Assembly: GCF_028768465.1 (NCBI RefSeq)
Contig: NZ_CP118225.1
Coordinates: 4,631,001 to 4,695,000 of the forward strand
From: Rhodopirellula sp. P2
GTDB taxonomy: Bacteria; Planctomycetota; Planctomycetia; Pirellulales; Pirellulaceae
DNA: 64,000 bases
Direction: 5' to 3'
A model generated the notes under the pieces. That model made no database searches. It saw only the letters and a program-made list of their open reading frames with translations, and had not been told where the DNA came from. Within the stretch, counting starts at the first letter, position 1, and every line of letters begins with the position of its first letter. Below, piece after piece: positions 1 through 64,000 of the stretch. The translations under genes were made by a program, and so were the position numbers.

Positions 1-1300
1 CTTGTTCGTTGTTCGTGATCTCTCGCGTCTCCGCGTCAAACTTGAGAGTTCCACCAAGTCGCTGAGCGATGCAGCCAAGCATGAAGACCTGGGTCAGCGG
101 ACCAGAGACTGCAAACTTCGAATTGCATTCTTCCTTGCCCATCGCGGCGAGCAAGAAGTTCTTCATGTGGTGTTGATTGGTTTCGCCTGATGGAACCTTG
201 GGCGTGTCCACCGGCTCATCCGAATCTGAAAGAATGCTCAGCTTCCCGCTGTGTGTGCCACCAAGGAAGGTTAGGTCGTCGCTGTAGATCACCTTGCCAC
301 AGGCCGGCATCGATTTGCCTTTGCCCAGTGCATTCGGGCGAGGAGGCGTGTTGCTGACTCCGTCGTACCAGTTGATCGACATGGCAGGCATCCCCGGACC
401 ACGCTCGGCGAATTCAAATGCGATCGTGGTCGCCATGGGAAAGATGAAGTCGTTTTGCCCTTCCAATTTGTCGGCGCGGACTTCGTACGGCAGCCCCAAC
501 TCCAGGAAACGGTGGATGCTGTCCAAGGTGTGAGGTCCCCAGTCGCCAAACGCTCCGTTGCCGTAGTCGTACCAGCCTCGCCAGTTGCCTCCATCCAGGC
601 GTTTGCTGTAGTCACGCATCGGAGCAGTTGCCGACCACACGTCCCAGTTCATGCCAGCGGGCATTGGTTCTGCGGCAGGATAGCCGGTCACGTTTCCCCA
701 TGGGTGCCATCGACGTCCCTTGTTCATACAAGCGTCGACGCGACGGACATTTTGGATGATTCCGTCCTCGACCCAGGTTTGGAACTGCATGCGTTGCGAG
801 GACGAGTGCCCTTGGTTCCCCATTTGACAGATGCCGTTGTGTTTCTTCTCTGCCGCGATCAGCAACTCACATTCCTGGAAGGTATGAGCCAGCGGCTTTT
901 CCACGTACACCGCGATGCCTTCCGAAATGGCACGCATGGCAATGGGAAAGTGCGTGTGGTCGGGAGTTCCCACCGTGCAGGCGTCGATCTTGCCGCCCAG
1001 GTCATCGAACATCTTGCGGAAGTCGTCGTAGACTTTCGCGTTGGGATGTTGAGCTCGGAAGCGATCCGTGCGTGACGGATCGACGTCACAAAGAGCAACG
1101 ACATTGACCATGCCGGTATTGACCGCGTCGTTGCCAATGGCGGCTCCTCGGTTGGTGCACCCGATGATCGCCAGGTTCACCTTGTCGCTCGACTCGGCCG
1201 CTGTCGCGGATTGAATGCCGAAGGTTCCGATGCCAATGGTCGCGGTCGTGGCCGTTTTCAGAAAAGAGCGACGGTTGGTGGTGGTCAATGGCTTGCTCAC
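1..1300 (-). CDS. Gfo/Idh/MocA family oxidoreductase, Tat-exported (3' end outside the window)
   Basis: NAD(P)-dependent oxidoreductase of the Gfo/Idh/MocA family, probably acting on a sugar or sugar derivative outside the cytoplasm. The GTG start at 1298-1300 has a GGAAG Shine-Dalgarno eight bases upstream. The N-terminus carries a twin-arginine motif (NRRSFLK), a hydrophobic stretch and an Ala-rich cleavage region. The mature part opens with a Rossmann strand (VNLAIIGCTNRG) and later has the family's EKP motif (YVEKPLAH). The visible C-terminal segment GGTLKFDAETREITN is typical of the paralogous planctomycete oxidoreductases, so only the last few residues should be missing. The reading frame stays open to base 1. 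The substrate cannot be told from sequence. The nearest gene is a regulator transcribed away from it. Confidence 0.88.
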   Translation of the reverse strand, partial: MSKPLTTTNRRSFLKTATTATIGIGTFGIQSATAAESSDKVNLAIIGCTNRGAAIGNDAVNTGMVNVVALCDVDPSRTDRFRAQHPNAKVYDDFRKMFDDLGGKIDACTVGTPDHTHFPIAMRAISEGIAVYVEKPLAHTFQECELLIAAEKKHNGICQMGNQGHSSSQRMQFQTWVEDGIIQNVRRVDACMNKGRRWHPWGNVTGYPAAEPMPAGMNWDVWSATAPMRDYSKRLDGGNWRGWYDYGNGAFGDWGPHTLDSIHRFLELGLPYEVRADKLEGQNDFIFPMATTIAFEFAERGPGMPAMSINWYDGVSNTPPRPNALGKGKSMPACGKVIYSDDLTFLGGTHSGKLSILSDSDEPVDTPKVPSGETNQHHMKNFLLAAMGKEECNSKFAVSGPLTQVFMLGCIAQRLGGTLKFDAETREITNNEQ

Positions 1301-1811
1301 GAACAGTTCTTCCAGCTTTGGGACATGGGGATGGTGGTCGATTTCCACCGCGAAACAGAGGGCGTCGAAGACGCGTCAATCATAGTCGAACCAGACAGTC
1401 GTCGTGCCTCTGCTTGGGCTGGCAAACATGCCTTCGATTGACTCTGGCAGAGCCGGGGCAGCAATGTACCGCTGCCCCCAATCTGAACACAGACGATTTG
1501 GAGCCAGAATTTGGGAACGCAGCTGGAGCGGCCAGCACCTCGTTCGATATTTCGAGTCGGGACGACAAGACACGGTTCGAACTTTTTCACCGAGGTGTCG
1601 TTGAGCCGCAATCAACGCAGCCGCGGCTGCGCAAGCAAGTTACGGCCGTCCTTGCGTATTCTGTCGATGTCGAGTGTTCGCGGTTCAATGGCGGGCCCTG
1701 TGGAATTGGAAGCCCCCGACAGGCCACTCTTCGTCCTGCTTGCTTGCACCCATCCCGCGACGTAATCTCTCTGTAGTCTTTCACGTTGTTTGAATCGCCA
1801 CCGAGGACAAG
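1301..1811. other. Intergenic region between divergent genes, with one perfect hairpin
   Basis: About 510 bases separate the oxidoreductase start from the AraC-type gene. Open frames here have no recognisable protein character. The only clear structure is a perfect 8-bp inverted repeat, GGGGCAGC at 1455-1462 and GCTGCCCC at 1471-1478, with an 8-base loop and no T-tract. The region must contain promoters for both flanking genes, but I cannot place them with confidence. Confidence 0.5.
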
Positions 1812-2639
1812 ATGGCTTCCGAGTTAATAGTGAAGCATTTCAAAGTTCGCGGTTCTGCGGATGACGGGATTACGGTGCATCAATGGGAGTCGGTCGACCA
1901 CACTTGGCCGAATCACTCACATGCTGAATACAAACTGGGCGTTTCCGAAGGCGGGACAGGGACGTTTTTCTATCGTGGCCAGCGATACTTCACCGGACCG
2001 GGGAAGCTGCTTGTCATTCACCCCAATGAAGTGCATTCGTGCACGGCTACCGGAGCGTGGCGTTATCTCTATGCGGCTCCGAACGTTGTCGCCAGTATCG
2101 TCAGGACGTTTGACCGGAACGGTGATATCGAACCATTGTTGCTGCCCCCGGTCATCGACGACTCGCAACTTGTGGAGCTCGTTTTGCAGGCCCACCGGGC
2201 GATGGACGACGGAGATCCGCAGTTGGATCAGGAATCAGCCTTTTATGAAGCCATCTGCGAGCTTTTAGTGCGGCACGCATCCATGCCGGACATTCCGAAG
2301 AAGCGGGGACGGGCGAACATTCGCAGAGTCAAGGAGAGCTTGGAAGCGAAATTCCGCGAGAATGTCTCGCTTCACGAACTCGCCCAATTGGCTGGGACCT
2401 CCGCCCCGTATCTAAGCCGCGTCTTCTCCAAAGAGGTCGGCATTCCCATCCAGGCCTATCTCTCTCAAATCCGAGTGCGTCGTGCGCAGCAGATGTTGAT
2501 GGCCGGTGAGACGCTCGCGAATGTCGCCTACGCTGCCGGTTTCGCGGACCAGTCGCACTTCACGCGGCACTTCAAACGATTCATCGGGGTCGCGCCGGGA
2601 GCGTATTCCAAGGCGGTGAATTCATCGAGCCACTCCTGA
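1812..2639 (+). CDS. AraC family transcriptional regulator
   Basis: One-component DNA-binding regulator of 275 residues. Residues about 15-140 form a cupin-like sensor domain (WPNHSHAEYKLGV, then VIHPNEVHSC, both typical of AraC ligand-binding domains). Residues about 180-270 form the double helix-turn-helix, with LHELAQLAGTSAPYLSRVF as the first helix pair and the signature ending GFADQSHFTRHFKRFIGVAP. ATG start at 1812. It is followed in the same direction, 312 bases on, by a short-chain dehydrogenase, which makes that gene a natural target. Direct repeats of TGACGG lie between them. The ligand is unknown; the family usually senses sugars, stress signals or small aromatics. Confidence 0.93.
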   Translation: MASELIVKHFKVRGSADDGITVHQWESVDHTWPNHSHAEYKLGVSEGGTGTFFYRGQRYFTGPGKLLVIHPNEVHSCTATGAWRYLYAAPNVVASIVRTFDRNGDIEPLLLPPVIDDSQLVELVLQAHRAMDDGDPQLDQESAFYEAICELLVRHASMPDIPKKRGRANIRRVKESLEAKFRENVSLHELAQLAGTSAPYLSRVFSKEVGIPIQAYLSQIRVRRAQQMLMAGETLANVAYAAGFADQSHFTRHFKRFIGVAPGAYSKAVNSSSHS

Positions 2640-2951
2640 CGCGCTGTCGTCACCCCAAAGCCTCCCGGTGTCATCCGCAATCGATCGCGAAATCTGGGAT
2701 GGTTCGCGCCCCTCCGCTAAGAAATCCACCGTTTTGATCTCAAAGTCGATGGGCGCGGCGGACGATCCGCAGGTACTGAGCCCGCGTCAATCCTGACGGT
2801 CAATTCTTTTGACGGCGCGCAAAATCGTTCAAGAAGCTTCCCGGGCACCTCCCTAAACTCATGACGTTGAAGGGCGACAAGTCAGCCCCGCCTGTTGAAG
2901 TATTCGCTTCGACACCCATCCATGAACACCAGCGAATAGGATAAGAATTCG
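2640..2951. other. Intergenic leader of the SDR gene with TGACGG direct repeats
   Basis: No gene seen. Two direct TGACGG hexamers lie at 2794-2799 and 2810-2815, sixteen bases start to start. The inverted half CGTCA sits at 2785-2789, forming CGTCA-atcc-TGACG with the first repeat. AraC-type regulators commonly bind direct repeats, so this is a possible operator for the neighbouring regulator. This is inference only. Confidence 0.3.
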
Positions 2952-3740
2952 ATGAATCTTGAACTCAACCATCAAACAGCACTGGTCACCGCATCAACAG
3001 GCGGAATCGGTCTGGCGATCGCGTCTCGCTTGGCTGCCGAAGGGGCAACAACGATCGTCAATGGTCGCAGCGAAGCGAGCGTCAACACGGCGATTGCAAA
3101 AATTCGCGAGAGTCATCCGGAGGCCGACCTGATCGGGCTGGTTTCCGACAACGGGACGGCCGAAGGCGTCGCACGAACCATCGCCGAACATCCGCAGATC
3201 GATATCCTGGTCAACAATCTGGGCATTTTTGAGGCGGTCGATTTTTTTGACCTGACGGACGAAGCGTGGCAGCACATTTTCGACATCAACGTGATGAGTG
3301 GCGTGCGTCTTGCCCGGCATTATCTCAAGCAAATGCTGGAGCAGAACACGGGACGCATCATCTTCATCAGCAGCGAATCCGGCGTCGTGCCGGCTCCTGA
3401 AATGCCTCACTACGCGATGACGAAGACGGCACAACTTGCCGTCTCGCGTAGTCTGGCTCAATTGACCAAGGGAAGCCGCGTGACGGTCAACACGGTCATG
3501 CCTGGATCGACGTTGACGCCAGGTGTGAAGGAATTCGTCAGCAATCTTTTCCCGGACGAGCCCTACGAATCGGCTGAGAAGCGATTCATGGCAGACAATC
3601 GGCCAACCTCGCTGATTCAAAGATTGATCGAGCCCGAAGAGATCGCCAACATGGTTGCCTTTGTTGCCAGCCCACTCGCAGCGGCTGTCAACGGAGCCCC
3701 CATACGAGTCGACGGAGGACTGATTCCAACGATCGCTTAA
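2952..3740 (+). CDS. SDR family NAD(P)-dependent oxidoreductase
   Basis: Classical short-chain dehydrogenase/reductase of 262 residues, the usual length. The cofactor motif TASTGGIG (residues 13-20) fits TGxxxGxG. NNLG replaces the structural NNAG. The catalytic residues are the Ser in FISSESG and the Tyr and Lys in HYAMTK. The C-terminal segment ([11 protein letters not shown]) matches the common SDR ending. It resembles the 3-oxoacyl-ACP reductase-like or glucose-dehydrogenase-like SDRs, but the substrate is not predictable. It stands alone downstream of the AraC gene and is probably controlled by it. Confidence 0.9.
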
Positions 3741-4229
3741 CGGAGTCGGAAAAGAACCGTTGAGGTGCAGCGGGCGAAAGAGGGCTTCTGTTTGAACTGC
3801 CAAAATCGCTGACAAGAAATCGCTTGAACCATTGAAAAACAAGGAGAAACAGTTCGCCGCAAGTGAACGCGACGAGCTGTTTTGCATTCAAGGCGGGGAG
3901 ACAGGACAACGTCAACGACATTCCATTTGTCGCTGAGCCCGAGAAGTAGGCGGTAGTGCAACTTTGAGATTGTTCATCCCAACAAAGTGCAGAATCAACG
4001 CGATTCGAATGATCAGCCACTCAGTTCCGGAAGAATCAACTTGCAAACCTGGAACAACCGAATCACAAACTTTCGAATGTTGTACGGCGGACGTTGTTTG
4101 TATTGCATGACGAATCTCTCCAGGAGAGAATCTGTAGCCCCTCGCACTTCGCTCAATCCGTCTGTGGTGATCGCGGTTGCTCGAAGATCGCATCCATTGC
4201 GTTCTGGATCTCTCTGGAAAGTTCTTACC
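3741..4229. other. Intergenic region without recognisable gene
   Basis: About 490 bases between the SDR and SHD1-protein genes. The downstream frame is open from 3987, but residues encoded before the signal peptide at 4230 look like non-coding translation (low complexity, Arg/Ser-rich). I therefore treat 3741-4229 as leader. No repeat or terminator with a T-tract was seen. Confidence 0.5.
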
Positions 4230-6326
4230 ATGTCATGTTTCCCACGGATTCGACTCTCGATAGCGATCGTGTTGTTGGCAGCGGGGACGTGCTTCGCTCA
4301 GCAACCTGGATCGAGGTTTTTCACGGACCAAACCGGGAAATTCCGCATTCGGGCCGTGGTGATGGACCTGGACGAAACCAACGTCAAGCTCAAGAAAGCG
4401 GATGGCGTGGAAGTGGTCGTGCCACTGAATCGCCTGTCGGACCGCGATCAAACCTTTCTGCGTGACATGCTGCAGAAATACAAAGCGATGGTTGGTGACT
4501 TTCCAATCGGGACGAAGGTCGAGATCAAGTCGACTGGAGGATGGTATCCCGGAGAGGTGCTTCAAGTTCAGCCTGGCAAATACTTCATTTCGTTTGACGA
4601 CTATTCGGATAGCTGGAACAAATGGGTCACGGCAAAAGAATTGCGGCTGATTCCAGCGGAGGAGACTTCTGCAGCGATTGAGAAGGATGCTACCGATGAC
4701 AAATCCAACGAACCTGAGATGGAAGCGATCGCCAGTGTTCCCGAGGAGGCAGAGAACACTGACGTCAGCACACCGAATGTTCCACCATTGACGTTCGAAC
4801 TGCCGCCGGCGACACCCCCAGTCTACAGTCATGAGTCGATCCAAAGCCGCCGGTTTGTCGGTCACCTCGCAGAGAACGGTTGGCAATCTCCCATCCAAAC
4901 CGAAGCCGGACCGACAATCGGAAACTGGACCTTTCAGTTCGAATCGTCTCCGCTGAACAAACCGTGGGATGCATTTCTTCCCTCGGTCCACCGCCAGCGG
5001 GCTTTGTTGGTCAGGGACAATCAGTTGGTTGCACTCAACTTGACCGACGGCACCGTTGAGTGGCAGACCGATCAACTGCCTAGCAAGTTGATTCAGCCAT
5101 TGGCGCTGTCGGATGACGGGCGACGCCTGATCGTTTCTCTCAATGACGAGGAATCTCGCCCCACTGGGCTTTGCGTCTATTTGATCGAAAACAGTTCGGC
5201 CAGCATCGAGTGGGTCTGGCGTCCCGTTCCCGAGTCACATCAAGTGAGCCGAGTTCAATCAGCGTTCTGGCTCAAGAACGATCGTGTGGCTGTGCTCGAT
5301 GAAAAACGCTTTGCGGTTTGGATGCCGGAGACGAAGTCACAACATGCCATCATCACGGCCAACAGCAAGACACCCATTGAGTTCTCGCCTGCCAGCGAGA
5401 TGGCTGCCTTCTTTGTGTTTGGCCATATCACCATCTACAAAACGGACGGCATTCGAGTCTTGGCGAACACAGAACCGCTGAGATCTGGCGTGAAGAAGGT
5501 CAGTTTTGCCCCCAGTGGAAGCAAACTGATTATCAGCGGTGCAGACGCTCCAACCATCGTTTCGTTGAACGATGGAAAGCCGCTGAAATTGGAATCCGAT
5601 CTCCTATCCGATTCCGTTGTCGAATGGATCGACGATCGATACACGCTCATCGACGGAGAGTCCATCTTTGACACGAAACTCAATCGAATCGTTTGGAAGT
5701 TCAACTGCACCTTTCGTGGCAGACCGGCCGGTTCCGTCAGCACCCTGGCGGGGAAGTTGCGAATTCACAACGACCGTGAATCCAAGATTCTCATTCGTGG
5801 CTTGTTTGATGTCATTGCCCCTGAAAAGCTCAAGCCACCTGCCCCAAAAGTTGCATTGGTCCGGCCCGGTGCGAAGGTTGCCATTCGCGTCGCGGGATCG
5901 TTGGCGGACAAGTATCGACAGCCCATCCAGTCTCAGTTGGAGGCCATGGCGAGGAAGAATGGCTGGATCGTGGACCCGTCCGGCCCACTCAAGCTCCGAG
6001 CCGACGTGAACCAAGTGACTGAATCCGTCAGCTTTGAAACGTCCAACATCATCGGATTTGGCAAGAAGAACGAGACGATTCCGGTGACTTATGGAACCTA
6101 TCGTGTCGCGATGTACGCTGGCGATGATGCGCTCATGGTTCGGGGCTTCAATTCGTTGGTGACCACGATGGGGGTGATTCCGCGAAGCAAAACCCTTCAA
6201 CAGTGGGTCAACGAGCGAAGTGAATTTGAGATCGACAAGATCAAAACCGTCACCTTCCCAGCGACGATCGAGCCCAAGCCTGTCAAGGAAACGATCGGCT
6301 CGACGGATATCTGGACAATCCCTTGA
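4230..6326 (+). CDS. Secreted SHD1 / Tudor-like / beta-propeller-like protein
   Basis: Exported protein of 698 residues. The ATG at 4230 is chosen because a clean signal peptide follows (IRLSIAIVLLAAGTCFAQQ). Residues about 28-80 are an SLA1-homology-1 (SHD1) domain, with RIRAVVMDLDETNVKLKKAD and VVPLNRLSDRDQTFL. Residues about 87-140 resemble a Tudor/chromo-barrel fold (GTKVEIKSTGGWYPGEVL, then YSDSWNKWV). After an acidic linker, residues about 210-540 carry WD40-like repeats with a blade such as LALSDDGRRLIVSL. A C-terminal domain of about 150 residues has no family I recognise. SHD1 proteins are expanded in planctomycetes and their role is unclear. The gene is single, with no operon partner. 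Confidence 0.75.
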   Translation: MSCFPRIRLSIAIVLLAAGTCFAQQPGSRFFTDQTGKFRIRAVVMDLDETNVKLKKADGVEVVVPLNRLSDRDQTFLRDMLQKYKAMVGDFPIGTKVEIKSTGGWYPGEVLQVQPGKYFISFDDYSDSWNKWVTAKELRLIPAEETSAAIEKDATDDKSNEPEMEAIASVPEEAENTDVSTPNVPPLTFELPPATPPVYSHESIQSRRFVGHLAENGWQSPIQTEAGPTIGNWTFQFESSPLNKPWDAFLPSVHRQRALLVRDNQLVALNLTDGTVEWQTDQLPSKLIQPLALSDDGRRLIVSLNDEESRPTGLCVYLIENSSASIEWVWRPVPESHQVSRVQSAFWLKNDRVAVLDEKRFAVWMPETKSQHAIITANSKTPIEFSPASEMAAFFVFGHITIYKTDGIRVLANTEPLRSGVKKVSFAPSGSKLIISGADAPTIVSLNDGKPLKLESDLLSDSVVEWIDDRYTLIDGESIFDTKLNRIVWKFNCTFRGRPAGSVSTLAGKLRIHNDRESKILIRGLFDVIAPEKLKPPAPKVALVRPGAKVAIRVAGSLADKYRQPIQSQLEAMARKNGWIVDPSGPLKLRADVNQVTESVSFETSNIIGFGKKNETIPVTYGTYRVAMYAGDDALMVRGFNSLVTTMGVIPRSKTLQQWVNERSEFEIDKIKTVTFPATIEPKPVKETIGSTDIWTIP

Positions 6327-6480
6327 GTTCGCTGCTGGTTAGTCATTCCCCGATGAGTCGCGGGTGTGCAATCGGAGTGCATCGATGGGGTTTTCCACAA
6401 CAGTCGACTTGCCTCTATCATGTGTCGCCGCCCCCGAAGGGACGGGTCGATTTGGAAACTGACACAGAAGGAACACAGAG

Positions 6481-7524
6481 TTGTTGGAACTGAAGCATCG
6501 TGCGATGGCGTGTGACTTTGTGGTGCTGGTGCCGGACGAGAATCAACGGGTCGGCAATCGCTCGGTTGCCGATGTTGTGTTGCGGCACTTGGAATCCATC
6601 GAAGAGATTGAGCGAGCGCTCACGGTCTATCGAGACGACAGCGAGATCGCCCGCATCAACGCATTGGCGTTTGAGCAAGCCGTTCATGTGAAGCCAGCCA
6701 CGTTTGACCTGCTGGTCAAAGCGAATGCGTTGGCCGAGAAGACGAAAGGGGCATTCGACATCACCGCGGGGCCCCTGGTGGAGATTTGGGGATTCACCAA
6801 ACGGGAAGGTCGCAAGCCCAAACCAGACGTCATTGAGCTCGCCAGGTCTCGGGTGGGATGGGAGCAACTGCTGCTGGACCCCCGTGACCGCACCGTTCGC
6901 TTTGGCGTCGAAGGCATGGCGTTGAACCTCGGAGCGATTGGCAAGGGACACGCAATTGATGTTTTGGCCGCGGCGATGCGCGCCGATGGCATGCACGATT
7001 TTCTGATTCACGCGGGGCACAGCAGCGTTCTAGCAGCGGGGAATCAGCAACCGATTGAACCATCGGGAGGCGAGCAAGCGGTCAGCGACGAAACCGATCG
7101 CAATGAAACCTCTGCACAAAACAGTCAGGCGGGCCCCCTGGACAAACCGCCGACTGGTTGGCTGGTTGGCGTGTCACACCCCACTCGTCCCGGACGTCGT
7201 CTGGGCGGGCTTTGGCTGCGTGACGAAGCGTTGTCGACCAGCGGCAGTGGCAAGCAGTTTTTTCATCACCAGGGCAAACGCTACGGCCACGTCATTGATC
7301 CACGAACGGGATACCCAGCCGGGCAGTGGTTGTCGTTGACCTTGACGACGTCTCACGCGGTGGATGCCGACGCCTTGTCGACCGCTTTGTTTGTGATGGG
7401 AAACGAGGACGCGAAAGCGTATGCTGCTGAGCACGGCATTGGATTGATTTTGGTCGGTGCCGGAAAACGTCAGGACGAGGTCTCGATCGACAAGACGGGG
7501 CCCTTGATCTGGCACGACACTTGA
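6481..7524 (+). CDS. apbE: ApbE-like FAD:protein FMN transferase, no signal peptide
   Basis: ApbE-family flavin transferase, which attaches FMN from FAD to Thr of target proteins such as NqrC/RnfG. The TTG start at 6481 is supported by AGAAGGAA (6466-6473) seven bases upstream and by an in-frame stop at 6460. The next ATG (6505) would fall inside the conserved N-terminal AMACDF element. Family motifs are GAFDITAGPLVEIWGF, LNLGAIGKGHAIDVLA, SGSGKQFF and HVIDPRTGYPA. Most ApbE proteins are lipoproteins or exported. This one has no signal at all and an insertion of about 35 residues rich in Ser, Glu and Gln near residues 185-220. No obvious flavoprotein target is encoded nearby. Confidence 0.87.
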   Translation: MLELKHRAMACDFVVLVPDENQRVGNRSVADVVLRHLESIEEIERALTVYRDDSEIARINALAFEQAVHVKPATFDLLVKANALAEKTKGAFDITAGPLVEIWGFTKREGRKPKPDVIELARSRVGWEQLLLDPRDRTVRFGVEGMALNLGAIGKGHAIDVLAAAMRADGMHDFLIHAGHSSVLAAGNQQPIEPSGGEQAVSDETDRNETSAQNSQAGPLDKPPTGWLVGVSHPTRPGRRLGGLWLRDEALSTSGSGKQFFHHQGKRYGHVIDPRTGYPAGQWLSLTLTTSHAVDADALSTALFVMGNEDAKAYAAEHGIGLILVGAGKRQDEVSIDKTGPLIWHDT

Positions 7525-7588
7525 TCACCGTTGGAACTTCCTCAGGCGGCCCATTGACCGGGTCGAGTTCTCGAAGCGACACATTCTT

Positions 7589-7613
7589 CCGGCCGTTTCG
7601 GTGAATCGGCCGG
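7589..7613. other. Hairpin downstream of apbE
   Basis: CCGGCCG (7589-7595) pairs with CGGCCGG (7607-7613). An inner TTC/GAA pair gives a stem of ten pairs with one T-T mismatch. It lies 64 bases after the apbE stop. No T-tract follows, so it may be a factor-assisted terminator or an RNA-stabilising stem rather than a canonical intrinsic terminator. Confidence 0.4.
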
Positions 7614-7690
7614 CGGTGGTTGGTCATTCGATTCCATTGCGTTCTGGCTGACACACCTCACCTCTGCATCGTCCCCGCTGACACACTTTC

Positions 7691-8212
7691 ATGTCCGATT
7701 CTCCCACCCGCACCCCGTCAACGACCGCTCCCCCACCGGAATCGGATCCGGCGGTCCATGATCCACCGCGATCCATCGCGCCGACGCCTCAATTGTCCCG
7801 ACGCGGACTGTTTTTCGCTTTGGCGACGGTCTGTTTCGTCCCATTGTTTGGGCTGAGTCTCTACGCAGTGATCTTCGGCAAGGCCAGCGAACATGGGCTG
7901 CCGGTCGAGATTTTGATCGACCGTCGACCGCTGATGACCGTGCAAGGCAACTCCCAGTTGCTGGACGATGTCCTGGTGGTGACCAATGAAGCGGACTTTG
8001 CGATCCCCAATGTCACGTTGAATCTGAACGGCCAGTACTTTCTGTACCAGGACAAACCGCTAGGCGTGGGCGAAACTCTGGTTCTCCGCCAAGCCGCCTT
8101 TGCCACCAAAAGCAGCCAATTCTGGGTTCCTGGACGGTATCCAATCACAGAAATCACGGTAACTGGGAAGTTGCCCACTGGTGCGCGGGGCGTGAAAGAG
8201 GTGCAATTCTGA
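7691..8212 (+). CDS. Hypothetical single-pass membrane protein
   Basis: 173 residues and no family recognised. Residues 1-35 are a Pro/Ser/Thr-rich cytoplasmic tail, 40-62 a strong transmembrane helix preceded by RR, and the remaining 110 residues a soluble extracytoplasmic domain. That domain contains VEILIDRRPLMTVQG and a beta-rich pattern suggesting an immunoglobulin-like sandwich (VLVVTNEADFAIPNVTLNL). Two direct copies of GCTGACACAC lie just upstream at 7647-7656 and 7677-7686. It precedes speA by 43 bases in the same direction and may be co-transcribed with it. The function is unknown. Confidence 0.7.
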   Translation: MSDSPTRTPSTTAPPPESDPAVHDPPRSIAPTPQLSRRGLFFALATVCFVPLFGLSLYAVIFGKASEHGLPVEILIDRRPLMTVQGNSQLLDDVLVVTNEADFAIPNVTLNLNGQYFLYQDKPLGVGETLVLRQAAFATKSSQFWVPGRYPITEITVTGKLPTGARGVKEVQF

Positions 8213-8255
8213 CTCTCACGTTTCAAGCACAATCTTCTTACACAGGGAACTCTGG

Positions 8256-10262
8256 GTGAGCTCGGTTTTGGATCCCAAATGGACGCGCAGCGACGCGTCC
8301 CAAACGTACGACATCGATCGCTGGGGCGGAGGTTACTTTTCAATTTCCGAATCGGGCACGGTGTTGGTTTCCCCCGACCGGGATTCATCCCAAAGCATTG
8401 ACTTGAAGGAGTTGGTGGATCGCTTGGGACAACGCAATTTGGACCTGCCAATTCTGTTGCGATTCAACGGGATTTTGCGTGACCGGCTGCGTCAATTGGA
8501 CGAGTGTTTCAAGAATTCGATCCGAGACCACAAATATCAAAACCGCTACCGCTGCGTGTTTCCGATCAAGGTCAACCAACAGCGTGAAGTCGTCCAGCAA
8601 ATCGTCAGCGAAGGCGCACGCTTGGGGTTTGGGATTGAAGCGGGCAGCAAACCCGAGTTGGTCGCCGCGGTGGCGATGGGCGACGCCAGCGTTCCTGTCG
8701 TTTGCAATGGTTTCAAAGACGAAGAGTTCATTCGATTGGCTCTGCTGGCGCAGCGTCTGGGCCGAGTCGTGTTGCCGGTCGTCGAAAAGGTCAGCGAACT
8801 GGATTTGATCTTGGACGTGGCCAAAGACATTGGCGTGCGTCCCACGATCGGCATGCGAGTGAAGCTTGCGACGCGTGGTAGCGGGCGTTGGCAGGCCAGC
8901 GGCGGTTACCGCAGTAAATTCGGGCTGACCGTGGCTGAATTGCTGGATCAGCTGGATCGTTTGATCGCCATGGACATGGGCGACTGCCTGCAGTTGCTGC
9001 ACTTCCACGTCGGCAGCCAGATCGGAAACATTCGGCAACTCAAATCGGCGATCCTGGAAGCGGCTCGAATCTACGTTGACTTGGTGCGTCGTGGCGCAGG
9101 CATGCGTTACTTGGACGTCGGTGGCGGGCTGGGCGTCGACTACGACGGTTCACGCAGCGACAGCGAATCCAGCATGAACTACACGATGCAGGAATACGCC
9201 AACGACGTGGTCTATCACACGCAAACGGTATGCGATGAGGCTGGCGTGCCGCACCCCGAATTGATTTCGGAATCGGGTCGGGCCGTCGCGGCTCACCACA
9301 GCGTGTTGGTGATGGAGACACTGGGTGTGACCTCGCAAGGCGTCGCGAATCTGCCATCGTGGGCCAAAGTCGAAGGCGAGCCAGTCTCGCCAGATCACGG
9401 GGGCAGTGAGATGGACGCCGTCGGCGCGATTGAAACGTCAGAGATGGAGGGACCACCTCAGTCCTATGAACAACCGGTCCATGATCTGTGGGTTGGTTAC
9501 GTCAACATGACACAAGCCAACATGATGGAGACATTTCACGACGCTCAGGTCTCTTTGGATCTTTGCATGAACCTGTTCAGTGGTGGTTACTTGCCATTGG
9601 AACAACGTGTGGCCGCGGAAAACCTGTACTTCGCGATCTGCCACCGGGTGCGGGAACTGGCCGAATCCATGAAGGAACGCCCCGACGACTTGAAGCATCT
9701 CGACCGGATGTTGTCGGACATCTACTTCGCGAATTTCTCGTTGTTCCAATCGATGCCAGATTCGTGGGCAATCGATCAACTGTTCCCGATCATGCCAATC
9801 CACCGGTTGCTCGAAAAGCCAACCCGGCACGCGGTGTTGGGGGACATCACCTGCGACAGCGACGGCAAGGTCGACGCGTTCGTTGGCGGCGGTGGACGGC
9901 AGCGAACACTGATGTTGCATCCGCTGAAATCCGGCGAGCCCTATCAATTGGCGGTGTTCATGGTGGGGGCTTACCAAGAGATTCTGGGAGACCTGCACAA
10001 TTTGTTCGGTGACACCCATGCAGTCCACGTCGACATCGAAGACGGTGTGACCAAGGTCCGATCGATCGTCAAAGGCGACACCGTCTCGGAGGTCTTGGGA
10101 TACGTCCAATACGAGGACCGTGAGCTGATCGAGAACCTGCAAGATTCGGTGGAAACCGCAATTGGCAAAGGGAGCATCGACCATCAGCAAGCTGGCGAGA
10201 CCGTTGCCGCGTACGAACGTGCTCTCAGTGGTTACACGTACTTGTCGACACGAACGAAATGA
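8256..10262 (+). CDS. speA: Biosynthetic arginine decarboxylase
   Basis: PLP-dependent enzyme that converts arginine to agmatine, the first step of the agmatine route to putrescine. At 668 residues it is the usual SpeA length. The GTG start at 8256 is preceded by AGGGAA (8244-8249). The family start YDIDRWGGGYFSI is followed by the PLP lysine in FPIKVNQQREVV. Other conserved stretches are GIEAGSKPELVAA, HFHVGSQIGN, YLDVGGGLGVDYDGS and ISESGRAVAAHHSVLV. The C-terminal half (ITCDSDGKVDAFV, YQEILGDLHNLFGD) is also typical. The next gene contains a nitrilase-fold domain, the fold of N-carbamoylputrescine amidase, so the two may form a polyamine unit. No separate agmatine deiminase is seen. Confidence 0.96.
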   Translation: MSSVLDPKWTRSDASQTYDIDRWGGGYFSISESGTVLVSPDRDSSQSIDLKELVDRLGQRNLDLPILLRFNGILRDRLRQLDECFKNSIRDHKYQNRYRCVFPIKVNQQREVVQQIVSEGARLGFGIEAGSKPELVAAVAMGDASVPVVCNGFKDEEFIRLALLAQRLGRVVLPVVEKVSELDLILDVAKDIGVRPTIGMRVKLATRGSGRWQASGGYRSKFGLTVAELLDQLDRLIAMDMGDCLQLLHFHVGSQIGNIRQLKSAILEAARIYVDLVRRGAGMRYLDVGGGLGVDYDGSRSDSESSMNYTMQEYANDVVYHTQTVCDEAGVPHPELISESGRAVAAHHSVLVMETLGVTSQGVANLPSWAKVEGEPVSPDHGGSEMDAVGAIETSEMEGPPQSYEQPVHDLWVGYVNMTQANMMETFHDAQVSLDLCMNLFSGGYLPLEQRVAAENLYFAICHRVRELAESMKERPDDLKHLDRMLSDIYFANFSLFQSMPDSWAIDQLFPIMPIHRLLEKPTRHAVLGDITCDSDGKVDAFVGGGGRQRTLMLHPLKSGEPYQLAVFMVGAYQEILGDLHNLFGDTHAVHVDIEDGVTKVRSIVKGDTVSEVLGYVQYEDRELIENLQDSVETAIGKGSIDHQQAGETVAAYERALSGYTYLSTRTK

Positions 10263-10350
10263 TTCGTGGTGCTGCTGTGGTTCCGTGGCAGCGTTTTTGC
10301 ACGGTTCGTTTTGAGTCGTTTTCTCCTCTTCGGTCCTTTGCCTGCCTTCT

Positions 10351-11940
10351 ATGTCGACGCCCACACCTGACTTTGACGTTTCGAACTTCGAACGTGAACT
10401 GATTCTCCGAAACATGCGTTTGGAGGACTATGATTCCATGGTCGAGATGCAGCTCGCCTGTTTCCCTGACATGCAACCGTGGACACGAGAGCAAGTCGAA
10501 AGCCAACTGGCGCACTTCCCAGAAGGCCAGATTGTGATCGAGTGCGACGGCAAGCTGGTCGCCAGTAGCAGCAGTTTGTTGCTGCACTACGACGACGACT
10601 TGGAATGGCACGACTACAAGAAGATCGCTGACAGTGGTTTCATTCGAAACCACCAACCCACCGGCGACACACTGTACGGCATCGAAATCATGGTGCATTC
10701 CGATCTTCGGGGGATGCGATTGTCGAGGCGATTGTACGACGCCCGCAAGGAACTCTGCCGTTCGCGAAACATCGAGCAGATGATCGTTGGCGGCCGCATT
10801 CCGGGCTACCACTTGCACGCCGATGAAATGAAGGCGAGTGAGTACATTGACCGAGTGATCGACAAAACGTTCTTCGATCCAGTTCTCACGGCGCAAATCG
10901 CCAACGGGTTCTCGCTGCAAGGCTTGATCCCGAACTACTTGCCAACCGACTTGCAAAGCTGCGGTTACGCGACCTTCTTGGAATGGCGAAACCTCGACTA
11001 CGTCTCGGCTGGGAAGCGACGTTTCCGCCGAACCGTCCGTCCGGTGCGAATCGGTGCGGTGCAGTATCAGATGCGAGCGGTGAAGGACTTCGAAGAGTTC
11101 GCTCAGCAAGCACGCTATTTTGTCGACGTGGCGGGGGACTACAAATGTGATTTCCTGTTGTTCCCGGAATTGTTCACCACGCAGTTGCTTTCGTTTCTGC
11201 CCAATGAGCGACCGGGACAAGCCGCGCGGACATTGGCAGAGTACACGCCGCAGTACTTGGAGTTGTTCAGCCACTTGGCGGTCAAGTTTGACACGAACAT
11301 CATTGGCGGTTCGCACTTTGTGATCGAAGACGAACGACTCTACAACGTCGCGTTTTTGTTTCACCGAGACGGGGGAATCGACAAGCAGTACAAGCTGCAC
11401 ATCACACCCAGCGAACGGAAATGGTGGGGCGTCGCTGGCGGTCCAGGCATCGAGGTGATTCAAACCGATTGTGGCCCGGTTTGCATCCAGGTTTGCTACG
11501 ACATTGAGTTCCCCGAAGTGTCAAGAATCGCGGTGCAAAAGGGCGCCCAACTGATCTTCGTTCCCTTCAACACCGACAATCGACATGGCTACCTGCGGGT
11601 GCGGACATGTGCCGCCGCACGTTGCGTCGAAAACCATGTCTACGTCGCGATCGCAGGCTGCACGGGGAACCTGCCGTTCTGCGAGAACGCGGACATTCAC
11701 TACGCGCAATCGGCGGTGCTGACGCCCCTGGACGTCACCTTCGCCCGGGAGGGCATTGGGGCCGAAGCGAATCCGAATGTCGAGACCGTCGTGATTTACG
11801 ACGTCGACCTGGAATTGCTACGCCGACATCGAGAACAAGGCAGCGTGCAGAACTGGAACGACCGCCGACTGGATCTCTACAACGTCACCGAGACGCCAGA
11901 GCAACCAACCAACGACGAAGCAAGTTCACTGGAAGCTTAG
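10351..11940 (+). CDS. GNAT acetyltransferase - carbon-nitrogen hydrolase fusion
   Basis: Two-domain protein of 529 residues. Residues about 15-210 are a GNAT-like domain ([37 protein letters not shown] as the acetyl-CoA loop). Residues about 228-515 are a nitrilase-superfamily amidohydrolase with the full Glu-Lys-Cys triad: E273 in LLFPELF, K348 in [10 protein letters not shown] and C382 in [10 protein letters not shown]. The same architecture occurs in Bacillus YhcX-type proteins, whose substrate is not settled to my knowledge. It starts 88 bases after speA on the same strand, which suggests an amide of the agmatine or polyamine pathway as substrate. Its stop codon overlaps that of the convergent gene. 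Confidence 0.9.
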
Positions 11941-12650
11941 TACAGCAACAATTCGAAACCGGCTTTGAGCACGACCGCGTCATCGAAGCCCATGTTCGCT
12001 CCGTCCCACGTCGCGTAATCGGCCAGGTAATCGATCCCGAGGACGGTGCGACCGGGAATGCCCCACACGCAGATGTCATGTTTGACATCGATGCCATACG
12101 TGGTGGTGAACTTGTTGTTCGAACCGGTCGTCAATCCATCGCTGCTGACGAATTGTCCATCCAGGTCGTACAGTCCCAAACGCAAGTCAACCCAGACGGG
12201 GCGACGACCGAACGCAGTTTCCCAACCGGCCACCACAACCGCACCGCGATAGGAGTTGTCCAGCTCGTTGTCGCCGATCTCTTGCTTCCACTCCATTTGG
12301 CTGTAACCGGTACCGGCGGACAAATCCTGAACACCAAAGGTCCACGTGTCACGAATGATCGCGTCGAAGCCGTACATTTCCGTGTTGTCGGAGACGGCGT
12401 AAGTGACGTTTCCTTCGACGCTGGTTCGGTACCCATCAAAGCGGTGATGACCGCGAATGTCGGTCAGGAAACCGACGGAGTCACCGGAGTCGCCTTGATA
12501 AGTTGGCAGCAATGGGGCCCAGATCGCTTTGCGACTGGTCAGCTCAGTGCCTTCGACGGCATGGGCAGAGGATGCCGACCAGGTCACGGCAGCGAAGCCC
12601 ACGAGGGCCACGGCAATTCGCAGGATGGATTCGAATCGTGTCTTTGTCAT
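11937..12650 (-). CDS. Exported protein, probable outer-membrane beta-barrel
   Basis: 237 residues from the ATG at 12650, chosen because [19 protein letters not shown] begins a proper signal peptide ending at about SSAHA. The mature part alternates hydrophobic and polar residues in many short strands rich in Tyr, Trp and Gly ([32 protein letters not shown]). It ends in an aromatic residue (FELLLY), as outer-membrane barrels do. No named family is recognised with certainty. The stop TAA at 11939-11937 overlaps the TAG of the convergent GNAT-nitrilase gene. It has no operon partner. Confidence 0.7.
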
Positions 12651-12879
12651 CACGTCGCTCAGCTTGGCATTGGGAGGATGCACAGAGACGAACAGGCCGA
12701 AGCTGATTTGGCTGTGGCGTGTTCGTATGACGCGAGGACCGCCTCACGCGTCTGTCTGAGTTGACTTCGGCCGAGCAGACGCCTTGGCGACGAACAACCT
12801 GGCCGATTTGCCTCAAGTCCGGATCAGAAGCGGTCGCGTGATTCGTTTGTCGATATCACAACGGCGACCGCGTTTTTCC

Positions 12880-14274
12880 TCAAGTTGCGGAGACGATGAT
12901 CGCGGTCGCTGATCCGTGGGATGTGTGCGACAAGGCAATCACGTTGGGCTGGGTCAATGGAGCCGATGAGGCGACCACATTCAAAGTCTCAGGGCAATCC
13001 GACGCGTGAGCCACTGGCGGTGCCACGCCTTGTTGGGCGGCAACGACCGCGGCGATCAGTCCCAGCATTCCAGTCGCTGCGCCAGTGTGACCCAGCAACC
13101 CAATGGGCAACGTCACCGGCACACCCGGCAAAGCCTTCGTAATCGCCTCAGCTTCTTGAGCGTCAATCACCGGGTCGCCCATGCCGTGTCCAACCACCAA
13201 CCCAATGTCGTCGGCGGTCAATCCCGCGTCAGACAAAGCAGCTTGAATGGCAATTTCAATCGCGGCGGAGGATCCACGTCCAGCGTTCTTTTCCGATGAA
13301 CTGGTGAACTGCCCCGCAGCGAACGCAGCGGAGGGGATGAATCGCGAAGCCATTCCGAGAACCTTGGCGATTGGCTGGCGATTTCCTGACAAGGCAGATT
13401 CCCCCGATTCCAAGATCAAGCAAGCTGCTCCTTCGCCTCGCACGATGCCCTGAGCATCTTTCGCGTGCGGGCGACTGCTGCGGCAGACAGGATCCGACGC
13501 ACCGGTGAGCGGTTGATCTTCGGTGAACATGGTCCGGGTGGTGTTCATCCGCGACCCGGCCGCGGCAGCGACCATGATGTCTGCGATCCCGCGGCGCAAG
13601 TAGCCACAGGATTCCAGCACCGCATTGGGGCCGGAGACATCGCCGACGGTCAAGGTGTTGTTGGGACCGTGCGAATTGACGGCGATACCAACGTGACAGG
13701 CCGGCATGTTGGGCAGGTACTTCAACATCCACAGCGGGGTGATTGACCGCATCGCCGCGTTGCCAAACTTGGATCGATCGATCTCATCGGCTTCGGTTTT
13801 GCAGGCCGCAAAAGCGTCGGCGAGTTCCTCGGGATCCCCGTACAGCATTTCGCTGCCAAACACGGTCCCAATTCGTTCGACGGCGATGCGTCCAGATTTC
13901 TGGGCTTGGTCGGCCGCTTCGGCGGGAAGCAGCGAGGCCAGCCCCGCGTCCTCGATCGCCATCTGGGAGGCTGCGAAGGACGTCTGGATCTCGCGGCACA
14001 TCACCTTCAACGCTTTTCGCGGTTTGACGTACTGCTTGGGGTCAAATTCGGTGATCGGGGCACCGATCTCGACCGCAGATTCAGGCTGAGTCGTTCCCGA
14101 ATGGCCTTCCTCGAACTTGAATCGAGCCGTTGCATTCCGATCGCCCACCGTGGAATCGACCAGCTCAATGACTCCGCTGTTCGCTTGAAGCAGAGATTGC
14201 GTGAAGGCTTCCCGCCCCAAACCAATCGATGAAACCACACCGACGCCGGTGATCACGATGTCACTGCGGTTCAT
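12880..14274 (-). CDS. Beta-ketoacyl synthase-fold protein lacking the active-site cysteine
   Basis: 464 residues from the ATG at 14274; a TTG fifteen bases upstream is less likely. The fold is that of FabF-type condensing enzymes: IVITGVGVVSSIGLG at the N-terminus, HGPNNTLTVGDVSGPNAV at the nucleophile elbow, GHGMGD for the first active-site His and GHTGAATGMLG for the second. Aligned with FabF (TACxTG), the catalytic Cys position is Asp in TVGDVSG, so normal condensation is not expected. Chain-length-factor subunits show the same loss of Cys. There is no adjacent ketosynthase, ACP or reductase. It may be a partner subunit or a decarboxylase- or scaffold-like relative. Confidence 0.85.
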   Translation of the reverse strand: MNRSDIVITGVGVVSSIGLGREAFTQSLLQANSGVIELVDSTVGDRNATARFKFEEGHSGTTQPESAVEIGAPITEFDPKQYVKPRKALKVMCREIQTSFAASQMAIEDAGLASLLPAEAADQAQKSGRIAVERIGTVFGSEMLYGDPEELADAFAACKTEADEIDRSKFGNAAMRSITPLWMLKYLPNMPACHVGIAVNSHGPNNTLTVGDVSGPNAVLESCGYLRRGIADIMVAAAAGSRMNTTRTMFTEDQPLTGASDPVCRSSRPHAKDAQGIVRGEGAACLILESGESALSGNRQPIAKVLGMASRFIPSAAFAAGQFTSSSEKNAGRGSSAAIEIAIQAALSDAGLTADDIGLVVGHGMGDPVIDAQEAEAITKALPGVPVTLPIGLLGHTGAATGMLGLIAAVVAAQQGVAPPVAHASDCPETLNVVASSAPLTQPNVIALSHTSHGSATAIIVSAT

Positions 14275-14361
14275 GAAAGAATCGGTCAAAACAAGAGAAA
14301 ACGGGACAAGCGGGTCGCAGCAGTATGATCCGATTGATGGCTTGAAACCAGACCGTGCCTG

Positions 14362-14781
14362 TCAATCTAGGTCGACAAAATCGATTGGTGCGTCAATGTC
14401 AGGATGCAAACTTTGATGAACGGGGCATTTCCGTGCCGCCGCAATCAGTCGATCTCGCATCTCGGGTTGCAATTCCAAACCTGCGGGAAACGCAACCCGC
14501 GTTTTGAGGCTGGCAATTCGGCGAACCGGAGTGCTGGCCATTTCCTTTTCGACGCGAATGGTTGTTCCACTCAAGTCAAGCTCGTGCCGATCCGCCACCA
14601 ATCCCATGATTGTCATCACGCACGTCCCCAGTGCGGTGGCAACCAAATCCGATGGAGAAAAAGAGGCACCGCGTCCACCGTTGTCAGTTGGTGCGTCGGT
14701 GATCAATTGGGTTCCACTGGGCCCGTGAGTGGCTTCGCAGTGAAGTTGACCTTGATAAACCGCAGTGATTTCAACGGACAT
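14362..14781 (-). CDS. OsmC/Ohr family peroxidase-like protein
   Basis: 139 residues, usual for the OsmC family, whose members reduce organic hydroperoxides with two cysteines. C54 lies in ATALGTCVMTIM and C119 in AARKCPVHQSL, the two family positions. The FSPSDLVATAL stretch before the first Cys is strongly conserved. ATG start at 14781. It sits 87 bases upstream of the ketosynthase-like gene on the same strand and may be co-transcribed. It is closer to the general OsmC/YhfA group than to Ohr, and the physiological substrate is not certain. Confidence 0.92.
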   Translation of the reverse strand: MSVEITAVYQGQLHCEATHGPSGTQLITDAPTDNGGRGASFSPSDLVATALGTCVMTIMGLVADRHELDLSGTTIRVEKEMASTPVRRIASLKTRVAFPAGLELQPEMRDRLIAAARKCPVHQSLHPDIDAPIDFVDLD

Positions 14782-14840
14782 GCGTCACTTTCAATCGGAA
14801 CGAGGAACATGGAGTGACCGCGGGAGCGAGCGATCGTTCC

Positions 14841-14876
14841 AAAAAAAACGCGGGCGGAAACAAAGTTCCGCCCGCG
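14841..14876 (-). terminator. Rho-independent terminator of the MFS gene
   Basis: CGCGGGCGGAA (14849-14859) pairs perfectly over 11 bp with TTCCGCCCGCG (14866-14876), around a 6-base loop. On the minus strand the hairpin is followed by eight T residues (eight A at 14841-14848 on the plus strand). It lies 48 bases after the MFS stop codon. Confidence 0.93.
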
Positions 14877-14924
14877 AGTCTGGTGGGAAGCTTCCGGTTG
14901 TTCAACCGGTCGAGCATCCGCGGG

Positions 14925-16445
14925 TCAGGCTGGAGCTTCCGCTTCCAGTTCCGCGACCAATTCTTCATTCTCATGCTTGGGAGCTTTGAAACCGACCAGC
15001 AAGATCAGGTAGAGGACCGCCATCGTGCAAGGCACCAACGCGGTCACTCGCAGAGCCATTCGGCTGCCGTACAACGTTGCCACCGAAACGGGTTCGCTGT
15101 CGACCTCCGCGAATTCCTTGTTGGTTTCCCACCAAGTGTACTGCTTGCGCAGTTCTTCGTACTTGGCGTCTTCCCAATCTTCGCCAGCCAATTCGCGGTC
15201 CGCTTCAATCGCGGCTCCCGAGTCTTGAATCATCTTGGACTTGGCTCCATCCAAACCCGTGATGGCGGGGAAGACCAAGAACTTGTTCTCATTGGGAGCC
15301 TTGACTCGCTCGAACGTTTCCGGAGCGGCTTGTTCCAACTGCTGAGAAGCGTAGTAATCCTGCTTGTAACCAATGCCGGGACCGCCCAACAAACCTGCTG
15401 AGAGCATTCCGACGCAGCCCATGATCGCCATCCCGACGGTGGCACTGTTGGGATAACGCTCGCCCAGGACGCCCAACATGGTTGGCCAAAGGAACGTTTT
15501 GCCAACGGCGTAAACCGAAGCGGCCAAGAACATGAAGCCAACGTTTGTCCCGATGCTGATCAGGTAGAGACCACAGGCACCGATGACAGCACTGACCAGG
15601 AGCAAACCAAGCGACGAAATTCGGTGGACAATCGGGCCAGCGAAGAATCGCAGGATCGTCATCAACAAGGAGGTGTAGATGAACAGAGTCGTTCCGGTGC
15701 TCTCGCTGTTCAGGATGCTGCCGGTGATCTTGTTGATCCAACTGTCGGTGCCGAGTTCAACGTATCCAACGCAAGCGTGAGCAAGCAGCAAGATCAGGAA
15801 GAACGGGCCGATGAGACGACCGATCATGCCACCGTAAGAGATGTTGCCGCCCTGGGCAGCCGTTTGCGGGAACGTTTCCGTCAGAACGATGAACCCATAG
15901 ATCAAAACAGGGATCAAGAACGCCGCCATCAAGATTTCCCAAGCGACAATGCTGGAGGCAAACACGATCAGTCCGCCGAGCACCAAGCCAGCTGGCCAGC
16001 CGGCATGCAGAATGTTGAGGTAGTGCGTCTTCTGATCGGGGAACAAGGTTGCCGTCAGCGGGTTGATCACCGCCTCGCAAATCCCATTTCCGACCGCGAA
16101 AATGAACATCGACCAGTAGAGAATGGCATAGACCGCGTCCTTGCCGCTGGCGTTGAACACCGGCGTCGCCGCGAAGAGCATCGCTGCCGAAACAACGTGA
16201 CACACAAGTGCCGCCATCAGCAACTTTTTGTAACCGATCACGTCGATCAAGAAGCCTGCGAACAAAATCACAACTCCGAAGCCGACCAAACCACCACCGG
16301 TGATCTGACCGAGTTCCGTCATTGTGAAGCCGTATTGGCCAGCCCAGATCCCTAGCAAACCACCTCGAACCCCGAACCCGATCCCAGCGGCGATGAGGGT
16401 TAGAATTCCAGCGATTAGCAGTTTCTTGCGATTGTCCATCGGCAT
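14925..16445 (-). CDS. MFS transporter, sugar-porter-like
   Basis: Major facilitator of 506 residues with about twelve hydrophobic helices. The first helix follows NRKKLLIAGILTLIAAGIGFG. GFLIDVIGYKKLL is the loop-2 motif between helices 2 and 3, and GNGICEAVINPLTATLFPD is reminiscent of glucose/fucose-type (FHS) porters. A hydrophilic insert of about 80 residues (around 390-470, with KQDYYASQQLEQAAPETFE) lies before the last helix, which is unusual. ATG at 16445, with a second in-frame ATG two codons later. It ends at a strong terminator and is divergent from the sigma factor gene. The substrate is probably a sugar, inferred from family resemblance only. Confidence 0.85.
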   Translation of the reverse strand: MPMDNRKKLLIAGILTLIAAGIGFGVRGGLLGIWAGQYGFTMTELGQITGGGLVGFGVVILFAGFLIDVIGYKKLLMAALVCHVVSAAMLFAATPVFNASGKDAVYAILYWSMFIFAVGNGICEAVINPLTATLFPDQKTHYLNILHAGWPAGLVLGGLIVFASSIVAWEILMAAFLIPVLIYGFIVLTETFPQTAAQGGNISYGGMIGRLIGPFFLILLLAHACVGYVELGTDSWINKITGSILNSESTGTTLFIYTSLLMTILRFFAGPIVHRISSLGLLLVSAVIGACGLYLISIGTNVGFMFLAASVYAVGKTFLWPTMLGVLGERYPNSATVGMAIMGCVGMLSAGLLGGPGIGYKQDYYASQQLEQAAPETFERVKAPNENKFLVFPAITGLDGAKSKMIQDSGAAIEADRELAGEDWEDAKYEELRKQYTWWETNKEFAEVDSEPVSVATLYGSRMALRVTALVPCTMAVLYLILLVGFKAPKHENEELVAELEAEAPA

Positions 16446-17001
16446 CTCTTGGGAAGATTGTAGGGGGGATTAAACGGCTGTTGACGCCAGGATTGCGGCA
16501 GTATAGTTGCATTTCGATTCGCGAGGAATCGGTCTTGAGCGGCATAAATTCACTCCGCTGCGACTCTGCTGTCGTTCACGGAGCAGAATCCTTTTGTTCG
16601 CTTCAAGTTGCCACACGGAGCACCTCACCGCGGCGTCTCTCGTTCGCAGCCAGCGCTCCATCTGGCTGTGGATGGCCCTCCACTCCCCGGTCTTTACCGG
16701 ACCGGAATCATCGCTCCGGTCGGCACAAGCGGAACGTTTTAACAACCTCTGTTTTTTGGAGCTGGAATTGGTCGAAACCATTTGTGACCACCTCCCGACC
16801 GATCTCTCCCCGCGTCGTTGTTGGCATCACATTTGGTATGACGTTTGTCGTCGTTGACTCCAAAGCGTTCCGTTCACTGGCACCTCCCATTTGCCACTGA
16901 ACCATCGGGAACGCGTTCGGGTTGATGACGAGCTCGTCGCAGTGATGCATCGACTCGTGATTTGTCGGAACCACCTCCCTTTCCCGACCGGATCGCCACC
17001 C
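16446..17001. other. Long intergenic region between divergent MFS and sigma factor genes
   Basis: About 555 bases. Short open frames are present, but none has protein-like composition or a plausible ribosome site. It must hold two divergent promoters. I found no clean -35/-10 pair and no strong hairpin. Confidence 0.45.
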
Positions 17002-17907
17002 ATGACATTATCCGAATCTCTGGAGCAGGACGAACTCTCGCTGCTGAAAAAGAGTCGCCGCAAAACGCCGACACGCCGAAGTGAAGCGGCTCAGTCGCCT
17101 TTGGAAACGTACCTTCGCGAAATCAACGAAACACCGTTGTTGTGCGCCGCGGAAGAACTCGAACTCGCTGCCCGCATCGCTCAAGGCGATGTGATGGCTC
17201 GCGACCAAATGGTTCGTGCAAACCTGCGGTTGGTTGTGAACATCTCGCGTGGTTACACCGGCAAAGGGCTCGGGCTGCAGGATTTGATCGAAGAGGGGAA
17301 CCTGGGGTTGTTGCGTGCGGTCGAAGGGTTTGACCCGATTCACGGGACGCGATTCAGTACCTACGCCAGTTACTGGATCAAGCAGTCCATCAAACGGGCG
17401 CTCATCAACTCCGCCAAAACCATTCGCATTCCGGCGTACATGGTTGAGTTGTTGAGCAAATGGCGACGAGCGACCGCACGCTTGAACGAAGAGCTCGGGC
17501 GAACCCCGACCAACGAAGAAGTGGCTCGTGTGCTCGGGTTGCCCAAGAAGAAGTTGCCGATCATTCGCAAGGCGATCAAGATCAACAACTCAACGCCCCA
17601 GAGCGATCAAACGGAGGCGGGGTGGTCGTTGGGCGACATGGTGCAAGACGATCGACTGAAGGCTCCTGACGAGGAGATGCTCGATCACGACATCCTCAAG
17701 CACGCGATGAGTTTGCTGGGCGACTTGGAAGAACGCGAATCCACGGTTCTCAAGCTGCGATTTGGTTTGGGCGGCGTCGAACCCATGACCCTGAAAGAGA
17801 TCGGTGCGGAGCTTGGGCTGACCCGAGAACGGGTTCGCCAGATCGAAACGGAAGCCTTGCGTCGTTTGGCTGATGGATTGACGGATCCCCGCGATCGCGG
17901 TTTTTAA
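17002..17907 (+). CDS. RNA polymerase sigma-70 family factor (group 2/3, RpoD-like)
   Basis: 301 residues from the ATG at 17002; upstream open frame is discounted. Order of regions: 1.2 (SPLETYLREINETPLL), 2 (ANLRLVVNISRGYTGKGLGL, then DLIEEGNLGLLRAVEGFDP and FSTYASYWIKQSIKRAL), 3 (NEELGRTPTNEEVARVLGL), and 4 with its helix-turn-helix (LKEIGAELGLTRERVRQIE). Region 1.1 is missing and the protein is short, so it is an alternative RpoD-like factor rather than the main housekeeping sigma. There is no anti-sigma gene beside it. CCGCGATCGCGG followed by TTTTT at 17889-17905 overlaps the last codons and may work as a small terminator. Confidence 0.94.
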   Translation: MTLSESLEQDELSLLKKSRRKTPTRRSEAAQSPLETYLREINETPLLCAAEELELAARIAQGDVMARDQMVRANLRLVVNISRGYTGKGLGLQDLIEEGNLGLLRAVEGFDPIHGTRFSTYASYWIKQSIKRALINSAKTIRIPAYMVELLSKWRRATARLNEELGRTPTNEEVARVLGLPKKKLPIIRKAIKINNSTPQSDQTEAGWSLGDMVQDDRLKAPDEEMLDHDILKHAMSLLGDLEERESTVLKLRFGLGGVEPMTLKEIGAELGLTRERVRQIETEALRRLADGLTDPRDRGF

Positions 17908-18032
17908 GCAGGTACGCAGGTGTCAGCGGGTATGTGAGCCGTTGGCGTTCGCCACGGTTTTCACGCGCAACCGGGGCGAACGCCCAAACGGCTCACATGG
18001 TTGTGCCCGATCATTCCAGCCGACCTGCTTAA
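17904..18032. repeat. Nested palindromic element after the sigma factor gene
   Basis: The outer arms are a perfect 10-bp inverted repeat, TTAAGCAGGT at 17904-17913 and ACCTGCTTAA at 18023-18032. The outer left arm includes the sigma factor stop codon. Inside lies a longer, nearly perfect inverted repeat, 17932-17959 against 17969-17998, starting ATGTGAGCCGTT and containing GGCGTTCGCC, around a 9-base loop. The 129-base unit resembles a REP/MITE-like palindrome. No second copy is present in this window. Confidence 0.7.
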
Positions 18033-18105
18033 CGAAGCCAGCGAACGCGGTTGGAGGGCAACCCGCGAACGCGGGGATGGGGGCAGTGGCTTGGCAACAC
18101 CGATG

Positions 18106-19299
18106 TCATTCGGCAAACAGCGAACTGCGAACCTCTTCTTCGATGGATTTGCGCTGGCTCATGACGTCGGCGAACGTGGCCGCGTCGAGACTGTAGGTCA
18201 CCGTTTCGGTCTTCGCATCCACGTGTGCGTTACGAGGTTCACCGGTCAGCAGAGCGGTTTCGCCGAAGTAGGCACCTTCGGTCAGTTCCGCGACCTCACG
18301 AAAATCGTCGCCGCCGGGATGGGTGGGCTGTTTGATGGAAACGCTGCCCTCGCGGATCAAGTAGAAACGATCGCCGACGTCGCCGTAGGTCACGATTCGA
18401 TCGCCGGGTCCATGTTCGGTTCGAGTCATGCTGCGTGACAATTCTGTCAACGTGCTGATCGCGACGCCGGAGAACACGCTGCACTGCGACAGCATTTCAC
18501 CGAGCACGGCGGCTTCGTTCAGATTGGTGTCGCGGGCGATCTTTCCAAAGTCCATCTTCACGATGCGGTCGGCGACGTCCAAGATTCGGTTGTCGTGGGT
18601 CACGATCACGATCGCCACCCCGCGTTCGCGTGCCTCACGCTGGAACAACGTGACGACTTGCCGTCCGGATTCTTCATCCAGCGCCGCGGTGGGTTCGTCC
18701 GCCAACAAAATGTCGGGTTGATGCACCAACCCTCTCGCGACCGCGACGCGTTGTTTCTGTCCGCCCGACAAACCTCCTGGTTTGTATTGAATTCGATCCC
18801 CCAGCCCCACGGCGGTCAGCATTTTGGCACAGCGTTCGTTTTCTTCGCTGCGAGAAGTGCGGTTGGGTTGGAGTTCCAACGCCATGCGGACGTTCTGCAA
18901 GGCTGTCAGCGAACCGAACAGGTTGTGGGCCTGGAAAATGAAGCCCAATCGTTTGCGAAGCGAGCCGATGTTGGTTTGCGACAAATCGTGAAGCGGCTGG
19001 CCGAGGACGTTCAACTGGCCCTCTTGGACGCGACGCAATGTGCCGATCAACGTCAACAACGTTGTTTTGCCGGAACCGGATTGCCCGGTCATGATGACAA
19101 TTTCGCCAGGTTGCACCTGAAGATGGTTGTCATGCAGGACCTGTTTCCGCGCATCACCGGTCCCGTAGTAGTGATTCACACCGCGAACATCGATTGCAGC
19201 GGAGCCATCCAGGGCAATCTCGGGCGTGATCCCGCGTGAAGCGGTCGCACGGACTCCGTTCTTGGCGGTCGGATTTTCGTTTCGAAAGGGAATTTTCAC
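18106..19299 (-). CDS. DevA-like ABC exporter ATPase with C-terminal cyclic-nucleotide-binding domain
   Basis: 397 residues with a GTG start at 19299. Residues about 35-255 are an ABC ATPase of the MacB/LolD/DevA type: Walker A GQSGSGKTT, Q-loop FIFQAHNLF, signature LSGGQKQR, Walker B ILLADEPTAALD and H-loop VTHD. Residues about 270-390 form a cNMP-binding domain (HGPGDRIVTYGDVGDRFYLI, then a phosphate-binding cassette FGETALLTGEPRNAHV). The gene is divergent from the genes for its presumed membrane-fusion and permease partners, 170 bases away. Transport may thus be gated by cyclic nucleotides or by another ligand. Which nucleotide binds is unknown. Confidence 0.9.
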   Translation of the reverse strand: MKIPFRNENPTAKNGVRATASRGITPEIALDGSAAIDVRGVNHYYGTGDARKQVLHDNHLQVQPGEIVIMTGQSGSGKTTLLTLIGTLRRVQEGQLNVLGQPLHDLSQTNIGSLRKRLGFIFQAHNLFGSLTALQNVRMALELQPNRTSRSEENERCAKMLTAVGLGDRIQYKPGGLSGGQKQRVAVARGLVHQPDILLADEPTAALDEESGRQVVTLFQREARERGVAIVIVTHDNRILDVADRIVKMDFGKIARDTNLNEAAVLGEMLSQCSVFSGVAISTLTELSRSMTRTEHGPGDRIVTYGDVGDRFYLIREGSVSIKQPTHPGGDDFREVAELTEGAYFGETALLTGEPRNAHVDAKTETVTYSLDAATFADVMSQRKSIEEEVRSSLFAE

Positions 19300-19469
19300 G
19301 CGAATTTTCGGGACATTTTGCGTGCCAGACCCGTCAATCGCGATGGCCCGGCGGAGCGGAAAAACGTTACCTTAGCAACTTGTCCCGAATTCGTGTCACC
19401 TCGTTTCTGCAGTTGTTCCTCGTGCCCCAAGCCAAGCAACCGATCCCCGCAAGGTCGATCCAACCGGGC

Positions 19470-20672
19470 ATGATCCGATTGCCCCTCACGCTCGCGATCG
19501 GCGTTTTCTCGATGATCTGCGGCTGTGATGGACCATCCGCGGGCCGTGCCGATCACTCAACGAACCCGGACAAGCCCACTCAAACGGTGGCCTTGCAACG
19601 AGTCATGGCACTCGGAACGCTGGAGCCTCGAGGGGGGATTTTGGCGGTCATGGCAGCCCCCGGAGATCGCGTCGCCAAAATTTTCGTGGAATCCGGGCAG
19701 GATGTTTCGGCCGGCACCGTGCTGATGGAACTGGAGAGCCTTCCGGCTCGACAACTCGAACTGACCATCTCCCAAACAAAATTGGACGAGGCTCGACGAC
19801 GGATTGCAGCGGAGCGAGCGGCGGGCGAAGCCAAACTGCAAGTGGCGCGTTCGTCGCTGAAGCAGGCTGAATCGAAGCTGAAGGACGCGGAGAAGCGTTT
19901 CAAAGATTCCAAGGCCGATGGCGGAGAATTGAACCTGCTCAAACAAGCTGCCGATTTAGGGCTACGCCGATTGCGGCAATTGGAATCCGCCTCCCGCGAC
20001 CCCGCTCGCCAACGCTTGGTATCAGAGAATGCACTGGATACCGAAGCTCTGAAAGTCAGTGAATCGCAAGCTCGATACGAATCGGCGTTGCGAGATGCCC
20101 AAGAGGCCATCGACGAAGGCCAATTCGGCGTCGATTCGGCTGAGCAAGAGATTCGGGCGACGGAGTTGTCGTTGATCGCTGCCGAACAATCGGCTTCGTT
20201 GGAATCGTTGAAGCAACAAATTGAGCTGCTGAAGTTCAATGTGGCCACGTCACGATTGGTCGCCCCCACGAAAGGACGCGTGCTTCGCGTTGATGCGACG
20301 ATCGGGACAGCAACCGGCGTTTCCGCCTTGATGCATCTGGCGGACACGACGCAAATGGTCTGCGTGGCGGAAGTCAACGTCGCGGATCTCTCCCGTGTTG
20401 AAATCGGACAAACCGCAATCATCACATCACCCGCCCTGCGGGACCCGCTGCATGGAAAAGTCCAACGCATTCATTCGTTGATCGCCCCTCCCACGTTGGC
20501 CAGTCCGTACCCGATGGCTGCGGTGGATCGCTACTCCGCCGATGTGGTGATCGCCATTGACGCGGGGGATGCTGAGAGCGCCAGTCACCTGATCGAATTG
20601 CAGGTCGACGTCGAGATCCAAGCCGGACGCTCAGCAAAGTCAACCGAAATGGCGTCGGCAGCGAAGCCGTGA
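19470..20672 (+). CDS. DevB/HlyD-type periplasmic adaptor (membrane fusion) protein
   Basis: 400 residues from the ATG at 19470, chosen because a signal-like segment follows (LPLTLAIGVFSMICGCDG). The cysteines there suggest a lipoprotein. Structure: lipoyl half (GDRVAKIFVESGQDVSAG), a long coiled-coil hairpin from about 95 to 255 rich in Ala, Lys, Glu and Gln, the second lipoyl half (VAPTKGRVLRVDATIGT), then a beta-barrel domain (VNVADLSRVEIGQTA). This is the adaptor of a tripartite exporter. It overlaps the permease gene by four bases (GTGA), so the two are translationally coupled. The open frame extends upstream, but that part looks non-coding. Confidence 0.88.
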   Translation: MIRLPLTLAIGVFSMICGCDGPSAGRADHSTNPDKPTQTVALQRVMALGTLEPRGGILAVMAAPGDRVAKIFVESGQDVSAGTVLMELESLPARQLELTISQTKLDEARRRIAAERAAGEAKLQVARSSLKQAESKLKDAEKRFKDSKADGGELNLLKQAADLGLRRLRQLESASRDPARQRLVSENALDTEALKVSESQARYESALRDAQEAIDEGQFGVDSAEQEIRATELSLIAAEQSASLESLKQQIELLKFNVATSRLVAPTKGRVLRVDATIGTATGVSALMHLADTTQMVCVAEVNVADLSRVEIGQTAIITSPALRDPLHGKVQRIHSLIAPPTLASPYPMAAVDRYSADVVIAIDAGDAESASHLIELQVDVEIQAGRSAKSTEMASAAKP

Positions 20673-21916
20673 CGGAAACGGCAGCTGTTGCGAGGCCTGC
20701 CAAGCAGTCGGGCAAGAAACGCCGCAAACGCTTCGGCGTGGTGCGAACGTCGCTGGCATGGTCCAACTTCAGTCACATGTGGATTCGCACCGTGGTCTCC
20801 ATTTGCGGGATCGGTTTCGCGATTCTGTTGATGTTCATGCAGCTGGGATTCCTCGGCAGTGTCGGTGACACCGCGACGGTGCTGCTGGACCGAATGCCCT
20901 GTGACTTGCTGGTGCGTTCGCCGGATTACTTGCACATCTACGATGCCTCGAAGACTCGCAACGAGTTGCGCCCTTGGTTGAAATCAATTGATGAGGTCGA
21001 TGAAGCGATTCCTCTTGATATCGGCGTGACTCAGTGGATCAATCCGAACAACCAAGATCCGCGAGCGATTGCGGTGATGGGAATCGATTTGAACCACCCG
21101 GCCTTTGACTTGCCGGAGCTGACGCTGGAAATGAGGCGGAAACTGCTGGTCGAAGGCGCCGTTCTGGTTGACGATGCAACCAAGCCTGATTTCGGACCAC
21201 AGAACGGGGTGAAGTTCGGACCGGAAGACATTGGGACCGTTGCTGATGTCTTTGGGACGCCAGCCAAAATTGTCGGCACCTTCCACCTGGGCACGGGACT
21301 GGCCGCCAACGGAGCGCTGCTGTGCACGCGGGAAACATTTCGCAAACTTGTTCCCGGCAGCAGCGACGAAGAGGTTTCGTTGTTGTTGATTCGGCTGACG
21401 CAGGGTGTGACTCGAGAGCGAGGGCGGCAGATGGTTGCCGGACGATTGGACTCGCTCGCGGGACCGGCTTCTTCTGCCACGGCGCTCACCATCGACGATG
21501 CCAAAACGGCGGAACGTTGGCGATGGTACACCGAAACGCCAATCGGAATGATCTTCGCTATGGGAGTGGTGCTGGCCGTCGTGGTTGGTGGCGTGATCAG
21601 CTACATGATCCTGGCCTCGGACGTCCAAGCTCACCTCAGCGAGTACGCGACGTTGAAGGCGATGGGGTATGGCACCGGTTTTCTGATGAAAACGCTGCTG
21701 ACCCAGTCCACCCTGCTAGCGACGATTGCATTTCCGCCCTCGGTCCTGGCGGCGTTGCTGCTGTACGCCATCACTTCGGCGCTGGCCGGGGTTCCCATTC
21801 GCATGACGTTCACCTGGCTGGTGCTGGTCGCTGCGTTGTCGTTGCTGATGTGCAACGCGGCGGGACTGATCGCGATTCGCAAGCTGATTCGAGCTGAACC
21901 TGCGAATTTGTTCTGA
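20669..21916 (+). CDS. DevC-like ABC exporter permease (FtsX/MacB family)
   Basis: 415 residues. The GTG start at 20669 overlaps the adaptor stop. Topology is typical of FtsX/MacB permeases: one helix near residues 38-62 (WIRTVVSICGIGFAILLMF), a periplasmic domain of about 200 residues, then three helices in the last 130 (MIFAMGVVLAVVVGGVISYMI, then the TLLATIAFPPSVLAALLLYA and LVLVAALSLLMCNAAGLIA stretches). The combination with the adaptor and a DevA-like ATPase matches the cyanobacterial DevBCA glycolipid exporter. The substrate here is probably lipid or glycolipid, by analogy. It stops 33 bases before the convergent UXS gene. Confidence 0.9.
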   Translation: MTETAAVARPAKQSGKKRRKRFGVVRTSLAWSNFSHMWIRTVVSICGIGFAILLMFMQLGFLGSVGDTATVLLDRMPCDLLVRSPDYLHIYDASKTRNELRPWLKSIDEVDEAIPLDIGVTQWINPNNQDPRAIAVMGIDLNHPAFDLPELTLEMRRKLLVEGAVLVDDATKPDFGPQNGVKFGPEDIGTVADVFGTPAKIVGTFHLGTGLAANGALLCTRETFRKLVPGSSDEEVSLLLIRLTQGVTRERGRQMVAGRLDSLAGPASSATALTIDDAKTAERWRWYTETPIGMIFAMGVVLAVVVGGVISYMILASDVQAHLSEYATLKAMGYGTGFLMKTLLTQSTLLATIAFPPSVLAALLLYAITSALAGVPIRMTFTWLVLVAALSLLMCNAAGLIAIRKLIRAEPANLF

Positions 21917-21949
21917 CGCGCTGGCGGCCACTCACTTGTCAGCGGATGC

Positions 21950-22918
21950 TCAGCTGAAATTCGGTGTCGGCGGTCGGTAGTCACTCAAATGAATGGTTTT
22001 GAACCATTCGATGGTGTGCTGCAGGCCCTGATCCAATTCGATCTTTGGTTCCCAGCCCAACTTCTCTTTCGCGAGGGAAATGTCAGGCCGACGTCGCGTT
22101 GGATCATCGGACGGTAATGGTGCCTCGATCAGTTTGCTGCTCGATCCCGTCAGCGCGATCGTCTTTTCAGCGAGTTGACGAATGGTGAATTCGTGGGGAT
22201 TGCCAATGTTGACCGGTCCGATGAATCCATCGCAATTCATCATTCGGATGATGACCTCGACCAAGTCATCTCGGTAGCAAAACGAACGGGTTTGCGAACC
22301 GTCACCAAAGATGGTGATGTCGTCTCCCGCCAACGCTTGCCGGATGAAGTTGGCAACCACGCGTCCATCAAAAGGATGCATCCGCGGGCCGTACGTGTTG
22401 AAAATGCGAACGATCCGGACGTCGACGTTGTTGCTGCGGTGGTAGTCCATGAACAGCGTTTCGGCGACACGTTTGCCTTCGTCGTAGCAAGCCCGGATGC
22501 CGATCGGATTGACGCTGCCGCGATACGACTCGGTTTGCGGGTGTTGTTCAGGGTCGCCGTACACCTCGCTGGTGCTGGCCTGCAGAATCCGAGCCCCGCA
22601 TCGCTTGGCGATCCCCAACATGTTGATCGATCCCATCACGCTGGTTTTGATCGTTTTGATGGGGTTGAACTGGTAGTGCCCGGGTGCCGCGGGGCACGCC
22701 ATGTTGTAGATCTGGTCGACTTCGAGGTGAATCGGCAACGTGATGTCGTGCCGAATGAGTTCGAAGTTGGGCTTGTCGAGCAGATGCACGACGTTCGACT
22801 TTTGGCTGGTGAAAAAGTTGTCCAGGCAGATCACGTCATGCCCGTCGTGCACCAACCGTTCACAGAGATGCGATCCCAGAAAGCCAGCGCCACCCGTCAC
22901 CAAAATGCGTTGAATCAT
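21950..22918 (-). CDS. uxs: UDP-glucuronate decarboxylase (UDP-xylose synthase)
   Basis: NAD-dependent extended SDR of 322 residues that turns UDP-glucuronate into UDP-xylose. The Rossmann motif TGGAGFLG is at residues 8-15. UXS hallmarks follow: [38 protein letters not shown] and the catalytic YDEGK. RPDI and KLGWEPK close the protein. ATG at 22918. It is a single gene with no cluster partner; a second sugar-nucleotide epimerase is encoded 5 kb away. It likely feeds polysaccharide or glycoprotein synthesis. Confidence 0.93.
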
Positions 22919-23119
22919 CGATCAAGCCGTTTCCAGATAACCGTCTGTCGGTCAGAAGTCAAAATTTGAACAAGACCCACAACTCTACCCGGTTGATTGA
23001 CCTGGGCGACATGAATGCGATCAGAAATGGGGGACGATCCAGGGGCGTTGGTCAACCATTCGGAACGTGAGCGTTACACGGATTGCGATCGTTTCCCCAC
23101 CCAGCGAGTCGGGAGGCTC

Positions 23120-23971
23120 TCAATCAACATACAATTCACGATTATCGATCAAACGTGTGGAGCCCACGCGAGCCGCTATCAGGGCGACCGCATTTTGCTT
23201 GATGTCGGAGACCGGCAACAGACTTTCTCGATCCACCACCACGGCGTAGTCCACGCTGTCACAGTCCGTGAGATTGGCGGCCAAGATGGCCTCCATGCGT
23301 AGGGGGTTCCGTTCCCCACCGCGAAATGCCCGCTCCGCCTCGAGGAGCGAACGAGACAGACACAGTGCACGTTGGCGTTCGCTCTCGGAAAGATACCGGT
23401 TGCGGCTGCTCATCGCCAAGCCGTCCGGTTCGCGGATGATCTCGCAGGGAACGATCTGGGTCGGCAGATTCAGATCCCGCACCATGTGCTCGATCACGCA
23501 CAGCTGTTGAAAGTCTTTGCGACCAAAGAACGCGAAATCCGCTGGGGCGGCCTGAAACAATTTCAACACCACGGTCGCCACGCCGACGAAGTGATCCGGG
23601 CGATGCACGCCCTCCAAGGGCAACGCGACGGAGGACGGCTGAACCGAGGTGGCAACCTGCCCATCGCGTTGAGGATACATCTCCCCCGCCGAGGGCAGGA
23701 ACACCGCCTCGACACCGGCCTGCCGGAGTTTGGCCAAGTCGTCTTCGAGCGGTCGGGGATAGAGATCGAGATCTTCGTGAGCAGCAAACTGGGTGGGATT
23801 CACAAAGATGGTGGTGACGCAGTGGTCACAGCGTTGCTTTGCCGCCTTAACGAGCGACAGATGACCTTCATGCAGCGCGCCCATCGTGGGCACCAACCCA
23901 ATGGTTCGTTGTTGATTGGATTGTTGACGACACCATGCGCGCATGGAATCAATGGTGGAAAACGTTTGCAA
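23120..23971 (-). CDS. panC: Pantothenate synthetase
   Basis: Joins pantoate and beta-alanine using ATP to make pantothenate (coenzyme A pathway). 283 residues, normal for PanC. Motifs: VPTMGALHEGHLSL (HxGH nucleotide site), VNPTQF, FFGRKDFQQL and the KMSKS-like loop GLAMSSRNRYLS. The start is taken as TTG at 23971, with AAGG eight bases upstream, because family members have the extra N-terminal residues. The first ATG (codon 10) would remove part of the first strand. No panB or panD is adjacent. Confidence 0.95.
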   Translation of the reverse strand: MQTFSTIDSMRAWCRQQSNQQRTIGLVPTMGALHEGHLSLVKAAKQRCDHCVTTIFVNPTQFAAHEDLDLYPRPLEDDLAKLRQAGVEAVFLPSAGEMYPQRDGQVATSVQPSSVALPLEGVHRPDHFVGVATVVLKLFQAAPADFAFFGRKDFQQLCVIEHMVRDLNLPTQIVPCEIIREPDGLAMSSRNRYLSESERQRALCLSRSLLEAERAFRGGERNPLRMEAILAANLTDCDSVDYAVVVDRESLLPVSDIKQNAVALIAARVGSTRLIDNRELYVD

Positions 23972-24063
23972 CAGAGGGCCTTGAACGAGAACCAGGAGAA
24001 GTGAGCTAGAACGCGAAGGGGAGCCATCCCAACGTGGCCAGATGGCGAATCACAGGTGGCGAA

Positions 24064-24483
24064 TCAATCGTCGCTTGCTCCGGTTGCACCGTCCAAAACT
24101 TCTTCCGCGACAAAGATCGGCAAGGGGGGATCAAACGTGACCGCCACAGCAATGGCATCACTCGGTCGGGCGTCGACTTCGATCAGTTCACCGTCTCGGG
24201 TTCGCAGGTGCAGCTGTGCGAAGTACGTGTGCTCGGACAAATCGCTGATCACCACTTGTTCGATCGTTGCATCCAGCGATTCGGCGACGTTGACAATCAA
24301 ATCATGGGTCAGCGGTCGCGGTGGGACGTAGTCATTTTTCACACGACGATCGATGTTGGTGGCTTCAAAGATTCCAATCATGATCGGGAATTGGCGGGTG
24401 CCGTCGACTTCCTTGAGATAAATGACTTGATTGTCGGTCAGCTCGGAAATGATGATCCGAGCGAGTTGCATTTGGACGGTCAT
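24064..24483 (-). CDS. Bifunctional nuclease family protein (DUF151)
   Basis: 139 residues from the ATG at 24483. It has the DUF151 pattern: QLARIIISELTDNQVIYLKE, FPIMIGIFEATNI, RPLTHDLIVNVAESL, and the acidic VDARPSDAIAVAV loop near the C-terminus. Plant and Mycobacterium relatives have reported DNase/RNase activity, and the cellular role in bacteria is poorly known. It is a single gene, 92 bases upstream of panC on the same strand, and possibly transcribed with it. A 9-bp hairpin lies in its leader. Confidence 0.9.
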   Translation of the reverse strand: MTVQMQLARIIISELTDNQVIYLKEVDGTRQFPIMIGIFEATNIDRRVKNDYVPPRPLTHDLIVNVAESLDATIEQVVISDLSEHTYFAQLHLRTRDGELIEVDARPSDAIAVAVTFDPPLPIFVAEEVLDGATGASDD

Positions 24484-24513
24484 GAAAAAATTCGCCAAAA
24501 GGTTCCAGAATGC

Positions 24514-24535
24514 ATGCGAATCAATGGATTCGCAT
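24514..24535. promoter_or_regulatory. Perfect inverted repeat upstream of the DUF151 gene
   Basis: ATGCGAATC (24514-24522) and GATTCGCAT (24527-24535) form a 9-bp dyad with a 4-base spacer, 31 bases upstream of the DUF151 start codon. The position suits an operator or a leader hairpin. The binding protein is unknown. Confidence 0.4.
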
Positions 24536-24739
24536 GGGCCGAGTTTTCAGGCTCTGCCAGTGCATGATATCGCAGCCCAACGATGCCTTCCATGATGAGG
24601 ATCGCGGATTATTCCGGTTGTGCGGAAGCGGGGAAGGGAATTCCTCCGAGGGCAATGAATTTGGGGTTGCACAGCCCGCACGTGTCTAAAACGCGTCCCA
24701 TGGTTGAGGTGGACGCAGAGCCAAGTGCACTTTGTCCAG

Positions 24740-24753
24740 GGTCACTCCGTTGC
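24740..24753 (+). promoter_or_regulatory. Possible sigma-54-type -24/-12 element of the flagellin gene
   Basis: GG at 24740-24741 and TTGC at 24750-24753 have the exact GG-N10-GC spacing, 62 bases before the flagellin ATG. The bases after GG (TCAC) are shifted by one from the CACG consensus, so the match is only partial. Sigma-54 control of flagellin is known in several bacteria but is not shown here. Confidence 0.22.
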
Positions 24754-24814
24754 TTCGGCACCCCACTGGTTGACCCCTTCTACTCAACATCAACCCATCA
24801 TTGGGATAAATAAC

Positions 24815-26854
24815 ATGACTCGGATCAACACCAACGTTTCTTCTTTGGTTGCACAGAATCGCCTCCAAAGCAGCAACAATGACCTGCAAGAATCTTTGAC
24901 TCGTTTGAGCACCGGTCTTCGAATCAACTCGGGCAGCGACGACCCTGCTGGTTTGATTGCCAGCGAAGCCCTGCGGAGCGAAATCACTGGATTGACCAAA
25001 TCGATCAGCAACACGCAACGTGCCAGCCAGATCATCAGCACCGCCGACAGCGCTCTGGGCCAGGTCAGCAACCTGCTCAATGACGTCCGTGGCCTGGTCG
25101 TCGAAGCCGCCAACTCGGGTGCCTTGAGCAACGAAGAAATCGCTGCCAACCAGTTGCAGATCGACAGTTCGCTGGAAGCCATCAACCGGATTGCACAAAC
25201 GACGACCTTCCAAGGCCGGAAGTTGCTCGACGGTTCCCAAGACTTCATCAGCACCGCTGGTAGCGTGAGCAGCGTGAGCGACGTCTCCATTGATCAAGCC
25301 AACCTGGGCAAAACCGGCAAGATCGATGTCGAAGTTGTGATCAACTCGGCTGCGACCCAAGCGAGTGCAACCGCCAGTGATTCCGGATTCACAACGGCTG
25401 CAAACGCAACTGCCAGTACCCCCGATGTTGGAACAGCCGCACAGACTATCAATGGTGAAACCATCGATATCACTGGCGAAGGTTTGACCAGCATCGTCAT
25501 CACGAATGACAGCAACGCCTCAGGACCAGGCGAGGCTTCGTTCGACGCAGACACCGGCGTGTTGACGATCACAGGCAACTTCGAAGGTGATTCACTGAAC
25601 GTTGGTGAAGTGGACGCTGATGCCGACGCGGAAGTGATTCAGACTGCGATCAATTCCATCGAAGGATTTGTCGCAACCGGCGCAACGGCTCCGGGTACCG
25701 CAGCCGCAGCCACCGCCGCGACCGTTGACTCCAATGGAGCCGCACTGCAAATCGACGCTGCCTCGCTTGGTTCGGACTTCAACAACGTTTCGATCAACTT
25801 TGTATCGGGTGCTGCAAACGAAGCTTCCTACGACGAAGATCAAAAGATTCTGACGGTCACCGTCAATAGCAGTGCCCCTCAAGACGCATCCGCTTTGGCA
25901 ACGGTCATCGAAGCTGTGCAAGTCGACGGCGAACAAGCCTTCAACGTGACCGCTAACGCAGACGCCCAAGTCGACATCGCCGACGGGATCGACAGTTTAG
26001 ACACCGGTAGCACCGGTGGCGAAACCCTCAACGCAGACTTGGTCTTCCAGCTCAACGGCGAGAACGGAGCCGAAACGTTCAACTTCGGTGCTGGAACCAG
26101 CAAGGATCAGATTGCTGCCGCAGTGAACTTGGTTTCTGACAGCACCGGTGTGGAAGCCGACGCAACGAACGGCTTGGAATTCACCTCGACCACTTACGGC
26201 AGTGAATCATTGGTCAACATCGACGTCATCAGTGAAGGTGCCGGCGGAACTTTCGAGGCGAGCCTCGACAACGTGCGTTCGACCGGCAACGACGTGGTTG
26301 CCACCGTCAACGGTGTGACCGCCAACGGCAGCGGAAACAGCCTGTCGATCAACACCAGTTCGTTGGATTTGAGCTTGACCGTCGATGACGGAAGCAGCAC
26401 CAACTTCAGCTTCAGCATCACCGGTGGTGGAGCCACCTTCCAATTGGGTCCTGATGTGACCAGCACCCAGCAAGCAAGCTTGGGGATTGGCAGCGTTTCG
26501 ACGGGCAAATTGGGCGGAGCATCCGGACGTCTCTACGAACTGGGCAGTGGCCAATCCAAAAGTTTGACCAACGACGTCGAAGGTGCCGCCAAGGTCATCG
26601 ACGAAGTCATCGGCAAAGTGGTCGGTCTGCGTGGTCGTCTGGGTTCGTTCCAAAGCACAACGCTGGAAAGCAACATGGTTTCGCTGAATGAAACCAAAGC
26701 CAACTTGCAAGAAGCTGAAAGCTCGATCCGTGACGCTGACTTCGCTCAAGAATCAGCCAACCTGACACGTGCTCAAATCCTGGTTCAATCCGGTACCAAC
26801 GTGCTGTCACTTGCAAACCAAAACCCACGGAACGTGTTGTCGTTGCTGGGTTAA
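24815..26854 (+). CDS. fliC: Flagellin, large variant with central insertion
   Basis: Filament subunit of 679 residues from the ATG at 24815. The N-terminal D0/D1 (residues 1-150) is canonical: TRINTNVSSLVAQNRLQ, then LRINSGSDDPAGLIASEALR. The C-terminal D1/D0 (about 585-679) has LGSFQSTTLESNMVSLNET and SSIRDADFAQESANLTRAQIL, and ends QNPRNVLSLLG. Between them are about 430 residues of Ala, Thr, Asp and Ser-rich beta-type sequence, far more than the roughly 280-residue minimal flagellins. It includes segments like INGETIDITGEGL that resemble flagellin_IN elements. Such a large D2/D3 would make a thick filament surface. A strong terminator follows, then fliS. Confidence 0.96.
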   Translation: MTRINTNVSSLVAQNRLQSSNNDLQESLTRLSTGLRINSGSDDPAGLIASEALRSEITGLTKSISNTQRASQIISTADSALGQVSNLLNDVRGLVVEAANSGALSNEEIAANQLQIDSSLEAINRIAQTTTFQGRKLLDGSQDFISTAGSVSSVSDVSIDQANLGKTGKIDVEVVINSAATQASATASDSGFTTAANATASTPDVGTAAQTINGETIDITGEGLTSIVITNDSNASGPGEASFDADTGVLTITGNFEGDSLNVGEVDADADAEVIQTAINSIEGFVATGATAPGTAAAATAATVDSNGAALQIDAASLGSDFNNVSINFVSGAANEASYDEDQKILTVTVNSSAPQDASALATVIEAVQVDGEQAFNVTANADAQVDIADGIDSLDTGSTGGETLNADLVFQLNGENGAETFNFGAGTSKDQIAAAVNLVSDSTGVEADATNGLEFTSTTYGSESLVNIDVISEGAGGTFEASLDNVRSTGNDVVATVNGVTANGSGNSLSINTSSLDLSLTVDDGSSTNFSFSITGGGATFQLGPDVTSTQQASLGIGSVSTGKLGGASGRLYELGSGQSKSLTNDVEGAAKVIDEVIGKVVGLRGRLGSFQSTTLESNMVSLNETKANLQEAESSIRDADFAQESANLTRAQILVQSGTNVLSLANQNPRNVLSLLG

Positions 26855-26863
26855 TCCCCGCTT

Positions 26864-26899
26864 CGTTTTGACCAGCAACCAAAATTGCTGGTTGAAACG
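26864..26899 (+). other. Extended hairpin just after the flagellin stop
   Basis: ACCAGCAA (26871-26878) pairs with TTGCTGGT (26885-26892). The stem extends outward through two G-U pairs to CGTTT/AAACG, about 15 pairs in all. It lies ten bases after the stop and has no T-tract. It may protect the flagellin mRNA 3' end or work in tandem with the terminator downstream. Confidence 0.6.
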
Positions 26900-26914
26900 A
26901 AACCACAAACATCG

Positions 26915-26953
26915 AAAAGCAGGAGTGAGCCCAGGCTCGCTTCTGCTTTTTTT
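26915..26953 (+). terminator. Rho-independent terminator of the flagellin gene
   Basis: AAAAGCAGGAGTGAGC (26915-26930) pairs with GCTCGCTTCTGCTTTT (26935-26950) around a CCAG loop. The stem is 16 bp with two G-U pairs, and the T-run continues to 26953. It lies 61 bases after the flagellin stop. Confidence 0.93.
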
Positions 26954-27290
26954 CGTTTGCTCAGCAAACTGTTTCGGTCGCTGACGGTTCACGGTCGATT
27001 TCAAGCGTCTCATGTTCGGATTATGCAACGCCACCAATGTCAAACAGCAACGATTGGGCAGTTTTTTCGAGGCACGGTCCCTGCCTGTCGCGCATCCTAA
27101 CCTAGCTGGAGATTGCAACACGGATTCGTTTCCTCATCACGGAGGGAACATCGCGTTCCTCTCCGGTGTGAGGATGGCCCCCCTCGTGTCTTTGGATGAA
27201 GTTTCGCTTCGTCCACGTCGATAACAAAATGCGCTGCATGCCGGGACTCGTCCCGTGTGCCCGTTTCCAATTCCCGCAACCGGAAACCCG
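26954..27290. other. Intergenic leader of fliS
   Basis: Non-coding between the flagellin terminator and fliS. Open frames here have no protein character. The fliS gene must have its own promoter, because a strong terminator separates it from flagellin. I could not identify it. Confidence 0.4.
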
Positions 27291-27899
27291 ATGTACAACA
27301 CGGCTGACTCCTTCGTTCCACCTCCGATGACCTTTGTTGGTGACGAATCTTCGGTGCCATCGAACGAACCACAAGCACACGCCGTGGAGACGCCGACCGG
27401 CTCAGCGGAGTCGCGTGGCGAATCAGGCAGACTCAGCGACGGAATGGATAACTTTGGCCGACGCCGGGGCGACGCGTACCTGGAATCCATGGTTCAGACA
27501 GCATCGCCCGCCCGATTGCGTCTGATGGTGATCGAGCGTGCCGTGGAAGTCTCGCGGCACTTGGCTCACCACTGGAACTCCCAACCTGGCAAACGCGGAA
27601 CGAACGAGTATTCGTTGAAGTTGCTCGAGTTGTTGTCGGAACTGCTATCGGGTGTCACCGACAACTCCGTCGAAGTTTGCCGCACCGTCGCTGACCTCTA
27701 CGTGTTCTTGTGCCAGCACTTGATCGCAGCGGAACAGAATGGCGATGCCTCCATGATCGACGAAATCCGCCTGGTGCTGGAAACGGAAGCCGAAACCTGG
27801 CGAATGGTTTGTGCTCAAGAAGGCACGGACAAATCGCCTTCCAACAAACGCATCGCTGAGGTGCTGTCAGGCTCGGGTGGTTTGAACCTGCAGGGTTGA
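27291..27899 (+). CDS. fliS: Flagellar export chaperone FliS with N-terminal extension
   Basis: 202 residues from the ATG at 27291. Residues about 60-190 match FliS, the chaperone that holds the flagellin C-terminus before export: YLESMVQTASPARLRLMVI (the Y...TASP..L start of FliS), LLSELLSGV, then CRTVADLYVFLCQHLIAAE and LETEAETWRMVC. The 60 residues before this (Pro, Ser and Glu-rich) are an extension absent from typical FliS proteins of about 130 residues. The position directly downstream of flagellin supports the call. Confidence 0.87.
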   Translation: MYNTADSFVPPPMTFVGDESSVPSNEPQAHAVETPTGSAESRGESGRLSDGMDNFGRRRGDAYLESMVQTASPARLRLMVIERAVEVSRHLAHHWNSQPGKRGTNEYSLKLLELLSELLSGVTDNSVEVCRTVADLYVFLCQHLIAAEQNGDASMIDEIRLVLETEAETWRMVCAQEGTDKSPSNKRIAEVLSGSGGLNLQG

Positions 27900-28080
27900 T
27901 CCCCTGCCCTTTGAAAGCCAACACGCAGCAATCGTCGAGAACATTGCTGCGAAATACATTCTCAGGTCACCGGTCGGCTCACACAGAGCGACTGACGTGA
28001 CACGTCGACTCGAGGATTGAGTCGACCTCTCTTCAGGCCGGATGCCGCTTCGTCTCCCAACGTTACCGGCCAGTCGCTCT

Positions 28081-29079
28081 ATGTCGTCCTCGCTCGAATC
28101 CGCTCTTGCTCAGCTCGCTGGCACACGTTGCCTGGTCACGGGAGCAGCGGGATTCATTGGTTCGCAAATGGTCGAACGTTTGCTTGCTGCCGGCGCCAAC
28201 GTGGTTGCACTCGACAATCTCAGCACGGGCTTTCGTCACAACTTGACGCCGTTTCTGGAAGGCCCTCACCAAGCTCGCTTGACGTTTCTCGAAGGCGACG
28301 CCGCTGACCGAACGTGCGTGGAACAGGCTGTCACCAACGTGGACCACATCTTCCATTTTGCAGCGATGGCAAGCGTCCCACGCAGCATGCGTGAACCCGG
28401 GTTGTGCCACGAATGGACCACCACCAGCACCGTCGAATTGCTTGCTGCTGGGGCTGCCGCTGGCGTCAAACGGTTGGTGCTCTCGTCAACCAGTGCCGTG
28501 TACGGGAACTCGCCCTATGTCGCCAAGCGAGAAGATGACATGCCCGCCCCTTTGTCTCCGTATGCGGCGGCGAAGTTGTCCTCGGAGAACTACTGCCAAG
28601 TCTTTCAGCGTGAGTTCCCGATCGAAACGGTGGTTCTGAGGTACTTCAACGTGTTCGGGCCACGGCAAGATCCCCAAAGCGAATACAGCGCGGTGATCCC
28701 ACGCTTCGTTTCCATGATCCTCAGCGGCGAACGCCCGATCATCTATGGCGACGGACAACAATCTCGCGACTTTGTATTTGTGCGAGACGTCGCCAACGCA
28801 AATATGTTGGCGGCGACGGTGAAGGACGCTGCTGGCGGAATCTTCAACGTCGGTCGCGGTCAGCGAACAACGCTCTTGGATTTGCTCGACACACTTCGCG
28901 AACTGTTGCAAGGCGACATCCAACCCATTCACGAACCGCCTCGCGCGGGGGATGTTCGAGACTCGCTGGCAGACACAAATCAAATTCGTTCGCGACTCGG
29001 ATTTGAGCCCACCGTGGACATGAAAGAAGGCCTTCGGCAAAGCATCGAGTACTACCGAGGCATTTGCTCCCAAGCGTGA
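28081..29079 (+). CDS. UDP-hexose 4-epimerase family protein (WbpP/GalE-like)
   Basis: 332 residues from the ATG at 28081. Extended SDR with TGAAGFIG for NAD, VALDNLSTGFRHNL, FHFAAMASVPRSM, the serine stretch SSTSAVYGNSP and the catalytic SPYAAAK. RYFNVFGPRQDP and RDFVFVRDVANANML are characteristic of UDP-N-acetylglucosamine 4-epimerases of the WbpP type. It probably supplies UDP-GalNAc or UDP-Gal for surface polysaccharides, perhaps for flagellin or S-layer glycans, although no glycosyltransferase is nearby. Substrate specificity cannot be settled by eye. Confidence 0.9.
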   Translation: MSSSLESALAQLAGTRCLVTGAAGFIGSQMVERLLAAGANVVALDNLSTGFRHNLTPFLEGPHQARLTFLEGDAADRTCVEQAVTNVDHIFHFAAMASVPRSMREPGLCHEWTTTSTVELLAAGAAAGVKRLVLSSTSAVYGNSPYVAKREDDMPAPLSPYAAAKLSSENYCQVFQREFPIETVVLRYFNVFGPRQDPQSEYSAVIPRFVSMILSGERPIIYGDGQQSRDFVFVRDVANANMLAATVKDAAGGIFNVGRGQRTTLLDLLDTLRELLQGDIQPIHEPPRAGDVRDSLADTNQIRSRLGFEPTVDMKEGLRQSIEYYRGICSQA

Positions 29080-29181
29080 GTGGCATATTCGACGGGCACG
29101 CCGATCAGGTGCGTGCTGCCTTGAATCGGCCTACAATTGCGACTCCCGTCGCCGTTCTTCCCATTCGCTGAGGAAACCTCC

Positions 29182-30666
29182 ATGCGTCTCTGGATGCTGC
29201 TCCCGATCCTAGCCGCCCCGCTCCAGCTTGCTGTGCTGGGCCCCGTCGCCGCGAAGCAGCCGATGAACGTGCTGTTCCTCATCTCAGACGACCTGACCTC
29301 GACGGCGCTGTCTTGTTACGGAAACGAAGTTTGCCAGACACCCAACATCGACTCCTTGGCGGCGGAGGGAACGCGATTCACCCGAGCCTATTGCCAGGCC
29401 ACCTACTGCGGTCCCTCGCGCGCGTCGTTTCTGTCGGGATACTACCCGCACGCCACGGGCGTCTTGGGCTACAAAAGCCCGCGTCCGCAAATTGGCGATC
29501 GCCCGACATGGCCGCAATGTTTCAAAGACCAGGGCTACTACACGGCTCGTGTCAGCAAGATCTATCACATGGGGGTGCCGGGCGGGATTGAAACCGGCGG
29601 GGACGGACGAGACCATGATGGCGGAAATGGAGCGGACGACGCGATATCCTGGACGGAGCGTTTCAACAGCCCGGGACCAGAATGGAAAGCCACCGGCGAC
29701 GGGGAAACCTTGGAGAACAACCCCGATGGGGCTCGTCCCGTCGTTGGAGGCAACACGTTTGTCGTGGTGGAAGCCGATGGCGACGACACCGTTCACTCGG
29801 ACGGGAAAACTGCCGTCAAAGCAGCTGAACTGATTCATGCCAAGCGTGAACAACCGTTTTGGTTGGGTGTTGGATTTGTCCGTCCACATGTTCCCTTCGT
29901 GGCTCCCGCGAAGTACTTCGAGCCCTTCAAACCGTATCGCAAACTTCGCCTGCCGGAACGCATCGAGGGCGACTGGGACGATATCCCGAAGTTGGGCATC
30001 AACTACAAAACCAGCCAGAACATGAAGATGGATCTCCGCCGCCAGCGCAAAGCGGTCGGTGGATACTATGCCTCGGTCGCCTACATGGATGCTCAGGTCG
30101 GTAAAGTGCTGGCGGCGCTCCGCGAATCCGAGCAAGCAGAGAACACGATCGTTGTGTTCACCAGCGACCATGGTTACCACTTGGGCGAGCATGATTTCTG
30201 GGCCAAGGTTTCTTTGAGAGACGAGTCCTCCCAGGTCCCACTGATCATCAAAGTCCCAGGCAAGGATCCCGGTGTCTGCCACAGCCTGGTGGAGATGTTG
30301 GATCTGTACCCGACCCTGGCCAAGTTGTGCGATTTGGATGTCCCCGATCACGTGCAGGGCAAGGACATCTCCAGGCTGTTGGATGATCCCCAGCAAGCAG
30401 TTCGTGACGCGGCCTTCTGTGTCGCCCCGATGCGCAAAGGGTTCTTGTTGAGAACGGATCGTTGGGCGTTCATTCAGTACAAAGAAGACGCTTCGGGCGG
30501 GATCGAACTGTTTGACATGCAATCCGACCCGCGCCAGTTCACCAACCTCGCGTCATCTCCCGAACATGCCAACGTGGTCGCGGAACTGAGGCAACGCCTG
30601 ACTCAAAAGCTCATCGACATCCGAACGAATGACTTGGCCCACGCGAAGCAGCAACCGCCCAAGTAA
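29182..30666 (+). CDS. Sulfatase, iduronate-2-sulfatase-like
   Basis: Exported sulfatase of 494 residues. ATG at 29182 with GAGGAAA upstream and a signal peptide (LWMLLPILAAPLQLAVLG ... AAK). The formylglycine motif is C75-G-P-S-R79 in YCGPSRASFLSG. Calcium ligands are D36 and D37 (FLISDDL) and the later DH in FTSDHGYHLGEHDFWAK. RPHVPFVAPAKYFE and the C-terminal IELFDMQSDPRQFTNLA also fit the iduronate-2-sulfatase-like group. It would remove sulfate from polysaccharides in the periplasm after cysteine modification by an unlinked formylglycine-generating or anSME enzyme. It is a single gene. Confidence 0.94.
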   Translation: MRLWMLLPILAAPLQLAVLGPVAAKQPMNVLFLISDDLTSTALSCYGNEVCQTPNIDSLAAEGTRFTRAYCQATYCGPSRASFLSGYYPHATGVLGYKSPRPQIGDRPTWPQCFKDQGYYTARVSKIYHMGVPGGIETGGDGRDHDGGNGADDAISWTERFNSPGPEWKATGDGETLENNPDGARPVVGGNTFVVVEADGDDTVHSDGKTAVKAAELIHAKREQPFWLGVGFVRPHVPFVAPAKYFEPFKPYRKLRLPERIEGDWDDIPKLGINYKTSQNMKMDLRRQRKAVGGYYASVAYMDAQVGKVLAALRESEQAENTIVVFTSDHGYHLGEHDFWAKVSLRDESSQVPLIIKVPGKDPGVCHSLVEMLDLYPTLAKLCDLDVPDHVQGKDISRLLDDPQQAVRDAAFCVAPMRKGFLLRTDRWAFIQYKEDASGGIELFDMQSDPRQFTNLASSPEHANVVAELRQRLTQKLIDIRTNDLAHAKQQPPK

Positions 30667-30687
30667 CGAGCGGTTCCGGACGCGACC

Positions 30688-30921
30688 TCAGTTGTCGTCT
30701 TGGTAGTGCATGCTCGCGGTCACATTCCCGCAGTGCTCGCAGTGTGCCTGGATCCGCTTCCCAACCGATGCGGCCCCGCATCGGATTCCGCCCACGTCCC
30801 AAACCGACTGTTCGCGGTGGCAGTGCGGGCATCGGATCATCCATTTCTTCGACGAATCGCGAACGCGAACAAACCAAGCCGCTGGCAAAATGGATTCTGC
30901 CATTCTCTGGATCTTCGACAT
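30688..30921 (-). CDS. Small zinc-ribbon-like protein
   Basis: 77 residues from the ATG at 30921. Two CxxC knuckles, CPHCH and CEHCG, lie about 30 residues apart, as in a zinc ribbon, with another Cys in GIRCGA between them. The N-terminus has basic and hydrophobic residues (PAAWFVRVRDSSKKW). Convergent with the sulfatase gene, 21 bases apart. No family recognised. It could bind nucleic acid or serve a metal-chaperone role. Confidence 0.65.
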   Translation of the reverse strand: MSKIQRMAESILPAAWFVRVRDSSKKWMIRCPHCHREQSVWDVGGIRCGAASVGKRIQAHCEHCGNVTASMHYQDDN

Positions 30922-31272
30922 CGTCACACCTCGGTCCACATGAGCCCGCGAATTCGACACCCAGACTTCAGTCTAGCGAACCGGGGACGAGGAAGGGCAA
31001 GGAACTGATCGTGAATGCGGTTGATTCTTGCGACGCCGATCAAGGGGATTGGCTGAGTCGTGGCAGCGATTGGGAGAAGGATCGGTCCTCTTCGCGGGCG
31101 ACCACCCCGATCGCTTGCGACATGTCAAATGCAGGCGGTGCGCAGTTCCCGATGATCATTTCAAGGGACGCCCACTCAGCGTTGTTCACGGGTACGTGCG
31201 GTCGACAACTCCGTTAGAATCAGAATTCATTTTGACAACCATGACGATCAACCAACTTGGCGGAGACAATCG
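30922..31272. other. Intergenic region upstream of glpK
   Basis: About 350 bases between the divergent zinc-ribbon and glpK genes. It must hold the glpK promoter. TTGACA at 31232-31237 has no acceptable -10 partner at the right distance before the start codon. No other structure noted. Confidence 0.4.
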
Positions 31273-32778
31273 ATGAAGGCAATTCTGGCACTGGATCAAG
31301 GGACAACGAGTTCTCGAGCGATCCTGTTTGCACACGATGGATCGATCATCGGGATGACGCAGCAAGAGTTCACTCAGCACTACCCCAAACCGGGCTGGGT
31401 GGAACACGACGCAAACGAGATTTGGGAGACGCAACTGACGGTCGCTCAACAGGTGCTGCAACAGCACAGCATGGACGCTTCCGACGTGCACGCCATCGGG
31501 ATCACCAATCAACGCGAGACCACCTTGGTGTGGGACCGAGCCACCGGTGAACCAATTCACAACGCGATCGTTTGGCAAGACCGAAGAACGGCGCCCGATT
31601 GCGATGCGTTGCGGGAAGCAGGCCGATCAGAACTGGTACAGAACAAAACGGGATTGGTCATCGACGCCTATTTCTGCGCGACCAAACTGCACTGGATTCT
31701 CAATAACGTTGCTGAGGCGAAGGAGCGTGCCGAGAAGGGCGAACTCGCCTTTGGAACCATTGACAGCTGGTTGTTTTGGAAGCTGACCGGCGGAACCGTC
31801 CACGCCACCGATGTCACCAACGCCTCTCGAACGATGTTGTGGAACATTCATTCGGGGCAGTGGGACGATGAGTTGCTGGAGTTGTTTGAAATTCCCAAGG
31901 CCATTCTTCCCAGCGTCCACCCTTCCAGTCACGTGTACGGCGAGACGGAACCCTCGCTGTTTGGCAAATCCATTCCACTGGGTGGAGCTGCCGGCGACCA
32001 ACAATCGGCGTTGCTGGGGCAAAACTGCACCCAGCCCGGTATGGCGAAGAACACCTACGGCACCGGATGTTTCATGTTGATGAACATCGGTGACACGCCG
32101 TCTCCCTCGCCTTCGCGATTGTTGACCACCGTCGCTTGCTGGGATGGCGACAAACGAGAATACGCCTACGAAGGCAGCATCTTCATCGCCGGTGCGATCG
32201 TGCAGTGGTTGCGAGACGGACTGGGGATCATCCAGTCCTCCTCGGAAGTCGAAGCGTTGGCCGCCAGCGTGGAAGACACCGACGGCGTGTACCTCGTTCC
32301 TGCGTTCGCCGGTCTCGGTGCACCGCACTGGGATTCGTACGCTCGCGGGATCTTGGTTGGTTTGACTCGCGGGACCACCAAGGCTCACATCGCGCGTGCC
32401 GCACTCGAGGGCATTGCCTTCCAGGTCGCCGATGTGCTCGACGCGATGCGAAAGGACTCCGGCGTCGCGATCGAGGAACTGCGAGTCGATGGCGGAGCCG
32501 CCGCCAATGACCTGCTGATGCAGTTCCAGGCCGACATCATTGGTGCACGCGTCGTCCGTCCCAAGGTCATTGAGACCACCGCGGCGGGCGCGGCCTATGT
32601 CGCCGGCCTCGCAACAGGTTTCTGGAAGGACTACGCCGACATCGAGCGTATCTGGGAGACCGATCGCGTGTTCGAACCGCAAATGCCAGCCGACGAGGTG
32701 TCGCGACGCCGAATCCGCTGGGCCAAGGCCCTCGAACGTTCCAAACAATGGGCGGAACTCGAATCCGCGACCGACTGA
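31273..32778 (+). CDS. glpK: Glycerol kinase
   Basis: FGGY-family kinase of 501 residues that phosphorylates glycerol to glycerol 3-phosphate. N-terminal phosphate loop [67 protein letters not shown] and [12 protein letters not shown] are all glycerol kinase signatures. [13 protein letters not shown] and [20 protein letters not shown] mark the C-terminal ATP domain. It is followed 71 bases later by glpD, the next enzyme of the pathway. No GlpF facilitator is seen in the window. Confidence 0.97.
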
Positions 32779-32849
32779 TTTTCAGCCCGCCCCGTGAACA
32801 CGGGACGCGTCCTCTTCTCGCTCAACTTCTCTCGCCTCTTCGGTTCAAC

Positions 32850-34442
32850 ATGCAACGCGAACATTCCCTGACCCAGCTCAACGAACGTTCCGAGCCCTGG
32901 GACATTGTCATCATCGGCGGCGGCGCGACGGGGGTTGGGATCGCGATGGATGCTGCCACCCGCGGACTGGATTGCTTGCTGCTCGAACAAGCTGACTTCG
33001 GAAAGGGAACGTCCAGCCGCAGTACCAAACTGGTCCACGGCGGCGTTCGCTACCTCCAACAAGGCAACATCACGTTGGTGCGAGATGCTTTGAAAGAGCG
33101 CACGCTGCTTCGCAACAATGCGCCGCAACTGGTGCATGACATGCCGTTCCTGATTCCCTGTGGTTCGTTCATGGAACGAATGTATTACGCAACAGGGCTG
33201 AAAGTTTACGACTGGTTGGCGACGGGGAATCGTTTTGGTCGGTCTCACTCGATCGGCCCGCAGGAAGCTGCCCAGCGTGTGCCAACCTTGCAAAAGCAGA
33301 AAGCCAACGGAGGCGTGATCTACCACGACGGGCAGTTTGATGACACACGGTTACTCATCAGTATGGCGCGGACCGCTGCTGAGCATGGAGCGTGTCTGCT
33401 GAACTACGTGGCCGTCACCGGGCTCTCGAAAGACGAAGCGGGTGAAATCAACGGTGTGGTCGCTGAGGACCGCGAAACGGGTGAAACGCATTCCATCGCC
33501 GCTCGCCGAGTGATCAACGCCGCGGGGCCGTTTTGTGATGCCGTCCGAGCGATGGACGAACCGGCCGCTGAAAAGATGCTGGCGGCCAGCCAAGGAGTGC
33601 ACATCGTTCTGCCCCGCCGGTTCTTCCCCGGCGACATTGCGATGATCGTTCCCAAAACGTCCGACGGTCGCGTCCTGTTCATCATTCCCTGGCACAATCA
33701 TGCCGTGGTCGGAACCACCGACACGGCGATCGACTCGGTGTCCCTGGACCCCAAACCCCAAGCCGGGGAGATTGAGTTTCTTCTGGAAACCGCAAAGGAG
33801 TACTTGGTCGAAGCACCAGCGCGAGAAGATGTCCTCAGTGTGTTCACCGGAATCCGCCCCCTCGTCAAAGGCGACAAGTCCTCACGGACGGCATCGTTGT
33901 CTCGCGACCACACCATTCGCATTTCCGACTCCAAACTGATCACGATCACCGGAGGCAAGTGGACCACGGTCCGCAAGATGGCCGAGGACTGCGTCGATCG
34001 AACGATTGCCTCGACTAAAAAATCCGCCACTCCGTTGACCGCGTCTGCCTGCCAAACGGAAACACTTCACCTGCATGGCTATGACCCGAACTCGGGCTCA
34101 ACAAACACCGTCGCCGGTGCAGGACGAGGGCACTACGGATCGGACCTGCCCGAGATTGAACAACTCGAACAAGAGCAATCCGGATGGAACCAGAAACTGC
34201 ACCCGGATCTCTCCATCACCGCTGGCGAAGTGATCTGGGCGGTCCGGAATGAGATGGCCAGAGCGGTCGAAGATGTGCTGGCTCGCCGAACCCGATGCCT
34301 GTTTTTGAACTCCAAAGCAGCGGTGCAGATCTCAGAAACCGTTGCCAAACTGATGGCCACCGAGATGCAGCGAGATGACGCATGGATCGCGGAACAAGTC
34401 GCATCCTTCGCAAAACTCGCCGAGGCCTATCAGATCGCCTGA
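32850..34442 (+). CDS. glpD: Glycerol-3-phosphate dehydrogenase, FAD-dependent
   Basis: 530 residues from the ATG at 32850. It oxidises glycerol 3-phosphate to dihydroxyacetone phosphate at the membrane, passing electrons to quinone. FAD motif IVIIGGGATGVGIAMDAATR, then GTSSRSTKLVHGGVRYL, IGPQEAAQRVPTL, GPFCDAV, FSVFTGIRPL-like VFTGIRPLVKG and ITITGGKWTTVRKMAED. The C-terminal helical domain has VIWAVRNEMARAVEDVLARRTR. With glpK upstream it completes glycerol use. Confidence 0.96.
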   Translation: MQREHSLTQLNERSEPWDIVIIGGGATGVGIAMDAATRGLDCLLLEQADFGKGTSSRSTKLVHGGVRYLQQGNITLVRDALKERTLLRNNAPQLVHDMPFLIPCGSFMERMYYATGLKVYDWLATGNRFGRSHSIGPQEAAQRVPTLQKQKANGGVIYHDGQFDDTRLLISMARTAAEHGACLLNYVAVTGLSKDEAGEINGVVAEDRETGETHSIAARRVINAAGPFCDAVRAMDEPAAEKMLAASQGVHIVLPRRFFPGDIAMIVPKTSDGRVLFIIPWHNHAVVGTTDTAIDSVSLDPKPQAGEIEFLLETAKEYLVEAPAREDVLSVFTGIRPLVKGDKSSRTASLSRDHTIRISDSKLITITGGKWTTVRKMAEDCVDRTIASTKKSATPLTASACQTETLHLHGYDPNSGSTNTVAGAGRGHYGSDLPEIEQLEQEQSGWNQKLHPDLSITAGEVIWAVRNEMARAVEDVLARRTRCLFLNSKAAVQISETVAKLMATEMQRDDAWIAEQVASFAKLAEAYQIA

Positions 34443-34474
34443 TGAGCATCACGTTGATTCAGCGTGCCGATGCG

Positions 34475-35521
34475 TCACTTGGTGGCAGGTAAACACCACC
34501 GCATGCGTTTGGCAAAGTCGGCTTGGAATTCGGGACGCCAACGGCTGACCGACGTGCGAGGATCGTAGGACGAGGAGGCCGCACGATCTCGGTACCATCC
34601 ATCCTCTTGCTTGGTGAACTCCCCGCCCCAACCAGGTTGGCTTGGGTCTTGGGGATCATTCCCGCCTTGGGGCAAAAAGAAGAACCAAGCGGGCGTGTCG
34701 CCTTCTTTGAGGCAGCCGTGCGGATTGGGTGCCGTCCAAGTCTTGGTCGGATACAAAGCTCCCAATGGTCCCTTGCTTCGCACATTGGTTTCAATCCAGT
34801 CTTTCCCCGTCAGGCTTTGGTCACCCGTCAAGTACATCCCGCGAAAGTTTGCGATCCGCATGTCGGAATTGGGTGCCGCTGTGGAAAGCACATAGTGCAT
34901 GCCCGGAAATTGCTTTCGCATCCAGTCAGCAAGGCCGTCCTGGTCGGCGATGTCATACACCTCGAACTTGCCCACGAACTCGGCGAATCCTTCGGCACCA
35001 CGTGTGGCTTGGACTCGGTCCAAGGCCTGCGCCAGATCGGTCTGTCCACCCCAGACTGCGATGCACAGAGGGGACTCCGCCGACCCCGCATCAATGCGTT
35101 CCATCAACAAACGTGATCCGTCGGTGTCATGCCCTTCACCGATGTGAGGGCGTTCCCGATTCGGGTTGCCGGACACGACAACGCTGCGAAGTGCTTCCGC
35201 CTCTGGCCAACCTTGAGCGTGTTGTTGCAAGTTCGGACGAACCTGTTCGTAAGCATCGATGAGTTCATGAATCAGCTCCGGCCGAGTGACCGACTCTTTC
35301 AGTTCACCTCGTGTCCCCGACGCACTGGCGATCAGCGCTTCGATCTCAAACTCGTTGGAATACACCAACAAGCGAACCAAGGATTGCTGGTCATCCGGAT
35401 CGCCTCCGATGTCTGTCAGCACAGCCAACCGGGGACGCTCGGCAGAGACGGTCGGAATCATCACAGAAACGAGACAGGTGAAGATCACCCAAGCCGCGAG
35501 GAGTTGCTTTCGAGTCGACAC
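34475..35521 (-). CDS. DUF1593 / nucleoside-hydrolase-like exported protein
   Basis: 348 residues with a signal peptide (LLAAWVIFTCLVSVMIPTVSA). The mature N-terminus has the nucleoside-hydrolase-like Asp cluster LTDIGGDPDDQQSLVRLL, followed by VVSGNPNR, WGGQTDLAQAL and a C-terminal PRTSVSRWRPEFQADFAKRM. This is the DUF1593 pattern (IU-nucleoside-hydrolase-like fold), usually found in secreted proteins of planctomycetes and Bacteroidetes near polysaccharide genes. Its reaction is not established. Convergent with glpD, 32 bases apart. ATG at 35521. Confidence 0.82.
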   Translation of the reverse strand: MSTRKQLLAAWVIFTCLVSVMIPTVSAERPRLAVLTDIGGDPDDQQSLVRLLVYSNEFEIEALIASASGTRGELKESVTRPELIHELIDAYEQVRPNLQQHAQGWPEAEALRSVVVSGNPNRERPHIGEGHDTDGSRLLMERIDAGSAESPLCIAVWGGQTDLAQALDRVQATRGAEGFAEFVGKFEVYDIADQDGLADWMRKQFPGMHYVLSTAAPNSDMRIANFRGMYLTGDQSLTGKDWIETNVRSKGPLGALYPTKTWTAPNPHGCLKEGDTPAWFFFLPQGGNDPQDPSQPGWGGEFTKQEDGWYRDRAASSSYDPRTSVSRWRPEFQADFAKRMRWCLPATK

Positions 35522-35640
35522 ATCAGTTCCTTTTTACAAATGCGAAATCATTCGTCACAGGCAGTGAGTGTATAGAGCGCAGCACAAGAATGTTGGTCAT
35601 CCTCTGTCGAAACACAACTCACTGTGGTGTAATGCTTGCC

Positions 35641-35701
35641 GTTGAGAAGAAGCGACGGAGTGCATTCAGTCGTTCTCAACCGTTCGCGATCGCAATGCGA
35701 T
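35641..35701. promoter_or_regulatory. Paired inverted repeats upstream of the acid-sugar operon
   Basis: GTTGAGAA (35641-35648) and TTCTCAAC (35673-35680) are perfect 8-bp arms enclosing an inner CGAC/GTCG pair. Adjacent to them is the dyad ATCGCA-a-TGCGAT (35689-35701). Both lie 80-140 bases before the first operon gene and could be operators for a repressor. The regulator itself is not in the window. Confidence 0.35.
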
Positions 35702-35780
35702 TCGATCGTTGGTGAGTGTTGTGTTTTTCTCGCCATGCATTGTGATTTTCCAGTCGCCCATTCTTTTCGCACCATCCCCC

Positions 35781-36875
35781 ATGACCCAATCCTTTCATCT
35801 CGTCATTTTAGGTGGCGATGGCATCGGCCCCGAAGTTTGTGACCAATCGGTTCGGTTGCTTGAAATCATGCAACCGCACTTGAACGGAGTCACCTTCGAA
35901 CTCGACCATCACAGCGTTGGCGTTGGCGAGTACCAGCGATCCGGGGAGGCACTGCCTCAAACGGCGTTCGATGCCTGCCTGGCATCCGATGCGGTGTTGC
36001 TGGGCGCGATGGGGTTGCCAAACGTTCGCTACCCCAATGGTAAAGAGATCGCACCTCAATTGGATCTTCGCGAGCGTTTGCAGTTGTACGGTGGTGTCCG
36101 CCCAATTCATCTCTTTCACGAAGAAGACACCCCGCTCAAGGGCCATGGGCCCGGTGACATCGACTTTGTGCTGGTTCGCGAGAGCACCGAAGGGTTGTTC
36201 TACGGACGTGATGCGATTGCGGACTTGGACGCGGACGAAGCGACCAACATGCTACGAATCACCCGTTCCGCATCGGAACGAGTCTGCCGTTTGGCATTCC
36301 AAACCGCTCGTCGCCGCAACGGTAAAAAGACAGTCACGCTGATCGACAAAGCCAACGTGCTTTCATCGATGGTCTACTTTCGGCATGTGTTTGACGAAGT
36401 GGCAAAGGAGTTCCCCGACATCAAAGCGGATCACGTTTACGTCGATGCGGCCGCGTTGTTCTTGGTCCGTCGCCCGCAAGACTTCGATGTCATGGTCACC
36501 GAAAACATGTTCGGCGACATCCTCTCCGACTTGGCCGCCGGTTTGGTTGGTGGCATGGGAATGGCACCTTCCGGCGACTTGGGGGATGAGGCAGCGGTCT
36601 TTCAACCTTCCCACGGCTCGGCGCCCGACATTGCCGGGAAATCGATCGCCAATCCAATTGCGATGCATCTGTCGACCGGGATGATGCTGGAGTGGCTGGA
36701 TCACCCGGAAACACGCCGCGCAGCGGATGCATTGAACGGTGCCATCTCGGACGTTTTGTCTGACCCAACGCAGCGGACCGCGGACATGGGCGGCAAACTC
36801 TCGACGGTCGAGATCACGGACGAAATCGCAGCTCACCTAAGTCGCCGACTCCAAGGTGAAACGACGCCCGTTTGA
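35781..36875 (+). CDS. Isocitrate/isopropylmalate dehydrogenase family enzyme
   Basis: 364 residues from the ATG at 35781. Oxidative beta-decarboxylase fold: [13 protein letters not shown] at the N-terminus, [27 protein letters not shown], the catalytic Lys in [52 protein letters not shown] and the NAD loop [15 protein letters not shown]. This resembles leuB and tartrate/malate dehydrogenases. In this operon, with an acid-sugar kinase and transporter, an acid-sugar or phospho-acid-sugar substrate (the role PdxA2 plays elsewhere) is more likely than leucine synthesis. It is the first gene of a seven-gene run. Confidence 0.85.
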
Positions 36876-36937
36876 AGTTCGCCTTGAATTGATTCGATCG
36901 CGAGCGAAGTCTCTTTCTCATCCCACGGACATTCCCC

Positions 36938-38239
36938 ATGCCCACACGCTTCTTGCTGATCCTCGGCGCGTTCTTGTTGTCCGTGTTGATGTGGGTGGAT
37001 CGAGCGTGCATCTCTGCTGCCAAAGAGGACATGGCAACCGACCTCGGTTTTTCCGACCAACAGATGGGTTGGGTCATGTCCGCCTTCGCACTTGGTTATG
37101 CCCTGTTCCAAGTTCCCAGTGGAAAGTTGGCCGATCGGTTTGGACCACGCAAGGTCATGGCCGTGGTGTGCTTGATTTGGTCCGCCTTCACGGTCCTCAC
37201 GGGAGTCGTTCGCGGCTTGTCGGCCATGGTCGGGCTGCGGTTCCTCTTCGGGATGGGGGAAGCCGGCGGGTACCCCACCCTGGCTCGCGCGTTCACGTCT
37301 TGGTTGCCCATGAACGAACGTGGAATCACCAATTCAATCAGCTTCTCAGGCGGACGTCTGGGCGCTGCTCTGGCGATGCCGGGCGTGGTCTGGCTGATCG
37401 GTGCACTGGGTGGGTGGCAACAAACGTTTTGGTTCTTCGGGGTGATGGGGATCTTGTTTGCAGTCGTCTGGTACACGCTTTTTCGCGATCTGCCCGAGGA
37501 CCATTTCGCGGTGTCGGAATCCGAGGCCGCTCACATCGTGGCATCACGCAATCCCAAACGAGCAGCTCACCTGGAACACGTTGAAGAAGAGCCCATCAAG
37601 TTCCTTCAGATGTTGCGTTCCACCAACATGCTGATGCTGATGTTCCAGTACGTGGCCCACAACTTCACGTTTTTCTTCACCGTCAGTTGGTTCTTCCCTT
37701 ATCTGAAGGAACAGTACTCACTGACCAGCGAACAAACCGGCTTGTACGCCGCCGCGCCCTTGCTGTGCGGTGTGGTCGGCAACTGGTTGGCCGGCTTCAC
37801 CGTCGATCGGCTCTACAGCCGCGGCCAATGGAAACTTTCGCGACGCTTGCCGGCTGCGATCGGGTTTGCACTTGGCGCAATCGGGATGAGCCTGTGTGTG
37901 AACATGACCACTCCCATGTCGGCTGTGATTTGCATGTGCATCGCGATCTTCGGGAGTGACATGATCCTCAGCCCTTCTTGGTCAACCTGCATGGACATCG
38001 GAGGAAAGAGTGCCGGTGCGGTCAGCGGGGCCATGAACATGGTCGGCAACCTGGGTGCCTTCGCGACTTCATTGTCGTTCCCGTACTTGGTCGCCCACTT
38101 CGATGCTCATGAGCCGTTCTTTTACTCGGCTGCGGCACTGAACGTGGTGGCGATCTTCCTGTGGTTCCGCATCTCACCCGACCGTTCCATCGCGGAAGAG
38201 CTGGATGCTGCTTCGCCAATGACAGGAGCCACCACATGA
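36938..38239 (+). CDS. MFS transporter, ACS family (probable acid-sugar symporter)
   Basis: 433 residues and twelve helices. The ACS (anion:cation symporter) signature is clear: SVLMWVDRACISAAKEDMA in the first helix, FALGYALFQVPSGKLADRFG as loop 2-3, and GMGEAGGYPTLARAFTSWLP. This family includes hexuronate, galactonate and tartrate transporters. The stop codon overlaps the start of the next gene (ATGA at 38236-38239), which couples uptake to the dehydrogenase. ATG at 36938, 62 bases after the dehydrogenase-like gene. Confidence 0.9.
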   Translation: MPTRFLLILGAFLLSVLMWVDRACISAAKEDMATDLGFSDQQMGWVMSAFALGYALFQVPSGKLADRFGPRKVMAVVCLIWSAFTVLTGVVRGLSAMVGLRFLFGMGEAGGYPTLARAFTSWLPMNERGITNSISFSGGRLGAALAMPGVVWLIGALGGWQQTFWFFGVMGILFAVVWYTLFRDLPEDHFAVSESEAAHIVASRNPKRAAHLEHVEEEPIKFLQMLRSTNMLMLMFQYVAHNFTFFFTVSWFFPYLKEQYSLTSEQTGLYAAAPLLCGVVGNWLAGFTVDRLYSRGQWKLSRRLPAAIGFALGAIGMSLCVNMTTPMSAVICMCIAIFGSDMILSPSWSTCMDIGGKSAGAVSGAMNMVGNLGAFATSLSFPYLVAHFDAHEPFFYSAAALNVVAIFLWFRISPDRSIAEELDAASPMTGATT

Positions 38240-39285
38240 CCGCCAACCCAACCGCACGAATTTACCGGGGTGCCGTGATTGGTGCCGGTTACTTCAGCCA
38301 GTTCCACTACGACGCCTGGAACCGAATGAGCGACGTTGAGATCGTTGCTTGTTGCGACGTGGATCTCGACAAAGCGAATGAAGTTGCTCAGGCAAATGGG
38401 ATTGGATCGGCCTACACGGACTACCAACGGATGCTTGACCAGCACGAGGTTGACTTTGTGGACATCATCACTCGTCCCGACACCCATCTGCGGATGGTCG
38501 ACGAGATTTCCCAGCGTGGCCACGCCGTCATTTGCCAAAAACCGCTTGCGCCAACGGTGCAGGAAGCCCGCGAATTGGTCACGTTGACTGAGCAGCGAGG
38601 GATTCGCTTCATGGTGCACGAAAACTTTCGATTCCAACCCTGGTATCGCGAGATGAAACAGTTGATGAACGCAGGTGCCATAGGCAGTCGTTTGCACTCC
38701 CTGTCATTTCGAAACCGAGCCGGTGACGGGCACGGTCCAGATGCTTACCTTGCTCGCCAACCCTATTTTCAGACGATGGACAAGTTCCTGATCTTCGAGG
38801 CAGGCATCCACACGATCGACACGTTTCGATACCTCGGTGGCGAGATCGACCAAGCGTGGTGTTGGCACCGCAAACTCAACCCTGTCATCGCGGGGGAAGA
38901 CACCGCCGTGGGCGTCTTCCGTTTTCACGACGGTGCGATGGGGCTGTACGACGCCAATCGTTTCAACGAGTCCACGGCAAAGAATCCTCGCTACACGTTT
39001 GGGGAGGTGTTGTTGGAAGGTGACGAAGGCTCGATCCGCTTGCACGACGACGGTCGTTTGATGATCCAAACCCTGGGTGAATCCGAGCGGGAGCATCCCT
39101 ACACCCCCAGCCAACATGGTTTTGCAGGAGACTGCGTTTTCGCGACCCAGCGACACTTCATCGATCAACTCCAAAACGGCCAAGCCTTTGAAACCGATGG
39201 CGTGAGCTACTTGAAAAGCTTGGCGGTTCAGGAAGCCATGTACGCCTCGTCACAATCCGGATGCTGGGAGACGCCCCAAGAATGA
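38236..39285 (+). CDS. Gfo/Idh/MocA family dehydrogenase, cytoplasmic
   Basis: 349 residues from the ATG at 38236, which overlaps the transporter stop. Rossmann start YRGAVIGAGYFSQFHYDAW, nucleotide-binding CCDVDLDKANE, the conserved pair DTHLRMV and QKPLAP (EKP variant with Gln for Glu), and the catalytic-region FEAGIHTIDTFRYLGG. There is no signal peptide, unlike the copy at 1-1300. It likely oxidises or reduces a sugar acid or its lactone imported by the transporter. The stop overlaps the next start (ATGA). Confidence 0.9.
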   Translation: MTANPTARIYRGAVIGAGYFSQFHYDAWNRMSDVEIVACCDVDLDKANEVAQANGIGSAYTDYQRMLDQHEVDFVDIITRPDTHLRMVDEISQRGHAVICQKPLAPTVQEARELVTLTEQRGIRFMVHENFRFQPWYREMKQLMNAGAIGSRLHSLSFRNRAGDGHGPDAYLARQPYFQTMDKFLIFEAGIHTIDTFRYLGGEIDQAWCWHRKLNPVIAGEDTAVGVFRFHDGAMGLYDANRFNESTAKNPRYTFGEVLLEGDEGSIRLHDDGRLMIQTLGESEREHPYTPSQHGFAGDCVFATQRHFIDQLQNGQAFETDGVSYLKSLAVQEAMYASSQSGCWETPQE

Positions 39286-39929
39286 AAGTCATCGACCTGA
39301 CACTGCGTCTGGAACCTGGGATGCGAGGTTTTGCATCCGAAAGCAAATTCACACTGGCCGAAAATGGCTGGAACGCAAGCACGCTGCACCTGTATTCGCA
39401 TTGCGGCACCCACATGGACGCGCCGCTGCACTTTGAAGCAAGCGAGCAGACGATCGACCAGATTCCGTTGCAAGATTGCATTGGCAATGCCTGGATCGTG
39501 GATTTGACGCACCTCCCGCCCAAAACCCCGATCGAGATCTCGCACCTCGGTGAACTGGCGGAGAGCTTTCCGGCAGGAGACGCGTTGTTACTACGAACGA
39601 TGTGGAGTCAGCATGTTGGCAATCCCACCTACTACCGAGACAACTTTCAACCGATCAGTCCTGACCTGGCACGCTGGATGGTCAAACGAAAAGTTCGCTT
39701 GGTGGGCGTGGAACCCCCGTCGGTCGCGGACGTCAACGACCTGCCGGCGGTGACGGAGATCCATCAGATCTTGCTGGGCGGCAACGTGATCATCGTCGAG
39801 GGGCTGACCAACTTGGACGCCATCTTGGAGCCCCGTTGTTTGTTTGGCGCCATGCCGCTCAAGGTGGCCGGCGGCGATGGTGCGCCATGTCGTGCGTTCG
39901 CGCTCTTGGATTGCCCGATCAATCCTTGA
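39282..39929 (+). CDS. Cyclase family protein (KynB-like metal amidohydrolase fold)
   Basis: 215 residues. The ATG at 39282 overlaps the previous stop by four bases. It has the metal-binding motif HxGTHxDxPxHF at residues 40-51 (HCGTHMDAPLHF), found in kynurenine formamidase and other 'cyclase' (PF04199) enzymes, and VEPPSVADVND near the C-terminus. These enzymes hydrolyse amides or lactones with divalent metals. Within an acid-sugar operon a lactonase or related hydrolase role is reasonable, but inferred. Confidence 0.87.
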   Translation: MKVIDLTLRLEPGMRGFASESKFTLAENGWNASTLHLYSHCGTHMDAPLHFEASEQTIDQIPLQDCIGNAWIVDLTHLPPKTPIEISHLGELAESFPAGDALLLRTMWSQHVGNPTYYRDNFQPISPDLARWMVKRKVRLVGVEPPSVADVNDLPAVTEIHQILLGGNVIIVEGLTNLDAILEPRCLFGAMPLKVAGGDGAPCRAFALLDCPINP

Positions 39930-39977
39930 GACGCTCGAATTTTTGACATCTTGTTTGTCCCCTTCTCTCGAATTCCC

Positions 39978-41378
39978 ATGACAAAAACTCTCTCGGATGC
40001 ACTTCAAGGCGTCGCCGAAGAACGTCCCGAATCATTGCTCCCCAAGATCCGCGAAAACAATCAGCGGTCAAACCGCAAAATCGTTGTGCTGGACGATGAT
40101 CCGACGGGAACGCAAACCGTTTACGACACGCCTGTCCTGACCACCTGGGGCGTGGATGAGTTGGCTGCGGCGTTGAAATCTCCCGCTGATCTGTTTTATG
40201 TGCTCACCAATTCGCGGTCGTTGACGGAACCCGATGCCGTTCGACTGGCCGAAGAGATTGGCAAGAACCTGACCGAAGCCGCTCGCCAAGCCCAACAAGG
40301 ATTTGTCGTTGTCAGTCGCAGCGATTCCACGCTTCGAGGCCATTATCCCGCCGAAGTCGACGCGATCGCGTCCGCGGTGGGAACAACTGATGCCGTTCAT
40401 GTGATTGCGCCATTTTTCTTACAAGGTGGTCGGTTCACGATCGGCGACGTTCACTATGTCGCGGAAGAAGACCGATTGATCCCCGCTGCGGAAACTCCCT
40501 TCGCCAAAGACGCCGCGTTTGGATTTCAAAACAGCGACCTGAAACGTTGGGTCGCCGAGAAACACCATGGAAAGCTCGAAGCCAGCCAGATCGTCTCAGT
40601 CGGACTGAATGAACTCCGTTCGTCGGACCTGACTCCGCTTCAATCTCGTTTGGCCGAATTGCCGCCGGGATCGGTGTGCATCGTCAACGCGGTTTCGATG
40701 CGAGATATCGAAGCCTTCGTTTTTGCTGCCCAATCTGCGGAACAACAAGGGCAAACATTCGTCTACCGGACCGCAGCGAGTTTCGTGCAAGCCTTCGCAG
40801 GGTTGGAGCCGAGGGATTTGCTTCGTGCAAACGAAATGGTGGACGAGGGATCGCAAACCGGTTTGGTGGTCGTCGGCTCGTACGTCCCCAAGACAACCGA
40901 ACAACTGAAGTGCTTGCTCGACAGCGAATCCAATCTGACATCGATTGTGATGGATGTCGACCGGTTGCTGGAGGATGAGAGCGACTCGTACTTGCAGGAA
41001 ATCGTGACCGCCGTGAACGATGGACTGCAGCAATCCAACGTCGTTCTGTCCTCTTCACGAAAACTGGTGACCGGGACCGACGCTGCGGCGAGTCTCGCCA
41101 TTGGAAATCAAGTGTCCAAAGCTCTCGTTTCCGTCGTCGGCAGCCTAACTCAGCGTCCTCGATTCCTGATTGCCAAAGGTGGGATCACCTCCAGCGACGT
41201 TGCAACCAAAGGATTGCGAGCCAAGCACGCCCTGGTGCTCGGGCAAATTCTGCCTGGCGTCCCCGTTTGGAAAATGCCAGCCGACAGCCATCTTCCCGGA
41301 ATTGCCTACGTTGTCTTCCCTGGAAACGTTGGTGGTCCAAACGCGTTGCTCGAAGCCTTTCAAAAACTCAAAGCCTGA
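39978..41378 (+). CDS. DUF1537 four-carbon acid-sugar kinase family protein
   Basis: 466 residues from the ATG at 39978. N-terminal half: VVLDDDPTGTQTVYDTPVLT and SRSDSTLRGHYPAEVDAI, both DUF1537 hallmarks for substrate binding. C-terminal half: RPRFLIAKGGITSSDVATKGL and FPGNVGGPNAL, the ATP-binding part. Characterised members (OtnK, DtnK and related) phosphorylate 3-oxo-tetronates, D-threonate or similar four-carbon acid sugars. This is the best clue to the operon's substrate. No class II aldolase (OtnC type) is encoded next to it, so the downstream split of the phosphorylated acid may occur by the dehydrogenase-like first gene. Confidence 0.92.
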   Translation: MTKTLSDALQGVAEERPESLLPKIRENNQRSNRKIVVLDDDPTGTQTVYDTPVLTTWGVDELAAALKSPADLFYVLTNSRSLTEPDAVRLAEEIGKNLTEAARQAQQGFVVVSRSDSTLRGHYPAEVDAIASAVGTTDAVHVIAPFFLQGGRFTIGDVHYVAEEDRLIPAAETPFAKDAAFGFQNSDLKRWVAEKHHGKLEASQIVSVGLNELRSSDLTPLQSRLAELPPGSVCIVNAVSMRDIEAFVFAAQSAEQQGQTFVYRTAASFVQAFAGLEPRDLLRANEMVDEGSQTGLVVVGSYVPKTTEQLKCLLDSESNLTSIVMDVDRLLEDESDSYLQEIVTAVNDGLQQSNVVLSSSRKLVTGTDAAASLAIGNQVSKALVSVVGSLTQRPRFLIAKGGITSSDVATKGLRAKHALVLGQILPGVPVWKMPADSHLPGIAYVVFPGNVGGPNALLEAFQKLKA

Positions 41379-41398
41379 ATTCATTCCCTGAGGTTCCC

Positions 41399-41815
41399 GT
41401 GTCTGAGACACCACTTTTCAAAAAGCTCGATCACATCGCCATCGTGGTTCGCGATACCGACGAGGCTCTCGAGTTTTACCGCGATCAACTCGGTTTACCG
41501 GTCGTCATCGACGAATGCATCCAGTCCGGCAAAGTGCGTCTGACGCACTTGGACATGGGCAACCTGCATTTGCAACTTGTGCAACCATTGACGGACGATC
41601 ATCCCTTGATGGAGCACCTGAATGAGAATGGGGAGGGGCTTCATCATCTTTGCTTTGAGACCGCAGATGTCGGTCAGACATTCGCAGAGTTGCCGGCCAG
41701 GCGAATGACTCCCAAAAGCGAGACACCGCACGATGGGGTGCTGAAGAAGAAGGCGGGATTCATTGATCCGGCAACCACGCGTGGCGTGATTTGGGAAATG
41801 ACAGGGCCTCAATAG
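41399..41815 (+). CDS. VOC family protein, methylmalonyl-CoA epimerase-like
   Basis: 138 residues. The GTG start at 41399 is supported by GAGG five bases upstream and by the position of the first beta strand (LDHIAIVVRDTDEALEFYRD). The middle strand pair LTHLDMGNLHLQLV and the second half GLHHLCFETADV carry His and Glu metal ligands. ATTRGVIWEM at the end also matches methylmalonyl-CoA epimerase. The operon has no other propionate-pathway gene, so a different glyoxalase-like reaction is equally possible. It starts 20 bases after the kinase stop. Confidence 0.85.
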   Translation: MSETPLFKKLDHIAIVVRDTDEALEFYRDQLGLPVVIDECIQSGKVRLTHLDMGNLHLQLVQPLTDDHPLMEHLNENGEGLHHLCFETADVGQTFAELPARRMTPKSETPHDGVLKKKAGFIDPATTRGVIWEMTGPQ

Positions 41816-41819
41816 CCGC

Positions 41820-42356
41820 ATGCCGACGAACTTGTCCCAGCCGATCCACCTGACCGTCCGGTTTGCTGGATGGATGTTGTTGAGTTGGTTGGCAATGACT
41901 CAGACTCACGAACTGGGGCACGTGGTTGGCGGCTGGATCGGCGGAGCGACCTTGATCGAGGTCGACCTTCGACCATGGCAACTGCCCTATTCAATCCATT
42001 CACCGGATCCCTCGCCACTGATCACCTTGTGGTCAGGACCACTGCTGGGGGTGGTTGTGCCCGTCGCATTCGCAATCGTCGCAAACCGACGCGCGTGGTG
42101 GTTCGTTGCCGACTTTTGCCTGCTCGCCAACGGCACATACCTGGCGCTGGCTTGGTTCAGCGGGGAAGCCTTCCTGGACGCGTCACGGTTGTTTCAGGCA
42201 GGAGCCTCCAAGCTGATGGTTGCCACCTATTGCCTGCTCACCATTGGCGTCGGTTATCCTCGCTTCCGAAACGATTGCATTTGGATGTTGGGCTCTGCCT
42301 CCAAGCCACCGACCGCATGTGAGAAGCTTCCTGACTCGGCCGACGACGCCAATTGA
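41820..42356 (+). CDS. Small HELGH membrane protein (M50-like)
   Basis: 178 residues with four hydrophobic helices. The motif H30-E-L-G-H34 sits at the end of the first helix (TQTHELGHVVGGWIGG). A second element, FLDASRLFQAG, resembles the Asp-containing third-ligand helix of M50 site-2 proteases. The protein is shorter than a usual M50 protease and has no PDZ domain. It starts four bases after the VOC gene stop and is the last gene of the run. No transport or substrate link is evident. Proteolytic activity is inferred from the motif only. Confidence 0.7.
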   Translation: MPTNLSQPIHLTVRFAGWMLLSWLAMTQTHELGHVVGGWIGGATLIEVDLRPWQLPYSIHSPDPSPLITLWSGPLLGVVVPVAFAIVANRRAWWFVADFCLLANGTYLALAWFSGEAFLDASRLFQAGASKLMVATYCLLTIGVGYPRFRNDCIWMLGSASKPPTACEKLPDSADDAN

Positions 42357-42518
42357 TAAAAAGGCCGGAAACACTGGCTGCAACCTCGGCGACGCAGCGA
42401 CCGTTCCGTTGGCCCCGATCCGCTCGGCACATCGTGTTCCCAGCTGGCAGATTGAAAACCGAGAATAGAGATTCGGGTCTCCGAAACACTCCGTCAGCTC
42501 ATCATGATCTCGCGGTGG

Positions 42519-45500
42519 CTAGGCTTGGACTTGTGACGCTTCCATTGCCCCGCTCAGTTCGCCTGAGTTCTCACTCAGTCCGCCAATCACAGTCGTTGTG
42601 TCGGCTTCCACTGGAAGCAGGATGGTGAAGCACGCGCCTTGCCCCGGCGTGGAATCCACCTGGATTGTTCCCCCATGTTGATTGACAACCACGTCGTAGG
42701 CGATCGCCAATCCCTGGCCGGTCCCCTTGCCAACGTCTTTGGTTGTAAAGAACGGATCAAAAACTCGCCTCCGAATGCTCTCTGGCATTCCAGTGCCGGT
42801 GTCCGTCACAGTGATTCGCACGTGACTGCCCACCATCTCCGTGGAGACCGAAATGACGCCTAGATCCGACGATTCCGGCACGTGTTCTTCTTCAATCGCG
42901 TCTGCGGAGTTGACGACCAAATTCAAGATCACCTGACTCAACTGCGCGGGGAAGATCGGAAGCGAATGGACCGTCTCATCCAAATCAAGATTCAAGCGGG
43001 CGACATACTTCCAATGGTTCCTCGCAACAATCGTCGCGTCACGAATCAATTGGTTCAGATCCGTCGTGGTCTTCGCTGAGGTGCCCGGATGGGACATCGT
43101 CTTCATTGCCCGAACGATATCAATCACTCGATTGGCGGCATCGTGAGCTTCCTGAATGGACTCGGTGATATTGCTTTGCAACGAATCAAAGCGACAACTT
43201 GACTCTGCCTTTTGAATGACTGCCTTTGCAAAGTCACTGGGCTGCGAATCGCTTCGCAATTCGCGATAGGTGTTGATGAGTTGAAAGGCGTTGTCGAATG
43301 CCATGTTCAGGTACTCCACATTCCCGAACACGCACTGCATCGGTGTATTGATTTCGTGAGCCACACCGGCGGCCAACTGCCCAATGCTTTCCAGCTTCTG
43401 CGTTTGTGAAAGCTGGCGCTGCATTTCCTTTTTGGTGGAGATGTCACGCAGTACGGCTTGTTGGTAGACCTGCCCCGACAAATTGAACGACACAACGGAG
43501 ATATCACAATCAAAACAGCGTCCCTCTTGGGACATGTGTGTCCACTCGAAGTGGATTTTCCCGTTGGAGTCAAGAAGCTCCATGATCTTGCGTCCTTCGA
43601 CATCCGATCGCTTCCCGTCGGGTTGAAACTCCGGTGAGAGCGAAACGATTTCAAAGCGTGCCATTTCGCTGATGCTCTCAAACCCGAATAACTCAAGAGT
43701 TCGTGGGTTGCAATCCAAAATTTCGCCCTTGGAAAGAAACATAATCGCATCTTGCGATGAATTGAACACCGCCTGCGAACGCTTCTGGCTTTCAATGAGG
43801 GCCAATTCGACACGCTTGCGTTCATTGATCTCCATTGTCGTTCCGGCCAAGTGTGTGGCTTGCCCAGTTTCATCACGCTGCACGACGTGGCCCCGGGCAA
43901 ACAACCAGTTGAAGTCCCCGTGCTCGTTCGCGCACCGCCACTCGATCAGGAACCCTTCTTTTTCACCTGAAATGCATTGATTGATTTCAGCTTCCACATG
44001 GGCCAAATCTTCTGGGTGGATTCGTTCGAACCAAACTTCTGCGGGGTCACCACCTTCGGGCGAACGATGCCCGGTGATTCCATAGCCACGACTGTCGTAA
44101 ACGATCTTTCCTTTGGAAATGTCCCAGTCCCAAATCGACATTTGGCCGCCATCAAGAGCATATTCAATTCGTTCATTCACCCGTTTGACTTTTGCAGCGG
44201 CCTCATGAGTTTCCGTGATGTCATTCTTAATCGCCAAGTATCCGATATGCTCGCCGTCATCATCAAGAAGTGGCTGGATATCCAGGTAGACCCAGTATCG
44301 GCTTCCATCCTTGCGTTGATTCAGCAACTCACCACAAAAGCCCTTTTGGCTCCCCAAGGCTTCTCGAATCAACTGGAGGGTGCCAAGGTCAGTCTCACTG
44401 CACTGGAGAAGATCGCCCGGACATTGGCCTTCCACTTCACTCAACTGATACCCCGTGTTGCGGATAAAGCCCTCATTGACCCACGTGATCCTCCGGTTCA
44501 CATCGGTGATCACCACCTCATTCGTCGTGCGTTCAGCAACCATTGCCAGGCGGCGGAGGTCAACGAGAATGTGGGATGCGATTTTTTGGGCTCGATACGC
44601 GTTGGAACTCAAGGTCAAAACCAAAATGGAGATTACCAAGGTGAAACATCCACCACCAAAGGCAATCGTCCAAACGAGCGAATGAACTGTCGTTGCAAAA
44701 TCCTTCGTTGGAAACACCTCAACAATCCACTGTTGTCCCGCGATTCGTTCGGATGTCCGCCGTTGGAAACCGAGGGAACTCTTGGTGGAATCAGCCGGAC
44801 CGGATGCGAGTTCAAACTGGGAGTCGCCCCCTTCTTGTATGGATAATTTGTACCCCAGTTCATTCCCCGTCGCAGTTTCCAGATTCTCAAAGACCGCCTC
44901 CCCATCAATGACCATCCCAACCCACCCAACAATCGACTTCAAGCGTTCCTCTTCCGTTCTGGGGTTGCCTCGGTAGTGTGGCATCATGAACAGAAAACCT
45001 GATTCATCGGGACCGCTTCCCATCAACTGCAAACGTGGTGTGATGCAAGCCTTCCCCGTCCTTGCGGAACGTTCTGCGGTCTCACGTCGCAAACGATCTT
45101 CGCCGAGATCCAGTCCAACCACGCAATCAAAACGTGTGTTGGGCTGAACAAATTTGATAATGAACCGACCTGGAATCAGCCTGCCACTCCCGACACCCTC
45201 GAATTGCAAACCAGACGATTTGTGAGTGGTGACTCGCAAGGGAGCCAACCCCGACGCCACCAGTTCTTCGCTGAGCTGTTGCGTCGCTTCGGGGGTGTCC
45301 GGGACAACCTCTAAGTACCCAAACGCTTCGGCGCCCAGAAATTCATCTTCGGGATCGATTCGTGAGAGCAGTCGAATGAAGTCGGCATATTGAACCTGTT
45401 CATTTGCTGAGAAGAGACACTGAACTGCAATCAATCCCAACTCGCTTTGTTGCATGCGTCGCTGAAACTCGCCTTGCAAGCGATCGGCCATGTGTTCGAA

Positions 45501-45611
45501 ACGCTGCTGGTCATGCCTCAGTGCGGAACGACGGACCATCTCCACAGTGGCAACCGTCGCGAACACCCCAATGACGGCAATCAGAAGGGAAAGAAGAATG
45601 GTACGTTGCAT
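42519..45611 (-). CDS. Hybrid-free sensor histidine kinase: CHASE, three PAS domains
   Basis: 1030 residues. Helix at 3-25, extracytoplasmic CHASE-like domain at about 40-300, second helix at about 309-336. PAS domains at about 351-470 ([17 protein letters not shown]), 478-600 ([20 protein letters not shown]_3 type) and 605-725 ([22 protein letters not shown]). Phosphoacceptor H752 lies in [14 protein letters not shown]. ATPase boxes are [33 protein letters not shown] and [15 protein letters not shown]. No receiver domain is fused. The ligand of the CHASE domain is unknown. It is encoded 58 bases after the receiver gene on the same strand. ATG at 45611. Confidence 0.93.
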
Positions 45612-45669
45612 GAGGTAGTCCGAGGATGGGGACTTCGTCCGTCAATGAAAAGAGCCGTCCAACCGTTGT

Positions 45670-46095
45670 TCACGCACTCACGGTGAACGGTGAATTCGAT
45701 GATGGCGGGAGACTTTTGTCTTTGCGATGTTGGAACGCACCCTCAATCGCATCAATGATTTCAGTTCGTGGCGAAGGCTTGTTCATCAATCGGAAGACGT
45801 TGGATTGGCTGATCGCTCGTCGCTCGCTCTCTTCGTCCTGATTGCCAGTCAGAATGATGCAAGGGACCTCGGGCCATTCGATCGCAATCGTCTTGACCAA
45901 TTGAATGCCATCCATCACGGGCATCCGCATGTCGCTGACCACGCAACTGATTGGTTTGCTGCTACGAAGAATTTCCAGCGCCAAATGGCCCGATTCTGCG
46001 GTCTCGACCTCGTAGTTGTCTTCCAAGCTACGACGGAGCACCCGCAAGATGATTGTGTCATCATCAACGAATAAAATGCGATCGGTGCTGCACAT
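45670..46095 (-). CDS. Receiver-only response regulator
   Basis: 141 residues. CheY-like receiver with acidic DDD at 11-13, phosphoacceptor D55 in VVSDMRMPVMDG and Lys in FRLMNKPSP. There is no output domain, only a short Ser/Pro tail. It is the first gene of the pair with the CHASE histidine kinase and is presumably phosphorylated by it. The signal then goes to another protein, or the receiver is a phosphate sink. ATG at 46095. Confidence 0.92.
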   Translation of the reverse strand: MCSTDRILFVDDDTIILRVLRRSLEDNYEVETAESGHLALEILRSSKPISCVVSDMRMPVMDGIQLVKTIAIEWPEVPCIILTGNQDEESERRAISQSNVFRLMNKPSPRTEIIDAIEGAFQHRKDKSLPPSSNSPFTVSA

Positions 46096-46314
46096 GCATA
46101 TTGTCCCCGCCTAAGAGAAGCTTTTTTGAGAATGTAGTTGGGGCTCTTTACACTAGCCCTCAGTTCTTCCCAGGCAGCTGCTCGCTTAGCACATTGCGGA
46201 GACGCGCAGCGCATTTTGTTTCCCCAACCGACCAGTCCCTACAATTGGACTTCAGTTGGCGATGCGCACTGGCCATACCTTTGTGCGATCGATCGAACAA
46301 AGAACCTCTCACCT

Positions 46315-46333
46315 CCGCGGCAATGCGCCGCGG
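46315..46333 (-). terminator. Hairpin downstream of the ABC permease gene
   Basis: CCGCGGC (46315-46321) pairs perfectly with GCCGCGG (46327-46333) around a 5-base loop, 42 bases past the permease stop on the minus strand. There is no clean T-tract (only a T-rich stretch further on), so intrinsic termination is uncertain. Confidence 0.4.
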
Positions 46334-46374
46334 TTCCCGTGCCCAGACGCCAATCGCCGCATTCGGCCAGGCGA

Positions 46375-48948
46375 TCAGAAATCGCTGCGAGCAAAGTAGA
46401 CGCAGCTCAAGGTGAGCATCACTGCAATGAATACACCGCAGCTGATGATGGGCGTGGCGATTCCATAGCGGACCACTTCCCCCGCCTCCATGTCGCCACC
46501 ACCAACGATGAACGCCTTTTTGCCAGAGACCATCCCTGCGGTTGTGTCCCCCAATGCAAGCACCTGAGGCGTCAGCAATTCCAGCAACCCAATTCCATAC
46601 CGGTCGACTCGACGCCAAAATGATCGTTTCGGTTCAATGCTGCGAACCACATTCAGGTCAGCGGACTTCGCCTGGCTGTTGACATGAAATTCACTGACTC
46701 GGTCCACGTCATGAGCGATGACCAACTGGACCACCGATGAGTCCGGCGTGAACTCCACCATCGCTGTTTCAATCTCGTCCACCGGGAGTGTCGCGATCAC
46801 ATGCAACCGATGAGTTTCCGAATCCGGCTGATCACCTGCATTTTCGATCACGCGAAGCAGATGCCCGCTGCCCTCCGTAGTCACAACCAAAAACAGGTCC
46901 TCCGCGACAGCGTGCAGTGATAGTGGCGCGATGTCGTCGGGCCAATCGCCAACGAAGAACTCAGTCAGATCCTTCGTGTTGAACACGCGAGCCACTTCAT
47001 CACCAGTGCTGGCGATGACAAATCGGTTCGAGGCGGCCAACACGGGAGGCAAAGGCGTGTCCGAGCGAGGCAAATCCGCGGTGAGATCCCGCTGCCACAC
47101 ATTCTCTGTCGGACTGCCATCGGGCACCAACTGTTGCAATTGGCTTCCATTGAGAATCAGTAACCGCGTCGATTCACGTGCCTCCCCGCCTTTCAAATCA
47201 GTTGAGTCCAAGGGGACTGCCAGCCGAATTGGAGGACTCAGAGCCACATTTCGCGGCAGGATCGAAACGAATTCTTCCGTGGCGCCTCCTTGCATCGTCA
47301 CGAGGGTACTCAACCAGGCGCCAATGGAGTCAGCTGATTGCCCCCGCGGGGATCGGCCGTCCGGATCGCCTTCGCTGTCAGCGTCCGAATCATCCGCTTC
47401 GTCTTGGAGCTTCTTGCCAATCGACGAGAGGATGTCCTTGTTTTGAGTGATCAACAAATCCGCCGTGTTGACCGCCAAGGTCTGTCCGGATCCGGACTTC
47501 CCCGTCAATCCGATTGGAATCAAACGTTCCGTCGCGGTTGGCAATCGCAGTCCCGGTTGTGGTTTCCAATCGTTGTCGCGTGCCAACACGATCAGATCGA
47601 GCGAACCGGAGCCGAATGGATTGAATTTTCCATTGCGAATTCTTGCCGTCAGAACATGGTCGTCATCAATCGCAACGGGCCGCAACACGCGATCATTGGA
47701 CATCGCTTTGCTCTCGATCACAGGCACCCACTGCTGTTGAGCCTCGTCCATCCGGTTCAACCCGCCGCCGTTGGTGACCGCGATCAAATCCTCTCCCGCT
47801 CGAACCAGGCCGGAAATGCGTTCCGGCTGAACAATTCGAGTGTCAAACACACCCGCGATAATACTGAACACGAGGCAGATCGCGGCCAATGCTCCCGCCG
47901 CTGCAATCGAAATGATGGGGGAACGCCACTTCAATCCAGCCGGCACAGACACGCTGAAGAAAACAGCGAACAGAAACACAGCGACGGGAATGCACCACAG
48001 AATCCTGGGGTTCCAGATCTCCAGGCGCATTCCCGCGATCAGATACAGACCGATGACCAATTGAGCCACGCATAGAAACACGAAGGCACACCCCCCCACG
48101 AACTTCGCCAGCAACAAGGCCGAACGCGAGACGGGTTTGCTGAGCAACAGATGCAACGACCCGGTCTGCAACATGTCCGGAATCATGGACGCGGTAACCA
48201 GGACGCCGAGGAAGACCAGCACGAACCCGAGCAACCAGTGAACCAAGGTTGGAATCACAAATTGATTGAACAACGATTCAAACTGAGTTCGATCGATTTC
48301 AAATCCGGTTGGAAAATCCAACGTCCCATAGGTCAACAACACCGAGCGTGCACTGCGGGCCTCGAAGACCCCTGGTAAAGCGGCCTCGATCCGAAGTCTG
48401 GCCCGACGCCGAATCAGCGAATCAGACAGTTCCTCCGCCGGCTTTTCATCCAGTTCACGCAACTCGCGAAGTCGAACGGTTTCCTGCCAGGCTTCGGCGT
48501 CGTACCAGTGACGCGAATCCGAGGGCCCCTCGGCCGTTTCGCCCGACTCTGCTTCGATTTCTGGCGCGTTGGTGGCGAGTCTGAATTCTTGCTCGATCAA
48601 CTCGTTCAAGGCATCCGTCAGCATTGGCAAAGGAATCCGAACCTCGTCGCCTTCCCCCACGCGCTGAAGCTTCCGCGAAAGCTCTTCTGGCATCGAGGCC
48701 GCGATTCGTCCTAGCGGAGCATCCTTCTGATCCGGGTCGACCATGCCCTGCGCCAGCATCGCCTTCATTCGTGTCCCGTTGTAGACGTCGAAGAAGCGAA
48801 ACGTGGTGGTGTAATCTTCGCGAACGCCGATGGGAGCCAGCATGGCCAGCAGGATCCAGATGGCCAGCATCGCTGCCCACAAAACTCGCGACGCCATCGC
48901 GGCATGAAACGAATCCCAAACGACGGCGAAATAGGGTCGCCAATTCAA
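46375..48948 (-). CDS. ABC-2-like permease with very large extracytoplasmic domain
   Basis: 857 residues. The start is taken as TTG at 48948, because GGAGAG lies just before it and the reading frame further upstream is inside the ATPase gene. Helix 1 is at about 19-42, then an acidic segment to 220. Helices follow at about 230-253, 277-306, 315-337 and 343-368. A soluble domain of some 455 residues with repeated strand patterns (GEDLIAVTNGGGLNRM, HVLTARIRNGKF, FVIASTGDEVARVFN) suggests a beta-propeller, before a final helix at about 830-852. LQTGSLHLLLSKPVSRSALLLAK is the ABC-2 coupling-type loop. It is encoded right after its ATPase. The substrate is unknown. Confidence 0.82.
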   Translation of the reverse strand: MNWRPYFAVVWDSFHAAMASRVLWAAMLAIWILLAMLAPIGVREDYTTTFRFFDVYNGTRMKAMLAQGMVDPDQKDAPLGRIAASMPEELSRKLQRVGEGDEVRIPLPMLTDALNELIEQEFRLATNAPEIEAESGETAEGPSDSRHWYDAEAWQETVRLRELRELDEKPAEELSDSLIRRRARLRIEAALPGVFEARSARSVLLTYGTLDFPTGFEIDRTQFESLFNQFVIPTLVHWLLGFVLVFLGVLVTASMIPDMLQTGSLHLLLSKPVSRSALLLAKFVGGCAFVFLCVAQLVIGLYLIAGMRLEIWNPRILWCIPVAVFLFAVFFSVSVPAGLKWRSPIISIAAAGALAAICLVFSIIAGVFDTRIVQPERISGLVRAGEDLIAVTNGGGLNRMDEAQQQWVPVIESKAMSNDRVLRPVAIDDDHVLTARIRNGKFNPFGSGSLDLIVLARDNDWKPQPGLRLPTATERLIPIGLTGKSGSGQTLAVNTADLLITQNKDILSSIGKKLQDEADDSDADSEGDPDGRSPRGQSADSIGAWLSTLVTMQGGATEEFVSILPRNVALSPPIRLAVPLDSTDLKGGEARESTRLLILNGSQLQQLVPDGSPTENVWQRDLTADLPRSDTPLPPVLAASNRFVIASTGDEVARVFNTKDLTEFFVGDWPDDIAPLSLHAVAEDLFLVVTTEGSGHLLRVIENAGDQPDSETHRLHVIATLPVDEIETAMVEFTPDSSVVQLVIAHDVDRVSEFHVNSQAKSADLNVVRSIEPKRSFWRRVDRYGIGLLELLTPQVLALGDTTAGMVSGKKAFIVGGGDMEAGEVVRYGIATPIISCGVFIAVMLTLSCVYFARSDF

Positions 48949-49021
48949 TGCATCTCTCCAGCGATCGTTTTCAAAGTAGATGGTGACAGCAACGGCGGGC
49001 CAAGGAAAAAGATCATCAGCA

Positions 49022-50104
49022 TCACGGCGTCGGGTCGGCGTCACGGCCGGGCAAACCGGCTTGTTGAACCAATCGCATGAACGTGTGTTCGAGAGTGTGT
49101 CGATGCGGTTGCAGGGTGACGATCGAGCCATCCAGGCTGCGCACCACATCCACACTCGCGTCGACGTCGGCTTGTTCGTCGCAGTCCAATTGGACACGCC
49201 AAAGATCATTCGATTCCTTCGAACGGACCAACTGCCAAGCGGAATCGGTCGACACCATTGGCTGCAGATGCTCCTGCAACGTTTCCAACTTGGAACGGTC
49301 CAGTTCAATCTCCATGTGAATCGTCATCGCCGACTGGGAGACTTCCATCCCGGGACCGCTCAAGTTGTTGATCGGTCCCGACGCCAGCACGCGGCCCTTG
49401 GCCATGATCGCCAGGTGCGTGCACACCAATTCCACCTCGTGCAGAATGTGACTGTTCATCAAGATCGTTTTGCCAGCGTCTCGCAAACGTTCAATCACTT
49501 GACGCACCTCGGACCGCCCCACGGGATCCAAGCCATCGGTGGGTTCATCCAGCACCAACAGATCGGGATCGTGCATCAAGGCTTGAGCCAGTCCCAATCG
49601 CTGCAACATGCCTTTGCTGAACTGCCGCACCGGTTCGCGATCTCGACCGGCAAGTCCGACCAACTCCAACAACTCGTCGCTGCGTCGGCGGATTGTCGCG
49701 CCGTCGAGTCCACTCAGTCGACCGTAATACTTCAGTGCTGTCCGAGCAGTGTGGTGCCGATCAACTCGCAACGACTCAGGCAGATACCCGACTCGACGAC
49801 GAGCCGCTGCCGATCCGGCTGGCAAACCAAACAAACTGGCGGTTCCACCGGAGGATCGGATCACTCCCAGCAAGATTTTGATCAATGTCGTTTTGCCAGC
49901 CCCGTTGGGACCCAGCAGACCGAAGACTTGACCGGCATCCGCGTTCAGAGTGACTCCCGAGAGAGCATGCACGTGAGCGGAACGCCGCCAGCTTCCGCGA
50001 TAGGTTTTCTGCAGCCCGTTGACGGACACAATCGTTCCATCTTTCACGGGCATTTCGAGAGACGCGGCAACGCTCTCGGCTGGATCGGAGGCGAAAGAAC
50101 TCAC
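49022..50104 (-). CDS. ABC transporter ATPase (ABC-2/CcmA type)
   Basis: 360 residues. The GTG at 50104 is chosen because it overlaps the stop of the preceding gene (GTGA, 50104-50101). Walker A LLGPNGAGKTT, signature FSKGMLQRLGLAQAL, Walker B LLVLDEPTDGLDP and H-loop MNSHIL. A C-terminal extension of about 110 residues (MEIELDRSKLETLQEHL onward) follows the ATPase core. It is the partner of the permease gene that starts 73 bases downstream. Transport direction is probably export, as for other ABC-2 type proteins. Confidence 0.92.
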   Translation of the reverse strand: MSSFASDPAESVAASLEMPVKDGTIVSVNGLQKTYRGSWRRSAHVHALSGVTLNADAGQVFGLLGPNGAGKTTLIKILLGVIRSSGGTASLFGLPAGSAAARRRVGYLPESLRVDRHHTARTALKYYGRLSGLDGATIRRRSDELLELVGLAGRDREPVRQFSKGMLQRLGLAQALMHDPDLLVLDEPTDGLDPVGRSEVRQVIERLRDAGKTILMNSHILHEVELVCTHLAIMAKGRVLASGPINNLSGPGMEVSQSAMTIHMEIELDRSKLETLQEHLQPMVSTDSAWQLVRSKESNDLWRVQLDCDEQADVDASVDVVRSLDGSIVTLQPHRHTLEHTFMRLVQQAGLPGRDADPTP

Positions 50105-50547
50105 GCCAGCAGATTCTTCAGCGTCAGCAAGAACAACGTCAAAGCAGCCACCGCCATCATCGCGGCCAAGAACAAACGATTCGCTGGGTGTCGCCACGAA
50201 GGGCCGCTGACCTCGCGATCGTACAGGGAACGAAAGCCTTCGCGTTCCTGAGGGGTATCAAAAACCCCGTCTTCAACCAATTCCTGCAGCCCGAACTGGA
50301 TTTGATACTCGACGACTCCAAACACGTCTTGCCGGTGATGGCCGTCGTCAACGCCTTTGCCTTCGAAGTACCAAAGTTGGTTGCCGAACTGATTCTCGGA
50401 CTCAGCCCGGTCGTCGACACATTGCAAGCGAACGATCTCACTGGTGTCCGGGCAGAACTTTGCCTTCGCGAGCGCACGGACGCTGTCCAGACGAACCTGC
50501 TGGAGCGTTCTTTCGGAATATTGTCGTTGCTGCGTTTCGGCACGCAT
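50101..50547 (-). CDS. Hypothetical C-terminally anchored membrane protein of the ABC operon
   Basis: 148 residues. ATG at 50547 with GGAG and AGGATC upstream; a GTG eleven codons earlier lacks such a site. The soluble part has FCPDTSEIVRLQCVDDRAE and YFEGKGVDDGHHRQDVFG. The C-terminal helix (NRLFLAAMMAVAALTLFLL) anchors it in the membrane. No family recognised. Overlap with the ATPase start shows it belongs to the transporter operon, as the first gene, and may be a regulator or partner of the permease. Confidence 0.75.
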   Translation of the reverse strand: MRAETQQRQYSERTLQQVRLDSVRALAKAKFCPDTSEIVRLQCVDDRAESENQFGNQLWYFEGKGVDDGHHRQDVFGVVEYQIQFGLQELVEDGVFDTPQEREGFRSLYDREVSGPSWRHPANRLFLAAMMAVAALTLFLLTLKNLLA

Positions 50548-50923
50548 GATCCTATCTCCGCGTGGCAATGAAGAAGACACTTGGTCTTCATGAGAATCAT
50601 TATTGCCGGTTGGGCAACTGCCGTCATGGTCGGAGTCCCACTTTTGAAGAAGTTTTGACTCATTTTTGTCTTGTCACGATCTGCCACCCACCCCGCGGTG
50701 TGGCAGCCTGTCACGACCACCATCCTCACCTCGCACACCTTCGGAGGCTGGATTCGTAGACGACCGGCCCATTCCAACAGGCGTTCGGGCTTGCCCCGCC
50801 GGCCAGACACCCGTTCCCCGGATCCAATCTTTGGCAGGCTTCTTCGGTGCAACGAAGAACGCTGCTATCTTGCTGCAGAATCCTTCGCAGTTGCGGACCT
50901 GAGCGTCCCAGCTCACCGGGAAT
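50548..50923. other. Divergent intergenic region between the ABC operon and an orphan kinase
   Basis: No gene seen. It holds promoters for both directions. A Fur-box-like sequence is at 50591-50605 (listed separately). No intrinsic terminator seen. Confidence 0.5.
50591..50605. promoter_or_regulatory. Fur-box-like 7-1-7 dyad upstream of the ABC operon
   Basis: TGAGAATCATTATTG matches the 7-1-7 Fur consensus TGATAAT-n-ATTATCA at 11 of 14 positions. It lies 44 bases upstream of the small membrane protein start. A match of this quality could arise by chance. No iron or zinc gene is in the window. Confidence 0.3.
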
Positions 50924-52054
50924 GTGAAGAACCAAGTGTCTGGTTCAATTTCAACTCGCCTTGCAAAGGACACGGTCATCGTCTCGCCCATTTCGAACCG
51001 CCCGTTGACCCTGCGAACGCCCGTCACTCTGGGCGTGGTGTTGATTGTCTTGGTCGTTTTGCTGACCGCCGTTTGGATCAGCGGAACGGTTTGGGGCGCC
51101 GTCCGCAACGATTCCACCTCGGGCATGTTCTGGGTGATGCTCGGTGCCGGGGCCCCGCTCTTGATCGCGGTTCTGGCCGGAGTCATCGCTTACCTGACCC
51201 TGTCGGTCAAAGCGTTCAATTTGAATCGTCGGCAATCCAACTTCATCGACTCCGTCACCCATGAACTCAAAAGCCCGATTGCGTCGCTCAAACTGTACCT
51301 GCAAACGATGACCCGTCATGACGTCAGCGTGGAACAACAGAAGGAGTTCCACCTCATCATGCTGGAAGACGTGGAACGTTTGGACAGTCTCATCAATCAC
51401 CTCCTCGATGTCGCTCGAGTTGACCGGGGAGGCGAAGCGTACGAGGCCTGCGATTTGTCACTGGACACCGTGCTTTCCAAGTGCGCCCAAGGAGCCTGTG
51501 TGCGATACAAACTGCCTCCTGAAACAGTCCGCGTGAAATGCCCGCCCATTCTCGTGCACGCTCCCGTCATCCAAATTGAAATTCTGTTTCGCAACTTGAT
51601 CGACAACGCCATCAAATACGGTGGCTCGCCTCCCAAGGTGGAGTTGACCGCGGTCTGTGCCGCCTCGGGAGACATCACCGTTTCCGTTTTGGACAACGGC
51701 ACGGGAATCCCTGCCAACCTGCGTCGCAAAGTCTTCGGGCGATTCGTCCGCCTGGGCAGTGAACTGGAACGCAGCCAACAAGGCACCGGGTTGGGCCTGT
51801 ACCTGGTTCGCAACATCACCCACGCCATGGGTGGCCGCATCAACATCCAAGACGGTCACTGGGACGTCTCGACCGAATCCGCCGACAATTCCCAGTCGGC
51901 CACATCCGAAGCAGACACGCCCGGAACCGCCCCCCAGTCATGCCAACAGGGAACACGCATCGATGTCACGTTGCCCAATGGCAAACTGGCTGAGCCCAAG
52001 ACTCCGCCTGACTCACCACCCCCGGACGACGCACCGGACGCGGCAGAAAAGTAG
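50924..52054 (+). CDS. Orphan sensor histidine kinase with two helices
   Basis: 376 residues, GTG start at 50924. Helices at about 34-58 and 67-97 have almost no loop between them, so sensing is intramembrane or via a partner. Phosphoacceptor H113 in DSVTHELKSPIAS; ATPase boxes LFRNLIDNAIKYGG, SVLDNGTGIPANLR and GTGLGLYLVRNITHAMGG. A Pro/Glu-rich tail follows. No response regulator is adjacent. The large ATPase gene starts 184 bases downstream on the same strand. Confidence 0.9.
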   Translation: MKNQVSGSISTRLAKDTVIVSPISNRPLTLRTPVTLGVVLIVLVVLLTAVWISGTVWGAVRNDSTSGMFWVMLGAGAPLLIAVLAGVIAYLTLSVKAFNLNRRQSNFIDSVTHELKSPIASLKLYLQTMTRHDVSVEQQKEFHLIMLEDVERLDSLINHLLDVARVDRGGEAYEACDLSLDTVLSKCAQGACVRYKLPPETVRVKCPPILVHAPVIQIEILFRNLIDNAIKYGGSPPKVELTAVCAASGDITVSVLDNGTGIPANLRRKVFGRFVRLGSELERSQQGTGLGLYLVRNITHAMGGRINIQDGHWDVSTESADNSQSATSEADTPGTAPQSCQQGTRIDVTLPNGKLAEPKTPPDSPPPDDAPDAAEK

Positions 52055-52238
52055 CAGTGGAACAATCACTCATCATGCAACGATGAAAGCTGCTGGCTCA
52101 AACGCTGGTTGCAACCGCGGGGACCTTTGGGACTGACTGCGCAACTCTTCTTGAACGCTCAAACTTCATCCGTCTGGTTTTGATTTCGATCGCCTCCCAA
52201 ACGCGCCAGGTGCGCCGGATTGGAGTAGAATCGAAACC

Positions 52239-55200
52239 ATGAAAGACTCTGCTGTTTCGCCTGCACTGCTGTTTGCTCCGGAACGCCAACGCCGTCTGCT
52301 TCATGGATTGATCCAACGCGTTGCGGCTTCCCGAGAAGAACATTCTCGATTGGTTCGCCAACAAGGCGACCAACATGCGGACATCGAACAGCGTTTGACA
52401 GACCAACTCGCTGCCGTCAAGCAGAACTGCCACACCGATCGCATCAACACGCTCAGGCAGTGGGACATCGCGCAGGAACAAATGATCGCCGCGTACGAGG
52501 TGGCGACGCTGCAGACGCGAGACCAGCTGCGACGATGCGGCGTCCGTTTCCGACGGCAGCTCGCCGAAGACGAGGCGGTGATCCATGGCAAGGTTGAGAA
52601 GCGACTGATCGCGATCAAGAACCAGTACAACGCCCGCAAGGATCAGCCGAAGAAGCTCGCCGCGAAAGAACATCATCAGCTCGACGCTGCTCTTGCGGAA
52701 TCAAACGAAGACATTGAGTGGGCTCGGGCGCTGACGCTCCGCCGACTCAACCGATTGCTCGATGTCCAAACGCCCAGCGATCTGTACGCTGAATTTGGTG
52801 AAGCCCCACCGCACAAGGTGGAAGACGCGCTGGAACTCATCCGCCGACAGAACCGTCGCTTGAAGGCCACCGTCTCTGAGATGCAAACGGGATTCGCCGC
52901 GCATGTGGTGGACGCGGTGTACTACCTGCCCTCGCTGGTCGCAGTGCTGCTGTTGATTTTTTCTGGCACCTCGATCTTGCTGAAAGCGGAACCGCTCATT
53001 CACTACTTGATCGGTTCCGTCATCGTTTCCGGTTTGATCGGGTTCACGTGCTACCTGATCTTGATGTGGCCGTTGCGGAAGATGACTCGGTCTTTGCACC
53101 CTGCGACCGAACGAATTCGCTTGGCATCGCAAGACGCTGTGCTGCAGGCCAAACGAATTTCGACAGCCGCCGCCAAGAAAACCAGCCAGGAACTGATCCT
53201 GCAACGTGACTCGCACATCAAGGAGGCTCAACAGTGGCAACAGAACCAACTCCAGGACCTCCGCGAAGACCTGGCCGCAAAACAGGTCGCCGAAGAAGCA
53301 CGGCTGAAGGACCAGTTGAAGCGAATTGAGGAACAGTTCCAAACCAGCTTCGCGGATCTTCAACAATCGATGCGTGAACGGGCAAATCAAACGGCCACCG
53401 ACATCTCCCAAAAGCTCAGCCAATCGGATGCGGCGGCGGGCCAAACCCTGCAAGCCGTGGCGGAACAGCACCGCCACACCTTGGAATCACTGGCGCAACG
53501 ATTGCAATCTGGCATGCATCGCGGGCTGATGCGAATCCTCGCTGCCAATGATTTGGTCGAGTATCGGTATCCACACTGGGACGAATTGCTTTCCAATCCT
53601 CCCCCGCAACATCCTGGCATCGATTTCCTGCCGCTGGGATCGATCCGGTTGGGAAATCGCCTGAAGCAGCAATTCGATTCGGCTCTGGGATACGACACTT
53701 CTCATCATTTGGAGAGAACCGGTGACCCCCACGACGAAGCTGACATTCTGAATCGGTTGCAAGTTCCCGACACGATGCCGATCGCAATGCACCGGAGAAA
53801 CCATTCCGGCGTGATCATCGAGGCGCCCACTGCACACATCGAGGATGCAATCAACATTGCGCATCAGATGCTCTGGCGTTTGCTCAGCGCTGCCCCACCC
53901 GGCCAAGCTCGTGTGACTCTGATTGATCCAGCTGGTCGAGGACAAAACTTCTCCAGTTTCCTCGCTTTGGCAGATCACGCCCCCAGCCTGATTCACCACC
54001 GCGTCTGGACTCAGGGCGACCAAATCACAGCTCGGATCGCAGACATCAGTCAGCATGCTGAAAACATTTTGCAGTCCTGTCTGAGGGACCAGTACAAACG
54101 CTTGGAAGACTACAACGAGGTGGCTGGTTCGCTGGCGCAACCCTACGAAGCGATCGCCGCAGTCGGATTTCCTGACGGGCTGTCTCGCGAGGCCCATTCG
54201 CACCTGGCATCACTCATCCGCAGTGGAATTCGTTGCGGTGTGTTCGTGATTCTGGTCGTGGACAACAAACACGAATGGCCGGCGGACATGCCGATGTTTG
54301 ACCATCCCAATTTGCTGCGTCTGAAGTACGGCGATGCAGGGTTGGATACCGGCGAGGAAACGGCTCGCAAAGACCCGTCGGTTGCCTTTGATGGAATCGA
54401 TCGTTCCAGTTTGAACGGCGAACCCGTGCAACCCAACGAAGATGGCATCATCCCAATCGGCAGCAAGCGTCGTGTTCGAATGTTGGATGAGGGCCTGACC
54501 GCCGGCCATTGGCGGTTGCTCAACGCGGGATTGGACGAATTCGAATTCTGGCCCGCTCCACCGCCAATGCCCCAAGACCGCTCGGCACTGATCCAGCGCA
54601 TCGGGCGACTGGCCCAGGAAGCCTCTCGCGTCATCGTGCCGTTGACCTCGTTGCTGCCCGAAGAACGCATCCCGACAGCGGATCACACCAGCACGGCCGC
54701 TGACGGTCTGAACATCGTCATTGGCAGCTCCGGGGCAGGACGGCACCGGTCACTCGATTTGGGCGAGGGTGTTCGGCAACATGTTCTGATCGCCGGTAAA
54801 ACGGGCTCGGGCAAGAGCACGCTGCTGCACAGCATCGTCACGTCCGGCGCAGCGATGTACTCCCCCGATGAATTGCAATTCTATCTGTTGGATTTCAAGA
54901 AGGGCGTTGAATTCAAGATCTACGCCGATGCCAAACTACCTCACGCTCGCGTCATTGGCATTGAAAGCGAACGCGAATTTGGACGCAGTGTCCTGCAACG
55001 ACTCGATTCAGAGATGACCACCCGAGGCGAATTGTTCCGGGCCGCGGGCGTCCAGGAACTGGGTGCCTATCGGCGAACCTGCCCTGCCAAAGTCATGCCC
55101 CGTTTGATGCTGGTCGTCGACGAATTTCAAGAGCTGTTCACCCGGGACGACACGCTGGCATCTGACTGCACCGCGCTTTTGGATCGGCTCGTTCGGCAAG

Positions 55201-56474
55201 GCCGCTCGTTTGGAATCCACGTTGTTCTCAGCAGTCAATCGTTGGCTGGTGCCAACAGTCTCCCGCGGGCCACGCTGGGACAAATGGCGGTTCGAATCGC
55301 GATGCAGTGCAGCGAAGCCGATGCCGCCTTGATCTTGTCCGATGACAACACCGCGGCTCGATTGATCTCCCGCCCTGGTGAAGCAATCTACAACGATGCC
55401 AGTGGTCTGGTCGAAGGCAACCAGCCCTTCCAAGTCGCTTACTTGGAAACCGCTGAACAAGTTCAACTTCTCAATGAAGTTGGCCAGCGAGATGAAGCCT
55501 GGAATCGGGAACTCGGCGCCGCCGTGGTTTTCGAAGGCAACCGACCAGGTCGTTTCACGGCTGAAATGGCACGCCAAGCCATCGACGCTTCACAGCCCTC
55601 TGACACGCTGGTCGGATTGCTGGGGGAAGCCGTTGAACTCGGCCCGCCCTGCGCCTTGCGATTCCAATCCAACACAGGTCGCAACGCCTTGCTGATCGGG
55701 TCGGCTCGCAATCGGCCCAGCGTCCTGAGCTGCATCATTGCGTCCGCGAAGGCTCATCGTCCAGAGCTCGCCTTGGTCTTGTTTGATGGTTCCCGAGCCG
55801 AAGAAGGTGACTCGGTCGCGCAGTGGACGCAACAGCATGATGTGGACGCACAAATCATCCGGACTCGTGACGCTGAGACCGCCATGATTCAGCTGGCTCA
55901 ATTCGTGGGCACCCGACTGGGCAAACCCACCCAGGAAGCGTCGACCACTGACGAACTTGGCACTCCCGCCCCTGCGTTCAGCCTCGATTCGACTGGCACC
56001 CTGGTTTCCGCTAAGAACCAAGCGAACGACGTTTCCCCCATTGAGAATCTGCCGCTAAGCAACGACACGCCCCTGTTGGTCGTGCTCGATGGCCTGGATC
56101 GGTTCCGCGACCTCCGTCAGTCGGAATCGATGAACTTCTCGTTGGACGCCGCCAGCCAAATCTCTGGTTGCGATGCGTTGCAAACCGTGCTTCGTGAGGG
56201 CCCCGCCGTCAACGTGTTTGTCATCGCGAGTTTGCCCTCGGCAGAGACATTGAATCGCTGGTTGCCCCGTCAAAGCCATCATGATCTGGAATTGCGTCTG
56301 GTCGGGCCGCTCAATGCCGGCGACTCTTCGCTTCTGATCGATTCCCCCGCCGCGGCCGATCTCTCTGCCGCCACGATGATTTTGTACGATGATTCCGATG
56401 GGCGAATGACAAAATTCCGGTTGTGCGACCCGCCCTCGTCAGGAGAATTGACGTCGTTGTTGGCGACAACTTGA
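52239..56474 (+). CDS. Membrane-anchored coiled-coil FtsK/SpoIIIE-type ATPase
   Basis: 1411 residues. Residues about 15-220 and 290-430 are long coiled coils (heptads rich in Gln, Arg, Glu and Ala) flanking a pair of helices at about 228-250 and 258-282. Residues about 440-800 are globular and unrecognised. The FtsK/SpoIIIE ATPase follows: Walker A G853-K-T-G-S-G-K-S, FYLLDFKKGVEFKIYA, and Walker B LMLVVDEFQELF at about 957-968 with the SSQSLAGANSLP sensor region. A second ATPase-like module (about 1140-1411) has no Lys in its P-loop position (LLIGSARNRPSV) but a Walker-B-like LLVVLDGLDRF. This layout resembles EccC/EssC-type type VII motors with inactive distal ATPases. The partner is the small gene that follows. 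Confidence 0.8.
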   Translation: MKDSAVSPALLFAPERQRRLLHGLIQRVAASREEHSRLVRQQGDQHADIEQRLTDQLAAVKQNCHTDRINTLRQWDIAQEQMIAAYEVATLQTRDQLRRCGVRFRRQLAEDEAVIHGKVEKRLIAIKNQYNARKDQPKKLAAKEHHQLDAALAESNEDIEWARALTLRRLNRLLDVQTPSDLYAEFGEAPPHKVEDALELIRRQNRRLKATVSEMQTGFAAHVVDAVYYLPSLVAVLLLIFSGTSILLKAEPLIHYLIGSVIVSGLIGFTCYLILMWPLRKMTRSLHPATERIRLASQDAVLQAKRISTAAAKKTSQELILQRDSHIKEAQQWQQNQLQDLREDLAAKQVAEEARLKDQLKRIEEQFQTSFADLQQSMRERANQTATDISQKLSQSDAAAGQTLQAVAEQHRHTLESLAQRLQSGMHRGLMRILAANDLVEYRYPHWDELLSNPPPQHPGIDFLPLGSIRLGNRLKQQFDSALGYDTSHHLERTGDPHDEADILNRLQVPDTMPIAMHRRNHSGVIIEAPTAHIEDAINIAHQMLWRLLSAAPPGQARVTLIDPAGRGQNFSSFLALADHAPSLIHHRVWTQGDQITARIADISQHAENILQSCLRDQYKRLEDYNEVAGSLAQPYEAIAAVGFPDGLSREAHSHLASLIRSGIRCGVFVILVVDNKHEWPADMPMFDHPNLLRLKYGDAGLDTGEETARKDPSVAFDGIDRSSLNGEPVQPNEDGIIPIGSKRRVRMLDEGLTAGHWRLLNAGLDEFEFWPAPPPMPQDRSALIQRIGRLAQEASRVIVPLTSLLPEERIPTADHTSTAADGLNIVIGSSGAGRHRSLDLGEGVRQHVLIAGKTGSGKSTLLHSIVTSGAAMYSPDELQFYLLDFKKGVEFKIYADAKLPHARVIGIESEREFGRSVLQRLDSEMTTRGELFRAAGVQELGAYRRTCPAKVMPRLMLVVDEFQELFTRDDTLASDCTALLDRLVRQGRSFGIHVVLSSQSLAGANSLPRATLGQMAVRIAMQCSEADAALILSDDNTAARLISRPGEAIYNDASGLVEGNQPFQVAYLETAEQVQLLNEVGQRDEAWNRELGAAVVFEGNRPGRFTAEMARQAIDASQPSDTLVGLLGEAVELGPPCALRFQSNTGRNALLIGSARNRPSVLSCIIASAKAHRPELALVLFDGSRAEEGDSVAQWTQQHDVDAQIIRTRDAETAMIQLAQFVGTRLGKPTQEASTTDELGTPAPAFSLDSTGTLVSAKNQANDVSPIENLPLSNDTPLLVVLDGLDRFRDLRQSESMNFSLDAASQISGCDALQTVLREGPAVNVFVIASLPSAETLNRWLPRQSHHDLELRLVGPLNAGDSSLLIDSPAAADLSAATMILYDDSDGRMTKFRLCDPPSSGELTSLLATT

Positions 56475-56504
56475 CTCTCCATTTTTCTCGTTCGGAATGT
56501 TCTC

Positions 56505-56867
56505 TTGGCCAAGTGTGACGAAGGCTATCGATGCGAAGTGTGCGGCGAAGATGTGATGTCGATCGTCGACAGCGATCTCTACCTTCGCTACGTCATCGGA
56601 CACCTTGATCCCGAGAAACTCCATGTTTCTCCCGAGCGACACATCCGCTGCAATCCCATTTTGGCACAGTGCATTCGCGACCAGCGAGTCCATCCGGTCA
56701 CCCTCACGGGCCCATTTGCACTCTCGGAACTTGATTCCAGCCACGCCGAAGCAATGGTGGAACTGGTCACACGTGGCTATCAACGTCTGTGGGAAATCAA
56801 TGCCGAGGACGGCGACCGAGACGTCACCGACTACCCGCTGCCCGACGTTCGCACGCGTTACCAATAG
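56505..56867 (+). CDS. Hypothetical small protein with CxxC motif
   Basis: 120 residues. TTG start at 56505 with GGAA eight bases upstream; a later ATG would cut off the conserved-looking N-terminus (CDEGYRCEVCGEDVMSIV). The CxxC and a nearby Cys could bind zinc. GHLDPEKLHVSPERHIRCNP and a helical C-terminal half follow. No family recognised. It begins 30 bases after the large ATPase on the same strand, so it is the natural partner candidate. Confidence 0.65.
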   Translation: MAKCDEGYRCEVCGEDVMSIVDSDLYLRYVIGHLDPEKLHVSPERHIRCNPILAQCIRDQRVHPVTLTGPFALSELDSSHAEAMVELVTRGYQRLWEINAEDGDRDVTDYPLPDVRTRYQ

Positions 56868-57268
56868 CAATGGCAGCCAGCACCATCATCAGCTGCTGCC
56901 GGAATGAGTCGCGACGGTGAACCGTCGTCGGTGACCACACGATTGATGCGGTGCTGGCAGGATCGTCGGTTCTCAACGAGTGCACACGGAAATGATCCGT
57001 TGATCTATAGTGTGGGACCGCACACCTCAACCGCCTCCCTGCCCCGCCTCCGATACGCCAGTGCTTTTCGTTGGGAACTCCACCGAGGCCGTGCGACCAT
57101 GTTCGGTCGCCTTCGTCGCCACACCAACCTCTGACGGAGTTTGGCGTCAGGCTTGGCTGTTTCGCGAGGCCGCGCGTTGGCAAGCCGTTTTGTCACACCC
57201 CGCCGGCTGAGCAAGCGAGAGAAGCCCTGACAACGTCCATCCCACCTCCTCTCCCCACCGAGTCCATC
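56868..57268. other. Intergenic region with a short perfect palindrome
   Basis: About 400 bases. CGACGGT-ga-ACCGTCG at 56912-56927 is a 7-bp dyad 45 bases after the small gene, without a T-tract. The open frame leading into the NHL protein looks non-coding before 57269. No other feature seen. Confidence 0.45.
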
Positions 57269-58324
57269 ATGCAGCCCAACTTGATTCGCAACCTCGTCTT
57301 GGCGTTGGCAGCGTGCACGCTGCCCGCCCCCCGGCCACTGCTGCTGGCCGACCAACCACCTGTTCTGCCGGTTGAAGTGCTGATCGGACCAACCGAACCA
57401 TCTCCTCAAAACGCCCCCGCCCCCGGACCATTGCGGACTCCGTTTGCAGTGGAGTTTGATTCCCAGAACCAAATGTGGATCGTCGAATTTGATGGCGGCC
57501 GCGTCTTGCGCTGTCCCCCCAATGCACCCACCAACCCAGTGGTGATCGCTGGCCCAGAATCCGCAACCGAAGACAACTCGCTGGGCTACGTCGACGGCCC
57601 TGCTCGCGCCGCACGCTTCAACAAGCTGCACAACTTGGTCATCGACCGCGACGATGTCTTGTACTTGTCGGATCACGCCAACCATTCGGTTCGACGACTG
57701 CTGCAGAACGATCAAGGGGAGTGGATTGTCGACACCTTTGCGGGACAAGGCCAATCAGGGCCTGCCACCGACAACGTGGATCGGAAACAAGCGACCTTTC
57801 GCGAACCGATTTGCATCACCTTGGACGCCAAGCAAAATCGTTTGCTGATCGCGGACATCGGCAACCAAGTCGTCCGTTCACTCGACCTTCCAACGGGAAA
57901 TGTTTCCATCCTTGCCGGGCAAACCGCCAAGTTCAAAGATCCACGTGCCGTGGAGTTGTCCCCTGATGGTCGTTTGCTGGTGCTGGAACGCAACGGCAAT
58001 CGTCTCCGCCGGGTCGAAGCCAGTGGCAGCATCACGACGCTGGCGGGAAGCGGAAAGAAAGGCAAGGCCGATGGCGCGGCTGACCAAGCCAGTTTCAACG
58101 GTCCCAAGCACATGGATGTCAGTGAAGATGGGCTGGTCTTCATCGCGGACGACGTCAACCATTTGATTCGCGTTTACGATCCGCATACAAACGTCGTGCA
58201 AACGTTGAATCTAGGCGAATACACGCTTCGTCGTCCCCATGGCGTTTGCATCCACGACGATCAACTTTACATTGCCGACAGTTTCAACCATCGCATCTTG
58301 CGAGTTCCCCTCCCAAAGAAGTGA
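57269..58324 (+). CDS. Exported NHL-repeat beta-propeller protein
   Basis: 351 residues from the ATG at 57269, where a signal peptide begins (NLVLALAACTLPAP). The mature part has about six NHL-like repeats: VEFDSQNQMWIVEFDGGRV, LVIDRDDVLYLSDHANHSV, ITLDAKQNRLLIADIGNQVV, VELSPDGRLLVLERNGNRL, MDVSEDGLVFIADDVNHLI and CIHDDQLYIADSFNHRI. A six-bladed propeller is expected, suited to binding or a lactonase-like activity. The next gene starts seven bases later, so the two are probably one transcript. Confidence 0.88.
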   Translation: MQPNLIRNLVLALAACTLPAPRPLLLADQPPVLPVEVLIGPTEPSPQNAPAPGPLRTPFAVEFDSQNQMWIVEFDGGRVLRCPPNAPTNPVVIAGPESATEDNSLGYVDGPARAARFNKLHNLVIDRDDVLYLSDHANHSVRRLLQNDQGEWIVDTFAGQGQSGPATDNVDRKQATFREPICITLDAKQNRLLIADIGNQVVRSLDLPTGNVSILAGQTAKFKDPRAVELSPDGRLLVLERNGNRLRRVEASGSITTLAGSGKKGKADGAADQASFNGPKHMDVSEDGLVFIADDVNHLIRVYDPHTNVVQTLNLGEYTLRRPHGVCIHDDQLYIADSFNHRILRVPLPKK

Positions 58325-58330
58325 AAGCTC

Positions 58331-59242
58331 ATGACCAACGATCAATCGCTCCCTAAAATTGGATGGATCGGCACGGGAGTGATGGGGGCCAGTATGTGCG
58401 GGCATCTGCTCGATGCTGGCCACGAGGTCGCGTTGACGACCCGAACGTTGGCAAAAGCCGAGTCCTTGCTCAACCGCGGTGCGACTTGGTACAGCACCCC
58501 CAAGGACGTCGCCGCAAACAGCGACCTGGTCTTCACGATCGTTGGTTATCCGCACGACGTTCGAGAAGTCATCCTCGATCCCGACACAGGCGTGCTGGCA
58601 GGTTGCAAACCTGGCAATGTGATGGTTGACATGACCACCAGTCAGCCATCGTTGGCGGTCGAAATCGCCGAACAGGCCGCCAAGCGAGAAGTGGATTCGC
58701 TGGATGCCCCCGTTTCCGGCGGTGACACGGGGGCCCGCGGTGGAACCCTGTCGATCATGGTTGGCGGAAGCACGCGAGCACTCAAAAAAGTCCAACCCTG
58801 CCTCTCGTTGATGGGCAAAACCATTGTGCATCAAGGCGGCCCCGGCGCGGGCCAGCACACCAAAATGGTCAATCAGATCTTGATCGCGACCAACATGATC
58901 GGCGTCTGCGAAGCACTCGTCTACGGTCACAAAGCGGGCCTGGACCTGCCGACCGTGATGCAATCGGTTGGCTCCGGTGCAGCAGGGAGCTGGTCACTGA
59001 ACAACTTGGGACCGCGAATCATCGACAACCAGTTCGGCCCCGGCTTCTATGTCGAGCACTTTTTGAAAGACATGGGCATTGCCTTGGAAGAGTGTCGTGC
59101 GATGAAGCTTTCCATGCCAGGCTTGGCTTTGGCTGAACAACTCTACCAATCCGTCGCCGCTCAAGGGCACGAGCGAGATGGAACGCATGCACTTGCTCTG
59201 GCCATCGCAAACCTGTCCGGCATCGATTGGAAAAACCGTTGA
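58331..59242 (+). CDS. NAD(P)-dependent beta-hydroxyacid dehydrogenase
   Basis: 303 residues, normal for the 3-hydroxyisobutyrate / tartronate semialdehyde reductase family. Nucleotide motif [18 protein letters not shown], substrate signature [16 protein letters not shown], catalytic Lys in [10 protein letters not shown], and a helical C-terminal domain with [16 protein letters not shown]. Substrate likely a small beta-hydroxy acid. It is seven bases downstream of the NHL protein gene and ends nine bases before the convergent MBOAT gene. Confidence 0.93.
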
Positions 59243-59250
59243 GCAAACGC

Positions 59251-60669
59251 TCAAAACTGAAAGTACACAAACGGCCGAAAGCCACGCGGAGCGTACAACA
59301 CCAACGCCCAGATCATCATGGCAGTCGCAACGGGCGTGAACCAACGGTCAGCGGGCAAACGCATCCATCGTCGCCCACGAGTTCGCCAAACCAGGTGTTC
59401 CGCCACCATGCCGACCAACGCCATCAATGGCAAGGGAGGCAACCAGAGGATGGATCCTGCTGCGGCCCATGTCTCGGTCGAAGCCACTGGCAACGGCACG
59501 GATGACGGCCACCCGATCAATCCGCGATAAACCGCCAACGCGTTCTCAAACGAGGTCGCCCGGAACAACACCCAGCCGAACAGAACGACACTCATCGTCG
59601 CACACCAACCGGCCACCTGCGGCAGCGGCAATCGTCGCGCCCGCGCAACCACGAGCGCGGCCCCGTGCCCAATGCCCCAGCAGACAAACGTCAGGGCGGC
59701 TCCGTGCCACAGCCCACCCAGCGTCATCGTGATCATCAGGTTGCGATTCGTTTGCGAGACAGTGCCGCGAGAACCACCGAGCGGAATGAACAAGTAGTCA
59801 CGCAACCAAGTGGACAACGTGATGTGCCACCGGTGCCAGAACTCACCCACCGAGCTCGAAAGGTATGGGTGGCGGAAGTTCATAGGAAAGCGGTACCCCA
59901 ACATCTTGGCGATTCCAATCGCCATGTCGCTGTACCCGGAAAAGTCATAGTAGATCTGCCCTGCGTAAGCGAACACAGCCAACCAGACCGTCGCAGGGTG
60001 ATACAGCTCCGGACCCGCGAACACGCCATCGACAAGGTCAGCCAGATGATCCGCAATCAAGACCTTCTTCACCGCACCGCGAAGCAACTGCTGAGCGCCG
60101 TTGTACATTCGCTTGGAATTCCACGTTGGGCGTTCTGCTAATTGCGGCAGTAAATGAGCCGCGCGAACGATTGGGCCTGCGACCAACTGCGGAAAGAAGG
60201 CCACATACAACGCGAAGTCCAACAGACTCTCAGTGGGCGACATCTTCCGGCGATACACATCGATGGTGTAACTGAGCGTTTGAAATGTGAAGAACGAGAT
60301 CCCCACCGGCAACACGATCGGCAACGTCGACGCATTCATCCCCAGCGAACGCACCAACGGTTCCGCGGTCTCGACAAAGAAATTGAAGTACTTGAAGAAC
60401 CCCAGCATGCCAAGGTTGACGACCAAACTGCACAACAACCAACGCTTGCGGGTCGAATCTTCCGCACTCGCAGCAATTCGTTTCGCGACGAAGAAATCCA
60501 CCGCGGTCGATAACAACAACAAGCCACAAAAGCGAACGTCCCAGTACGCGTAGAAGTAGTAGCTGGCCAGCAACAGCAGGCCGTTGCGAGCCACGCGCCC
60601 ACGCAGCATCCACGCGATTGAAACGACCACCGCCAAAAAGCAGAGGAACTCGAGTTGCGTGAAATTCAC
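59251..60669 (-). CDS. MBOAT family O-acyltransferase (AlgI-like)
   Basis: 472 residues and about eleven helices. Hallmarks: ASYYFYAYWDVRF near the N-terminus, FFTFQTLSYTIDVYRRK, FPQLVAGPIVR, FSGYSDMAIGIAKMLGY, EFWHRWHITLSTWLRDYLF and the catalytic His in LGGLWHGAALTF. This family moves acyl groups across the membrane for alginate, teichoic-acid or peptidoglycan acylation (AlgI, DltB, PatA). The ATG at 60669 overlaps the preceding SGNH gene by four bases, which fits the usual MBOAT plus SGNH pair. Confidence 0.94.
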   Translation of the reverse strand: MNFTQLEFLCFLAVVVSIAWMLRGRVARNGLLLLASYYFYAYWDVRFCGLLLLSTAVDFFVAKRIAASAEDSTRKRWLLCSLVVNLGMLGFFKYFNFFVETAEPLVRSLGMNASTLPIVLPVGISFFTFQTLSYTIDVYRRKMSPTESLLDFALYVAFFPQLVAGPIVRAAHLLPQLAERPTWNSKRMYNGAQQLLRGAVKKVLIADHLADLVDGVFAGPELYHPATVWLAVFAYAGQIYYDFSGYSDMAIGIAKMLGYRFPMNFRHPYLSSSVGEFWHRWHITLSTWLRDYLFIPLGGSRGTVSQTNRNLMITMTLGGLWHGAALTFVCWGIGHGAALVVARARRLPLPQVAGWCATMSVVLFGWVLFRATSFENALAVYRGLIGWPSSVPLPVASTETWAAAGSILWLPPLPLMALVGMVAEHLVWRTRGRRWMRLPADRWFTPVATAMMIWALVLYAPRGFRPFVYFQF

Positions 60670-61766
60670 TGGGGGCCTCCAGCGTTCACCAGCGAGCGGT
60701 CACCACGTTGAGATGCCTTCCAACGCTTCGCGAATTCGCGGGCAATCAATCGATAGCCAACTGGATTGAGGTGCCCGTTCCCAATCCGTCCGTTCTGGAA
60801 TCCGTGAGGGAAGACACCGCGTCGCACGGATTCGCGAAAGGCAGGCCGACAATCAATGATCTGGATGGATTGTTCCGCCGCATGTTGCTGGACAATTCCC
60901 CAAAGAAGGTCATCCGGATCTTCCCAACGCAACGTTCCGTCCATGATGACTGGACAACGCGGTGCGTAAACGATCGACAGCGGTTTCGTCGTCGCATCTC
61001 GCAGCGAGACCAAACGGTCCAGGATCCAGCGTTCCGCAGCAGCTCGATCGACGTGGTCTTCAAAGGTGATCCGCATTGGTTCCCCCAAAGAACGAACCGG
61101 GCCGATGCCAAACCGCAGTCGACGCCGAGCAAGCGTGTCCGGATCGGTGAACAGGTTCCGCCCAGCATGCAGCACGAAATCGGGCACGCAGCGGGTCACT
61201 TGGTTCATCCTCGCGATCTGCGAAGAATCCACTGGCGTTCTCTCGTCGGGCGTCTTCAACGGGACCATCAAATCCACCATCTCGCAAAGCAAAATGACGT
61301 GTTCATCCACTGCGAAACCCGCTTCGCTCCAAGGCAATTCAGCGGTCCAGTCTGACACATCATCACCGCTGCTCGCCAACGGCAGGACCTGCACCGGCGA
61401 GCGTCTTAGCTGATCACGACCGGCTGGCGATTCAAGCTCCGATTGAAGCTGTTGCCACAGCTTCTCTGAATCAGCAACACAAACCCCTTCGGCTTGCGAG
61501 TCGCCCCAAAGAGCAATCACGGCAGCCCGTGACGTCTGCGAATCTGTCTCCGCTGGCAAGCTGGTTCGCCCCATCATCCCATGCGGACCGATCGTTGTCG
61601 TCGCATAGCCCTCGGCACGCCAGCGATACGATTCGCCCGGACTCAGCAACACCCGCTGCCGAATCGGATCGTACTGCCGAGGCACGTAACTGCGCACGAA
61701 CCATGGCGATGTTGCTGCGATGATCAGGGTGCCCAGTGACAGACCGATCAACCAACGGACGATCAT
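60666..61766 (-). CDS. SGNH/GDSL hydrolase-like partner of the MBOAT acyltransferase
   Basis: 366 residues with an N-terminal signal anchor (LIGLSLGTLIIAATSPWF). The GDS motif is WGDSQAEG with S90 as nucleophile. The C-terminal block GNGHLNPVGYRLIA holds His at 332, but the usual Asp of DxxH is Gly, so catalysis is uncertain. It resembles AlgJ/AlgX-type partners that receive the acyl group from the MBOAT protein. The ATG at 61766 overlaps the pssA stop by four bases, and its stop overlaps the MBOAT start. Confidence 0.8.
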   Translation of the reverse strand: MIVRWLIGLSLGTLIIAATSPWFVRSYVPRQYDPIRQRVLLSPGESYRWRAEGYATTTIGPHGMMGRTSLPAETDSQTSRAAVIALWGDSQAEGVCVADSEKLWQQLQSELESPAGRDQLRRSPVQVLPLASSGDDVSDWTAELPWSEAGFAVDEHVILLCEMVDLMVPLKTPDERTPVDSSQIARMNQVTRCVPDFVLHAGRNLFTDPDTLARRRLRFGIGPVRSLGEPMRITFEDHVDRAAAERWILDRLVSLRDATTKPLSIVYAPRCPVIMDGTLRWEDPDDLLWGIVQQHAAEQSIQIIDCRPAFRESVRRGVFPHGFQNGRIGNGHLNPVGYRLIAREFAKRWKASQRGDRSLVNAGGPQ

Positions 61767-62731
61767 CCGCTTTCAGCCGACGACGGCGAGGGAGACCCCG
61801 GAGACGAAGAACCCGGAGGAGTCTGCTTGCGTTGCAACAAAGATCGAATCGGCGACGTGAAAGCGAAGTAGCAGAACACAACCGGAAGCGCGACCCAGTG
61901 CAGCAGCAGAATTCCGACGACCGCAAAGAGCGCTTGCCCGATTTGATGCGGGGCTCGTCGTCCCCGAACCAGTTGAGCAAACACGTGGGGATACTCGTAA
62001 CGGGACACCATTAGGAACGCCAGCACCAACGCCAAGGTTGGGATCACATAGTGCGACGCGTCCAAGGCGATGCCAGCCAAAGAATGGATCCAGTCGGGAT
62101 AGCTTTCCCCCACTGCGAAATCTGCCAAGTCAGGGATCGCGATCGCAAAGGCGGCGATTGTTCCGGCTGCGGCGGGGGAGGGCAATCCTTCGAAACCCTC
62201 GTGGTCGTCGTCTTCCGAGGTCTCCACGTTGAAACGAGCCAGCCGAATCAACACACAGAGTGCAAACAGAACGCCGATGCCCCAAGTCAAACGTTGCAGC
62301 AACACGTCGCTGATCCGCCAAACGATGACTGCCGGAGCAACTCCAAAGGTCACCGCATCGCAGAGAGAATCCAACTCCGCGCCAAACCGACTGGCTTGAC
62401 CGGTCAACCGTGCCGCTGACCCATCCAAGGCGTCGAACAACATGCCGCCAAAGATCAACAGCCCGGCCGCAAAGAGTTTGGATTCCGGTGTCCAATCCAA
62501 TGTTCCCGTGCTGACCGCGATCGCGATCGCCGCCAATCCGCAGACGCCATTGCCCAGCGTCAACAACGTGGGCAACACCGCCAGGGTCAACCGCCGACGC
62601 TTGCCAGAGCGACGTTTGCGGCGACGTCCAAATTTCGAACGATCAACGAACTCCTCCTCTTGGATGAGGTCGGATTCGTCGTCGACGCTGTCGTCGTCCA
62701 GGAAGGGTGGTCGTGGTTTCAGTTCGCTCAT
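61763..62731 (-). CDS. pssA: CDP-diacylglycerol-serine O-phosphatidyltransferase
   Basis: 322 residues from the ATG at 62731. The CDP-alcohol phosphotransferase motif is intact: FDALDGSAARLTG followed by FGAELDSLCDAVTFG. A charged N-terminal region of about 60 residues (acidic, then Arg/Lys-rich) precedes the first helix, and about seven further helices follow. It makes phosphatidylserine from CDP-diacylglycerol and serine. psd, the next enzyme to phosphatidylethanolamine, ends five bases upstream of the pssA start. The SGNH gene overlaps its 3' end. Confidence 0.94.
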   Translation of the reverse strand: MSELKPRPPFLDDDSVDDESDLIQEEEFVDRSKFGRRRKRRSGKRRRLTLAVLPTLLTLGNGVCGLAAIAIAVSTGTLDWTPESKLFAAGLLIFGGMLFDALDGSAARLTGQASRFGAELDSLCDAVTFGVAPAVIVWRISDVLLQRLTWGIGVLFALCVLIRLARFNVETSEDDDHEGFEGLPSPAAAGTIAAFAIAIPDLADFAVGESYPDWIHSLAGIALDASHYVIPTLALVLAFLMVSRYEYPHVFAQLVRGRRAPHQIGQALFAVVGILLLHWVALPVVFCYFAFTSPIRSLLQRKQTPPGSSSPGSPSPSSAESG

Positions 62732-62736
62732 TTCGA

Positions 62737-63732
62737 TCAACCTTGTTGATAACGGGCGAACACAGTCGAGCCGGCACACACCTTTTCACCGACTTGAGCC
62801 ACGATCTCGAGGGCTTCGTCGCGAGGGATCACCAACTCGGTTCGCGAACCCAGTTTAATCATTCCGAATATTTCTCCGCGTTGCAAAACATCGCCCACGC
62901 GAGCCCAGCAGACAATTCTTCGCGCGAATTGACCAGTGACCTGCCGAATCCGGACAATTCGCCCGCCAATTTCAGGACATTCCAATTCGACGTCCATGTT
63001 TTCGTTTTCTTTGGACAATTCGGAACGCAACGGATTCAAAGATTTCCCCGGGCGATAGCGAACCCGCACGACTTTTCCCGGCATCGCAATTCGATTGGCA
63101 TGCACATTGAAAATCGACAGGAAGATTCGAAAACGGATCGCAGCCCCAATGACGGGGTCATCCACTTCAGCGATCTCGACCAGTTTGCCATCCGCGGGGG
63201 ACACCACCGTGCCAATCGCATCCGGAACTTTGCGGCGTGGATTTCGAAAGAACCATGCCACCAGGCAAGCCGCGATCAGGAATGGCAAGGCCAGGGGCCA
63301 CCAGAACCACCCGAATAGAATTGCCAAGACGACCGAAAAGGAAGTCAGCACGATCATTTCGGCCAACCCAACCCGCACAAACGGCAGCGACTCTCGCCAG
63401 AGAAACGGGTCATCGGCATCCGCCCACCAATAACTGTCTTGGTTGCGATAGTATTTCATGTCTCGCGAATCCACCGGATCGAACGGCAACTCGCCGCGAT
63501 GCCCTTGGCGGCGATCTCGCATTTTGGCCACGTACTTGGGACGGACCGCTCTCAGCCATGCTCGCCGGACTCTCCCCCATGCCAACTCGACGGACATCAC
63601 CACGCCGCCACCGGGCTGGATCGATTTCAACGAGGGATCCATGGCAGGTACTTCCGCCGCCAGCGCATCCGTGCTCGGCGGATGCGGGTCGTCGAGCGGG
63701 ATGGAAGCGTTGGAGGTCAAAAAGCTGGCCAT
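62737..63732 (-). CDS. psd: Phosphatidylserine decarboxylase
   Basis: 331 residues. Pyruvoyl enzyme that makes phosphatidylethanolamine. The self-processing site is G295-S296 in MIKLGSRTELVIP. Other conserved segments are SPADGKLVEI, SIFNVHANRIAMPGKV and QVTGQFARRIVCW. Two or three helices in the middle (about 125-165) anchor it. The N-terminal 120 residues are an extension not found in the short Psd type. ATG at 63732 is used, although internal Met codons (31, 46) are possible. It is the first gene of the minus-strand psd-pssA-SGNH-MBOAT run. Confidence 0.93.
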   Translation of the reverse strand: MASFLTSNASIPLDDPHPPSTDALAAEVPAMDPSLKSIQPGGGVVMSVELAWGRVRRAWLRAVRPKYVAKMRDRRQGHRGELPFDPVDSRDMKYYRNQDSYWWADADDPFLWRESLPFVRVGLAEMIVLTSFSVVLAILFGWFWWPLALPFLIAACLVAWFFRNPRRKVPDAIGTVVSPADGKLVEIAEVDDPVIGAAIRFRIFLSIFNVHANRIAMPGKVVRVRYRPGKSLNPLRSELSKENENMDVELECPEIGGRIVRIRQVTGQFARRIVCWARVGDVLQRGEIFGMIKLGSRTELVIPRDEALEIVAQVGEKVCAGSTVFARYQQG

Positions 63733-63855
63733 GGATTCAATATGAAAGCCAAAACGACGGCTTGGCAGGGGGCCGGTCAGCAGGAAGCGTACTGGTTACA
63801 CTGTGAAATTGTCGAGAACACTCGCGCTCGAATTTGTTAACACGATGGATGGACG

Positions 63856-64000
63856 ATGATCACTCCCCGGTATCTTTTGCCTTTTGATTCGCGAAGAGCC
63901 CTTCATCGTTTCACGGATGTGTTGGTCATCGGAGGTGGTTTGGCTGGCCTGCGTGCAGCCAACGCGGTGGAACCGAACCTTTCCGTTTTGGTCGTCACCA
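63856..64000 (+). CDS. nadB: L-aspartate oxidase, 5' end only
   Basis: The first 48 codons are visible, from the ATG at 63856. The FAD motif DVLVIGGGLAGLRAANAV follows PRYLLPFDSRR, the start typical of planctomycete NadB, which oxidises aspartate to iminoaspartate for NAD synthesis. The gene runs off the right edge. A succinate dehydrogenase-type flavoprotein start would look similar, so the call is probable rather than certain. It is divergent from psd. Confidence 0.72.
   Translation, partial: MITPRYLLPFDSRRALHRFTDVLVIGGGLAGLRAANAVEPNLSVLVVT

What the first reader, a model, noticed from the sequence alone, without database searches (positions are those of the whole stretch)
52239..56867. 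Giant coiled-coil FtsK/SpoIIIE motor with an inactive second ATPase and a small CxxC partner
The sequence shows a 1411-residue protein with two long coiled coils around a helix pair, one intact FtsK-type ATPase (Walker A at 853-860) and a distal ATPase-like module whose P-loop lacks the Lys. Degenerate distal ATPases are known in EccC/EssC type VII secretion motors. No FHA domain, WXG100 protein or other type VII gene is present. A 120-residue CxxC protein follows 30 bases downstream. This could be a secretion, DNA-translocation or envelope-remodelling motor not yet described in planctomycetes.
Basis: partly seen in the sequence, partly recalled or inferred. Interest (0 to 1): 0.65.

Follow-up and report, generated by a model that had tools for sequence, protein, structure and literature searches.

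The report
Planctomycete WXG100-linked secretion-type motor
This giant protein is a membrane-anchored relative of the ATPase motor of type VII secretion systems; its small WXG100-family partner proteins are encoded far away in the same genome, and the little cysteine protein next door is most likely not part of it.

Summary
In detail: window 52239-56474 encodes 1411 aa with long helices around a membrane hairpin, one intact FtsK ATPase (Walker A 853-860) and a distal ATPase-like module without a P-loop. The model of 436-1411 matches EccC best, as DUF-like / active / inactive. The CxxC neighbour is no general partner: it occurs with or without the ATPase and is adjacent in 2 of 74 genomes that have both. 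The real associates are a WXG100 protein, a probable second WXG100-like protein and a two-helix protein. In many relatives they lie directly upstream; in the window's genome they lie at three other chromosomal places. ATPase and WXG100 occur together in 29 of 40 relatives (never one alone), 83 of 149 family and 57 of 392 phylum genomes (5 and 7 exceptions). Best reading: coupling ATPase of a type VII-like module. The kind is known: Zhang 2012 mentions planctomycetes, and CoCoNuT and Helicobacter modules are similar. New here, as far as searched: the membrane anchor, the chromosomal four-gene set, and its dispersal in Rhodopirellula. Secretion itself is inferred.

The parts
52239..56474 (+). 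EccC/EssC-like FtsK-superfamily ATPase, 1411 aa
52239..52898 (+). N-terminal long-helix / coiled-coil-like region, residues 1-220 (37 K/R, 32 D/E)
   Evidence: sequence; coiled coil inferred, not predicted by a dedicated tool
52926..52982 (+). predicted membrane segment 1, residues 230-248
   Evidence: hydropathy
53007..53063 (+). predicted membrane segment 2, residues 257-275
   Evidence: hydropathy
53103..53438 (+). second long-helix / coiled-coil-like region, residues 289-400 (112 residues without P or G)
53544..54626 (+). degenerate ATPase-like module resembling the EccC/YukB DUF domain, residues 436-796
   Evidence: ESX-3 6umm Z 14.5, ESX-5 7npt Z 14.5, YukB 9qks Z 13.8
54627..55529 (+). 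active FtsK ATPase module, residues 797-1097
   Evidence: FtsK 6t8b Z 24.2; EccCb1-D2 9jv8 Z 21.8
54795..54821 (+). Walker A GKTGSGKST, residues 853-861
55104..55124 (+). Walker B, ending in D961-E962
55530..56471 (+). distal ATPase-like module without a P-loop, residues 1098-1411, resembling D3 of EccC/EssC
56505..56867 (+). 120-aa CxxC protein: adjacent in part of the genus only, judged NOT part of the system

Best explanation
It is the coupling ATPase of a type VII-secretion-like module. Shown here by computation: an EccC-like order of modules (DUF-like, active ATPase, inactive ATPase) behind a membrane hairpin; strict conservation of the catalytic motifs of the middle ATPase and absence of a P-loop from the other two; tight co-occurrence with a WXG100 protein, a probable second WXG100-like protein and a two-helix protein, which stand in line upstream of it in many planctomycetes. 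Inferred: the protein forms a hexamer on the cytoplasmic membrane; the long helices on either side of the hairpin, both on the cytosolic side, make a stalk; the DUF-like and distal modules bind and gate, and the middle ATPase does the work; the substrates or adaptors are helical hairpins of the WXG100 type, as a pair of the two small proteins or as homodimers, with the two-helix protein as chaperone or co-substrate; ATP hydrolysis pushes them through the membrane. In Rhodopirellula the operon has been broken up and the four genes work from four places. I give about 0.7 to 'motor that works with these WXG100 proteins' and about 0.5 to 'it really secretes them'.
For: Whole-model Foldseek best match EccC 4nh0 (E 1.8e-26, 956 columns), then EccC/EssC, ahead of FtsK (1.7e-11); per-module matches to EccC DUF, FtsK/EccCb1-D2 and EssC D3. 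NCBIfam matches to EccCa, EccCb and EssC at 3.8e-36, 4.8e-28 and 5e-27. The own-genome WXG100 protein scores 43.0 bits against a Pfam cut-off of 27.3. Co-occurrence: of 40 relatives the full-length ATPase is in 29, the WXG100 protein in the same 29, the 80-aa protein in the same 29, the two-helix protein in 28 of them, none of these in the other 11; 149 family genomes: both 83, ATPase only 4, WXG100 only 1, neither 61; 392 phylum genomes: 57, 3, 4, 328. ATPase and WXG100 lie within 6 kb in 40 of 57 and 41 of 83 genomes with both. Upstream on the same strand in 49 loci: 80-aa gene 29, two-helix gene 17, WXG100 gene 16 (plus 1 downstream). ATPase and WXG100 distances correlate, r=0.83, 0 of 2000 permutations, 23 genomes (expected too if both simply follow the species tree).
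Against: No secretion evidence of any kind. The curated EccC/EssC cut-offs are not reached (125.1 against 509.15, 97.8 against 346.55, 94 against 778.4 bits). One ATPase module fewer than the four stated for EccC/EssC. No EsaB/YukD gene found in this genome, and that family does not follow the module. No conserved membrane partner seen beside it. One WXG100 match per genome in 29 of 29, and no larger effector with that domain at E<=0.001 in this genome. The DUF resemblance rests on a predicted model (pLDDT 75.9, pTM 0.58); a sequence profile of that region finds nothing credible in the PDB. The 80-aa protein is below the Pfam cut-off (19.9 and 18.6 bits in two members, no match in two others), and its best PDB profile hits are unrelated coiled coils. 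Co-occurrence tests ignore shared ancestry.
Confidence: 0.7

Rival explanations
1. A conflict or stress module that uses the same motor and WXG100 proteins inside the cell, in the manner of Ter-, TerY-P- and CoCoNuT-linked relatives: the ATPase acts on nucleic acid or proteins during phage attack and the small proteins are adaptors.
For: The nearest plasmid relatives sit in such surroundings: Caballeronia plasmid with VWA, WXG100, FtsK, CARF, PP2C, kinase and DUF2357 genes; Rhodococcus plasmid ATPase with an N-terminal TerD domain beside TerD genes. Bell 2024 (PMC11090510, passages seen) describes such ATPases: three domains, only the central one active, N-terminal coiled coil, two WXG100 proteins; the authors themselves think secretion likely but by a different mechanism.
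Against: The planctomycete protein has a membrane hairpin (42 of 47 rows); the three plasmid relatives examined do not. The recurrent neighbours of the non-Rhodopirellula loci are only the three helical families plus a HEAT gene in 10 loci (neighbours were not annotated one by one). One WXG100 match in each of 29 genomes and correlated divergence suggest a settled function.
Confidence: 0.2
2. A DNA translocase (FtsK/SpoIIIE-type) for chromosome segregation or conjugation.
For: The active module matches FtsK motor structures (Z 24.2) and Pfam FtsK_SpoIIIE.
Against: The best whole-model match is EccC, not FtsK. Another FtsK-family ORF (951-aa frame) is present in the same genome, and further, weaker FtsK-type matches in many of the 40 relatives. 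No match in 62 of 149 Pirellulaceae. Follows WXG100 genes.
Confidence: 0.07
3. One reading: a motor working with the CxxC protein downstream.
For: 30-base spacing on the same strand in the window; the same downstream neighbour in 6 of 49 loci (L001, L074, L075, L076, L100, window), all close to R. baltica/europaea.
Against: CxxC gene independent of the ATPase (p=0.63), within 10 kb of it in 2 of 74 genomes that have both (56 of the 74 have the two on different contigs, so a few cases at contig ends could be missed).
Confidence: 0.03

Closest known systems
EccC / EssC (TsxC), ATPase of type VII secretion systems
   Same: Membrane hairpin, DUF-like module, tandem FtsK modules, degenerate distal module, WXG100 protein in the genome
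   Different: One ATPase module fewer; a long helical region also before the hairpin; no FHA match; no EsaB/YukD found in this genome; below curated cut-offs; partners dispersed in Rhodopirellula
Solo WXG plus three-domain FtsK ATPase (Zhang 2012, PMC3482391, table note 6: 'mobile versions of T7SS', planctomycetes named)
   Same: Three FtsK-type domains, only the middle one active; one WXG100-profile match per genome in 29 of 29 relatives
   Different: Here with two further conserved small helical proteins, and dispersed over the chromosome in the window's genus; whether it moves was not tested beyond the distance correlation
[quoted passage not shown]
   Same: Three modules with central one active, N-terminal coiled coil, two WXG100-type proteins, a separate coiled-coil protein
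   Different: That paper says its ATPases lack transmembrane segments; the planctomycete ones mostly have a hairpin. The two-helix proteins here are 162-286 aa and two of them gave no nuclease match in Pfam
Helicobacter pylori HP0062 / HP0066
   Same: HP0062 is the best solved-structure match of the WXG100 profile (3fx7, E 9.9e-12) and has WRD in place of WXG (PMC3397514, passage), like most planctomycete members; PMC4978471 (section 17 read) calls WxG plus FtsK a minimal type VII set
   Different: HP0066 was not compared here; its length and membrane topology were not examined

Membership tests
Type VII secretion system (T7SSa-j) | EccC/EssC-type ATPase with DUF-like and tandem FtsK modules | tested here: met
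   Foldseek and VIA-align matches to EccC/EssC, module by module; predicted model
Type VII secretion system (T7SSa-j) | four C-terminal NTPase modules (as stated in PMC11217815, passage) | tested here: not met
   three modules in residues 436-1411
Type VII secretion system (T7SSa-j) | curated EccC/EssC profile cut-offs | tested here: not met
   125.1 against 509.15, 97.8 against 346.55, 94 against 778.4 bits
Type VII secretion system (T7SSa-j) | WXG100 protein in the same genome | tested here: met
   PF06013 43.0 bits over the cut-off 27.3 for the protein at G000 C1:7134272-7134541
Type VII secretion system (T7SSa-j) | EsaB/YukD ubiquitin-like protein (in most subtypes) | tested here: not met
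   PF08817 in 7 of 40 genomes, not in G000, also in G015 and G024, which lack the ATPase; the Bacillus subtilis control rings
Type VII secretion system (T7SSa-j) | EccB/D/E, MycP or EsaA/EssA/EssB membrane partners | not tested
   no search made for these families
Type VII secretion system (T7SSa-j) | WXG100 proteins secreted in an ATPase-dependent way | not testable with these tools
   needs the organism
Three-domain EssC-like ATPase plus WXG100 module (Zhang 2012; Bell 2024) | three FtsK-type modules, only the middle one with a P-loop | tested here: met
   one G-x4-G-K-[ST] per protein, at 853, in 47 of 47; module folds from the window model
Three-domain EssC-like ATPase plus WXG100 module (Zhang 2012; Bell 2024) | two WXG100-type proteins, one atypical | tested here: inconclusive
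   one clear WXG100; the second is below the Pfam cut-off, related to the first by profiles (E 2e-5 to 2e-4; hhalign 57%, E 1e-4)
Three-domain EssC-like ATPase plus WXG100 module (Zhang 2012; Bell 2024) | no transmembrane segment (CoCoNuT members) | tested here: not met
   two or more segments in 42 of 47 rows, one in 4, none in 1
Three-domain EssC-like ATPase plus WXG100 module (Zhang 2012; Bell 2024) | location in TerY-P/CoCoNuT islands (CoCoNuT members) | tested here: inconclusive
   recurrent neighbours are the three helical families and, in 10 loci, a HEAT gene; neighbours not annotated one by one
FtsK/SpoIIIE DNA translocase | FtsK motor module | tested here: met
   PF01580 99.1 bits
FtsK/SpoIIIE DNA translocase | DNA-reading gamma domain at the C-terminus | tested here: inconclusive
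   no gamma-domain match among the Pfam hits; the C-terminus is modelled as an ATPase-like module; no dedicated test

The most novel reading that the evidence does not exclude
Planctomycetes, which have two membranes (established knowledge), carry their own settled type VII-like protein secretion system: a membrane-anchored three-module ATPase, two WXG100-type proteins and a long two-helix protein, inherited together; in Rhodopirellula it functions with its four genes spread over the genome, so neighbourhood-based surveys cannot see it.
Probability: 0.4. Interest if true: 0.7.

Novelty: new variant of a known kind. Interest (0 to 1): 0.5.

Why it matters
Type VII secretion is studied mainly in Gram-positive bacteria and mycobacteria (established knowledge). 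The 2024 subtype survey of which I saw the abstract and passages covers two phyla, and the word planctomycetes does not occur in its text (PMC11217815). A settled, membrane-anchored version with a short parts list in planctomycetes would give a simple system in which to ask what the ATPase and WXG100 proteins do without the usual membrane partners, and whether 'mobile' Ter and CoCoNuT cassettes descend from it or the reverse. It also shows that a dispersed system is missed when only the neighbours of the ATPase are read.

Tried and rejected
CxxC partner: rejected as a general rule. EsaB/YukD as a further part: does not follow the module. Upstream histidine kinase (50924-52054): the same family stands upstream only in 6 of 49 loci, those near R. 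baltica, so not taken as linked. FlgM-like gene in front of the two-helix gene: in 2 of 4 loci looked at, not taken as linked. Fold search with the two-helix protein: generic coiled coils, best E 7.6e-3 and Z 12.0; no family assigned. Profile of residues 440-790 against PDB sequences: best E 0.85, nothing credible. WXG100 profile against the two-helix profile: 4.8%. PADLOC: partial matches to the ATPase core, best SspH 7.6e-28 at 847-1040, then mad8 3.5e-20; not taken as membership. Phage collection: 220 records, the 8 listed match the ATPase core only. Plasmid collection: 484 records, none covering 80% of the query; three were opened. Literature: searches; among the listings I saw no paper on the planctomycete module beyond the Zhang 2012 table note, in an open-access library that lacks many journals. 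Anantharaman 2012 (cited in Bell 2024) and Sutcliffe 2011 (recalled; cited in PMC3935865) were not read. PMC3935865 (passages) found WXG100 proteins almost only in Actinobacteria and Firmicutes, with a filter that required W-X-G, which the planctomycete W-R-D proteins would fail.

Rows left out or kept: the truncated loci L016 and L017 (of 49) were dropped; L021 did not enter the ATPase family because its ORF runs off the contig. In some searches weak or partial hits were counted as hits: G465 (ATPase, 2.6e-20), G511 (WXG100, 7.3e-4), G123 and G152 (WXG100, partial, about 1e-8). The exceptions to co-occurrence (12 genomes in the two sets) are drafts of 61-98% completeness in 130-1090 contigs. 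The 80-aa family has 63 hits in 392 phylum genomes, 59 of them among the 60 ATPase genomes, but for G277 the hit lies on the WXG100 gene itself, and G383 is a weak partial hit.
Full report
What is in the window. The ORF at 52239-56474 encodes 1411 aa and is followed after 30 bases by a 120-aa ORF with a TTG start. The window lies in a 7.29-Mb single-contig genome, position 4,631,001-4,695,000; the closest named relative of the ATPase among the loci returned is from Rhodopirellula europaea (83% identity), so I take the organism to be a Rhodopirellula (inference). Walker A is at 853-860 as stated. Across 47 aligned homologues (46 planctomycete, 1 Ktedonobacteria) the motif G-x4-G-K-[ST] occurs once per protein and always at that place; Walker B DEF is conserved; no row has a P-loop in the distal module. 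A hydropathy scan gives two membrane segments at 230-248 and 257-275 with eight residues between them, found as two or more segments in 42 of 47 rows, one in 4 and none in 1. Long stretches poor in helix breakers lie on both sides.

What the ATPase resembles. Pfam's main match is FtsK_SpoIIIE, with NACHT and AAA_22 just over their cut-offs on the same P-loop; NCBIfam sees EccCa, EccCb and EssC far below their curated cut-offs; the best PDB sequence match is 4nh0, which the fold search names as EccC of Thermomonospora curvata. A model of residues 436-1411 from 16 aligned sequences (pLDDT 75.9, pTM 0.58) has 4nh0 as its best Foldseek match, E 1.8e-26 over 956 columns, then other EccC and EssC structures, with FtsK motors weaker at 1.7e-11. 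The overall superposition is poor (rmsd about 25), which I put down to flexible links between modules, so the modules count: 436-796 matches the DUF region of EccC in ESX-3 (6umm, Z 14.5, 232 residues, rmsd 3.7), ESX-5 (7npt, Z 14.5) and YukB (9qks, Z 13.8); 797-1097 matches FtsK (Z 24.2) and EccCb1-D2 (Z 21.8); about 1097-1401 matches chains listed as 'ATPase' (6jd5, Z 20.0) and D3 of EssC (6tv1, Z 18.0).

The CxxC neighbour. It is conserved, in 129 of 149 Pirellulaceae genomes, but independently of the ATPase: 74 of 87 genomes with the ATPase and 55 of 62 without (p=0.63). In the 74 genomes with both, the two lie within 10 kb in 2 (G000 and G003), on one contig but far apart in 16, and on different contigs in 56. 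Among 49 loci with flanks it follows the ATPase in 6, all near R. baltica/europaea (L001 and G006 are probably the same record). I take it as a bystander.

The real associates. An all-against-all comparison of the ORFs around 49 homologous loci (recount) gave three recurrent same-strand neighbours upstream of the ATPase: a family of about 80 aa (29 loci), one of 162-286 aa (17 loci) and one of about 90 aa (16 loci, and downstream in the Ktedonobacteria locus L022). The 90-aa family is WXG100 by Pfam: four of four members tested are above the cut-off, and the member from the window's own genome scores 43.0 bits against 27.3. Its motif is W-x-D (invariant in 9 of 9 aligned rows); Helicobacter HP0062, its best solved-structure match (3fx7, E 9.9e-12, ahead of EsxB 3e-7 and EsxA 1e-5), has WRD according to PMC3397514 (passage). 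The 80-aa family is probably a second WXG100-type protein: its profile finds 90-aa members at 2e-5 to 2e-4 and hhalign gives 57% probability and E 1e-4; but of four members scanned with Pfam two gave 19.9 and 18.6 bits, under the cut-off, and two gave nothing, and its best PDB hits are unrelated coiled coils. The third family is modelled, from five sequences, as two antiparallel helices of about 75 residues without a specific structural match.

Co-occurrence. In 40 relatives the full-length ATPase is in 29, the WXG100 protein in the same 29, the 80-aa protein in the same 29, the two-helix protein in 28 of these, and none in the other 11, which have only FtsK-core matches or none. In 149 family genomes ATPase 87, WXG100 84, both 83, neither 61. 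In 392 phylum genomes ATPase 60, WXG100 61, both 57, neither 328; the 80-aa family is in 63, 59 of them among the 60. The 12 exceptions are draft assemblies of 61-98% completeness. Fisher p-values (1e-35, 8e-60) ignore shared ancestry; two controls, the CxxC gene and YukD, show no such link. ATPase and WXG100 lie within 6 kb in 41 of 83 and 40 of 57 genomes.

Dispersal in the window's genus. In the window's genome the WXG100 gene is at 7,134,272-7,134,541 (-), the 80-aa gene at about 2,286,596-2,286,847 (+) right behind a 514-aa HEAT-repeat gene, and the two-helix gene at about 2,788,020-2,788,508 (+). In all 13 genomes of the genus searched, ATPase, WXG100 gene and 80-aa gene lie on different contigs or megabases apart by the listed coordinates. 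In ten other loci, mostly labelled Rubripirellula or Rhodopirellula sp., the same HEAT gene (58-60% identical over nine full-length copies) and the 80-aa gene stand in front of the ATPase, so the arrangement in the window's genus is most simply a broken-up operon. ATPase and WXG100 distances still correlate over 23 genomes including six where the genes are apart (r=0.83, 0 of 2000 permutations), which fits joint inheritance but would also follow if each gene simply tracks the species tree.

What is known. [quoted passage not shown] Bell 2024 (PMC11090510, passages) describes EssC-like ATPases in Type III-A CoCoNuT loci with three modules, only the central one active, an N-terminal coiled coil, two WXG100 proteins and a coiled-coil nuclease, but without transmembrane segments. 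PMC4978471 (section 17 read) calls WxG plus FtsK a minimal type VII set in Helicobacter. Garrett 2024 (PMC11217815, abstract and passages) defines T7SSc-j in Gram-positives. Three plasmid relatives opened here: Caballeronia with VWA/CARF/PP2C/kinase/DUF2357 genes, Rhodococcus with TerD, Deinococcus with transposases and helicases; all three match the 440-790 profile (1.5e-32, 2e-32, 2.6e-20) and lack the membrane hairpin. So the kind is known; this is a membrane-anchored planctomycete variant with a consistent four-gene set.

Mechanism. I favour an EccC-like hexameric motor on the cytoplasmic membrane that recognises helical-hairpin proteins with its inactive modules and drives them with the middle ATPase. 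That the motor works with the WXG100 proteins is well supported by genomics; that it secretes them is inferred from homology; hexamer formation, stalk, dimerisation and direction are inferred. The main rival is a non-secretory conflict module; a DNA translocase is unlikely. How cargo would pass the outer membrane is open.

Noticed in passing
L121:8539-9276 (G000 C1 about 7134538-7135275, minus strand): A TPR-repeat gene overlaps the start of the WXG100 gene by four bases; a similar ORF is at the WXG100 locus in 4 of 5 other genomes examined. It may be a further part of the system.
   Followed up: partly
L122:6045-7589 (G000 C1 about 2285044-2286588): A 514-aa HEAT-repeat protein sits directly before the 80-aa gene in the window's genus and before it and the ATPase in ten other loci, so it may belong to the module.
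   Followed up: partly
L137:6704-7024: A FlgM-like anti-sigma factor gene (label recalled, from its motif) overlaps the start of the two-helix gene in G000 and G003 but was not found in two other genomes looked at.
   Followed up: partly
G048 C3 about 4.9-8.4 kb and G162 C837 about 9.6-13.2 kb: Two Pirellulaceae genomes carry a second, divergent ATPase hit with its own nearby WXG100 hit, perhaps a mobile form of the module.
   Followed up: no
L121:7254-8288 and L122:7803-9046: Runs of near-identical repeated ORFs lie just beside both the WXG100 gene and the 80-aa gene in the window's genome; repeats may have helped to break up the operon.
   Followed up: no
window 46375-52054: An ABC-type ATPase, a multi-pass membrane protein (both labels recalled from sequence) and a histidine kinase (Pfam) lie upstream; the kinase family is upstream of the ATPase in 6 of 49 loci.
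   Followed up: no
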